Shown here in pieces: positions 1 through 39,925 of a stretch of DNA of 39,925 nt. The stretch is from Candidatus Poseidonia sp. (GTDB taxonomy: Archaea > Thermoplasmatota > Poseidoniia > Poseidoniales > Poseidoniaceae): NCBI GenBank assembly GCA_022426155.1, contig JAKMEE010000028.1, positions 119,442 to 159,366 of the forward strand, read 5' to 3'. The position numbers and the translations under genes are program-made. Numbering within the stretch: the stretch's first letter is position 1; every line of letters begins with the position of its first letter. Below the pieces are notes generated by a model. That model did no database searches, was not told the DNA's origin, and worked only from the letters and a program-made list of their open reading frames with translations.

Positions 1-455
1 GTGATGAGGACAAGTGCGCTCATGGAGAGGGTCATCATGTTCATGTCGACATCAAAATATGTGGTGACTGCGATGAAATATGCTGAAAATCCGATGAGCG
101 CAAAGGCTGATTTCAACAAGAACGATGCCCAAAGTCCAAGGCCACTGATGGTGCCAATGAGGGGGCCGTATGTACGTTGAAGATACACGTAAGAGCCGCC
201 ACTCGAAGGCATTCCAGATGCGAGTTCGGATTTGGATAATGCCCCTGGGAGGACTACTGATGCTGCGAGAAGGTAGGCAATCCATATTCCGGGTCCCATG
301 ATTTCCGCGGCGAAGGTTGGGGTCACGAAGATTCCAGGCAACATTGCCGAGAGTGAAATGATGACCACTCCCGCCAAACCAATCGTTCGGGAAAGCGTTG
401 ATTTGAGGTCATCAGTTAAACTCTGAATCAGTGAAGGCTTGTGCGGCAATTTCAT
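1..455 (-). CDS. APC-family amino acid permease, N-terminal part (cut by window edge)
   Basis: An open frame from ATG at 455 runs off the left edge; 151 codons are visible. It starts MKLPHKPSLIQSL and quickly enters hydrophobic segments: about residues 25-46 (TIGLAGVVIISLSAMLPGIF), 53-70, and 105-130. The GxxGxxIxxxxxMLPG region followed by a helix with PGALSKSELAS and SGGSYVYLQR is typical of the first three helices of APC-superfamily amino acid permeases, where the second segment includes the conserved 'P.SGG.Y.Y' motif. The protein would sit in the cytoplasmic membrane and import amino acids or amines by ion symport or exchange. It lies downstream of and on the same strand as the dioxygenase genes, but 107 bp separate them and it has its own TATA-like box, so co-transcription is uncertain. 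Substrate cannot be read from this fragment. Confidence 0.85.
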   Translation of the reverse strand, partial: MKLPHKPSLIQSLTDDLKSTLSRTIGLAGVVIISLSAMLPGIFVTPTFAAEIMGPGIWIAYLLAASVVLPGALSKSELASGMPSSGGSYVYLQRTYGPLIGTISGLGLWASFLLKSAFALIGFSAYFIAVTTYFDVDMNMMTLSMSALVLI

Positions 456-488
456 TCTGTCATCCCCGATTTCAGTACATAAAAAGGT

Positions 489-497
489 CTTATAATG
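489..497 (-). promoter_or_regulatory. TATA-like box for the permease gene
   Basis: On the minus strand CATTATAAG is centred about 38 bp before the permease ATG at 455. A start site about 25 bp downstream would give a leader of roughly a dozen bases. No BRE could be confirmed by eye. Confidence 0.4.
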
Positions 498-561
498 CGG
501 GGAAGCAAAAGCAGACTATATCTATTTGTATCTATTACTCCAACAAACTTCCTGATAACGG

Positions 562-1980
562 TCATTGGCCCAAATGCAGGATGACTTTCATCTCAACTGC
601 AATGGGCGTGGGCAGTGCATCAATGGCGAGCGTCGTACGTGTTGGTCCAACCAACCCAAGGGTTTCTGCCCAAACTTCATTGTAGCCCGCGAAGTCTCGC
701 TTCATATCCACCAGGAATGTGGTGACATCGACGATTTGTTCCATGGAGGCACCAGCTTCCTCCACAATTCGTCGAACATTCTCAACCACTGCGTGTGTCT
801 GAGCCTTGATGTCGTAGTCCATCGGTTCACCTTCTTTGTCATGAATTGGCCCGCCGGGGATGGCATTGGTTCCTGGTTGACGAGGCCCTACTCCTGAAAG
901 AAACAGCATGTCTCCCACGCGACGAGCGTGAGGATAAGCCCCCACTGGTTTTGGTGCGGACTCTGTATTCACCGATCCTTCGGCTTTGGTGGGTTCCCAG
1001 AGTTCAGGGCCCGAAGATTTGGATTCCATCGCCTCAACAATGTCCTCCCCATTTTCGTTGGTTTCAGCAGTATCAAGAACACCTCGCTCTCCGTGGAAGT
1101 ATTCAACATCATCCTCATCGTATTCCTTGTCACCTTGTCCAGATGGTGTAGGGTCAAGGTGGACAACGGCTCCACCAGCTCCATGTATTGCCTCGTAAGC
1201 AAGAACTTGACCTGTGAGGTCGTTGCGATTTCCATTCATGGCGGAAAGCCACCACATCGGCTTAAAAGCCACCACTTTGCGAACACGGATTTGTTGTTGG
1301 ATGGTTCGAGAGAGTTGCCCAACATCTTCCAATCTCCCTTCCGAGAGGAATTCCAGAATCTTTCGATTCCATTCATCGTCTTTGAGGGAGTGAATTCGGT
1401 CATCTCCCGCTTCAATGAATTCGGTAAACATTCTGTTAGAGAGTGACATAGCTGTAATGGCCACCGCCTTACGACCGGTTGATTTGACTACGTCCAAACA
1501 TGCTTTTGCCATCACCGTCGTTTCACTCCGATTCGCATAAACATTGGAAGAGACAATCACTGCGGGAATGATATTGTCTGGGTTGAGAAGCGTAAGTGCA
1601 ACCACGGACCCCACATCAATGGGGAATCCTTTGTAATTCACGCAGCGACTTTGTAAACCACGCTCATGGTTTGCCTGGTTCCAAGCATGGGCGAATTGAG
1701 CGTCAATGTTGAATGAATAATGGATGGAGCCGAGGTCATGAAAGTCGTGGTCGACCATCACCCATTCTGGATTAGGGTCGGCTTGCAATTGGTGCCCAAT
1801 GATGGATGGCCAGGTGGTCGAATAAATGATCAAGAGATCTGCTTCGAGCTCCTTGATGGTGTTTGCAGCCTCATCCATGGCGGCACGAAGCCGAGACCAA
1901 CCTGGATTCTGTTCGGGTGCCAAGACGGTGTGGGGGTGAACCGGCACCACAAAGGAGGCGACAATTTCTCCTTCGCTCAC
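562..1980 (-). CDS. Fusion: class III extradiol dioxygenase non-catalytic (alpha, AmnA-like) subunit + RidA/2-aminomuconate deaminase-like domain
   Basis: This 472-residue protein has a LigB-type extradiol dioxygenase domain at about 1-290, an acidic, poorly ordered linker at about 290-344 and a complete RidA/YjgF domain at 345-472. The LigB part keeps an HPHT near its N terminus, but the second metal-ligand site reads STTW where the partner gene has SPHW. This fits a structural alpha subunit without iron. The RidA part keeps the family arginine (in GPTRTT, about residue 448) and glutamate (in AVEMK, about 463). RidA relatives include 2-aminomuconate deaminase (AmnD), which acts two steps after ring cleavage in the 2-aminophenol pathway. 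I chose GTG at 1980 because it overlaps the upstream stop as GTGA and follows GAGGAGG; a more upstream ATG at 2013 would overlap the neighbour by 37 bp. The fusion is inferred to join ring cleavage and deamination in one complex. Confidence 0.8.
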   Translation of the reverse strand: MSEGEIVASFVVPVHPHTVLAPEQNPGWSRLRAAMDEAANTIKELEADLLIIYSTTWPSIIGHQLQADPNPEWVMVDHDFHDLGSIHYSFNIDAQFAHAWNQANHERGLQSRCVNYKGFPIDVGSVVALTLLNPDNIIPAVIVSSNVYANRSETTVMAKACLDVVKSTGRKAVAITAMSLSNRMFTEFIEAGDDRIHSLKDDEWNRKILEFLSEGRLEDVGQLSRTIQQQIRVRKVVAFKPMWWLSAMNGNRNDLTGQVLAYEAIHGAGGAVVHLDPTPSGQGDKEYDEDDVEYFHGERGVLDTAETNENGEDIVEAMESKSSGPELWEPTKAEGSVNTESAPKPVGAYPHARRVGDMLFLSGVGPRQPGTNAIPGGPIHDKEGEPMDYDIKAQTHAVVENVRRIVEEAGASMEQIVDVTTFLVDMKRDFAGYNEVWAETLGLVGPTRTTLAIDALPTPIAVEMKVILHLGQ

Positions 1981-2879
1981 GAATTTTCCTCCTCGTGTTT
2001 GTGACAAGGCCATTCTACGATGGCATTACCAGTGCCGATAATTGTTCCATATCCGTGAAGGATGGCAGGATAGTCTGGGACGTCGAGTGTGGAGAGCAGC
2101 CAAGATAAGCCACCTCCATCGCTCTCTGCAATCGCTTGTTCTGTGAATTCAGGCATCTCATCGAGAATTCTCTGTGCCTCTCCATCTCTCATGTATTTGA
2201 TCATCCGCATATCCCAAAGGTGCATGGCATGACTGGTGATATGTTCTTTGCTCATGTCTTCGGGTAATTCGGATTCCGTCGTGAAGTGACGATGGGAAAG
2301 TGAATTGCTTGCGAGTACGACCACACGCTTTCCACTCGCTTCAATGGCTCGTCGTGTTGCTTTCCCCAGTTCGATCATCATTTCTTGCATGACTTCAACA
2401 GAATAATATGCAGTGGAACGATTGCTCGAAAGAACGACCAATGGCTTATCCCATTCTGGGTTGAACAAATGTCCAGTGGTAATGGTTCCGTAATCGACAC
2501 GGAAGTCTGGATTTTCCATCATCTTCACGGGCATTCCAGATGCTTGTGCTTCGTCATGAATTGCTTTTGCAAGATCCACATCGATGGAAAGGTCGTAATG
2601 GTAGCGGAATAAATTCGGGAAGACTGGGTCAACCGAGAGGCTTTTGAAATTTGGAAGGCCTAAGAAATGGGTTCCGACATAGGTTTGCCAGTGCGGTGAA
2701 AGCAAAACGATGGCATCGTATTCAATATCTGCAAGAGATTCTCTGAGGCGTTCATAGCCCCATCGTAGTTGTTCCCAACCTCCTTCAGCAACCGGTTCGT
2801 TTTGCGGCGGATTTTCTGCGTACACCAAATGCGGTGGGTGCGGTGCTAAACACCCTGCGACAATTTTGCCTCCGCCCAT
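1977..2879 (-). CDS. Class III extradiol dioxygenase catalytic subunit, 2-aminophenol 1,6-dioxygenase beta (AmnB)-like
   Basis: A 300-residue LigB-family enzyme. Family knowledge: 2-aminophenol 1,6-dioxygenase beta binds Fe(II) through His13, His62 and Glu251, with His195 and Tyr129 in the active site. Here each has a counterpart displaced by exactly one residue: His14 (in APHPPH), His63 (in SPHW), Glu252 (in AIAESDGGG), His196 (in SLSHRH) and Tyr130 (in VDYGT). Length and spacing therefore match this subfamily closely. It would open the ring of an ortho-aminophenol-type substrate with O2 to give an aminomuconate semialdehyde. It is translationally coupled (GTGA) to the alpha-RidA fusion. A weak TATA-like GATTTAGG lies about 26 bp before the ATG on the minus strand. 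The exact substrate (2-aminophenol, a carboxylated analogue or another catechol) is not determined by sequence alone. Confidence 0.85.
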   Translation of the reverse strand: MGGGKIVAGCLAPHPPHLVYAENPPQNEPVAEGGWEQLRWGYERLRESLADIEYDAIVLLSPHWQTYVGTHFLGLPNFKSLSVDPVFPNLFRYHYDLSIDVDLAKAIHDEAQASGMPVKMMENPDFRVDYGTITTGHLFNPEWDKPLVVLSSNRSTAYYSVEVMQEMMIELGKATRRAIEASGKRVVVLASNSLSHRHFTTESELPEDMSKEHITSHAMHLWDMRMIKYMRDGEAQRILDEMPEFTEQAIAESDGGGLSWLLSTLDVPDYPAILHGYGTIIGTGNAIVEWPCHKHEEENS

Positions 2880-2979
2880 GATGTTCCCAAAACGCAGCGG
2901 CCTAAATCATCATCGGATTTCAGATTTCATGTAGCAGACGAAGGCCAAGCCTCAAACACCTCACCATCGTCCTCTTGAT

Positions 2980-3525
2980 GTGGCCACTCAACGTACCTCT
3001 CAGGACGAAGAATCATACCCTAGCCCACAGGGTGATTCAACCGAATCCTCTGATACGATTGTTGCCCTTGATGTTGCACAACCACTCGCTTCAGCAAGTT
3101 GGCGAGATACTTGGACTCATGTTGGATTTCCTGCATTTTTCGGAGTGACAATAGGGGCGCTATGGCAGTGGCAAGTCCAACCTCATTTGCCATGGGGATT
3201 CCCGAATCCAGTCCAAGGTACCTTGTTGCTAGCGATTCTTCTTTCTCCCCTGTTACATCGATTACTGACCGACTATGAAATGTCCCGATGGACAGAATAT
3301 GCAATGGGACAAGCTGCACTTGGGGGGTCATTGATCCTCATTTGGTTCATGGGCTATGGAGGATTGGTTTGTGGTGGTTACCTTGCCCTCACCGTATGGA
3401 TTTGGCTCAGCACCTCATGGTGGCGCTTTCACCTGCCTCCATTTCGCTCTGCACTCTGGCACGTATTGGGCATGAATATCGGGGCGCTCGGAGGCTCCAT
3501 ACTGGCGTACCAATGGCTGTTGTGA
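2980..3525 (+). CDS. Small integral membrane protein, function unknown
   Basis: This 181-residue frame starts with GTG at 2980, the only reasonable start before the hydrophobic part. The first 45 residues are polar and Ser/Glu rich; then four or five hydrophobic segments follow (about 46-64, 77-92, 110-124, 126-143 and 160-180) with many Trp residues. I do not recognise a family. It is the only plus-strand gene in the first 11.5 kb, is divergent from the AmnB-like gene and ends one base before the convergent panB stop. The real coding strand is supported by the hydrophobic pattern and by the lack of a plausible competing minus-strand frame. Confidence 0.6.
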   Translation: MATQRTSQDEESYPSPQGDSTESSDTIVALDVAQPLASASWRDTWTHVGFPAFFGVTIGALWQWQVQPHLPWGFPNPVQGTLLLAILLSPLLHRLLTDYEMSRWTEYAMGQAALGGSLILIWFMGYGGLVCGGYLALTVWIWLSTSWWRFHLPPFRSALWHVLGMNIGALGGSILAYQWLL

Positions 3526-4347
3526 TCATGCAGCGTAAGATTCATCCTCATTGGGGAAATCTCCCGAACGCACATCACTGCAATAGGATTTCAATGCGTT
3601 GTCAATGTCTTCAGCGAGGTTCATGTAACGACGTAAAAACCGTGGAGAGAAGTCCATCGTGATACCAAGGACATCGTGTAGAACGAGTACTTGTCCGTCA
3701 ACATCTGGACCTGCACCAATTCCAATGGTCGGGATTGTCAACGCTTCTGAGACACGTTTTGCAAGATCACGAGGTATTTTCTCAAGGACGATGGCGAAGC
3801 ATCCTGCCGCTTCTAATACCTTGGCATCTGCGATTAACTTCTCTGCTTCTTCGTCTTCTTTTGCCCGTACTGAGTATGTGCCGAACTTGTAGATTGACTG
3901 CGGTGTGAGCCCAAGGTGGCCCATCACAGGAATTCCAGCAGTCAAAATCCGCTCAACCGATTCAACAATTTCCGAACCACCTTCAAGTTTCACGGCATGA
4001 CCGCTTGATTCTTTCATGATACGAATGGCCGATTCGAGGGCTAGACGAGAATTTCCTTGGTAGGTTCCAAAGGGCATGTCAACCACCAAAAGGGCGCGGT
4101 CCACTGCACGCTCAACACATTGTGCGTGGTAAATCATGTGTTCAAGGGTCATGGGGACCGTTGTAACTTGACCTGCCATCACATTGGAAGCGGAATCTCC
4201 AACCAAGATGACATCAATACCTGCTTGGTCCACGAGTTTGGCCAACGAATAATCGTAAGCGGTAAGCATGGTGATTTTCTCACCAGCTCGCTTCATTTCT
4301 TGAAGCGTATGCGTCGTCACCTTGCGAGCCTCACCGTAGACTGACAT
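3526..4347 (-). CDS. panB: 3-methyl-2-oxobutanoate hydroxymethyltransferase (ketopantoate hydroxymethyltransferase)
   Basis: The enzyme transfers a hydroxymethyl group from 5,10-methylene-tetrahydro(methano)pterin to 2-oxoisovalerate, the first committed step of pantothenate/CoA synthesis in the cytosol. The 273-residue TIM-barrel family protein shows the signature MLTAYDY, the metal-binding GDSASNV, the substrate segment [22 protein letters not shown], the catalytic glutamate in VLEKIP and the C-terminal [11 protein letters not shown] with HDVLG. I chose ATG at 4347 because GGAG sits five bases before it and because family members start a short way before the MLTAYDY motif; the frame stays open to 4461 but would then overlap the upstream LON gene. 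It is on the same strand as the catabolic genes, 46 bp after the LON-domain gene, and is convergent with the small membrane gene. Confidence 0.93.
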
Positions 4348-4393
4348 GGTAACTCCAGCAACACCGCTGTTTTCAATGCCTCGCCTCATCTCT

Positions 4394-5146
4394 TCAGGCA
4401 TCGTTTGCAGAGGGGCGGAGATGCTGAAGCAATTCGGCCATCGCCTCATCTCTACTTCCACAGGCGAGTAGTTGCTGGCGTTGCTCTAACTCTTCCAAGC
4501 AAATTGCAGCGACGCTGTACAACGAATGAGGATGTTCATTGATTCGGTCTGAACACAATGCATGGACCCAGTCTTCCACCATTGATGTGTCCATGGCCAT
4601 GTTTTCTGCGGCTTGGTAAATGACTTCTGCGAGTACGCTTCGTAATGTGTCTTGTTGTTTTTGTGTGAGAGATTCACCAAGGTCCAGATATTTGACCTCA
4701 GCGCTGATGTAAAGTCGCTGATGAGGATGGTCGTCTGGGATGTGATCAAGCAATTGTTGGATGTCTGGCAATACCCCTTCGAGAGGAAAATGTTGTGCTA
4801 TTTCAGGGTCATGGAATGGAGGTAGCGCAGGCTCAATGACCCGTTCCACGAAGAAGCGACGACCCCCCATCACGGTGATGAAGTGGTTGCTCCCTCGTGT
4901 TTCATGATTGACGATGATGGCTTCACAACCGTGTCGCCTTGGCCCGTCCCAGCCATTGCTTGGTTCAAACGGGTCATTCATCACTAGGCCAAAAGGACGT
5001 TCATCAAGGATACATGTGTCGAGCATTTGTCGGTACCTTGGCTCAAAGACTCGCAATTCCTGTATCTCTCCAGGGAACAAGACCATGGGTAGGACGAAGA
5101 GAGGCAGGACTTCATTTTCCATGGAGCGTATTTGTCTTCGCACCAT
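4394..5146 (-). CDS. Free-standing LON substrate-binding domain protein
   Basis: About 250 residues with the N-terminal Lon domain fold: [14 protein letters not shown] near the start, then [12 protein letters not shown] and GLVM, then a helical second half, matching PF02190-type proteins. There is no AAA+ ATPase or protease domain. Similar free-standing domains are known in bacteria and archaea, usually without a defined function; adaptor or substrate-recognition roles are speculative. The start is uncertain: ATG at 5146 is chosen because it avoids overlap with the ALDH stop at 5160, but ATG at 5179 or 5122 is possible and none has a clear ribosome binding site. Confidence 0.75.
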
Positions 5147-5159
5147 AAGAATGTGTGTC

Positions 5160-6605
5160 TTAGCGTTGAACACAGACATTGGTGAGTTCGGAAAAGAAGT
5201 TCATTGACCAGAGGCCGCCTTCCCGACCAACTCCTGATTGCTTGACTCCTCCAAAGGGTGTTCTCAAATCACGGTTTAGCCATGTGTTCACCCAAACGAT
5301 TCCGGAATCCATTCTCTGAGCGAATGCGTGACCCCGATTGGCAGAAGCCGTCCACACTGAGCCTGCTAATCCATAATCCGTTGCGTTGACCATGGCCACA
5401 GCTTCGTCTTCATCGTTGAATCGATGAAGGGTTACAACGGGGCCGAAAATTTCCTCGGTGGCCGTTCGGCACGAGATCGGCAATCCTGCGATGACTGTGG
5501 GCCGGATGAAGGCACCTTGGGAGGGGAGGTTCGGAAATGGGACTTGAGCGGAAGTACCACCTGCAATCACCCTGCCACCCTCTTCAAGACCCAGTGTGAT
5601 ATAGGATTCAACTTTTGACTGGTGGTCTCTTGAGATAACGGCACCCATTTGCGTTTGTTCGTCTTGTGGGTCTCCAACTACTAAGGCATTCACAGCTTCA
5701 ACAAAACGTTGTTCGAATTCATCATAGATGGCATTATGAACCAGGATTCTTGAACCAGCCAGACACACTTGACCCGAGTTGGTGAATGACGCCCTGACCA
5801 GGTCATCCATAATGGAATCAAGTGGAGCATCGTCAAGCAACACAGTGGCATTTTTGCCACCCAATTCCAATGAGAGTTTCTTGAACATCGGCGCGGCCGT
5901 TGCTGCAACGATTCGGCCGGTGGCCGTTCCACCGGTGAAAGAGATGGCTTGGATGTCTGGATGTTCCACGATGGCCTGTCCCACATCCGGTCCTAGCCCA
6001 TGAACGAGATTGAAGACTCCATGTGGTAATCCAAGTTCAGCCATGGTTTCAGCTAAGAGGTTGGCAGTTAACGGTGTCATTTCTGATGGTTTGGCTACAA
6101 TGGTGTTGCCCATGAGAAGGGCGGGGGCAACTTTCCATGAGAGAAGGTACAAGGGCAGATTCCAGGGAGTGATGAGTCCGACACAACCAACGGGTGAACG
6201 ATGAACGTGGTTGACAGCTCCGTTTGCTTCATACTGCAAATTGGGCAACTCGGTCGCGTGTTCAGCAAAAAAGCGAAAATTTGCTACGGAACGATAGGCA
6301 TCAACCCGACGTGATAGAGAAATGGGCTTGCCTGTGTCAAGCGTTTCCAATCGAGCAATATCCTCAGATTTTTCTTCGAGAACATCAGCGATTTTTTCGA
6401 GCCATTCAATCCGCTCCTCGAGGGTTGTCGATTTCCATCCAGGTAATGCATTGCAGGCTGCTTGTGTGGCCAAAGCAACATCTTCTGCTTTGGAAAGCGG
6501 TAGTTGAGTGATCACCTCTCCGGTGGCCGGATTTGTGGTATCCATCAATGAACCAGATACGGCTGGAACAAAGACTCCATTGATGAAATTGCGCAACGGT
6601 TGCAC
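5160..6605 (-). CDS. NAD(P)+-dependent aldehyde dehydrogenase, 2-hydroxy-/2-aminomuconate semialdehyde dehydrogenase type
   Basis: A full-length ALDH of 481 residues that would oxidise an aldehyde to the acid. Catalytic residues are visible: Asn149 in TPWNLP, Glu247 in LELGGKN and Cys281 in GQVCLAG. The C-terminal segment WLNRDLRTPFGG followed by GVGREGG and NFFSELTNVCV is characteristic of 2-hydroxymuconate (XylG) and 2-aminomuconate (AmnC, ALDH8A1) semialdehyde dehydrogenases, where an arginine in this segment holds the substrate carboxylate. This matches the nearby AmnA/AmnB-like genes. The start is the GTG at 6605: GGAGGTG lies five bases before it, and the upstream asparaginase-like gene stops two bases earlier, so the ribosome binding site lies inside that gene's last codons. 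A longer ATG start at 6632 is less likely. Confidence 0.88.
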   Translation of the reverse strand: MQPLRNFINGVFVPAVSGSLMDTTNPATGEVITQLPLSKAEDVALATQAACNALPGWKSTTLEERIEWLEKIADVLEEKSEDIARLETLDTGKPISLSRRVDAYRSVANFRFFAEHATELPNLQYEANGAVNHVHRSPVGCVGLITPWNLPLYLLSWKVAPALLMGNTIVAKPSEMTPLTANLLAETMAELGLPHGVFNLVHGLGPDVGQAIVEHPDIQAISFTGGTATGRIVAATAAPMFKKLSLELGGKNATVLLDDAPLDSIMDDLVRASFTNSGQVCLAGSRILVHNAIYDEFEQRFVEAVNALVVGDPQDEQTQMGAVISRDHQSKVESYITLGLEEGGRVIAGGTSAQVPFPNLPSQGAFIRPTVIAGLPISCRTATEEIFGPVVTLHRFNDEDEAVAMVNATDYGLAGSVWTASANRGHAFAQRMDSGIVWVNTWLNRDLRTPFGGVKQSGVGREGGLWSMNFFSELTNVCVQR

Positions 6606-6607
6606 AT

Positions 6608-7723
6608 TTACACCTCCATTTGGTAATTCCATCGATCACGATCAGGATCCCATTCATCCCATGTTGGGACGGTTTCAAGAATGTCAACATAATGTTCTGG
6701 GACGATGCCGGGGACGATGAAGGCCTTCTGTCGATGAAGTGGATAGGGGTTCCTCAAGTCGACTCCCAACACGCCGAGGAGGGCTCGTGCAACGTACCAT
6801 GTCGCTTGTGAATTCCATCCGTGTGCGATCTTCACCACGATGCCCAAACCCTTCGGATAATCAGGGTGTTCGATGGCCATCCCCAGGAGCCCATCAGCAC
6901 CTTCTTTGGCGATAACACGGCCTTCGCCTGCTTTGAGAATTGTCGAATCCAATCGATTGAAGCCCCCCACCAAGTCAGGATGGCGAATCATGGCTTCCCA
7001 AATCCAATCATCATCTTTGTCTCGCACCAATCCTGCATAGATCTGGGCAAGTTCTGAAACGGTGTTGGATACGGTTGGTAGGCCACAGCCGTCTTTGGCA
7101 ATTCGCAAAGGTGTCCAATTCGCTCCCAGATAAGTGCGTAATTGTTCCATATAAGCCCCAAAGACTTCGTGCGAAGGGAGTGTGTATCCAGCACGGTTCC
7201 ATCCCTTGAGGCGACATCCCTTGAGGATAGCAGCGTGCTCACCCGAGCAGGTATGGTACCATCTTCGGGGTCGTCGCACCTGTCGTCCAAATTGAATGAG
7301 AGGTACATCAAGGGGCGTCAACATCAGCGGCCATTCGGGTTCGCTCAAAAGAGATTGGGCGGCTGCAACATGTTCGGTATCGCCGTTGTGAGAGGCGACA
7401 GAGATGGCTTTTTGCTCCCACGAGCAATCACCTAATTCCTCAGTGAAGGCTTTGAGCATGAAGGGTTTCATCATTGAGCGTCCATAGCAAAGGACATTTC
7501 CACCAAATGAATGGATGACTTCATCCCCATGCGCCCAGGCAACAGCTCCGTGGATTGTGGTTTCTGAAACACCGTTACGACGGTAATCGACCAGAGGCTC
7601 CCATGCTACTTCTCGTCCTGTTGGAATTCCTTCGACCTGTTCGCCGAGAGGAGAATTTGGAAACATTGAGGACCCTGGTTTTCCAGGTTGAACTGCCGAG
7701 AATGTTTCGTGTTGATGATTCAT
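6608..7723 (-). CDS. Asparaginase II-family amidohydrolase
   Basis: A 371-residue protein of the Rhizobium etli-type asparaginase II family (PF06089), with the motifs SHNGDTEHV, CSGEHAAIL, KDGCGLPT and IAKEGADGLLG in the expected order. Known members hydrolyse L-asparagine to aspartate and ammonia in the cytosol; here the position between an LLM monooxygenase and a muconate-semialdehyde-type ALDH suggests it may act on an amide intermediate instead (inference). ATG at 7723 overlaps the upstream stop as ATGA, which supports this start over a frame open to 7831. Its stop is two bases before the ALDH GTG, so the genes are translationally coupled. Confidence 0.85.
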   Translation of the reverse strand: MNHQHETFSAVQPGKPGSSMFPNSPLGEQVEGIPTGREVAWEPLVDYRRNGVSETTIHGAVAWAHGDEVIHSFGGNVLCYGRSMMKPFMLKAFTEELGDCSWEQKAISVASHNGDTEHVAAAQSLLSEPEWPLMLTPLDVPLIQFGRQVRRPRRWYHTCSGEHAAILKGCRLKGWNRAGYTLPSHEVFGAYMEQLRTYLGANWTPLRIAKDGCGLPTVSNTVSELAQIYAGLVRDKDDDWIWEAMIRHPDLVGGFNRLDSTILKAGEGRVIAKEGADGLLGMAIEHPDYPKGLGIVVKIAHGWNSQATWYVARALLGVLGVDLRNPYPLHRQKAFIVPGIVPEHYVDILETVPTWDEWDPDRDRWNYQMEV

Positions 7724-8982
7724 GCAGTCCCTCCATTCAGGCGTTCTTCCACCTTCGGGACGACGAGTTCCATGTAAGCCGACATGTTGCGGCATACTCG
7801 ATCTGAATCGTGATTGAAGAAATCGAACCACGCCATGATTCGGTCATCCGGGTGGAAACGACTCAACATTTGTTCCACAACCTCATCGACGTTTCCAATC
7901 AAGGCATTATTTGCCGCCCGGGTTACTTTCGCAGGGTCAATCGTACCTTCGAGAGCATTCCAATACTCTCCAAGGGCGGCATTCGCTTCCTCGTGGGCAG
8001 CAATGGATTGCTCTTCTGGTGTGAGGCCTTGCTCAGCATTCAGGAATACGAAAGAAGTGCGAGGCATATCACGTCGTTGCCAAGATCCACCTTCTGGATG
8101 GAAGACCTCCGACATTCGGTCATGTGTGGCATCGATTACTTCCGGGGCGGTGATGGAGAGATTGAACACTTTCACAGGGAGGAACGTGTTCACAAAGGTT
8201 TGAGCCCGTGGGTCATGTGTTCCAGCGACCAGTTCAAGCAGACTCCTTCGGAAGTTTTGGGGGATGATTTTGAGTTGTTCAAAGACATAACGTGGATGAA
8301 TTGTGATCCGTTCAGGAGCATCTCTGAGCGCTTCAAATTCCATGGCTGCATCTTGTACAGCCTCCCAATCATCATCGCTTCTAAAATTCTCACGGGTCAA
8401 TGTGGTTGGGCGGATGTCGCTGGTGCTGATCTCATCGCCACGCAATAAGCGGAGGAAGATTTCAGCAGCTTCCATGAAAATTTGACCACGGAGGGCTGGC
8501 CATGCTGCTTCCTCTATGGCATTTCGAGGCACGATTCCGTACGGCCGGGCCATGAATTCAAAGCGACCTGCGGAGAAGCCCACGTGAAGTTTACGAGTTT
8601 CCCCGGGATCAAGGCCATGAAGTGTGAGGACGTTAGCGATTCGTTCTGCTTGAGCGATGGGCCCCCCGGAAGCAAGAATCGAGACCACTGCACTGCCAAC
8701 TTCGATGTTGGTGGTGCGACGAAAAGATTCCGATGCAAGTTGTGGGAAATCTGTGCACAAGCCAACTTCACCTTGCCAATGTGGAACAACAGGTTTGGAG
8801 TTTTTCTTCTGTGATTCCGTAGAAAGGTGGGCTTGTGCAATCCATGCTACGCCAAATCCCAATTTATCAGCATGGGTGAGTTGTTGGAAGTAATTGGTGA
8901 ACATTGTTTGTTCAGAGGGGATGTGCCCATGTTCATCAGGGGTTTGTGAAATCGAGAAGAAGATGTCATGCTCCATGTCCAC
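7720..8982 (-). CDS. LLM-class (luciferase-like) flavin-dependent monooxygenase
   Basis: A 420-residue luciferase-like TIM barrel. Visible features are an N terminus reading DIFFSISQTP, then the LGFGVAWIAQAHL segment typical of the second strand, VGSAVVSILASGGPIAQAERIANV, and HVGFSAGRFEFMARPYG. Such enzymes use FMNH2 and O2 and normally depend on a separate flavin reductase, which is not in the window. In this cluster it may hydroxylate or cleave an aromatic or heterocyclic substrate before ring opening (inference). GTG at 8982 or ATG at 8976 are both possible: GGAAGGA precedes the first, GGTGA the second. It overlaps the asparaginase-like gene by four bases. Confidence 0.82.
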   Translation of the reverse strand: MDMEHDIFFSISQTPDEHGHIPSEQTMFTNYFQQLTHADKLGFGVAWIAQAHLSTESQKKNSKPVVPHWQGEVGLCTDFPQLASESFRRTTNIEVGSAVVSILASGGPIAQAERIANVLTLHGLDPGETRKLHVGFSAGRFEFMARPYGIVPRNAIEEAAWPALRGQIFMEAAEIFLRLLRGDEISTSDIRPTTLTRENFRSDDDWEAVQDAAMEFEALRDAPERITIHPRYVFEQLKIIPQNFRRSLLELVAGTHDPRAQTFVNTFLPVKVFNLSITAPEVIDATHDRMSEVFHPEGGSWQRRDMPRTSFVFLNAEQGLTPEEQSIAAHEEANAALGEYWNALEGTIDPAKVTRAANNALIGNVDEVVEQMLSRFHPDDRIMAWFDFFNHDSDRVCRNMSAYMELVVPKVEERLNGGTA

Positions 8983-9029
8983 TCACCGTTCCTTCCATGC
9001 CGCCTTGGCTCATAATTCGTGTGGAGGCG

Positions 9030-9881
9030 TCATTGCGAGCCCTCATCCTGTTCTTTTGGAGTATTTTGGAGATTTGTGAGGGCTTCAATTCGCTGCTTGA
9101 CTTGAACAGGACCAGGTATGTCTTCTGCCATGTAAGCGTGCAAGCAGTCGGAAAGTACCAACATTGCACTCTCAAAGTCTTCACGGATTTCGGCTAAATC
9201 AGCAAGGCCCCAACGTGCAACCAATTGGCCGCTAAGACTTCCTAACTCCTGGGCGCGTTGTAATGAATCCTGAAAGAGGTCATTGGCAGCCCCAAATTCT
9301 CCGATAGTAGCCTGACTGTGGGCGAGATCTGCAACAGCTTCCATTTGGCCAACATGATCCTTCAATTTGTTGAGCAGTTCGAGCCGTTCGGTACCCAATG
9401 CGATGGCAGTGTCGATATCATGCCGTCGCTTCGCGACTGCAATCAAGACGGCGTAACCGTAACTCATGCCGCGGAGGTCGCCGATTTTCTCTCTCAAGCG
9501 CAGAGCTCTGGTAGCGGTGGCATGTGCCACATCGAGTGACCCTTCAGCCAATTGAATGAGCGCAATATGATGGTGCAGAGCAGCGGCTAAGGGCTCACCT
9601 TTCTCATGGGTCTCGACTTCTTCAACCAGCGAGATGAATTGTTGAAGCGAAGCCTCAATCATTTTCAAACCCTCAAAGCGAGCCCAGCCACGTTCTGTAT
9701 CATCCTCAGCGACTGTCGTCGCATGATTCATGAGACGATCCATGAGGGATGTATCGCCCAATTCCGATGCAAGGGGGAGTAAGCGTAGAGCGAGTGATGT
9801 GTTGATTCCATCCATGGCACCGCCTGCCGTGAGCATGTCCAGCACTTGTCGGGCGCGTTCCGGAGAGAGTTCGTTTTGCAC
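9030..9881 (-). CDS. TPR-repeat helical protein
   Basis: A 283-residue all-helical protein. From about residue 90 it contains TPR-like pairs, e.g. ALHHHIALIQLAEGSLDVAH, then SYGYAVLIAVAKRRHDIDTA, AVADLAHSQATIGEFGAAND and ARWGLADLAEIREDFESA, each with the small-residue/Tyr/Ala positions of TPRs. No enzymatic motif is seen. TPRs usually mediate protein contacts; here it may scaffold or regulate the pathway. The GTG at 9881 is preceded by AGGTGA with four bases of spacing, and the SDR stop lies nine bases before it, so the two are probably one transcript. Confidence 0.75.
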   Translation of the reverse strand: MQNELSPERARQVLDMLTAGGAMDGINTSLALRLLPLASELGDTSLMDRLMNHATTVAEDDTERGWARFEGLKMIEASLQQFISLVEEVETHEKGEPLAAALHHHIALIQLAEGSLDVAHATATRALRLREKIGDLRGMSYGYAVLIAVAKRRHDIDTAIALGTERLELLNKLKDHVGQMEAVADLAHSQATIGEFGAANDLFQDSLQRAQELGSLSGQLVARWGLADLAEIREDFESAMLVLSDCLHAYMAEDIPGPVQVKQRIEALTNLQNTPKEQDEGSQ

Positions 9882-9890
9882 GAAATCACC

Positions 9891-10706
9891 TCAGATTGAT
9901 CGCAACCGTCCGCCGTCAACAGCCAAACTCACGCCACGAATTCCACCGGATGCTGGAAGGGCAAGGAAGGTAATGGCACTGGCGGTTTCAAGAGGGTCAA
10001 TGAGGCGTCCAATTGGTACTTGGGCCATCCATCCAGAATGAATTTCCTGTGCACTTTTTCCTGTGCGTTCCTGAATTGAATTTGCCAGAGAACCAAGGCG
10101 GGAGGTGTCAGTAAATCCAGGAAGGACGTTGTTGATGGTGATACAAGGTGCCAATTCGTTTGAGAGAGATTTTGCCCATGATGCCATAGCGCCACGCAAG
10201 GTATTGGACAATCCGATGTTTGGGATGGGTTCCTTCACCGAAGTTGAGATGATTTGGATGATTCGTCCAAATCCTGCTCGCTCCATGCCAGGTGCCAAGG
10301 TTTTGACCAATGTGTGGGCGGCGTGGAGGTGTCGTTTGAAGGGCGCTTCAAAGTCTTCAATTTCATTTGAGAGCAACGGTCCACCCGGGGGTCCGCCAGC
10401 GTTGTTGATCAGTACGTGGACAGGACCACGCTGGGCCATCATCTCATTGACGGCCGAAGGAATTGCTTTTGTAGCTTCAAGGTCGATTGGCATGATTCCA
10501 TGAGTTCCCTTGCCGAGAAGTTCCAATTCTCCAACGAGGCGCTCCAGTGCTTCTTCATTGCGTGCGGCAACGGTCACATTTGCACCTGCTTTCGCCATCA
10601 TTTTTGCAGCAGCAGCACCGATTCCTTGACTAGCGCCGCATACCAAAACATGCTTACCCTCAAGGGAGTTGGTTGCATAGGGATAGTCATTGCCAAGCAA
10701 GTCCAT
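9891..10706 (-). CDS. Short-chain dehydrogenase/reductase family protein lacking the catalytic tyrosine
   Basis: A Rossmann-fold SDR of about 271 residues with the nucleotide motif CGASQGIG, the NNAGG motif and the C-terminal GGIRGVSLAVDGGR typical of 3-oxoacyl-ACP-reductase-like SDRs. After the conserved serine region (IISTSVKEP) the usual YxxxK is replaced by SNTLRGAM, so the catalytic Tyr is absent. A subgroup of SDRs with this replacement is known. It may bind NAD(P)H but catalyse a different reaction or be regulatory. ATG at 10706 is preferred; a TTG at 10754 would overlap the upstream hydrolase. The next gene (TPR) begins ten bases after the stop. Confidence 0.82.
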   Translation of the reverse strand: MDLLGNDYPYATNSLEGKHVLVCGASQGIGAAAAKMMAKAGANVTVAARNEEALERLVGELELLGKGTHGIMPIDLEATKAIPSAVNEMMAQRGPVHVLINNAGGPPGGPLLSNEIEDFEAPFKRHLHAAHTLVKTLAPGMERAGFGRIIQIISTSVKEPIPNIGLSNTLRGAMASWAKSLSNELAPCITINNVLPGFTDTSRLGSLANSIQERTGKSAQEIHSGWMAQVPIGRLIDPLETASAITFLALPASGGIRGVSLAVDGGRLRSI

Positions 10707-10744
10707 AGCGTTCCCACACGGCGCTATGTCATAGGGGCTTCGCT

Positions 10745-11491
10745 TCACAACCAATCAAGAATCGCATTGAGTTGAACCAACCAATCATCGCTTGCTACAT
10801 CAATGATATCGTAATGATTTCCAGGAAGCCATATCTTCTGAACGCTAGCGCCTTTTGCTTCCATCACCCTCGCATAGGTTTCAGATTGGTCCAATGGAAC
10901 ATCGACGTCTTCTTCTCCATGAAATAACAAAACCGATGTCTGAGGTGGATGATTGACTGGATTTAACTGGTCCCATATCTGTTGTGCCTCTTCGGGGGCT
11001 GAGCCGATCCATTGCCGAATAGCATCGCCTTCATCGGAGAGTTTTGAATGATCGGCACCCACCAAATCCGTGAGTGGCGCTTGAGCGATGGCCAGCCATG
11101 GTTTCCGCTCTGCCTTGGCGGCCAGAAGTAAGGCGAGCTGGCCTCCTGCGGAATGGCCCATGACCATCGAGCGAGTGATGTCGATACCAGGCAATAACGC
11201 AAGTTGGCCCCATGCCCGAAGGACATCCGAGAGAGTGTCCATCCAAACCCCAGTTTCATCGGACTTCCATCGTTTAAATTCGATATTCCAAGCAGCAACG
11301 CCTGCTTCTGCAAGATCTTCGGCGATGGGTTGCATCAAATCCAGATTGTATTGTTCCTTCCAGAACCCTCCATGAATCAACATGATGCATGGAATGCCCT
11401 GGCCTTTTTGGAAAGGAGAGGGGTCATCGGGCATGTACAGGTCAGCATGTTGCCACGCTTCAGCACCCCACTGCATGCGGTCAACGGCCAT
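10745..11491 (-). CDS. Alpha/beta hydrolase, kynurenine formamidase (arylformamidase)-like
   Basis: A 248-residue alpha/beta hydrolase. It has the oxyanion-hole motif HGGFW at 40-44, the nucleophile elbow GHSAGG with Ser114, the acid in HGEEDVDVP (Asp195) and His226 in GNHYD. The HGG(F/Y)W motif plus this short length is typical of esterases in the kynurenine formamidase group, which hydrolyse N-formylkynurenine or related aryl amides. It is the first gene of the minus-strand block, with a divergent promoter region shared with the GDSL surface protein. An amide- or ester-releasing step that feeds the ring-cleavage enzymes is an inference. Substrate assignment is uncertain because carboxylesterases share the same motifs. 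Confidence 0.8.
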   Translation of the reverse strand: MAVDRMQWGAEAWQHADLYMPDDPSPFQKGQGIPCIMLIHGGFWKEQYNLDLMQPIAEDLAEAGVAAWNIEFKRWKSDETGVWMDTLSDVLRAWGQLALLPGIDITRSMVMGHSAGGQLALLLAAKAERKPWLAIAQAPLTDLVGADHSKLSDEGDAIRQWIGSAPEEAQQIWDQLNPVNHPPQTSVLLFHGEEDVDVPLDQSETYARVMEAKGASVQKIWLPGNHYDIIDVASDDWLVQLNAILDWL

Positions 11492-11515
11492 GAGGTGAAC
11501 ACAAGGGGGGGCTCT

Positions 11516-11529
11516 ATCACGATTGTGAT
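11516..11529. promoter_or_regulatory. Palindrome ATCAC-N4-GTGAT over the -26 region of the hydrolase gene
   Basis: ATCACGATTGTGAT is a 5-bp perfect dyad with a 4-bp spacer, centred about 31 bp before the hydrolase ATG at 11491. It overlaps the weak TATA-like GTGATAGAG on the minus strand. A transcription factor bound here could control the catabolic block. The operator role is inferred from position only. Confidence 0.35.
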
Positions 11530-11545
11530 GTCAAATGTAGGCGAA

Positions 11546-11560
11546 GGCCTTTCATAGGCC
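11546..11560. promoter_or_regulatory. Palindrome GGCCT-TTCAT-AGGCC over the TATA position of the GDSL gene
   Basis: A 5-bp dyad with a 5-bp spacer. The central TTTCATAGG is about 24 bp before the GTG start at 11577, the position of a TATA box for a leaderless transcript. It could be an operator, or a coincidence within a compact promoter. Confidence 0.3.
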
Positions 11561-11576
11561 AAGTTCTAGCAGTGCC

Positions 11577-14483
11577 GTGCGTCGTCAAGCATGGCTACTC
11601 CTCATTGTTTTGCTTGCTCCGAGCATGACGCTTTCATCTGCGACCGGTGCCCGTTCGATGGAACTTGATATGACGATTGAACGGTATGACTGGTGGTCAA
11701 ATGAAACGATAGAAATCGATTTGATTCTACGCAATGCACCGTTCAACCAAATGTTGAACGCCAGTTGGATTCTCACCGATGAAGGAGGTCAAGTCTTAAC
11801 CGGTTCATCTGCTTTCCAGGCCTCTGGGACGTTCACCACGGTTACCATTCAACTCGAAGACTTCTATCGTGGCCATCATTTCCAATCTTTCTCTATTACA
11901 GTCTTTGATGAATCAAATACCTCTCTTGGCCAAGGTGACATTTCTTTCACGGTCTTTCAGCAAGTAGTGATGCCATCTGTAGGCCAACTGCTTTCTTTCG
12001 GAGACTCACTTTCAGACATGGGGAATGCCAAGGCTTCATTTCTCAACACACCCGACGTTCCACCCTATTGGCAAGGAAGATTTTCCAACGGCGAAGTATG
12101 GCTAGGGTACCTGTACGATGCGTATGGATTGACTCCATCCATCGGTTCGGGGATTTCGAGCACAGGAGATAATAGAGCGTTTGGTGGCGCACAAACAGGC
12201 AGTGGTTACGCCTACCTTGTCATCCCCAATGTGGGGTCTCAAATCACAAGTTACCTTGCCAATGTTCAATCAACCATCCCAAGCAATGCTGTTGTGAACC
12301 TTTGGGCAGGTGGAAATGATTTCCTGTACGGTACGGCAAATGCAGATACAATCGCTACCAATATGGAATCTCATATACGTCAACTCTCTACCGCAGGCGC
12401 CCAAACCTTTGTGATTCCGAATCTCCCCCCTCTCGAAGACACCCCTGAAATTCAAAGCAGAAGTTCTTCTGTCCAAACATCCATTCGTAATGAGGTGATT
12501 GATTACAACAGCCAACTCGCATCGTTAATTGTCTCGTTGCGTGCTGAACTGGGCATCAACATCTACAGCATTGATGCTTGGACGATTTTCGGAGATATCA
12601 TGCTAAACAAGGAATCTCTTGGGTTGACCAATACTCAGGATGCAGCCTGTTCGGGAGGTAGTACTTTGTTGCCTCTTCCAATCTGCAACAGTGCGAGTGC
12701 TGTGGCTTCAAATGTCGATGAATATGTGTTCTTCGACAAAGCACACCCAACTCGAATCATGCACACATTCATCGGAGCCTTTGCGATTGAATCCATTGGT
12801 TCTGCGGATACCGATGGTGATGGTATTGTGGATTCTTTTGATATCTGCCCCTGGACGGACGAACAAGAAACTCCGAACGCCCAAGGATGTGGATGGTCTC
12901 AACTTGATGATGACAACGATAGCGTCCTCAACGGAGATGATATCTGTCCGAATACCACGCTCGATACAATCGTTGACGAAAACGGGTGTTCGTCCAGTCA
13001 GCGAGATTCAGATGGGGATGGGTTGAACGATTTCTTTGACCCCTGCCCGTTCAGTCCGAATCTTTGGGACCATGATGAAGATGGTTGTGCTGATGTTGAA
13101 GACCTTGATGACGACAACGATGGGGTTCTTGATGACATGGATGCTTGCCCCCAAGGGCTCATCGGCGTGCACATCAATGATCTCGATTCGGATGGATGCG
13201 CCGATGTGGAAGACTCAGACATTGACGGTGATGGCCTTGATAACACCAACGAAGCATCGGTTGGAACCGATGAACGGAACCCAGATACCGATGCTGATGG
13301 GAGTTTGGATGGAGATGATGCCTTCCCATTGGACCCTACAGAATGGGCGGATACAGATCGGGACGGATGCGGCGATAACCGGGACGTGTTTCCTTTTAAC
13401 CCAGAAGAATGCGATGATGCGGACGAAGATGGTTATGGTGACAATCAAGATGTCTTTCCAGCAGATGAAACGGAATGGTTCGACCTCGACGAGGATGGCG
13501 TAGGTGATAATTCAGATGCGTGTCCATTTGTTTTTGGCCTGTCAGTTGATCCACAGGGGTGTCCTGACAGAGACGGAGATGGATACGCCGATACCAATGA
13601 CGCTTTTCCAAATGATGGAGATGAATGGTCAGATCGAGATGGTGATGGTTACGGTGATAATGAGGATCTCTTCCCAGACGATGAAATGGATTGGGCTGAC
13701 AAAGACAATGACTCCTATGGGGATTATCGTGACGCCTTTCCTTCCGACCCATCTGAATGGAACGATACCGATGGTGAAGGCGTAGGGGATAATGCCGATA
13801 TGTTCCCACTAGATCCCAATGAATGGAATGACTCCGATGGCGATGGTTGCGGTGATAACCAGGACGTGTATCCACTCAATCCATTCGAATGCTATGACAG
13901 TGATTTTGACGGTGTTGGTGATAATGAAGATGCGTTCCCATTGAGCGCTCTTGAATCAAAAGATTCGGACAGCGATGGAGTCGGTGACAACACCGATTTA
14001 TTCCCTAACGACCCCAAGGCTACCATTGACAGTGATGGAGATGGGGTTGCCAATGCTTACGACGCCTTTCCAAAAAGTTCACTCTTGGATTCATGGGCGG
14101 ATGTTTTCATTCGATTGCTTGGTGCATTGGGACTCATTGGCGGGACCGCATGGCTTCTCCGCCGTCAGACGATGAGCAATCAAGATACCATCGATCTCTT
14201 CACTCAAGAACATGCCTTCGAATTCAATGTTTCAAAACCGTTGAATCCACCTTCGATGGATGCATTTTCACCACCTCCTCTAGTACCCTCTGAAATTCCT
14301 CCTCTTGAGCAGTCCACAGAGTTGATTGTTCAGACTCCTCAAGAGAACTCCCTTCCAGTATCCGTCTCTTCGAATTCACTGAACATGCCAGAGAATTTTG
14401 AGGCTGATGCCTTGCATTGTGTCGACTCACCCCCCCCTACTGCCGAGGGTGGTTGGACGGATCTTGGGGACAATTGGGGTTGA
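11577..14483 (+). CDS. Giant exported GDSL lipase/esterase with calcium-binding repeat stalk and C-terminal anchor
   Basis: 968 residues. Residues 1-24 are a signal peptide (MRRQAWLLLIVLLAPSM...ATGA). A beta-rich region runs to about 130. The GDSL hydrolase domain has FGDSLSD with Ser144, the block III Asn247 in AGGND and the Asp387/His390 pair in DKAHPT, so the triad is complete. From about 410 to 834 there is an aspartate-rich DxDxDG array of thrombospondin type 3 style, expected to bind Ca2+ and form a rigid stalk. A transmembrane helix at about 843-863 is followed by RRQ and a 105-residue cytoplasmic tail rich in Pro and Ser. The enzyme would be displayed outside the cell and hydrolyse esters (lipids or acetylated glycans). 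The start is GTG at 11577, directly before the signal peptide, in a leaderless-like promoter setting. The gene is divergent from the catabolic block. Confidence 0.85.
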   Translation: MRRQAWLLLIVLLAPSMTLSSATGARSMELDMTIERYDWWSNETIEIDLILRNAPFNQMLNASWILTDEGGQVLTGSSAFQASGTFTTVTIQLEDFYRGHHFQSFSITVFDESNTSLGQGDISFTVFQQVVMPSVGQLLSFGDSLSDMGNAKASFLNTPDVPPYWQGRFSNGEVWLGYLYDAYGLTPSIGSGISSTGDNRAFGGAQTGSGYAYLVIPNVGSQITSYLANVQSTIPSNAVVNLWAGGNDFLYGTANADTIATNMESHIRQLSTAGAQTFVIPNLPPLEDTPEIQSRSSSVQTSIRNEVIDYNSQLASLIVSLRAELGINIYSIDAWTIFGDIMLNKESLGLTNTQDAACSGGSTLLPLPICNSASAVASNVDEYVFFDKAHPTRIMHTFIGAFAIESIGSADTDGDGIVDSFDICPWTDEQETPNAQGCGWSQLDDDNDSVLNGDDICPNTTLDTIVDENGCSSSQRDSDGDGLNDFFDPCPFSPNLWDHDEDGCADVEDLDDDNDGVLDDMDACPQGLIGVHINDLDSDGCADVEDSDIDGDGLDNTNEASVGTDERNPDTDADGSLDGDDAFPLDPTEWADTDRDGCGDNRDVFPFNPEECDDADEDGYGDNQDVFPADETEWFDLDEDGVGDNSDACPFVFGLSVDPQGCPDRDGDGYADTNDAFPNDGDEWSDRDGDGYGDNEDLFPDDEMDWADKDNDSYGDYRDAFPSDPSEWNDTDGEGVGDNADMFPLDPNEWNDSDGDGCGDNQDVYPLNPFECYDSDFDGVGDNEDAFPLSALESKDSDSDGVGDNTDLFPNDPKATIDSDGDGVANAYDAFPKSSLLDSWADVFIRLLGALGLIGGTAWLLRRQTMSNQDTIDLFTQEHAFEFNVSKPLNPPSMDAFSPPPLVPSEIPPLEQSTELIVQTPQENSLPVSVSSNSLNMPENFEADALHCVDSPPPTAEGGWTDLGDNWG
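13317..14075 (+). repeat. 66-bp (22-residue) tandem repeats inside the GDSL protein gene
   Basis: About eleven consecutive units follow the pattern D-(A/V/L)-F-P-x-D-P-x-E-W-x-D-x-D-x-D-G-x-G-D-N-x, each 22 codons; one unit is longer (28 residues, with ...GLSVDPQGCPDRDG). Before it lie less regular DxDxDG motifs from about 12807. This is a coding repeat; DNA identity between units is only partial, which suggests an old array under selection for the protein motif. Confidence 0.85.
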
Positions 14484-14487
14484 CTTG

Positions 14488-15174
14488 ATGTCAGAGAAAA
14501 GACTCGCTATCATCGCTTTAGTGTTGGTTGGTCTGGCCCCTACTGCGTCAATCTTGTCCTCTTTTGGCTCAGGTGATGGGTTACTTGGACAGCTCGCTTG
14601 GTTCGGTTCAAAAGTATGGATGCTGGGCCTGCCACTGCTTTGGCATTTGTCAATTGATAAGCAACCATGGTCTTGGTCAAAACCAACTCAGGGTGGATAT
14701 CGAATGGCATTTGGCATTGGTTTCTTATTCGCTGGCATTATGATTCTCGCATGGTTTCTCTTCGGTCAATCTCGAGTCGATCAAGCAGAATTTCGTTCCA
14801 CACTCGAGCCCTTTGGCCTGACTGTAGCAAGCACATACATTGCAGGGGCAATCTTTTGGACCGTGGGAAATTCTGTTCTTGAAGAATACGTCTTTCGCTG
14901 GTTTTTGGTTGAAAAGGGTGAGGTTGTTGTTGGGCCAGGTTGGCCAACAATCTTTTTGTCTGCAGGAATATTTGTTCTTCACCATTTTTTCGCTTTACAC
15001 TTCCTCGGTTTTGCTCTAACAGCGAACCTGCTGGCATGCCTCGGACTTTTCGTAGGGGGTGCAACATTCAGTTGGTTATACGTGCGTTATCGCAGTATCT
15101 GGATTCCCTACATCACCCATGCTATCTGCGATGTAGTGGTATTTGGGATCGGATGGATGCTCATTTTTGGATGA
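14488..15174 (+). CDS. CPBP/CAAX-type intramembrane metalloprotease
   Basis: A 228-residue polytopic membrane protein. The CPBP family motifs are present: EExxxR as Glu132-Glu133-Tyr-Val-Phe-Arg137, a His pair at 165-166 in FVLHHFF, and a final His211 in THAICD. These residues form the zinc-type active site of Rce1-like proteases. Six or more hydrophobic segments are visible. In prokaryotes the family is linked to surface-protein processing, bacteriocin immunity or membrane signalling; the role here is unknown. ATG at 14488 is four bases after the GDSL gene stop, which suggests co-transcription and perhaps processing of exported partners. Confidence 0.85.
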   Translation: MSEKRLAIIALVLVGLAPTASILSSFGSGDGLLGQLAWFGSKVWMLGLPLLWHLSIDKQPWSWSKPTQGGYRMAFGIGFLFAGIMILAWFLFGQSRVDQAEFRSTLEPFGLTVASTYIAGAIFWTVGNSVLEEYVFRWFLVEKGEVVVGPGWPTIFLSAGIFVLHHFFALHFLGFALTANLLACLGLFVGGATFSWLYVRYRSIWIPYITHAICDVVVFGIGWMLIFG

Positions 15175-15212
15175 AACCCATGAAGAGCACGAGGGCTCGT
15201 CGTCAACGACTT

Positions 15213-15896
15213 TCAGATGTGCTGAGGTGTGCTGATTGATTCAAAAGCACCCGGGCGAAATACCCATCGCTTCTCATCAGCATTGGAATAATATGCTTTG
15301 ACTCGGGGCTCGTTTGACATCTTCTCGTGGAAGGCAAGGAGCGAGGGATAGTTGGCGAGCATGTCGGCAGTGATTCCATCGAATTGGCCCGAGAACATCA
15401 TGAAAGTGTCCATGAACGCCTTCACATCAGCAATCGTCATCGATTCGGTCCCAGCCAACCAACCCGTTGTTGAGTTTTCAAACACCGAGGAGATGGCTTT
15501 CAGGGCCTTGTTCATGCTCCCTCCATCTGCGAACATGGCCTGTCGTGCAGCGATTTTGTCATCCAAATCATCGATGGCAAACGTTGGAGTGAAATGGCCT
15601 CGCCAACCGTTGATCACTTCAACCAATTCATCGACTTTGGCACGCATGTAAATATCGGTTGGTTCGATTCCAGCCAGTGCTCCAGTGTAACGCAAGAGTG
15701 CATTGGATTCAGCAATGATACCCTTGGGTGATCGAATGATTGGCAACAAACCCCAAGGCAATTCACCCGTCTCTTTGAGTTGTAGATATCCATCCCAGTT
15801 GACAACGGTATTTTTCCATTCAAGACCTGAAAGCTCAAGGCAAAAACGAGAAACTTCGGCAAATCCAGGTGAATCGAAATAGACTACTTCGTGCAT
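15213..15896 (-). CDS. Glutathione S-transferase-like protein
   Basis: About 227 residues. The N-terminal thioredoxin-like half (MHEVVYFDSPGFAEVSRFCL) ends with LLPIIRSPKGIIAESNALLRYTGA, where the cis-Pro preceded by hydrophobics and the ES pair followed by a helix match the GST glutathione-binding site. The second half is all-helical, including the N-cap motif region MTIADVKAFMDTF. GSTs conjugate or reduce substrates with a low-molecular-weight thiol. Most archaea lack glutathione, so the cofactor is uncertain. ATG at 15896 is chosen from the family start and a GAGGT eight bases upstream. The gene follows aspS on the same strand, 53 bp apart, with an unusual run of eight G on the plus strand in the gap. 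Confidence 0.8.
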   Translation of the reverse strand: MHEVVYFDSPGFAEVSRFCLELSGLEWKNTVVNWDGYLQLKETGELPWGLLPIIRSPKGIIAESNALLRYTGALAGIEPTDIYMRAKVDELVEVINGWRGHFTPTFAIDDLDDKIAARQAMFADGGSMNKALKAISSVFENSTTGWLAGTESMTIADVKAFMDTFMMFSGQFDGITADMLANYPSLLAFHEKMSNEPRVKAYYSNADEKRWVFRPGAFESISTPQHI

Positions 15897-15949
15897 GAAA
15901 GGTGACCTCAGGGGGGGGTTCTTGAATACTCGCATGAGGTTGGACGAGT

Positions 15950-17356
15950 TCAAGGACTCACGCGGCGGCGATCTCGTGGGAAGAGTACCGTTTCACGAAC
16001 ATTCTTTGCGCCTGTGAGTTTCATCAGGATGCGTTCAACGCCCAATCCCCATCCCGCATGAGGTGGAACTCCATGACGGAATCCTGCTACATAGAATTCA
16101 AATTCTTCTGGGTCCAACTCCATCTTTTTGAGGTTCTCAATCAACACATCCATTCGGTGTTCACGTTGACCTCCTGAGGTCAATTCATCTCGGCCGAAGT
16201 TCAGATCAAAACCACGACTCAGTTGACGACCCGTGCTTCCCATTTCTCCATCAACCTGATGGATGTAGAAGGGTTTCAAATCCATTGGCCAGCGAGGCAA
16301 GAAGTAGAATTGTGGTAAATCTTCGGCCAGTAAATCCGAATTTTCAGCATCGATGTCATCTCCCCATTCAATTGAGCCACCCTTGGCCTTGATGGTAGCA
16401 ATTGCATCGCAGTAAGACAGACGAGGGAAGGGCAGTTCCGGAACAAGTACTTCGATAGGTTCCTCGTCTTGCGTTGCTCGATAGTCATTGATGGTCTGGA
16501 TATGCTTTTGAGATTCTAAATCTTCAGAAATGGATTTCCAAATGTGGTGTATCATTCGTTCAAGGACCCCCATGACGTCATCATCGTTGGCCCATGAGCA
16601 TTCAATATCAAACGAGATAAATTCGTTGAGATGTCGGTATGTGTCGTGCTTTTCTGCTCTGAATGCAGGTCCAACTTCAAACACTCGTTCGAGGCCACCA
16701 GACATGCACAATTGCTTGAATAATTGCGGAGATTGGTTGAGGAATGCGGGTGTGTCAAAGTACATCATTGGGAAAAGATCTGTGCCTCCTTCAGTGGCGG
16801 TAGCGACGATTTTAGGCGTATGGGTTTCGAAGAATCCTTCCGTAATGAGAGCTTCTCTACCGTATTGGAGAACCTTCCCTCGTAGCCTGAACATGGCATT
16901 TACCTGTGCCCTTCTTAGGTCCAAAAAACGGTTGTCAAGGCGTGTGTCCAATGCAACATGAACGGTGTCAGTCACACCCAGGGGCAACGGCGCTTCTGCA
17001 CGGGCGATGAGATTCACATTCGTAGCTACGACTTCGTAAGCAGGAGGTGGAACAGGTTCTCCTTCCTTGGTCTTCGGCGGTCGCTTTTGTGAGACAGTTC
17101 CAGTGAATTGAAGCGTTGATTCACGAGTCATGCGTTGAACCATGTCAAGAGTCTCTTCTCCCACATTGTCTGCTTTGAGGAAAATTTGAGTCGTCCCCGT
17201 TCCGTCTCGAAGATCAACGAAACAAATAGCGCCCTTTCCACGGTTTGCTTCCATGAAGCCAGAAACAGTGACTTCTTGGTCGATTAAATCCGCTCCTAGG
17301 CGTTGGATTTCTCCAAGGGTATGTGTGCGGTATGCGGTGGGGACCCAAGTCTTCAT
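15950..17356 (-). CDS. aspS: Aspartyl-tRNA synthetase (archaeal/eukaryotic type)
   Basis: Class II aminoacyl-tRNA synthetase of 468 residues that charges tRNA-Asp (and tRNA-Asn if non-discriminating). It has an N-terminal OB-fold anticodon-binding domain (about 1-110), then the catalytic core with motif 2 FRAEKHDTYRHLNEF and motif 3 GWGLGVERILMKLTG. FETHTPKI and the absence of the bacterial GAD insertion fix it as the archaeal type. It is divergent from metK across a 157-bp gap. Whether it also charges tRNA-Asn cannot be decided here. Confidence 0.95.
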   Translation of the reverse strand: MKTWVPTAYRTHTLGEIQRLGADLIDQEVTVSGFMEANRGKGAICFVDLRDGTGTTQIFLKADNVGEETLDMVQRMTRESTLQFTGTVSQKRPPKTKEGEPVPPPAYEVVATNVNLIARAEAPLPLGVTDTVHVALDTRLDNRFLDLRRAQVNAMFRLRGKVLQYGREALITEGFFETHTPKIVATATEGGTDLFPMMYFDTPAFLNQSPQLFKQLCMSGGLERVFEVGPAFRAEKHDTYRHLNEFISFDIECSWANDDDVMGVLERMIHHIWKSISEDLESQKHIQTINDYRATQDEEPIEVLVPELPFPRLSYCDAIATIKAKGGSIEWGDDIDAENSDLLAEDLPQFYFLPRWPMDLKPFYIHQVDGEMGSTGRQLSRGFDLNFGRDELTSGGQREHRMDVLIENLKKMELDPEEFEFYVAGFRHGVPPHAGWGLGVERILMKLTGAKNVRETVLFPRDRRRVSP

Positions 17357-17441
17357 GGGCGGTGGGTTTCGGCGGAGAACATGAAGGATTCGGATGGCCT
17401 CTCAGCGGGCTTCAATTCTCATTGGGTCTAACGCACCCTAA

Positions 17442-17491
17442 TATTCCTTAGGGGAATAATCTGGACAGTAATGAGGCGTTTGATTCATAAG
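17442..17491 (+). promoter_or_regulatory. metK upstream region: inverted repeat and TATA-like box
   Basis: TATTCC and GGAATA form a 6-bp dyad around TTAGG at 17442-17458. TTCATAAG at 17484-17491 is centred about 26 bp before the metK ATG at 17514, the geometry of a leaderless archaeal promoter. The dyad lies just upstream of the TATA position and could bind an activator. Confidence 0.4.
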
Positions 17492-17513
17492 GGGGACTCG
17501 GTGGCTCGTCAAC

Positions 17514-18758
17514 ATGGCCTATTTGTTCAGTTCGGAATCCGTCACCAGCGGACACCCCGACAAACTCTGCGATGCAATCTCCGATGCCATTGTGGATGCA
17601 TGCTTGGAAGTTGACGGGCATGCAAGAGTGGCCGTTGAAACTTGCGTCAAAGGAAAGCAAGACGGTGGCGTGATCATTCTTGCGGGAGAGGTTACCTTGC
17701 AGGGTAAGGCCCCAGATTATGAATCAATTGCCCGAAACGCTGCCGCCTCAATAGGCTACACGTCTCATGCTATCGGGATGGACGCAACATCCTCCGAGCA
17801 GTGCGACGTCCAAGTTCATATCACGACCCAAGCTGCCAATATCGCCCAAGGCGTCAATCGTTCAGGGATGCAACAAGGAGCGGGGGATCAGGGAATCATG
17901 TTTGGTTATGCCTGCATGGAAACGGAAGGATTTGATGACCTTGAGGGGCGCTATTTCCCGCTTGCGGCCGCACTTTCGCAACGCATTACTCGACGCTTGA
18001 CAATCGTACGCGAAGAAGGTCTCTTGCCATGGACTAGACCAGATGGGAAATCTCAAGTTACCGTGGAATACGACGACGATGAACAACCAAAACGCGTTCA
18101 TACGGTAATTGTTGCAATTCAGCATGATGCGGCCTTGAAAGACCGTTTTGGTGGTTCAGAAGATGAAGAACATGCGTTCGTCACTCAAGAAATTACAAGG
18201 CATGTGATTGAGCATGCCATCCCTTCTTCCCTACTCGATGGGAACGTGAACATTGTCGTCAACGGCACGGGACGGTTTGCAGACCCTGGTGGCCCATACG
18301 CCGACGCTGGATTAACAGGTCGAAAGATCATTGTTGATACGTACGGTGGAATGGGTCGTCATGGTGGAGGAGCATTCTCTGGCAAAGACCCCTCGAAAGT
18401 GGACCGTTCCGCCGCCTATGCCGCCCGCTGGGCCGCCAAACATCTCGTCGCTGCTGGCTTGGCAACACGTTGTGAGATTCAACTCGGCTATGTCATCGGT
18501 GTAGCCCAACCCGTGAGCCTCAGGGTTGAATCCTTCGGAACCTCATCATTGAGTGAAGGAGAGCTCCGTACATTGGTAGACCAAGTCTTCGATTTCCGAC
18601 CTGCAGCCATTGCTAAATCGTTGGGTCTCCAACGCCCAATCTATGCAAAGACAGCCGCAGGTGGTCACTTTGGCCGTGTTCCAGAAAACGGTTATTTCCC
18701 TTGGGAAGTTCTTGATGACGTTCTTCTCGAAGAACTCCGCACCGCCATCTCATCATGA
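17514..18758 (+). CDS. metK: S-adenosylmethionine synthetase, bacterial/eukaryotic MetK type
   Basis: A 414-residue methionine adenosyltransferase that makes AdoMet from methionine and ATP in the cytosol. Signatures of the bacterial family are present: ESVTSGHPDKLCD, GAGDQGIMFGYA, and the phosphate-binding GGGAFSGKDPSKVDRSAAY, plus GHFGR near the C terminus. Most archaea use a different, divergent archaeal MAT, so this looks like a bacterial-type copy. Near residue 180 there is a short extra acidic segment (YDDDEQPK) that replaces the usual D-K linker. The stop overlaps the next gene start as ATGA. Confidence 0.95.
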   Translation: MAYLFSSESVTSGHPDKLCDAISDAIVDACLEVDGHARVAVETCVKGKQDGGVIILAGEVTLQGKAPDYESIARNAAASIGYTSHAIGMDATSSEQCDVQVHITTQAANIAQGVNRSGMQQGAGDQGIMFGYACMETEGFDDLEGRYFPLAAALSQRITRRLTIVREEGLLPWTRPDGKSQVTVEYDDDEQPKRVHTVIVAIQHDAALKDRFGGSEDEEHAFVTQEITRHVIEHAIPSSLLDGNVNIVVNGTGRFADPGGPYADAGLTGRKIIVDTYGGMGRHGGGAFSGKDPSKVDRSAAYAARWAAKHLVAAGLATRCEIQLGYVIGVAQPVSLRVESFGTSSLSEGELRTLVDQVFDFRPAAIAKSLGLQRPIYAKTAAGGHFGRVPENGYFPWEVLDDVLLEELRTAISS

Positions 18759-21700
18759 GTGGGTCGTTTATACCGAAGTCTCATGAATGGGGTCCTGTTG
18801 GTTCATCTATGACCAGCCGACATGCAAGGGCTTTGAGTTTTGCAGTGTTGTTGTTGTTCACCAGTCTTTCGCCCTTGGTGATCACATCTAGCGCATCACC
18901 CAACATCCTACTTGGAGTGGATACACAGCACATCGTCATCCAACCCGGTGATAGCATGAATCTGACTCTCACGATTGAGAATAACGGTTCAAGCATTGAA
19001 GCTTACAACGTCAGCGTTGAATCGACAAACCTCCCATTGGTTTGGGACGTGATTCCGGCTGAAGATGTGGTGGAGGGTGTGTTCCCGACATGGTCGAAGA
19101 ATACGACGATTGTTGTTCGATTGAATGAAACTGCAGTCAGTTCAGACAGCGGATCGTTTGACTTGGTGGTTACCGAACCCGATGCCAATTTGACCAGCAT
19201 CATCACCGTTTTAGTCTCCGTCGCCCCTCACTACCAAGCGGCTCTTGAGAGCACAAGCGGTTATTCTTCAGCAGTGATGATGCAAGCCGGGACGGGTACG
19301 AACCTCTCGTACGTAGCCCACAATCTGGGTTCACTTTCAGATACATTACTGCTCGATGTTGAGGTCGAACCAGATCTTAGTGGCTGGTGGGCCAATCAAT
19401 CCGCTAACAACAGCGGGGGTGCCAATAACGGGACAAATTCGACCAATGGGACCAACTCAACGCTTTCTAATTTGAGCGTCCTGATGTACGGAAACAGTTA
19501 CACTTCTGCAAATGGTCTTAATGCCCTTGTCGAGGGCATCGTTGATGCTTCAGGAATCAACGCTACGGTTGACGCCAACACAGGAGGCGGCATGTCACTC
19601 GCAGACCACGAGCAAAACGTAGCCACCGCTGGAAACCAGTGGAATACCACACTACGTAATTCAGATTGGGATTATGTCGTTCTCCAAGATCAGAGCCAAA
19701 TCCCGTCCCTTCCAACAAATGACTCATCTTGGGTGGCAAGTAAGAACGGTGTAGTTAATGTCAGCACTGAAATTGAGGCTGAGGGAGCAGAATCTGTTCT
19801 CTTCATGACGTGGGGGCGGCGAAGTGGTGAATCAGGTACGCAATGGCATCAATACAACATCAATCAGAATTTTACCGTGATGCAAGAACGGTTGACTGAA
19901 GGCTATACGCGATACGCTGAGAACATCAGTACTGCTGGAAACACAGTCTGGATTGCACCGGTTGGACTGGCCTTCAAGAACATCCATGATTCGGTTGAAG
20001 CGAGCGGCACCAATGCAACACAATCTGGGAACCTCTTCTACGATTTGTACACTTCAGATGGAAGCCATCCCTCACTCAAAGGCTCCTATCTTGCTGCATG
20101 TGTCTTATTCTCCACCATGAGCGGTGAAGTGTGTGAGGCAAGCAACGATACTGTATCTCTCAATGCCTCGATTAAACTTCAACTTCAACAAGCAGCTGAT
20201 GATACGGTTTTCAATCAAACGGCGGGCATGTCCTATTATCCATGGGAGGTTTCAGGCAGTACCGCATTTGGCATGGGTTCATCGATTCCAAATGGATGGT
20301 ATTTCCAATGGTCGGATGATGAATTGACCGATGTGCCAGCCGAATCCTCGGAGAATGTAGTTCTCTCCGTTAACGTTCCCGTCGACGCTGCGCCGGACTA
20401 TTACGGCTATCGATTGACCGTTGGTTCAACTCAAGGCAACGTGACCTCATCCATCCTCTTGGTCATTCAGGTTGAAGCTGAACCTGAGGCCACATTTGCC
20501 TTCCTTTCCCAAGACGATGCGTTCGTCCCAGGTACGACCACAGTGAGTTCCATCCAAGTAACCAATACTGGGAACATCGGCATGGACCTGACGTGGGATT
20601 TGGATGTCACTGGGGGGCCATGCGACACGGCATTACCCAATCCCGAAACCCTTGATTTACAGCCAAGTGATTCTGTAAACGTCCCAATTTCGGTCAGCGT
20701 TGATCAAAGTGCAGACAGCGATAGTACCTGCGATTTGACCATTCAAGGGACAGCGGGTGCTGGCGATCATGTCTATGTTTCAGATATTTTCTCCTTCACC
20801 ATTGAGGTTGATGAAGCCGTTAATTTCACGCTTCTTGGACCAACCAATCAAATCTCATTGATTCCAAACCAAGGTGTGAATTATGAACTTCGAATCAATA
20901 ACGATGGAAGCGATTCCGTAACCTACTTCCTTGATGTTGATGAAGTCTCAGGACTGACAACGACACTCGTTTCAGCATCAAGTGTCACGGTCGAGCCAGG
21001 AGCAGTCGGCGTATGGGAAGTCCATTCCGATGCTGACATGGGCCAACTTGGACTCTTGCAACAAGGATTCAGTGTGGATTATGGGGATTCAACCTCAACG
21101 ACAGTTGTCACGATTGATGTCTTGCCGATTGCAAGCGTGACTCTTGTTGGCCCAGTGGATGGACGGGTCATGATTCAACCAGGTGAAAGTGTTGTGATGG
21201 AGGCCACGATTGCGAACACTGGCACCATGAATCTCTCGCTCGTAGCCTCTCTCTTGGGACTTCCCTCAGGAATTACTGCCATCCTCTCGGATTCATCCGT
21301 GTCATTAAATCAAAGCCAATCCAAGATTGTCAATATTACATTTGAATCCACTCCTGGTGCAGAACCCTCTACCTCTTTGCTCACATTTGCTTATGGGTCA
21401 AGTGATGCTAGCGTGAGTTTGGACCTTGATTTCATCATCGAACCACGTGAACATGTGCTGGTGAATTCCGTGCAGGATCGGTTGGTGGTCAACCCACTCA
21501 CGCCCTCCACTCTTTCCATCAGCGTGACGAACCTCGGTTCACAAAGTGATTACTTCACATTGGATTTAGCTTCCTCATCGACGGATTGGCTCGAACTCGA
21601 CCTCTCTCCTTCCGCATTCACACTGGACGCTGGTGAGACCGAAATAGTGTACGTTACAGCAAAGGAAATCGCCGTAGGGTCCACTACCGAATTGACTCTC

Positions 21701-22786
21701 ACCGCATCATCAACCACCAATTCTATGATCACTGATGATTGGGTTTTCACCATCGAACCGGTAGTGGTCAACGCATCGATATCATTGTTAGGAGATGTCA
21801 ATTCTGCTCCCGCTGGTGGTTCAATTTTCGGTAACGTTTTGTTGACCAATACTGGAAGCGGCGAAGACACTTGGACCATCACGACAGTTGGAAAAGATTG
21901 TGGAATTGATGCGAACATGACCCTCGGCCCCAACCTCGTTTCTGAACCGATTGGTTGGGCCTGTAACCTAGCAGATGACGCTCCAGCAGGCCAACAAGCC
22001 ATCACCTTCAGAGCTGTCAGTTCAATGAGGTCTAACATCATTGTTGAGCAATCCTTGATCTATCAAGTTGAACCAACATGGCCTAGCAACACCTTGGTCG
22101 CAGTGACCCTTGGAACCTCTTCACCAAGCCTCTCCATGGACAGTTCAACTTCCGTGGTAATCACGGTACAAAACCTTGGCAACGCTGACATCACAGGACA
22201 ACTCAACCTCATTGGAGAGAACTTGGGAGTGATAGTGACTGAATGGGTCAGACTCTCCGATCAAACCAGTACTTCAGAGTATACATTGACCTCTGGCTCT
22301 TCCGTTGATTTTGAATTGACTATGACCTCAAATGTTGCCCGAGCTGCCTCTGCGACATTGACTGTGAGGGCAACATCGAGTGGAAACGGCATTTTAACTT
22401 CGGATGAATCCGTTCCAATGATGGTGACGGTCGAAGGGCCCGCTCTTCCACCAAATGGGCTCGTGTTGCCCTTTGGGGCTGAGCTGGATCAAACAACCTC
22501 CTTCGCTCTTATTGGAGCAGGATGGGGACTTGCTTTGATTGCTTTAGCGCTTATACGCCGCCGTCCTGAAGTTGCCTCAGTTGATGAGGAAGATGGCGAA
22601 GAGGATGATGAGGAAGCAGAAGAGGAAGAACACAGCGAACTGGGCTACAATGAGTGCCGCCTGGATGGAGAGAGCAAAGTGAATTGTCCAACATGCGATG
22701 CAAGATTGGGAGTGCCTCGTGGAAGTACCCCACCGTTCCGCTTCACCTGTCCAAAATGCGAGAACAAAATTCGTGTTATTGAATGA
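18755..22786 (+). CDS. Giant exported SGNH-hydrolase-like protein with Ig-like repeats, C-terminal anchor and cytoplasmic zinc ribbon
   Basis: 1343 residues. A signal peptide begins at the internal ATG (18809, Met19; ARALSFAVLLLFTSL...SSA), so the true start may be 18809, though ATG 18755 overlaps the metK stop. An Ig-like/CARDB-like domain follows, then a low-complexity Asn/Gly/Thr linker dense in N-glycosylation sequons (about 213-241). An SGNH-like domain runs to about 450, with Ser248 in YGNSYT, the segment VVLQDQSQ, and Asp435/His438 in DGSHPS. Several all-beta domains follow with NTG.. and LG.. motifs. A transmembrane helix lies at about 1250-1268. The tail is RRR, an acidic stretch and a zinc ribbon with Cys1311, Cys1314, Cys1332, Cys1335. 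The zinc ribbon should face the cytoplasm. Confidence 0.8.
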   Translation: MSGSFIPKSHEWGPVGSSMTSRHARALSFAVLLLFTSLSPLVITSSASPNILLGVDTQHIVIQPGDSMNLTLTIENNGSSIEAYNVSVESTNLPLVWDVIPAEDVVEGVFPTWSKNTTIVVRLNETAVSSDSGSFDLVVTEPDANLTSIITVLVSVAPHYQAALESTSGYSSAVMMQAGTGTNLSYVAHNLGSLSDTLLLDVEVEPDLSGWWANQSANNSGGANNGTNSTNGTNSTLSNLSVLMYGNSYTSANGLNALVEGIVDASGINATVDANTGGGMSLADHEQNVATAGNQWNTTLRNSDWDYVVLQDQSQIPSLPTNDSSWVASKNGVVNVSTEIEAEGAESVLFMTWGRRSGESGTQWHQYNINQNFTVMQERLTEGYTRYAENISTAGNTVWIAPVGLAFKNIHDSVEASGTNATQSGNLFYDLYTSDGSHPSLKGSYLAACVLFSTMSGEVCEASNDTVSLNASIKLQLQQAADDTVFNQTAGMSYYPWEVSGSTAFGMGSSIPNGWYFQWSDDELTDVPAESSENVVLSVNVPVDAAPDYYGYRLTVGSTQGNVTSSILLVIQVEAEPEATFAFLSQDDAFVPGTTTVSSIQVTNTGNIGMDLTWDLDVTGGPCDTALPNPETLDLQPSDSVNVPISVSVDQSADSDSTCDLTIQGTAGAGDHVYVSDIFSFTIEVDEAVNFTLLGPTNQISLIPNQGVNYELRINNDGSDSVTYFLDVDEVSGLTTTLVSASSVTVEPGAVGVWEVHSDADMGQLGLLQQGFSVDYGDSTSTTVVTIDVLPIASVTLVGPVDGRVMIQPGESVVMEATIANTGTMNLSLVASLLGLPSGITAILSDSSVSLNQSQSKIVNITFESTPGAEPSTSLLTFAYGSSDASVSLDLDFIIEPREHVLVNSVQDRLVVNPLTPSTLSISVTNLGSQSDYFTLDLASSSTDWLELDLSPSAFTLDAGETEIVYVTAKEIAVGSTTELTLTASSTTNSMITDDWVFTIEPVVVNASISLLGDVNSAPAGGSIFGNVLLTNTGSGEDTWTITTVGKDCGIDANMTLGPNLVSEPIGWACNLADDAPAGQQAITFRAVSSMRSNIIVEQSLIYQVEPTWPSNTLVAVTLGTSSPSLSMDSSTSVVITVQNLGNADITGQLNLIGENLGVIVTEWVRLSDQTSTSEYTLTSGSSVDFELTMTSNVARAASATLTVRATSSGNGILTSDESVPMMVTVEGPALPPNGLVLPFGAELDQTTSFALIGAGWGLALIALALIRRRPEVASVDEEDGEEDDEEAEEEEHSELGYNECRLDGESKVNCPTCDARLGVPRGSTPPFRFTCPKCENKIRVIE

Positions 22787-23579
22787 CGCGATTGCGTTGT
22801 GCGAGGAGCAAAAAGGCTGTGTGCCCGAACGGACCGTTCACTGGGCGCATGCCACCTTTAGCCGCACGCCCCCATTCACGTTCCATCAATTCACCTGCCC
22901 ATTCTACAGTAAGGCCAACTTCTTCACAGGTAACCCAAGCTTGCTCAAGTTGCTGGCTAACAGGACAATAGCAGGCGAGTCTACCGCCTACCGCGAGGAG
23001 TTCGGCGACCGCCTGGATGGCACTAGGGTGTTCGGGTAAATCCAATACAATCGCATCGACAGTGGCAGTGATGTCTTTGATGTGTGGGATGACTTCTTCA
23101 ATGCGACCTTCTAGATGGTGGTGTTCTGGGAATTCAAGCCATGATTCCTTTGCTCTACGAAGATTTTCCAAGCCAACTTCTGCATGTTCGGAACGTGGCT
23201 CAACCGTGATATGTTTCCCTTGCTGGCCTATGACTCTGGCAATGTGCATCGATAACCCTGCACTCCCAATACCTGCTTCTAAGACGGTGTCTCCCGCTCC
23301 AAGCCCCATTCGGGTGATGAAAAAGCCAGCATCCTTGGCACTGATGGTTTGAGCTCGGCGAACCATGCCCCGGTTCAATTCAGGAAGGCGAAGGGGGAGT
23401 CGCGTGAGGATTTTTTGACCCACCAAGACTTGCTGGCCGATGTCGATCGACGCTAGTTCAAGCATGGGGTCAAGGACGCCCAATCCCTTGATTTTACGCG
23501 TACCCTCGGTCATTTCAACAACATGTACCTTCCCATGTTCTTCCATGAAAACGCCCCATTTTGGATGATGCATAGCCAC
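22776..23579 (-). CDS. trmI: tRNA (adenine-N1)-methyltransferase, TrmI family
   Basis: A 267-residue AdoMet-dependent methyltransferase of the archaeal TrmI/GCD14 family that makes m1A57/m1A58 in the T loop of tRNA. An N-terminal small beta domain precedes the Rossmann domain: ITRMGLGAGDTVLEAGIGSAGLS (motif I), ITVEPR, VDAIVLDLPEHP (catalytic Asp region) and GGRLACYCPVSQQLEQ, which are family hallmarks. Start is GTG 23579 or ATG 23573. It is convergent with the zinc-ribbon surface protein, overlapping its 3' end by 11 bp, and has a TATA-like box GATATAATG upstream. Confidence 0.9.
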   Translation of the reverse strand: MAMHHPKWGVFMEEHGKVHVVEMTEGTRKIKGLGVLDPMLELASIDIGQQVLVGQKILTRLPLRLPELNRGMVRRAQTISAKDAGFFITRMGLGAGDTVLEAGIGSAGLSMHIARVIGQQGKHITVEPRSEHAEVGLENLRRAKESWLEFPEHHHLEGRIEEVIPHIKDITATVDAIVLDLPEHPSAIQAVAELLAVGGRLACYCPVSQQLEQAWVTCEEVGLTVEWAGELMEREWGRAAKGGMRPVNGPFGHTAFLLLAQRNRVIQ

Positions 23580-23615
23580 CCCGAGGAGAATCTTGGTCTA
23601 AACCTTCCCTTCGTT

Positions 23616-23685
23616 CATTATATCTCCCCAAAAATAGCATTTTGGGCGGATTTCTGACTGTCGGGTGGGCGGTCAGTTCATATAC
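23616..23685. promoter_or_regulatory. Divergent promoters of trmI (-) and the CPHC surface protein (+), with an inverted repeat
   Basis: Minus strand: GATATAATG (23616-23624) lies about 43 bp before the trmI start. Plus strand: TTCATATAC (23677-23685) is centred 26 bp before the ATG at 23707, a leaderless arrangement. Between them CCCAAAA and TTTTGGG (23627-23633, 23640-23646) form a 7-bp inverted repeat with a 6-bp spacer. Confidence 0.5.
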
Positions 23686-23706
23686 CGCTGAGACTGTCGC
23701 TAAAGT

Positions 23707-26700
23707 ATGAAGCAAGCCTCTCGTATTTTGGCCTTAACCATCGTAACGCTGTTCGTTGGAAGCACGATGGCCGGACTAATGTCTGATTTGAACCTCATAG
23801 AACCCCAACAAACGCTGGATGACGAGCCTGTCGTCCTCGGGGCAGCAACATCTCCAGGACACGTTGTGTTCGCTCAATACATCTCATCTGACAACTGTCC
23901 CCACTGCTACAAGGCTGGAGGTGGCTCCGCCGCTCATCACAAACTCAAGACAGACTTCCCTGATGAGTATGTTTACGTCACCTACATGTCAGCATCCTAC
24001 GGAGATACTGACACCACCCGTGCAGGCAATGTTGCTCCATATTCATGGCAATGGCCTACCGGTGGCGCACCTGATGCTTACTTCGGAGACCGAACCGACA
24101 TTCGTCAAAGTGGTGCATCGAGTAATTACGATTCCTACGATGATGAATTCACAGCAGGTGGCGGAATGCATTCAACGACCAATAACTACGGCATGACAGC
24201 AGCAATTTCGACATCAGGAACAACCTTTGACATCGATATCTCATACAAATACACAGGCTCAGGATCTGCTGCCTCAAACATGAAGCTTTACGCTGCAATC
24301 GTGGAAGAAGAATGCACAACTTACACCTACTCAAGCAGTGGTAGTGCCCTTCCTCACGGATATAATTGCTGGATGGGCTGGCTCACTTCCGGAGACACAT
24401 ACAAAACCAAGAGCAGTGGCTCAGGTACGTCATTCGCTAGTGTTACACCCACAGCCACCCAACAAAGCCTCTCTTGGACTGGTGTCCCAACAAGCCTGAT
24501 TGCAGGTGGCTCCTCCAACGCAGTCGTTGTTGCAGCCCTCATGAGTGGAAACACAGTTTCCGTTGGGGGCACATCTCCTCACGTTTACCACGCTATTGAC
24601 TCAACCATGGGGCCAAAGATGGACATTGGAATCTCAAACTTCAACGCCATGAACCCACTTGGGGGCCAATCCTACATGATTGGTGATGATGTCACTCTCC
24701 AAGCAGATGTCTCAAACACCGGCGACCTTGATTACACAGACGGCGGTAACATCGAATTCTACTACAAGAACGGCGTCAATGTAGTCTCCATCGATTCAAC
24801 CAGCATCCCCACTCTCAATGTTGTTGGGCAGAACCTGTCCGCATCGGCCAATTTTGACACATCATCTCTGCCATCGAATGCATGGAAGACCACCTTTGGC
24901 GCACGCTTGGTCAATGTTGTAGGTGATATGGCAGCCAGCAATAACGAAGTCACTTCCGAACTCGATCACGACCGCCCGCCTCTCGCCAAGAAGCCTGCCC
25001 CTGAAGGTAGTAACGTTGTTGAGCGAGGCGATTTCTTGACCGTTCTTGCCAAGGGCGATGCCGATGACAACATTGACACCATTGATACACTTTCGTTCGA
25101 GATTCAAGTTTCCCCAACTGGACTTGACCAGTGGGACGGAAGCATCGTGAACGGTGGCGAAACCATCATCTACAGAGGCACTCCAAATGAAGGACGAACA
25201 TACATTGTTACTCCAAGCATTGAGATGGCCTCTGGCCAATATGACCTTCGTTCTCGAACCATTGACGCTCGTGGACAAACTAGTTCATGGTCCGTGGCTT
25301 CAGGGAACGATGGTTTTGAACTGGCAAATGGTATCCCTGTAATTACAGCAGAACCAGTCCCAACCGTGATGTGCGATTTGAGCACCAAGGTTGACATGAC
25401 CAACCATATCAATGATCCTGAAACACAGTTGCAAGATTTGCTCATCACCTCAGACAACCCGAACTTTGTCGCATGGCATGCTGAGACTCAAGAAATTGAA
25501 GTTCTCTTCCCATACGATGGCGGATGCCCATTGGGGCAGAAAGGCATCGAAGTGACCGTTGATGACGGTGGCGATTACTCCGACACGGGTATTGTCCCAT
25601 ACGGTACTCTGCTGTTCAACGTTATTGAGAATGGACAACCTCGCTGGCAAGGATTGCCAACTCAGATGATTGATGAAGGTGGTAGCGGTATTCTTGCACT
25701 CAGCACTTTCCTCTCTGACACGGATGACACTGGTGCTTCCGTTGACGCTTCGACCCTCACTCTTCAGATTATGGAAAACAGCAATGCTGAAGCAATTACG
25801 GTTGAACTACGGGGTTCCATCCTCGGCTTTGAGACCGTTGATGATGATGTCACCGGCGAGACCACCGTTACTCTGCGAGCTAGCGATGGCGAACAATACT
25901 CCGACCAAACGGTTAATCTTATGATCAATCCAGTGAATGACGCTCCTCGCATTGACATGGCCAGTCTTGAGTCAATCACTCTCAAGCGAGGTACGCAACA
26001 TGTTGTCAATCTCAAGTCTCTCATGACAGACATTGACAGTCCTGTCGAACAAGGATTCATCAGCGTGGTTCCTAGTGAACCAGGTGCAGCTCGTTACAAC
26101 ATCGCCACCGGAACCATGATTTTGCTCTTTGAAGAAGTTGGCATGCAAACAGTCACCATCAGTGCCACGGACGGATTCGATACAAACACCTACACCATGT
26201 CAGTAGATGTCTTCGATGCCTACCCATTCCTCCTCTCAACAGATAACGATGGAAGTGGCTACATGTACGTTCATCTTGCAGACACATACATCGGTCAAAC
26301 TCCAACAGCAACCATGATGTTGACCGATGCTGCTCCAATCTTTACCGACCTTAAGGCCACTTGGAATCTCTGCAGCGACCTCACTGGAACCTGTGAGGGA
26401 TTGCAAGAGGATGACCTCCCTGTGTCAAAATCCAATGTTGGTTGGACCGAGTTCCTCGACATTGAGTCAATCTTCGAGGAAGGTAAATTAGCCCGTGAAA
26501 GCGGCTCTCGTGAGTACGATTATTACAAATTGGAAATCACTGCAGTTGATTCTTCAGGGAACGATTACAAGACCATGAGCGGTGGAGTAAAGTGGGTTAT
26601 TTCTGAAGAAATGCCACTTCCTGTGGACATGGATGACGATATGCTGTCCAATCACGTATCAAACCTCCAAAGTCAGGTTGAGGCTCTTCAACTTCAGGTT

Positions 26701-27231
26701 GAGGCTCTTGAAGTTGAGCTTAAAGCAGCAAATCAGGATGAGTCTAACACCGCAGTTGAGGTGGAAATCACAGATCTAGAAGCAGAAATCGCGGCTCTGA
26801 ACCTCAAATTGGATGTGGCATGTGATGACCCACGTGCTGATTGCCCAGTGGAAGAAGTACAATCCAACAACGCCGAAAGTGGAGCAGCCATTAGCACAAA
26901 CATGATTCTCATCGTGCTTGGTGTCCTGATTGTCTCGGCTCTTCTCGGACTCATGTTCATGCGAGGCAGAGACCATACTGCTGATGAAATCAAGTGGAAT
27001 GCAGATACCCTTCCAGTCCATGACGCCGTGGCTAACTCAATGTATGGTGGAGCCGGAGATATCTTCCAGCAACCTCTTGTTCAACCTGCTCCAGCGGTCG
27101 CTCCAGCGGTCGCTCCAACACCACCCCCCGTGCCAGCATCCCCACCGTTGCCACCTGGAGGTCTTCCTGCAGGCTGGACCATGGAACAGTGGCAATACTA
27201 TGGGCAACAATACCTCAACAACCTTCAATAA
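23707..27231 (+). CDS. Giant exported thioredoxin-like/cadherin-like surface protein with coiled coil and C-terminal anchor
   Basis: 1174 residues. Residues 1-23 form a signal peptide. The next domain has Cys64-Pro-His-Cys67 (SSDNCPHCYKAGG), the CxxC of a thioredoxin/DsbA-like fold, embedded in beta-rich sequence. Beta-sandwich domains follow, with cadherin-like features such as DGEQYSDQTVNLMINPVNDAP. At about 978-1036 a coiled coil with LQSQVEALQLQVEALEVELK is seen. A membrane helix follows at about 1066-1085, then a Pro/Ala-rich cytoplasmic tail that ends in GWTMEQWQYYGQQYL. A 12-bp tandem duplication is visible at 27088-27111. The promoter suggests leaderless translation. It could reduce or isomerise disulfides or bind copper outside the cell; only the CxxC supports this. 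Confidence 0.8.
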   Translation: MKQASRILALTIVTLFVGSTMAGLMSDLNLIEPQQTLDDEPVVLGAATSPGHVVFAQYISSDNCPHCYKAGGGSAAHHKLKTDFPDEYVYVTYMSASYGDTDTTRAGNVAPYSWQWPTGGAPDAYFGDRTDIRQSGASSNYDSYDDEFTAGGGMHSTTNNYGMTAAISTSGTTFDIDISYKYTGSGSAASNMKLYAAIVEEECTTYTYSSSGSALPHGYNCWMGWLTSGDTYKTKSSGSGTSFASVTPTATQQSLSWTGVPTSLIAGGSSNAVVVAALMSGNTVSVGGTSPHVYHAIDSTMGPKMDIGISNFNAMNPLGGQSYMIGDDVTLQADVSNTGDLDYTDGGNIEFYYKNGVNVVSIDSTSIPTLNVVGQNLSASANFDTSSLPSNAWKTTFGARLVNVVGDMAASNNEVTSELDHDRPPLAKKPAPEGSNVVERGDFLTVLAKGDADDNIDTIDTLSFEIQVSPTGLDQWDGSIVNGGETIIYRGTPNEGRTYIVTPSIEMASGQYDLRSRTIDARGQTSSWSVASGNDGFELANGIPVITAEPVPTVMCDLSTKVDMTNHINDPETQLQDLLITSDNPNFVAWHAETQEIEVLFPYDGGCPLGQKGIEVTVDDGGDYSDTGIVPYGTLLFNVIENGQPRWQGLPTQMIDEGGSGILALSTFLSDTDDTGASVDASTLTLQIMENSNAEAITVELRGSILGFETVDDDVTGETTVTLRASDGEQYSDQTVNLMINPVNDAPRIDMASLESITLKRGTQHVVNLKSLMTDIDSPVEQGFISVVPSEPGAARYNIATGTMILLFEEVGMQTVTISATDGFDTNTYTMSVDVFDAYPFLLSTDNDGSGYMYVHLADTYIGQTPTATMMLTDAAPIFTDLKATWNLCSDLTGTCEGLQEDDLPVSKSNVGWTEFLDIESIFEEGKLARESGSREYDYYKLEITAVDSSGNDYKTMSGGVKWVISEEMPLPVDMDDDMLSNHVSNLQSQVEALQLQVEALEVELKAANQDESNTAVEVEITDLEAEIAALNLKLDVACDDPRADCPVEEVQSNNAESGAAISTNMILIVLGVLIVSALLGLMFMRGRDHTADEIKWNADTLPVHDAVANSMYGGAGDIFQQPLVQPAPAVAPAVAPTPPPVPASPPLPPGGLPAGWTMEQWQYYGQQYLNNLQ

Positions 27232-27273
27232 TACTCGAAGATGTGAGTTTGGTCCCGCAGGACCCTCAGGTGC

Positions 27274-29394
27274 ATGCAAAAGCATAGCCCTAAAGGGGAG
27301 CACGATGGAGGAATGTATGTGACGGATGAGGCTCATGACGATGCGACCTCGGCCGAAGAGGCCGAGGAGATTGTGGTAGACGCTCCTTCTGTTGTTGCAG
27401 AAGGGGAAGACCAAATCACCGTCTGGGCGCCCGAACCGAGTGGTGCAGACGACGTTCTCTCATCATCCATTGATGAATGGATCAATGCGGTTGAGTTTGA
27501 ATCAACCGAAGATGTCCCTATCCCTGACCGACTCGTTGACCAAGTAGTTGGGCAGGAAGCTGGTTCGGTTGTCATTCGTAAAGCTGCAGAACAGCGTCGA
27601 CACATGTTGATGATTGGTGATCCGGGTACTGGGAAGTCAATGCTTGCTCGTTCCATGACGGACCTGTTGCCCCGTGATGCTCTCGAAGACGTTCTAGTCT
27701 ATCCTAACGAGGACGACGAGAACGTTCCTCGTGTCCGAACAGTTCCAGCAGGACGAGCTGAACGAATCGTGAAAGTGCAAAAAGAAGCGATTCGACAACA
27801 ACGTGAAAAATCACAGAAGATGTTGTTCATTGCTTTTGCCGCTATCGGATTTTTGATTCTTATCGCCGCTCTCCAATCCGGGGACCTCTTCACGCTCCTC
27901 TTCGGTGGGTTCCTTCTTGTGTTTGGATACATGTTCATCCGTAGCCGTCTTGGTTCGGTCGACGAAAGTCGGATACCCAAGGTCTTGGTGAAGCACGATG
28001 CCAATGCTCTTCCGAACTTCGTGGATGCTACCGCTACACTTTCCGGTTCATTGCTTGGCGATGTACGTCACGACCCATTCCAATCTGGTGGTATGGAAAC
28101 CCCGGCCCACGACCGTGTTGAACCAGGAGCCATTCATCGGGCTCACAAAGGCGTTCTTTACATCGACGAGGTCAATCTCCTTCGTTTAGAGGAACAACAA
28201 GCGCTCCTTACTGCCATGCAAGAGCGAGCGTTCCCGATCTCTGGACGCTCCGAACGCTCCTCAGGTGCTCTCACCAAGACAGAACCAGTGCCTTGTGATT
28301 TCATCCTTATTGCTGCAGGTAACCTTGACGCCATTCAAGGCATGCACCCTGCTCTTCGCAGCCGTATTCGGGGCTATGGATACGAAGTCTATGTGAATTC
28401 AGAGATGCCAGACACCTCACGTAACCGTCGCCGGTTGATTCGTTTCATCGCCCAAGAAGTTCGCAGAGACCTTGACACCGTTCGTGAAATTCCTCATTTT
28501 GACAAATCAGCGGTTGCTATCATCCTACGCGAGGCACAACGTCGTGCAGGCCGCCGAGGAAAACTCTCCCTTCGTCTGCGTGAACTCGGAGGATTGGTTC
28601 GTATCGCAGGGGACCTCGCAGTGGAAGAAGGAGCCCAATTCACCACAGCAGAACACGTTCTTGGGGCGAGAAACATTGCCAAACCCCTCGAACAGCAAGT
28701 AGCTGACCGCATGATTGAACGACGTCAAGATTACGCCATGATTGTCAACACCGGTTCTCGAATCGGCCGAGTCAACGGCCTAGCAGTTCTCGGTGCGAAT
28801 TCTGGCTTGTCGGATTTCAGTGGTATCATGTTGCCTGTTGAAGCACTTGTCACCCCCTCCCTAGGGGGTGGTGGTAAAATCCACGCCACTGGTGGTTTGT
28901 CGGATTTGGCCAAAGAAAGTGTCACCAACGTGAGTGCTGTAATCAAGAAATTGACCGGAAAGGATATTTCAGATTATGATATTCATATTCAATTCGTTGA
29001 CACTCACGGTGTTGATGGAGATTCAGCTTCCATCACCATCGCTACTGCCATCATCTCTGCATTGGAGAATATCCCCATCCGCCAAGATTTGGCCATGACA
29101 GGTTCTCTCTCTGTTCGTGGTGAAGTTCTGCCAATCGGAGGCGTCACTGCCAAGATTGAGGCAGCGGCACGCTCAGGTGTGAAAACCATCATTGTGCCAC
29201 ATGCAAACATGCAAGATGTTCTCTTAGACGAACGATTTGAGAAGATGGTGGAAGTCATAGGGGTTGATACCCTCGACGAAGTCATGCGTTACGCCCTCAT
29301 CAAACACGAGGAAAAGGCCAGCCTCGTGGAACGTTTGGAAGCGGTCATTGATCGGTTCACTCCTGAAGTTCAAAGCAAGATTTCACTCGTATGA
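27274..29394 (+). CDS. lonB: Archaeal membrane-bound Lon protease (LonB)
   Basis: A 706-residue ATP-dependent protease anchored in the membrane. The AAA+ module has the Walker A GDPGTGKS at 115-122 and Walker B VLYIDEVN. Two transmembrane helices (about 183-222, [18 protein letters not shown]... ) are inserted in the AAA+ domain as expected for archaeal LonB. The C-terminal protease domain has the catalytic Ser584 in GDSAS and Lys627 in TAKIEAA, forming the Ser-Lys dyad. It degrades damaged and membrane proteins. The start is uncertain: ATG 27274 (given), ATG 27313 or GTG 27319, which has GGAGG seven bases before it. The next gene starts with an ATGA overlap (or at 29478). Confidence 0.94.
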
Positions 29395-29477
29395 GTTTCT
29401 CGGCAAACGGTTGTTTGCCCTCAAGTTCTAACGAGGCAATCAAAAAGGGTGTGTGTCCCGTTCAGTTTGGTGAGAGC

Positions 29478-30818
29478 ATGGATGAACCTTCTCAGGTAAC
29501 CGCCAGTAAGACCGCATTGCTCGTGTTGTTTTTAGTCACCATGATCGATATGATTGGTTTCGGCATCATCATTCCCTTTCTCAACTATCTTGTAGTCGAC
29601 TTGGCAGAGCAAGAAGGAGTCGTTTCGGTGGGGCTGTGGGTCGGCCTGTTGATGAGTTCATATTCCGCTGCCCAATTTCTCTTCTCACCGCTTTGGGGTT
29701 CCATCTCAGACCGTATCGGGCGTCGTCCTGTTTTGATGGTTGGATTGGTGGGGAATACTATATTCTTCACAGCCTTTGGATTTTCGAACACTTTGCTCTT
29801 TGCATTAGGCACTCGCTTCATGGCTGGAGTCTTTAATGGCAATATTGCCGTAGCTCGTGCCTATATTGGCGATGTCAGCACCCCTCAGCAAATGGCGACA
29901 CGAATGGGGCTCATTGGGGCTGCCTTCGGTCTCGGGTTCACCATTGGACCATTTTTGGGAGGTGAATTTTCAGATCCAGCAGCACGTTGGGCTTTCTTCG
30001 AAGGTACTGTGTTCGAATCTTACCCATACCTCTTGCCTTGTGTCATAGCCAGTGCCTTGTCAGTATTTTCGCTAATCCTTGCCTATCGCTCACTTCCAGA
30101 GTCCATTGATCTTGAGGCTCGCTCAGGTATCAAACAACGATCCTGGGGAGAAGAAATGCGCAACATGGTGTCGAATTCCATGACCATGCTTCGAAAAGGT
30201 CACGTAAGTTCCCTCATTTGGGTCACGATGCTTTTCACCTTCGGATTTACAGTGATGCACGCAGTGTTCATTTTTTATACAGCCCGCCCAGTGGATTTAG
30301 GTGGATTGAATTTCTCAGAGATGGACAACGGGAGGATCTTTGCGATGATTGGATTGCTTGGAATTCTCACCCAAGGTGTGCTGATTGGGCCTGCAACACG
30401 GCGCTTTGGAAGTCGACGCCTCATCCCAATGGCCGCTTTGATGACAGGGGTTGGGCTCGTTCTCATTCCTTACACTCAAGCAGAGCATGCTTGGTTGCAT
30501 ATGTTTGGTGTATGCGCCCTTATCGCTATTGGAAACGGATTGTTCCAGCCATCAACCTCGTCTTATTTAACCCATTTAGCACGGAAGGAGGGCTATGAAT
30601 TGGGAGCTGTCATGGGTGCTCAGGAATCATTGGGTGCTTTTGCGCGTATTCTTGGTCCGCTGACAGGGGGATATGTTTGGGTTCTCACCTCAGAAGGCGT
30701 CTTCCCTTGGGACTACCATACGGCCTTCCACCTCTGCGGTGCTCTGATGTTAATCTCGGCACTCCTCACTCTTCGAATGCCATCCGAAGATATCTCAAAA
30801 CCTCCAGAGTCCGAATGA
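29478..30818 (+). CDS. Major facilitator superfamily transporter (multidrug/TetA-like)
   Basis: About 446 residues with twelve hydrophobic segments. MFS signature A is present in the loop after helix 2 as GSISDRIGRRPVLMVG, and the helix 5 region has GAAFGLGFTIGPFLGG as in drug/H+ antiporters (DHA1 family). RFMAGVFNGNIAVARAYIGD fits TetA-like exporters. The frame is open from ATG 29391, which overlaps the lonB stop, but ATG 29478 has GGTGA four bases upstream and starts just before the first helix, so it is preferred. Substrate is unknown. Confidence 0.87.
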   Translation: MDEPSQVTASKTALLVLFLVTMIDMIGFGIIIPFLNYLVVDLAEQEGVVSVGLWVGLLMSSYSAAQFLFSPLWGSISDRIGRRPVLMVGLVGNTIFFTAFGFSNTLLFALGTRFMAGVFNGNIAVARAYIGDVSTPQQMATRMGLIGAAFGLGFTIGPFLGGEFSDPAARWAFFEGTVFESYPYLLPCVIASALSVFSLILAYRSLPESIDLEARSGIKQRSWGEEMRNMVSNSMTMLRKGHVSSLIWVTMLFTFGFTVMHAVFIFYTARPVDLGGLNFSEMDNGRIFAMIGLLGILTQGVLIGPATRRFGSRRLIPMAALMTGVGLVLIPYTQAEHAWLHMFGVCALIAIGNGLFQPSTSSYLTHLARKEGYELGAVMGAQESLGAFARILGPLTGGYVWVLTSEGVFPWDYHTAFHLCGALMLISALLTLRMPSEDISKPPESE

Positions 30819-30861
30819 GGGACGGAGATATTATGAAATCCTCAAAGGGTTTCCCCTGTTT

Positions 30862-32292
30862 ATGGAAGTAAAGCAAAAGCGATGGGATGGCAACCAATTT
30901 CGACATCGTCTGGCCATGTTTTCTCATGCGGCTATTTTGATGACACTGGTCACATTATGGCTCATTTATCTCGTGGATGTATTGCAACCGCTCTTTATCG
31001 CATTGGGAATCTACTTTGTTTTGAAGCCAGGGGCGGATTCGCTTGCACGACGAGGCCTACCGGTCATGCTTTCCTACATTTCAATGCTCTTGTTAGCGAT
31101 CATTTTAGTGCTCGCAGCAGGCCTTTTTGCTTACGATCAAGCCAGCGGTATTGCAGAAGACCAAGAGGTCATGGAGGACTATACCAATAAACTCAACGCG
31201 AAGTGGAACGATGCCAAAAGTTGGCCCATGGTTGGAGAGAGCATTCTCGAATCTGGTGCTACCCTGAACGGGACTCTGAATGAGGACCTCCTTCTCATGG
31301 GAGTCATCTCAGAAGATGCAAGTCTTTCAGATTTGATCAGTGGGGTGCTTGCAAGCGCAGGTGGGATTTTCATTACGGGAATTACTGTCTTGTTTTTCTT
31401 GCTCTTCATCATCTTCGAAGCCAGTTTGCTTCCTGGAAGGATTGAGCGCGCTTGGCCTGGTGGGGCAAGTCAACGTGTACAACTCATCCGCGATCAAATC
31501 GAGGCGAGTGTCAACACCTATGTTGTGGTCAAAACTGGTGTAGGTATCGGGACCGGTGTTTGTGCTGGATTGGTGATGTTGATTTTCGGTATTGATTTGT
31601 GGTTCACTTGGGCTCTTCTCACCTTTTTGCTCAATTATGTTCCTTACATTGGGTCGTTGATGGCTACTATTCCTCCTTTGGTGCTTGGATTCATTCTCCT
31701 TTCACCAAGCATGGTGATTTTGTTAACAGTCCTACTTCTCACCAATCAACAACTCTGGGGTAATGTCATTGAAACCCGTTGGGCTGGAAGGGCTTTGGAC
31801 ATCTCTCCAGTTCTACTTTTGGTTGTCACAGCGTTCTCCTTCTGGGTGTGGGGAGTTGTTGGAATGATTCTCTCCATCCCATTGATCGTCATCTTGAAAA
31901 TTGTATTAGAAAACATCGAGGCAACTCGTCCGCTTGCTATTCTCCTCTCAGAACGTGCGCCAACGCTTGAAGAAGCTTGGAGAGAAGCGGTCAAAGATGG
32001 AAGAATAACGGCTTATGAAGAGCGAATGTTGCTCGAATTACAGGATGTTTTGGGCTATACAGATGCCCAAGTGACATTGATGTCTGCAAGAATTGCAGCA
32101 GAGCATGCACTTCGTCGTGGTCGTTTGACCATTGATCAAATTGAATTGATTTCTGAGGGAGTGAACTTGTTAGATGATCCAGAAGAATGGAGTCGACCGT
32201 TCGAGGAAACCATTACAGATGGAAAATTGGTTCTCAAAGAACGATTTTTCTTGTTGAAACTCATCAACGAACTTCAAGATGAGGAAGAATGA
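30862..32292 (+). CDS. AI-2E family transporter (PerM/YdiK) with C-terminal helical extension
   Basis: A 476-residue protein. The first 360 residues are the AI-2E/PerM family: repeated hydrophobic helices, VLKPGADSLARRGLP and the family segment LTFLLNYVPYIGS. Members transport small molecules or act as Na+/H+ antiporters. The last 110 residues (about 365-476) are an added soluble region of two similar acidic helical segments: DGRITAYEERMLLELQ and GRLTIDQIELIS, then DGKLVLKERFFLLK. This DGxxTxxEE pattern resembles TerB-like helical domains (uncertain). It follows the MFS gene by 43 bp and is convergent with the UPF0147 gene. Confidence 0.85.
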   Translation: MEVKQKRWDGNQFRHRLAMFSHAAILMTLVTLWLIYLVDVLQPLFIALGIYFVLKPGADSLARRGLPVMLSYISMLLLAIILVLAAGLFAYDQASGIAEDQEVMEDYTNKLNAKWNDAKSWPMVGESILESGATLNGTLNEDLLLMGVISEDASLSDLISGVLASAGGIFITGITVLFFLLFIIFEASLLPGRIERAWPGGASQRVQLIRDQIEASVNTYVVVKTGVGIGTGVCAGLVMLIFGIDLWFTWALLTFLLNYVPYIGSLMATIPPLVLGFILLSPSMVILLTVLLLTNQQLWGNVIETRWAGRALDISPVLLLVVTAFSFWVWGVVGMILSIPLIVILKIVLENIEATRPLAILLSERAPTLEEAWREAVKDGRITAYEERMLLELQDVLGYTDAQVTLMSARIAAEHALRRGRLTIDQIELISEGVNLLDDPEEWSRPFEETITDGKLVLKERFFLLKLINELQDEEE

Positions 32293-32296
32293 TTTT

Positions 32297-32560
32297 TCAA
32301 ACCTGAGTGAGAATCTTCTCAAGTTCGGTGTTGATCATCAAGATCAGTGTGCCAAATTCAGAGGGAATGTTTGGGTCTTCGTACAATTCTTCCAATTTTG
32401 ACTGAGCCATAGCAATTCGAATATCCATTCCTTTATTTTTATTCAGCAGCCAATTTTCACAGGCTTCTTTCGCTTGACGTCGAATGTTTCGTGGAACTTT
32501 GGGGTCATCAATTTGGTTGATGACTGAGGCTACTTGTAGCAAGCGTTCTTCAATATCCAT
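32297..32560 (-). CDS. UPF0147 family protein
   Basis: An 87-residue archaea-specific helical protein of unknown function: RLLQVASVINQIDDPKVPRN and the run of RRQAKEACENWL match the UPF0147 family from end to end. The frame stays open upstream to 32977, but ATG 32560 has GGTGA five bases upstream and matches family length, so the longer form is rejected. The gene shares a divergent upstream region with the prepilin peptidase. Confidence 0.88.
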   Translation of the reverse strand: MDIEERLLQVASVINQIDDPKVPRNIRRQAKEACENWLLNKNKGMDIRIAMAQSKLEELYEDPNIPSEFGTLILMINTELEKILTQV

Positions 32561-32605
32561 ACCAGTCACCACGAAGGTCCGTAAGCATGGGTCGGTGGTG
32601 GCCGT

Positions 32606-32614
32606 CTTTAAATT
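32606..32614. promoter_or_regulatory. Palindromic TTTAAA core that may serve both divergent genes
   Basis: CTTTAAATT on the plus strand is centred 26 bp before the prepilin peptidase ATG (32636). On the minus strand AATTTAAAG is centred 50 bp before the UPF0147 ATG, which would leave a leader of about 24 bases that contains GGTGA. Confidence 0.4.
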
Positions 32615-32635
32615 CATGGCCTCCTTCGTTTGTTC

Positions 32636-33646
32636 ATGGAGGTCACCACCGACGATGTCTTGGGGTGGACTCGAGTTGGGATTTTGTTCCTTGGAATGGC
32701 ATGGGCTGCCTGGATGGATCACAATGACCGAAGGGTTCCCAATGAGCATTGGATTATATGGGCAAAACCAGCAATTTTTGTGTGGGCTCTCGATTTGATG
32801 GTTCAGGGGGCTGATTGGACCATCTACCTCACTGCTGCAGCGGTCGTTGCCTACGCCAGCGTTGCTGTCTTTGGTCGTCCAACACTTCGTGATGCCCGAG
32901 GTGGTTCTATCGTTGATGTTTGCTTCCTTCTCTGGTACGCTGTTTCTGCGATTGGACTGTTCGCTGGTGCAATTCAATATCAGTCCACAACACCGATGGA
33001 TGTATTACTCGGTGAAGGTGACGCCCTGGGACTTCTTTGGTGGAAAACCGCAGCACTCTTGGTGGTTATTTTTGTAATCGATCTCGCATGGCGAATGCGC
33101 TTACTTCACGGTGGTGCTGATGCCAAAGCCCTGATGTGGGTAGCTCTTGTATTCCCTTCGTGGGCTACACTTCCTGTTCTCTTCGGCCCCCAAGCAGTGG
33201 AATCAGCTGTGGTGGCGTTGCCTGTTGCCGTTAGTTTACTCATGTGGGGCGGTCTCGCTTTCTTCCTGATTCCATTCATTATGCTCATTCTCAACATCAA
33301 GCGCGGTCACATCTCATCCCTCAGAGATTTGCGACTTGGATGGCATGCCACCGTACTTCCCATTGAGGAGGTGACAAAACGTCATGTGTGGTTATTGACA
33401 ACCACGATGGAAAAGCCAGATGGTTCAACTCAGATCTATCATCGCAGTCGAGCCCCGAGCCAAACGCCAACAAAAGAGGTACTTCAAGCGAAAATAGAAG
33501 AACTAAAACAACACGATGTCAAGGAAGTTTGGGTCAGTTTCAAGATGCCCCTGCTGGTCTTTTTGCTTCCAGCAATTGTACCACTTGTGTTGTTGGGTGA
33601 CCCCACCGTATGGATGATGGATTGGTTTGAACGTTTGAACGTTTGA
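32636..33646 (+). CDS. Prepilin/preflagellin peptidase (type IV prepilin peptidase, FlaK/PibD-like)
   Basis: A 336-residue membrane aspartyl protease of the TFPP family that cleaves class III signal peptides of pilins and archaellins. The two catalytic aspartates are visible: Asp28 in AWMDHNDRRVPN and Asp162 in HGGADAKALM (GxxD). Several hydrophobic helices cover residues 10-225. The C-terminal cytoplasmic part (about 235-310) is longer than in most family members and is followed by one last hydrophobic helix (MPLLVFLLPAIVPLVLLG). ATG 32636 is chosen over TTG 32630. It ends two bases before the convergent L40e stop. Confidence 0.85.
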   Translation: MEVTTDDVLGWTRVGILFLGMAWAAWMDHNDRRVPNEHWIIWAKPAIFVWALDLMVQGADWTIYLTAAAVVAYASVAVFGRPTLRDARGGSIVDVCFLLWYAVSAIGLFAGAIQYQSTTPMDVLLGEGDALGLLWWKTAALLVVIFVIDLAWRMRLLHGGADAKALMWVALVFPSWATLPVLFGPQAVESAVVALPVAVSLLMWGGLAFFLIPFIMLILNIKRGHISSLRDLRLGWHATVLPIEEVTKRHVWLLTTTMEKPDGSTQIYHRSRAPSQTPTKEVLQAKIEELKQHDVKEVWVSFKMPLLVFLLPAIVPLVLLGDPTVWMMDWFERLNV

Positions 33647-33648
33647 AA

Positions 33649-33798
33649 TCAAGCACCCTTGCGCTCGATGTTCTTAGGACGAAGTCCCTTGTAGTTGCAC
33701 TTTCGGCAACGGGCAGCACGAACAGCATTTCGTGCGTTGCAACGCATGCAAATCTTGCGGTGGAGCAAACGGGCTTCCGCTTCAGGGAATCGTGCCAT
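33649..33798 (-). CDS. rpl40e: Large ribosomal subunit protein L40e
   Basis: A 49-residue basic zinc-finger ribosomal protein, read directly from the minus strand from ATG 33798 to TGA 33649. It begins [18 protein letters not shown] and contains C17xxC20 and C31xxC34 (ICMRC, RCRKC), then NYKGLRPKN, which matches archaeal L40e. Its promoter holds a TATA box GGTTAAATAGG centred about 25 bp upstream, so it is probably leaderless. Confidence 0.93.
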
Positions 33799-33817
33799 GG
33801 TGGGGCGACCCAATTCC

Positions 33818-33828
33818 CCTATTTAACC
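33818..33828 (-). promoter_or_regulatory. TATA box for rpl40e
   Basis: GGTTAAATAGG on the minus strand is centred about 25 bp before the ATG at 33798. Confidence 0.55.
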
Positions 33829-33916
33829 GCCACCTCAGACCCAAGGGTCGAATCTTCAGTAGCCACGACGGTAGAGGCTTGGTTATCTTCAAGTTCATGA
33901 CGCTCGTGCATAACCC

Positions 33917-34678
33917 ATGAAGGTGACTCGTCTTCCCGCAATTCACCACGACAGCAATGTCGTGTTGGTCAGCGGTGCATTAGGCAGCGTCCTCATCGAT
34001 GCAGGGACTTCATGGTACCAGGCCCTTCAGGTTGAACGAATTCAGGGTCAACTCAAGGAGCAAACGCTGGACCGTATTCTCCTGACGTCACGACGATATC
34101 CTTTCGCAGGTGGTGCAAAACACGTCTCAGATGCCTTCGGAAACATACCCATCCACATTCACGAAGAAGGTCAGCCAGCATTGGAAACAGGAGATTTCTT
34201 CACCACATGGGCCAATCGGTATGATTCTGATATGCCATCAACACTTACGATTCGAGTTGAGGAAAACGAGTTATTCGCCCTCGGAGACGGTGACATTCAG
34301 GCCATTTCTCTTCCCGGTCATGCTCCTGATGGGATGGGCTACCTGATTCCTCATCTCTCAACGATGGTGGTTGGAGCGTTATTGCCTCGGGCCGACCGTC
34401 CAGCACGATGGGACCTTCCAGGTGGCTCATTGATGAGCCTGATCAAGAGTTTTGAGTGGCTTAAATCAAAAAATCTCGCCTCCATCGTACCCATGCAAGG
34501 TCCTGCCATAAGGGGCAAAGAACACGTAAGAGATGTCGTTTGTCGGCACCTTGATTTTTTCATTGAATCAGTAGAACGCGATGGGCATCCACCGAAATCA
34601 TGGGCACGCCCAACGCCTACCGCATTGTGGTTGACACCGATGACCCCTTGGCCACTTGAAGAGCATGAACAGGTTTAG
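33917..34678 (+). CDS. Metallo-beta-lactamase-fold protein with degenerate metal site
   Basis: A 253-residue protein with the order of beta strands of the MBL fold: SNVVLVSGALGSVLIDAGTS, then ILLTSRRYPFAGGAKHV where a classical hydrolase has LTHxHxDHxGG, then LPGHAPDGMGYL (His135) and GALLPRAD (Asp160). The HxHxDH motif is replaced by SRRYPFAGG at 58-66, so a two-zinc site cannot form as in active family members. It may be a non-catalytic or repurposed MBL-fold protein. The gene overlaps the convergent neighbour by four bases. Confidence 0.7.
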   Translation: MKVTRLPAIHHDSNVVLVSGALGSVLIDAGTSWYQALQVERIQGQLKEQTLDRILLTSRRYPFAGGAKHVSDAFGNIPIHIHEEGQPALETGDFFTTWANRYDSDMPSTLTIRVEENELFALGDGDIQAISLPGHAPDGMGYLIPHLSTMVVGALLPRADRPARWDLPGGSLMSLIKSFEWLKSKNLASIVPMQGPAIRGKEHVRDVVCRHLDFFIESVERDGHPPKSWARPTPTALWLTPMTPWPLEEHEQV

Positions 34679-35247
34679 ACCATGGTCGGTAGCTCTCGCT
34701 GGGCGTAGGTTCGGTCCAGCCGTTTGTAACTAAGTTGGCTATATGTTGATGCAGTATCTTCTGAACTCATCACCGTTCCATCCCATGCATGCATGTGGTG
34801 TATCCAGGCACTTCGAACATGTACGATGCCAGAATCGCAGTGAAGGCTGGACACAGGCCCGTCGATGGAAAAGAGCAAATGTTCTCGAACATCTCCCTGT
34901 TCGTCCAAGCACCAAACTTCACCATTTTGGGTTCCTGCAAGTAGTTTCATACTGGCATCATTGACCAGTGAAACAGCACGGATACTGCCCCCTTTCACTA
35001 CAAAACGTTGAACCACTTCAAGGCGAGGTAAGGTCAAGACAATCACCTCTCCCATTGTATTTCCAACGACTGCAGTATCGATCCGTCCCATCGGGCCACG
35101 AATCGCAAGCAAGACGGTTGGTAGTGTTTCCAATCGTTGTCTAATGGGGCGGTCATTGGTTGGATTCCACACGATGAGTCCATCATCCATGGCAACCAAG
35201 GTGCCCTCTGATGTTGTCAGGCTACGTACAATGGTTCTGTTCTTCAT
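34675..35247 (-). CDS. Small beta-propeller/WD40-like protein
   Basis: A 190-residue protein with repeated short beta-strand blocks: EGTLVAMDDGLIVWNP, DTAVVGNTMGEVIVLTLP, MKLLAGTQNGEVWCLDEQG and GIVHVRSAWIHHMHAWDG. Spacing of about 40 residues and the xG(E/T)VxxL pattern resemble WD40/PQQ-like blades, about four of them, which is fewer than a closed propeller. No enzymatic motif is seen. Its function is unknown. Confidence 0.6.
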   Translation of the reverse strand: MKNRTIVRSLTTSEGTLVAMDDGLIVWNPTNDRPIRQRLETLPTVLLAIRGPMGRIDTAVVGNTMGEVIVLTLPRLEVVQRFVVKGGSIRAVSLVNDASMKLLAGTQNGEVWCLDEQGDVREHLLFSIDGPVSSLHCDSGIVHVRSAWIHHMHAWDGTVMSSEDTASTYSQLSYKRLDRTYAQRELPTMV

Positions 35248-35274
35248 ACAACCGAAATGAACGGCTTCGGTCTA

Positions 35275-35292
35275 GGGTGTTTTCTGACACCC
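35275..35292. terminator. Inverted repeat GGGTGT-N6-ACACCC
   Basis: A 6-bp perfect stem with a 6-base loop in the 67-bp gap downstream of the TFB/zinc-protein transcript and upstream of the propeller-like gene. It could be a terminator hairpin or an operator. There is no strong U run after it, so the call is weak. Confidence 0.3.
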
Positions 35293-35314
35293 TTCAAGAA
35301 AAGTGAAAGTGAAA

Positions 35315-35620
35315 TCAGTACATGTCGTCTGACTTGTTGTCCTTCTTCCACTTGCGGTAGCAGGACTTGCACACTCGGACACGACCTTTGCGTGCATCGT
35401 AGCCACTGTCACCCCATGTTTCAATGGCGTTGTCAATGGAGAGAGAACGTCCACCCATGTTCTTATCAGCATATTTCGAACAGTCACGAATCCCACAAGG
35501 AATTTCGCCTTCTTTCGACTTTTTTGCATCTTTCTTTTCGGTGTCTTCACCAGCGTCAGAACGGTGCTTGCGTGCCTTTGCCTTGAATCCCATGTGAAAG
35601 GGCTTGAGAGGGTGCTTCAT
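35315..35620 (-). CDS. Small basic zinc-binding protein, function unknown
   Basis: A 101-residue lysine-rich protein (MKHPLKPFHMGFKAKARKH...). Four cysteines form a likely zinc site: C-GIRD-C (PCGIRDCSKYADKN) and C-KS-C (VCKSCYRKWKKD), separated by about 40 residues with GGRSLSIDNAIETWGDSGYDARKGR between. The charge suggests RNA or DNA binding. It starts at ATG 35620, 12 bases after the TFB stop, so both are probably co-transcribed. I do not recognise a named family. Confidence 0.7.
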   Translation of the reverse strand: MKHPLKPFHMGFKAKARKHRSDAGEDTEKKDAKKSKEGEIPCGIRDCSKYADKNMGGRSLSIDNAIETWGDSGYDARKGRVRVCKSCYRKWKKDNKSDDMY

Positions 35621-35632
35621 CAAGGTTCCCTT

Positions 35633-36646
35633 TCATTCCAGCGCTTCTCGGGCTCGAATCTTCTCAATAAGTCCGTCGATGAGCCTGAGCAAACCTCGGA
35701 GCGTAACTTCCGACACATTGGCCACAGTGCACACTTCAGATTGAGTTCGGGTGGTTCCTGTTTCTTGAGTTGCTTTGTAAATCAAAGCAGCGGCGACTCC
35801 CATGGGCTTCTTTCCCTGCCAGATGTCTTCGTGAGGTTCGATGGTTTGCCATAGATTGTCTAAGGGTATTCGGATGGAAGGTTCCAATCCAAGGTCGGAT
35901 ATGAATTTGTCAAAATACTCGTTGGGGGCTGTAATTTTGTGGAGGTTCAACCGGCGTGATACCTGCCGAATGAGGCGTGATAGGTCCTTCTCAGTGATGT
36001 CAAAGGCATCAGCGATGTCAGGGATCTGTCGTGGTAACTCTTCCTGACGTGCGACCAGGTAGGTGCATGCCGCAGTAACTCCGGCAATAGAACGTCCTGT
36101 GACGAATCCTTCGCCCGATAGCTTCCGATACAATCGAGCCGCTTCTTCCTGAAGGGGTTGCGGTAGACTCGAGCGATCACGGATGTATTGGTTAGCTTTC
36201 ACCAAGTTTCGTTCACGACTGCGTCGTGTTTTTGAGCGCTCGTCAATGACTCGCCGTCGGCGCCACTCCCTGCGGGCTCGAGAACTCATGCCGTGGCGAG
36301 AGGCTGTTCCTGTGTTGAGGTCCCTCACATCGATGGTCGTATTGAGTCCCTTGTCTGCAAGCGTGTAGGTCATTGGCCGTCCAACTCGGGAGCGGTCTTG
36401 GCCAGAGTCGTGATTGGTCCACTCTGCACCCGGGTCTGGTACGTTTTCTTCGACGACCAAGCCACATGAATTACAGGTGATTTCTCCTCGGCTGAGGTCA
36501 AGTTCCCAACTGACGTCTCCACATTCGTCACAGGGACGGGTGTGTCCTTCCACAACACGGCGTGAGGGCCGCTTTGATCCCAAACCCCCTCGTGTGGATG
36601 GTGATTCTGTCTGATTGGTCTGCACGGTTTCTTTTCGCTGTGTCAT
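35633..36646 (-). CDS. tfb: Transcription initiation factor B (TFB)
   Basis: An archaeal TFIIB homologue that bridges TBP-bound promoter DNA and RNA polymerase. It has a long polar N-terminal tail, then the zinc ribbon CDECGD...CNSCGL, the B-finger/reader region with DRSRVGRP, and two cyclin-like repeats (about 140-230 with SIAGVTAACTYLVAR, and 240-330 with KPMGVAAALIYKATQ). The helix-turn-helix of repeat two shows SEVCTVANVSEVTLRGLL. ATG 36646 is chosen; the frame is open to TTG 36679. The N-terminal tail of about 35 residues before the ribbon is longer than usual. A TATA-like AATTAAAATAAC lies about 41 bp upstream. Confidence 0.95.
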   Translation of the reverse strand: MTQRKETVQTNQTESPSTRGGLGSKRPSRRVVEGHTRPCDECGDVSWELDLSRGEITCNSCGLVVEENVPDPGAEWTNHDSGQDRSRVGRPMTYTLADKGLNTTIDVRDLNTGTASRHGMSSRARREWRRRRVIDERSKTRRSRERNLVKANQYIRDRSSLPQPLQEEAARLYRKLSGEGFVTGRSIAGVTAACTYLVARQEELPRQIPDIADAFDITEKDLSRLIRQVSRRLNLHKITAPNEYFDKFISDLGLEPSIRIPLDNLWQTIEPHEDIWQGKKPMGVAAALIYKATQETGTTRTQSEVCTVANVSEVTLRGLLRLIDGLIEKIRAREALE

Positions 36647-36679
36647 CTTATCAACTCTTGGTTTAGTAGTGGGGGTCAA

Positions 36680-36905
36680 TGTTATTTTAATTCTTGGTAT
36701 CGTTGCACTTACTTGTTTGTTGATGTAGTACCTGTTTGGGGTGGATATTAACTTCCCTGTTACACCCCATACAAAGCATCAAGCGGTTATAAAGAGTCGT
36801 TCTAAAAACTTGGACAATCTTTGCTTAATTGACCCGTTCTTGTGAGAATCATCAAGCACAGGGTTCAAAGACGGCCTTCGCCGCCAAGTAGTTGAGGAAG
36901 TTCAG
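36680..36905. promoter_or_regulatory. Divergent tfb/purA promoter region
   Basis: Minus strand: AATTAAAATAAC (36681-36692) for tfb. Plus strand: TTATAAAG (36787-36794) upstream of purA, which would leave a leader of about 90 bases; GAGG lies eight bases before the purA ATG. A 7-bp inverted repeat TGGGGTG / CACCCCA (36737-36743, 36763-36769) lies between the two and may be an operator. No gene is seen in this stretch. Confidence 0.5.
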
Positions 36906-38207
36906 ATGCCAGCCACCGTCATTTTAGGAGCCCAATGGGGTGATGAAGGCAAAGGAAAATTGGTCGACCGTATGGCTGAACAAGCCACGTGGGTTGCTCG
37001 CTTCCAAGGTGGGAATAACGCTGGCCATACCGTTGTGCTTGGAGAACAGGTCCTCAAATTCCACTTACTTCCCTCTGGAATCACTCGAAAGGAATGCCAT
37101 TTGGTTTTGGGAGATGGCATGGTGATTGACCCATGGGTACTGGATAAAGAGTTGACAGATTGGCAGGCCTCTACAGGAGAAGACCCTCGTGGGGACCGAT
37201 TATTCATTAGTGAACGATCGCATATCATATTGCCATATCATCGTTACATGGACAGCCTCGATACCAAAATTGGAACTACTGGTCGTGGCATTGGTCCAAC
37301 CTATGCGGACAAAATCAATCGTATCGGGTTACGCTTTGGTGACGTTGCAGAAGTGCTAGGAGATGATGTTTGGCTCACCACGACTGTGGACCGGATGAAT
37401 GCCTCTCTCGATGCCGCAGGTTCAAGCGACCGCGTGTCCATGGAAAGTATGGCCAACGATTTGCAATGGATTCACGAAACATACACCTCTTCGATTGGAA
37501 ACACTGGATTGATGCTCGACAATGCTCTCAAATTGGGGGAGCATGTTATTCTCGAAGGTGCTCAAGGTTGTTTGCTTGATATCGATCAGGGAACCTACCC
37601 CTTCGTTACCTCATCGGTAACTTCTCGGGGTAATGCCAGTCATGGTGCCGGAATACATCCAGGCCATGTGGAAGATGTTGTTGGAATCACCAAGGCCTAC
37701 ATCACACGGGTCGGACACGGTGCCATGCCGACAGAACTCAACGACGAAGTCGGCGAACACATGGGTACAATCGGTCATGAATTTGGTACGACAACCGGGC
37801 GGCCACGTCGCTGTGGCTGGTTTGATGCAGTTGTCATGCGTCACGCCCAACGAATCAATGGATTCACCGGTTTAGCTCTCACCAAACTCGATGTTCTGGG
37901 TGGCCTTGACGAATTGAAAATATGTGTGGCCTACGAACTGGATGGAAAGGAAATCACCGAATTACCTTCAACAGCCTCCGCTATTGCCCGTTGTAAACCG
38001 ATTTACATCAGCATGCCCGGATTCCCTGAATTACCCCTTTCTGAATGGCTTGCTATGGCTCTTTATGCCAACGAATCTAGAAAAGGAATCTCAGTTCTTC
38101 CCACTGCCGCCCAACATTACATTGCCAAACTGGAAGCCATTGTCGGTGTTCCCTGCACCAGCGTTGGTGTCGGGCCCGATCGTGATGCAACCATCGACTG
38201 TGTATGA
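36906..38207 (+). CDS. purA: Adenylosuccinate synthetase
   Basis: A 433-residue GTP-dependent enzyme that joins IMP and aspartate to form adenylosuccinate in AMP synthesis. Signatures: the P-loop-like GAQWGDEGKGKLVD, GGNNAGHT, the IMP loop TTGRGIGPTYADK, LEGAQGCLLDIDQGTYPFVTSS, and GTTTGRPRRCGWFDAV, all in family order; the base-recognition motif TKLDVL(GG) follows. Start ATG 36906 has GAGG eight bases before it. The gene stops about 60 bp before tRNA-Ala. Confidence 0.97.
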   Translation: MPATVILGAQWGDEGKGKLVDRMAEQATWVARFQGGNNAGHTVVLGEQVLKFHLLPSGITRKECHLVLGDGMVIDPWVLDKELTDWQASTGEDPRGDRLFISERSHIILPYHRYMDSLDTKIGTTGRGIGPTYADKINRIGLRFGDVAEVLGDDVWLTTTVDRMNASLDAAGSSDRVSMESMANDLQWIHETYTSSIGNTGLMLDNALKLGEHVILEGAQGCLLDIDQGTYPFVTSSVTSRGNASHGAGIHPGHVEDVVGITKAYITRVGHGAMPTELNDEVGEHMGTIGHEFGTTTGRPRRCGWFDAVVMRHAQRINGFTGLALTKLDVLGGLDELKICVAYELDGKEITELPSTASAIARCKPIYISMPGFPELPLSEWLAMALYANESRKGISVLPTAAQHYIAKLEAIVGVPCTSVGVGPDRDATIDCV

Positions 38208-38267
38208 GTCATCGTTCTCGCTTGAGGTGAAGGCTCAAAAGGGAGAGGCTCACCGCCACAACTACAA

Positions 38268-38340
38268 GGGCGCTTAGCTCAGTTGGAAGAGCGTCTGGTT
38301 TGCAACCAGAAGGCCGGGGGTTCAAATCCCCCAGCGTCCA
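38268..38340 (+). tRNA. trnA: tRNA-Ala (anticodon UGC)
   Basis: 73 nt fold into a full cloverleaf: acceptor GGGCGCT/AGCGTCC, D stem GCTC/GAGC, anticodon stem TCTGG/CCAGA with loop TTTGCAA (anticodon TGC) and T arm GGGGG-TTCAAAT-CCCCC. Base 3 and base 70 form the G3:U70 wobble pair that is the alanine identity element; the discriminator is A. CCA is not encoded. No intron. The 3' end is the attachment site of the element that starts to its right. Confidence 0.98.
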
Positions 38341-39532
38341 CTTTGCCTCTTATCGTTGAGCATTGTGTTCGCTTTGCCATGCTCATTGCACAGGTTGTCG
38401 AATGGAGAGCGTTGGCCCCAGCGTCCACCACCCTCGAAGAGTCCATAACCCCTGAATGGGATGCTGCTCGGAAGTTACTTGAGTGCGTCCTAAATCCTCC
38501 GTCTCGCAGAATAAATGCAGGTTGGGCTGTCCCTTCTGAGGAGATCTTCGTCGCAAAACAGTGTGCCTTTCTCCATGCTGCTTCACGTGCCGGAGTGAAG
38601 ATGAGTTCAGAGTAGTGCTTTTCGATTGTAGCGATTGTATCTCCGAGAACTCCAGCCACATCCTCGTATTGACAACCACTGTTGAGATATCGCATGGCGA
38701 TACTGTGACGATATGAGTGACAAGGAAACTTTCGAATCTCTATGTTGCCTTCTTTAGAGGTCTTGTCTCGAACGTATGCGAGCCATTTTGCAATTGTTGC
38801 ATCGGTGATGTGCAAATTGTTTTTCTTATCAGTGCCTGATTTCTGTGCACGGGATTTTGGGAAGAGATACACATCTCCGTCCTTGCACTTACTCACAATA
38901 TCCTTGTAACGTTCAAAGAAAGGTATCAGTCTTGGTTCAATCTTCGTCTGACATCGTTTCCGATTCTTGTGTGCTGGGAAGCGAATCATACCTTCATCCA
39001 AGTCGATGCGCTCCCAGGTGAACAATGCACTGTCGGATCGTCGGGGGCCAATCGTGTAGTGTAGGAAATGAGCAATCGCTCTCTCGATTCGGTCTCCTTC
39101 GTTGAACATCTTGATGGCAGTTTGGTTCATTGCTTCCATTTCCTCATTGGTCCACCAGCGGATGATGTTCTCGTCCTCACCCGGCTTCCACTTTTCCACG
39201 AAATCGACAATTGAATGAAGATTCAGTGCCTTTAGCATAAGCATGAGGGCTTCCTTGCGTTTCTTGATTGACATCTCTGCGATGACATTCTTGCTCCGAG
39301 TCAAACCCATTCGGCATCGCTCAACCAACGCCAACCAGTTATCGGGACTGATATCCTCAATCGACTGAATTCCTTGATCTTGGAAGTCGAGACACACCCA
39401 CAACATAGCATTCGCAATTTTTCTTGAAGTGCCACCACGATGGTTCCTCAATTCGCTTTCTTGTTTTCCTGCATTCCATGCTGTTCGCCACGACGGGTCT
39501 AATTCATCCGAGAAGTACATCTTCCTTGCCAT
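38279..39532 (-). CDS. int: Tyrosine recombinase (integrase) of an element integrated at tRNA-Ala
   Basis: 417 residues. Catalytic residues of the tyrosine recombinase family are visible: Arg164 in GPRRSDS, a Lys near 189, His272 and Arg275 in CHSYRH, and the nucleophile Tyr307 in EKHYSEL; the third His position reads Asp298 (LGD). An N-terminal SAM-like core-binding domain covers about 25-115. After Tyr307 the protein continues 110 residues; the last 20 (GGFEPPAFWLQTRR...) are the antisense of the tRNA gene, so the tail after about 330 is probably not functional integrase sequence. ATG at 39532 is the first start; the frame is open upstream to 39679 without a standard start codon. The element would extend to the right. 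Confidence 0.88.
   Translation of the reverse strand: MARKMYFSDELDPSWRTAWNAGKQESELRNHRGGTSRKIANAMLWVCLDFQDQGIQSIEDISPDNWLALVERCRMGLTRSKNVIAEMSIKKRKEALMLMLKALNLHSIVDFVEKWKPGEDENIIRWWTNEEMEAMNQTAIKMFNEGDRIERAIAHFLHYTIGPRRSDSALFTWERIDLDEGMIRFPAHKNRKRCQTKIEPRLIPFFERYKDIVSKCKDGDVYLFPKSRAQKSGTDKKNNLHITDATIAKWLAYVRDKTSKEGNIEIRKFPCHSYRHSIAMRYLNSGCQYEDVAGVLGDTIATIEKHYSELIFTPAREAAWRKAHCFATKISSEGTAQPAFILRDGGFRTHSSNFRAASHSGVMDSSRVVDAGANALHSTTCAMSMAKRTQCSTIRGKVDAGGFEPPAFWLQTRRSSN
38329..38428. repeat. 13-bp direct repeat of the tRNA-Ala 3' end (candidate attachment cores)
   Basis: CCCCAGCGTCCAC occurs at 38329-38341 (T arm, acceptor end and one base) and again at 38416-38428, 87 bp apart and in the same orientation. 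Between them lies a 7-bp inverted repeat TGAGCAT/ATGCTCA (38357-38363, 38379-38385). A 13-bp exact copy next to a tRNA used by an integrase is unlikely by chance and fits an attachment-site core duplicate or a remnant of an earlier event. Confidence 0.55.
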
Positions 39533-39925
39533 GAACAGGATACTGTGTCCCAGCCGTTTGAATGTTACCTCTTCTGAGAGTATAGCAGCAATCGCAAGGG
39601 TAGCGTCTGTATCGACCCACTGAATCCCCTTTCTATCAGAAAATAAAATGCAAAGGGGTTTCGGATAACCCCTTGCAACTTATCCGAGTCAATTCGTTGA
39701 TAGTCTAGGCTCAAATACTCAACAATTTCAACTCTTTTTGTCAAATTTCGTGGCCTTCACAGGTGTTTCCGTTGTCATCTGAATTGCTTCCATCCGGGCA
39801 AATTGTATTGAACCAATACGAGCCATAAGGTACTGCATAGGTCGTCAGGAAATCCAAAAGGTACTATTTCAGGGCTGAACAAAATCGGATTGATTATTCA
39901 AACCCATTAATAAATTACTTTACAC
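39533..39925. other. Non-coding left part of the element upstream of int
   Basis: 393 bp with no confident gene. It holds nested inverted repeats (39626-39687), a TATA-like GCTATACTC on the minus strand near 39588, and AT-rich sequence toward the edge. A 36-codon minus-strand frame (39728-39838, MQYLMARIG...) is possible but unsupported. Confidence 0.5.
39626..39687. repeat. Overlapping inverted repeats upstream of int
   Basis: CCCCTTT (39626-39632) can pair with AAAGGGG (39652-39658). The latter can also pair, within GCAAAGGGGTT (39650-39660), with AACCCCTTGC (39667-39676). A perfect 8-bp pair TCGGATAA/TTATCCGA (39661-39668, 39680-39687) overlaps these. The structures are mutually exclusive and may be recombinase/excisionase binding sites or an RNA switch. 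Confidence 0.45.

Follow-up and report, generated by a model that had tools for sequence, protein, structure and literature searches.

A 2-aminophenol dioxygenase-type alpha subunit fused to a 2-aminomuconate deaminase-type RidA domain in Poseidoniales, and the conserved gene set around it

The dioxygenase of CNB-1 is an alpha2beta2 enzyme, and in the amn pathway an aldehyde dehydrogenase has to oxidise the semialdehyde before deamination. The late steps of the kynurenine pathway, which begins with tryptophan 2,3-dioxygenase (TDO), also run via 2-aminomuconate semialdehyde and 2-aminomuconate, and proteins of the RidA family have broad imine deaminase activity. In AmnBA and CnbCab (PDB 3VSG, 8IHG) the beta subunit carries four catalytic residues and the alpha subunit lacks them; the archaeal locus described here follows the same pattern, but its alpha subunit bears a C-terminal deaminase, which those of AmnBA and CnbCab do not. 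The gene order differs as well: in three bacterial loci RidA, beta and alpha are separate genes arranged RidA-beta-alpha, in agreement with a preliminary description of the present DNA, in which alpha subunit and deaminase had been called separate proteins in known systems, whereas the order here is beta-alpha-deaminase. Another way of keeping the same early enzymes together is the ARO microcompartment of Actinobacteria, which, according to PMC10470539, uses a protein shell in place of the gene fusion found here; the words "fused" and "fusion" are absent from the main text of that paper.

Architecture of the fusion protein and its partner subunit

The fusion gene lies at 1980..562 on the minus strand of the window, by which we mean the whole stretch of 39,925 nucleotides that was analysed, taken from a genome bin of 1.99 Mb that is 89% complete. 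The coordinates 562-1980 given in the preliminary description stand, with the strand to be read as minus: the plus strand contains five stops there. In the list of open reading frames the frame had begun at 2013 and comprised 483 aa; many relatives, however, begin at residue 12 of that frame or have a stop codon in its first stretch, and nearly all of them match stop-free when the query is trimmed at this residue, so that the start at 2013 was discarded and the GTG at 1980 was taken as the start of a single frame of 472 aa. This start overlaps the stop of the adjoining beta gene by 4 nt. The possibility of an assembly error, raised in the preliminary description, can be ruled out because numerous independent genomes carry the fusion, among them one assembled as a single-contig MG-II chromosome, CM001443.1 (L145); the presence of an alpha subunit and a RidA domain of the 2-aminomuconate deaminase type in one chain is confirmed.

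Residues 1 to about 302 (1075..1980, minus strand) form an alpha-type LigB domain with an acidic C-terminal tail, recognised by PF02900 with 31.3 bits (cut-off 26.3). A variable linker of low pLDDT follows (991..1074, minus strand; approximately residues 303-330), and the remainder (562..990, minus strand; approximately residues 331-472) is a RidA domain, recognised by PF01042 with 84 bits (cut-off 27.3). In a search of all PDB chains, the N-terminal part matched best the alpha subunits of 2-amino(-5-chloro)phenol 1,6-dioxygenases (7txy_A, 1.3e-39; 3vsg_A, 2.4e-39), followed by a third alpha-subunit match at 5.8e-32, with the beta subunits ranking below the alphas, and the best match of the C-terminal part was 2-aminomuconate deaminase (6izh_A, 1.5e-26); together with the profile matches this bears out the domain composition first noticed, an alpha-type LigB and a complete RidA domain in one frame. 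With the RidA domain alone as query, 6izh_A was found at 1.1e-27 versus 1.5e-21 for the next chain, 2dyy, and the alignment with 6izh includes a long common loop that is missing in 2dyy. The structural model of the fusion (mean pLDDT 71, most of residues 281-348 below 50) matched 3vsg_A in Foldseek with a TM of 0.90 on the basis of target length; its RidA part matched the deaminase 6izh (1.6e-10) and the generic RidA 2dyy (1.3e-10) about equally.

None of the four catalytic positions is filled in the alpha domain, and the same holds for the alpha subunit of CNB-1; the metal-ligand histidine is indeed absent, as the preliminary description had it, but this is how alpha subunits normally are, and not a loss. 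The linker requires a similar correction: part of the acidic stretch first assigned to it (GDKEYDEDDVEYFHGERGVLD in the window) falls within the alpha match and is also covered by split alpha subunits, and the true linker is the variable stretch behind that match. In the 19 fused loci that are intact, the stretch between the two domain matches measures 23 to 91 aa. The Arg and Glu first seen in the RidA part, R448 and E463, are invariant in 12 fused sequences. AmnE of Pseudomonas sp. AP-3 (PDB 6IZH) is the nearest structure by sequence, and its cleft residues are reported as Ser35, Gly36, Glu88, the residue at position 103, Arg117 and Lys135 in the consulted portion of PMC6742747, where position 103 is Gln (it is Asn in the aligned chain). 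They correspond to S362, G363, D418, N434, R448 and K465 of the fusion and are thus kept, with one Glu replaced by Asp. AmnE differs in that its RidA protein is not fused to an alpha subunit, and its hexamer residue Arg56 reads as Glu in the alignment with the fusion, whose RidA part may, given this Glu, perhaps form a trimer. Identity to the deaminase-like protein encoded next to the dioxygenase of CNB-1 is no more than 32%, and the loop common to the fusion and AmnE is missing from that protein.

The beta subunit (1977..2879, minus strand), the iron-binding partner in a dioxygenase of the 2-aminophenol type, has 8ihg_A as its best PDB match (6e-106). Its residues H14, H63, H196 and E252 correspond to H13, H62, H195 and E251 of CNB-1 beta, which we take to be the catalytic residues. 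Identity to the CNB-1 proteins is 52% for beta and 32% for alpha.

Fused and split genes across the order

A match to the fusion was present in 183 of the 193 genomes of the order Poseidoniales. Families are designated by group codes, f1 being taken as Poseidoniaceae; f2 would be the other Poseidoniales family, and f3 a family resembling Marine Group III. Among 55 classified loci 19 are fused and 35 split, and one apparent fusion (L074) was dropped, its alpha match ending at 205 with a different frame thereafter. In all 55 the deaminase, fused or separate, directly follows alpha. The fused loci include ten out of ten from f1; 29 further f1 loci and the window itself are fused too (this second set of 39 fused frames contains three copies of the window gene and seven loci already among the 55), and hence every intact f1 locus that was read is fused. 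The picture in f2 is different: only 7 of 38 loci are fused (g14 4/4, g18 2/4, g21 1/2) and in the other 31 alpha and deaminase are separate adjacent genes; f3 is split in all four cases. Outside the class, G216 and G246 carry the fusion, which therefore turns up again in the families f22 and f31. The search for the two-domain architecture across archaeal genomes that had been proposed thus found it in f1, in part of f2 and in these two genomes. Among the named records, a genome scan with the monooxygenase profile yielded 399 relatives, 80 of which were listed (43 titled Poseidoni-, 36 Euryarchaeota and one Rhodobiaceae MAG); all 56 listed loci with both parts are fused, and in the other 24 one part is missing within the stretch. 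Searching 72,556 plasmids with tblastn for the fusion in bacteria gave 159 records, of which a single one covers at least 80% of the query and has RidA, beta and alpha as separate genes. The fusion as a rule for the whole order is excluded by f2; as most loci of this family are split, it is a variant and not a requirement, and the physical coupling of the two activities that had been read from it is optional.

The junction is instructive in the split loci of f2. The deaminase frame is shifted by an equal amount relative to alpha in 30 of 31, the exception, L076, having an in-frame stop instead, and the stop codon of alpha falls within an ATGA, GTGA or TTGA in 25 of them, so that a single frameshift could fuse the genes. 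Two genomes of one genus (G069 and G183) differ by an in-frame stop between alpha and RidA. In 19 of the 31 the deaminase has an N-terminal segment with a glycine-rich hydrophobic stretch, possibly a membrane or oligomerisation anchor, and two fused proteins of g14 contain the same segment in their linker. A tree of alpha (58 rows, quick search, no bootstrap) requires three or more changes from one state to the other, fused or split, within its archaeal part, gain and loss being indistinguishable; a RidA tree, equally quick and without bootstrap, and weak in that its two bacterial rows sit on very long branches, has four such changes, one of them forced by strongly supported branches.

The surrounding gene set and its probable link to tryptophan

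On the minus strand of the window the order of genes is alpha/beta hydrolase, SDR, TPR, LLM, AsnII, aldehyde dehydrogenase, LON-domain protein, PanB, beta, fusion and permease. The alpha/beta hydrolase (10745..11491) has an HGGFW motif and is a candidate N-formylkynurenine deformylase; the SDR dehydrogenase (9891..10754; PF13561, 126.5 bits) is a conserved neighbour, and the TPR protein (9030..9881) a further cluster member. LLM (7720..8982) is a divergent luciferase-like flavin monooxygenase, for which PF00296 gives 23.7 bits, below the cut-off, and which is proposed to be a Baeyer-Villiger enzyme; AsnII (6608..7831; PF06089, 161 bits) is a relative of class 3 asparaginases and a proposed beta-aspartyl ester hydrolase. 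The aldehyde dehydrogenase (5160..6632) is AmnC-like, its best model being 2-hydroxymuconic semialdehyde dehydrogenase with 544 bits against a cut-off of 693, which it does not reach; the preliminary description is supported in that such an enzyme belongs to the cluster of the fusion gene and an intact beta gene lies alongside. Beside the fusion gene, the start of an amino-acid permease (3..455) is cut by the window edge; the permease, as read from L033:17772-19199, is of the AA_permease_2 type with a C-terminal pair of EF-hands.

Whole or truncated, and with or without LON, the same order was found in 66 of the 80 listed named loci (of the 399 relatives); 13 are rearranged and in one a formyltransferase-family protein replaces the hydrolase. 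Around LLM, all 12 f2 loci read formyltransferase-family protein, SDR, LLM, AsnII, aldehyde dehydrogenase. Two f3 loci (L070 and L071) have on one strand TDO, SDR, LLM, AsnII, aldehyde dehydrogenase, beta, alpha, RidA and formyltransferase-family protein, with several gene overlaps and, in L071, one extra gene before beta; L069 shares this set, its TDO being at the contig edge, L215 (genome G326) has TDO, SDR, LLM and the start of AsnII before the contig ends, and the contig of L072 begins at AsnII. TDO is thus first in the gene run in four of five f3 loci, the fifth contig starting at the asparaginase gene. In G246, a TDO match of 80.8 bits lies upstream of LLM, AsnII, aldehyde dehydrogenase, beta and fusion. 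Beta, alpha and deaminase are hence part of a conserved gene set together with aldehyde dehydrogenase, LLM, AsnII, SDR and a candidate for formyl removal.

LLM gave no PDB match as a single sequence and 8k74 at 2.1e-4 as a profile. Its model (pLDDT 84) matches luciferase-like monooxygenase folds at 1e-13 to 1e-10, comprising luciferases and, 14th by E-value, a type II Baeyer-Villiger enzyme; the fold is permissive and singles out neither a cofactor, FMN or F420, nor the Baeyer-Villiger reaction. A relative in Streptomyces clavuligerus is 47% identical, the other 12 key proteins being absent from a 25 kb stretch there. AsnII has a profile match to 8cly (1.1e-22) and keeps the R-S-x-x-K motif and the second Ser/Lys (R118, S119, K122, S147, K309), equivalent to Arg47, Ser48-Lys51 and Ser80-Lys263 of the class 3 L-asparaginases ReAV and ReAIV; in ReAV, according to the consulted portion of PMC12292245, the Ser acts as nucleophile and the substrate is bound by its alpha-carboxylate to the Arg. 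Of the zinc site of these enzymes (Cys135, Lys138, Cys189), Lys138 is replaced by Glu in AsnII; in the AsnII of the f3 loci L070 and L071 the Lys is replaced by Gln and the two Cys by Ser and Asp. By its conserved residues, AsnII could hydrolyse a beta-aspartyl ester.

Asn117, His119 and Asp154, presumably the catalytic residues of formyltransferases, are kept in all eight sequences of the formyltransferase-family protein, which in the f3 locus L070 is encoded at L070:4036-4752. Among the 61 listed named loci with SDR, 57 have the alpha/beta hydrolase nearby, one has the formyltransferase-family protein and three have neither, two of these at a contig edge; no locus has both. In the window, the hydrolase sits where other lineages have the formyltransferase-family protein, which fits a single common step, the deformylation of N-formylkynurenine. 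A PDB search with the window hydrolase gave carboxylesterases and other hydrolases and no kynurenine formamidase.

TDO is present in 111 of 115 Poseidoniales genomes. A sample of the phylum of 389 genomes, counted from those listed, comprises 126 Poseidoniales and 263 others; the latter have TDO in 16 cases (one below the cut-off), LLM in seven, and clear alpha matches in seven (G260, G270, G321, G399, G454, G216, G246) plus a doubtful one (G326), and twelve further matches (1.6e-15 to 7.6e-11) are taken, by E-value, as probably RidA only. All seven LLM genomes outside the order have TDO and six have a clear alpha, the seventh being G326, where the best alpha match is only 4.4e-41 and the LLM contig ends in the asparaginase gene. 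The association of LLM with TDO (Fisher p 7e-10) ignores kinship, five of the seven genomes being of one family. G260 has alpha with neither TDO nor LLM, on a contig that begins at AsnII. A single contig carries both LLM and TDO, some 20 kb from each other, in three f2 genomes (G001, G028, G048); none of the nine TDO loci read in Poseidoniales has a cluster gene adjacent to TDO. A matched loss of TDO and alpha, genome by genome, was sought within Poseidoniales and not found: six genomes have TDO and no alpha match (G032, G050, G054, G075, G076, G084), four have alpha and no TDO (G009, G030, G088, G104).

The canonical kynurenine enzymes are nearly absent. Kynureninase (TIGR01814) scores above the cut-off in one of 115 genomes (in 20 at an E-value of 0.001 or better) and 3-hydroxyanthranilate dioxygenase (3-HAO; PF06052) in seven, strongly only in G013 and G056; the G056 gene shares a contig of 3.8 kb with one for a T9SS-tail protein and is likely a contaminant. 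G013 has strong kynureninase and 3-HAO matches with an amidohydrolase adjoining 3-HAO, and may therefore have the canonical route as well. A KynB-type cyclase was found in none of 60 genomes, the controls being positive in 8 of 14. FAD_binding_3 (PF01494), which includes kynurenine monooxygenase (KMO), occurs in all 60 genomes, never above 85.5 bits, but is too general to single out KMO. Among downstream amn enzymes none was identified; one PF01557 protein per genome is present in 54 of 60, and DmpG_comm matched in none of 60, its control being silent too.

Proposed function, alternatives and significance

Taken together, these data make it likely that the fusion comprises a non-catalytic alpha subunit from the class III extradiol dioxygenases, of the 2-aminophenol 1,6-dioxygenase type, and, connected through a flexible linker, a deaminase of the 2-aminomuconate type in a tethered assembly, the ring probably being derived from tryptophan. 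Beta, with its predicted iron site, and the fused alpha would open a 2-aminophenol-like ring, the aldehyde dehydrogenase of the cluster would convert the semialdehyde into 2-aminomuconate, whose amino group would then be taken off by the RidA domain of the fusion. A direct hand-over of the product from ring cleavage to the deaminase, as initially envisaged, is not supported, because the semialdehyde needs oxidation first and alpha has no metal ligands. As the step of the aldehyde dehydrogenase falls between those of the two joined parts, the most probable role of the fusion is not direct channelling but a tether, which would hold the deaminase at the dioxygenase and keep the processing of unstable intermediates local. 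Consulted portions of PMC6742747 state that 2-aminomuconate was unobtainable owing to its instability, which fits a gain from tethering. An alpha2beta2 core that forms dimers and a RidA part that forms trimers would be expected to build a large complex, for example alpha6beta6.

The substrate ring would most likely come from tryptophan via TDO, and we tentatively propose, at somewhat less than even probability, a new route in Poseidoniales and some relatives, each reaction of which we infer. TDO would yield N-formylkynurenine, to be deformylated by the formyltransferase-family protein or, in most of the family of the window, by the alpha/beta hydrolase; LLM would then insert oxygen between ring and carbonyl of kynurenine in a Baeyer-Villiger oxidation to give the 2-aminophenyl beta-ester of aspartate, which AsnII would cleave to L-aspartate and 2-aminophenol. 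From there AmnBA, the aldehyde dehydrogenase and the fused deaminase would finish the route, which would replace KMO, kynureninase, 3-HAO and ACMSD. Such an ester would explain why an aspartyl-binding asparaginase relative is encoded beside a flavin monooxygenase, and 2-aminophenol is the substrate to which the closest relatives of the two dioxygenase subunits point.

It is unlikely, in our view, that the dioxygenase instead uses a carboxylated or substituted aminophenol (3-hydroxyanthranilate or 3-hydroxykynurenine), replacing the cupin 3-HAO, with the deaminase acting on the matching muconate and with unseen KMO, kynureninase and ACMSD enzymes. The near-universal TDO (111 of 115) would suit such a scheme, the FAD_binding_3 proteins in all 60 genomes leave room for KMO, and G013, with its strong kynureninase and 3-HAO and the amidohydrolase beside the latter, lends it some credit; but kynureninase is seen in one genome out of 115 and 3-HAO in seven, with one of the two strong matches beside a T9SS-tail protein, both subunits have 2-amino(chloro)phenol enzymes as their closest relatives in the PDB, and no role would be left for the monooxygenase and the asparaginase relative. 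That the RidA domain is a generic imine/enamine deaminase which clears reactive by-products of the dioxygenase and is no pathway enzyme, we regard as slightly less likely still. The broad imine deaminase activity of the family, the equally good fold score of the archaeal generic RidA 2dyy and the low identity of the loop-less CNB-1 protein are compatible with it; by sequence, however, 6izh leads the next match by six orders of magnitude and shares the loop missing in 2dyy, RidA directly follows alpha in 55 of 55 classified loci, and the genome has another RidA-like match elsewhere (C16, 1.4e-4).

The fusion might also be neutral, the result of a chance loss of the stop codon between coupled genes and of no functional meaning. 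The overlapping stops in 25 of 31 split f2 loci, the single in-frame stop by which G069 and G183 differ and the at least three changes on the alpha tree are what would be expected then, but every intact f1 locus read is fused and the fusion recurs in f22 and f31, and we consider neutrality rather unlikely. The preferred reading remains that of a non-catalytic alpha subunit tethering a pathway deaminase to the dioxygenase.

Literature searches found no report of the fusion or of a kynurenine/2-aminophenol route in the texts covered. The main text of a survey of archaeal fusions (PMC11237513) has no RidA, LigB, dioxygenase or aminomuconate; the overview of Marine Group II in PMC6461757, in the portion consulted, mentions amino-acid degradation but neither tryptophan nor dioxygenase, and the consulted portion of PMC9723583 has no match for any of six terms. 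Among planktonic archaea of surface waters, Poseidoniales (Marine Group II) are described as the most abundant, with no cultured members (PMC6461757), and they are thought to feed on dissolved matter, e.g., lipids and peptides (PMC9723583). The fusion is a well-supported new form of a known enzyme pair, and a ring-cleavage/deaminase protein that is fused throughout a family links a named chemistry to Poseidoniales; the surrounding gene set is the larger finding, and if the tryptophan reading is true, it would be a marker for the breakdown of aromatic amino acids in the ocean and a new enzyme route.

Deaminase N-terminus and fusion linker

Where the deaminase is encoded apart from the dioxygenase alpha subunit, its N-terminus can carry a glycine-rich hydrophobic segment, found in the split protein of locus L034 (9288-9938), in which RidA is the sole domain by Pfam, and at 18 other split loci of f2, the inferred second Poseidoniales family; the same segment lies inside the linkers of two fused proteins, those of loci L035 and L086. 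As a guess, it might serve as a membrane or oligomerisation anchor. At another locus, the fusion gene is adjoined by an amino-acid permease with a pair of EF-hands at its C-terminus (L033:17772-19199).

Tryptophan and kynurenine genes

Tryptophan 2,3-dioxygenase (TDO) is a haem enzyme, and proteins resembling haem A and haem O synthases were seen by eye close to its gene in several loci (e.g., L053:4289-6405). One f2 genome, G013, encodes kynureninase, 3-hydroxyanthranilate dioxygenase and, adjoining the latter, an Amidohydro_2 protein (L060:6088-7329 and L064:8518-10166); it additionally carries the alpha subunit and TDO.

Cluster neighbours and a Streptomyces relative

Near the SDR of the cluster, an alpha/beta hydrolase (window 10745-11491) and a formyltransferase-family protein (L070:4036-4752), which are unrelated to each other, occur one in the other's place. 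Elsewhere in the window, inspection by eye alone picked out two proteins. One (11577-14483) is large, looks secreted, begins in the manner of an SGNH lipase and contains numerous repeats rich in Asp; the other, close to the right edge, is tyrosine-recombinase-like (38279-39532).

The luciferase-like monooxygenase of the cluster has a 47% relative on pCLA1 of Streptomyces clavuligerus (L189:12001-13227); none of the other key proteins is encoded within 12 kb of it, and this relative offers a culturable source for comparison.
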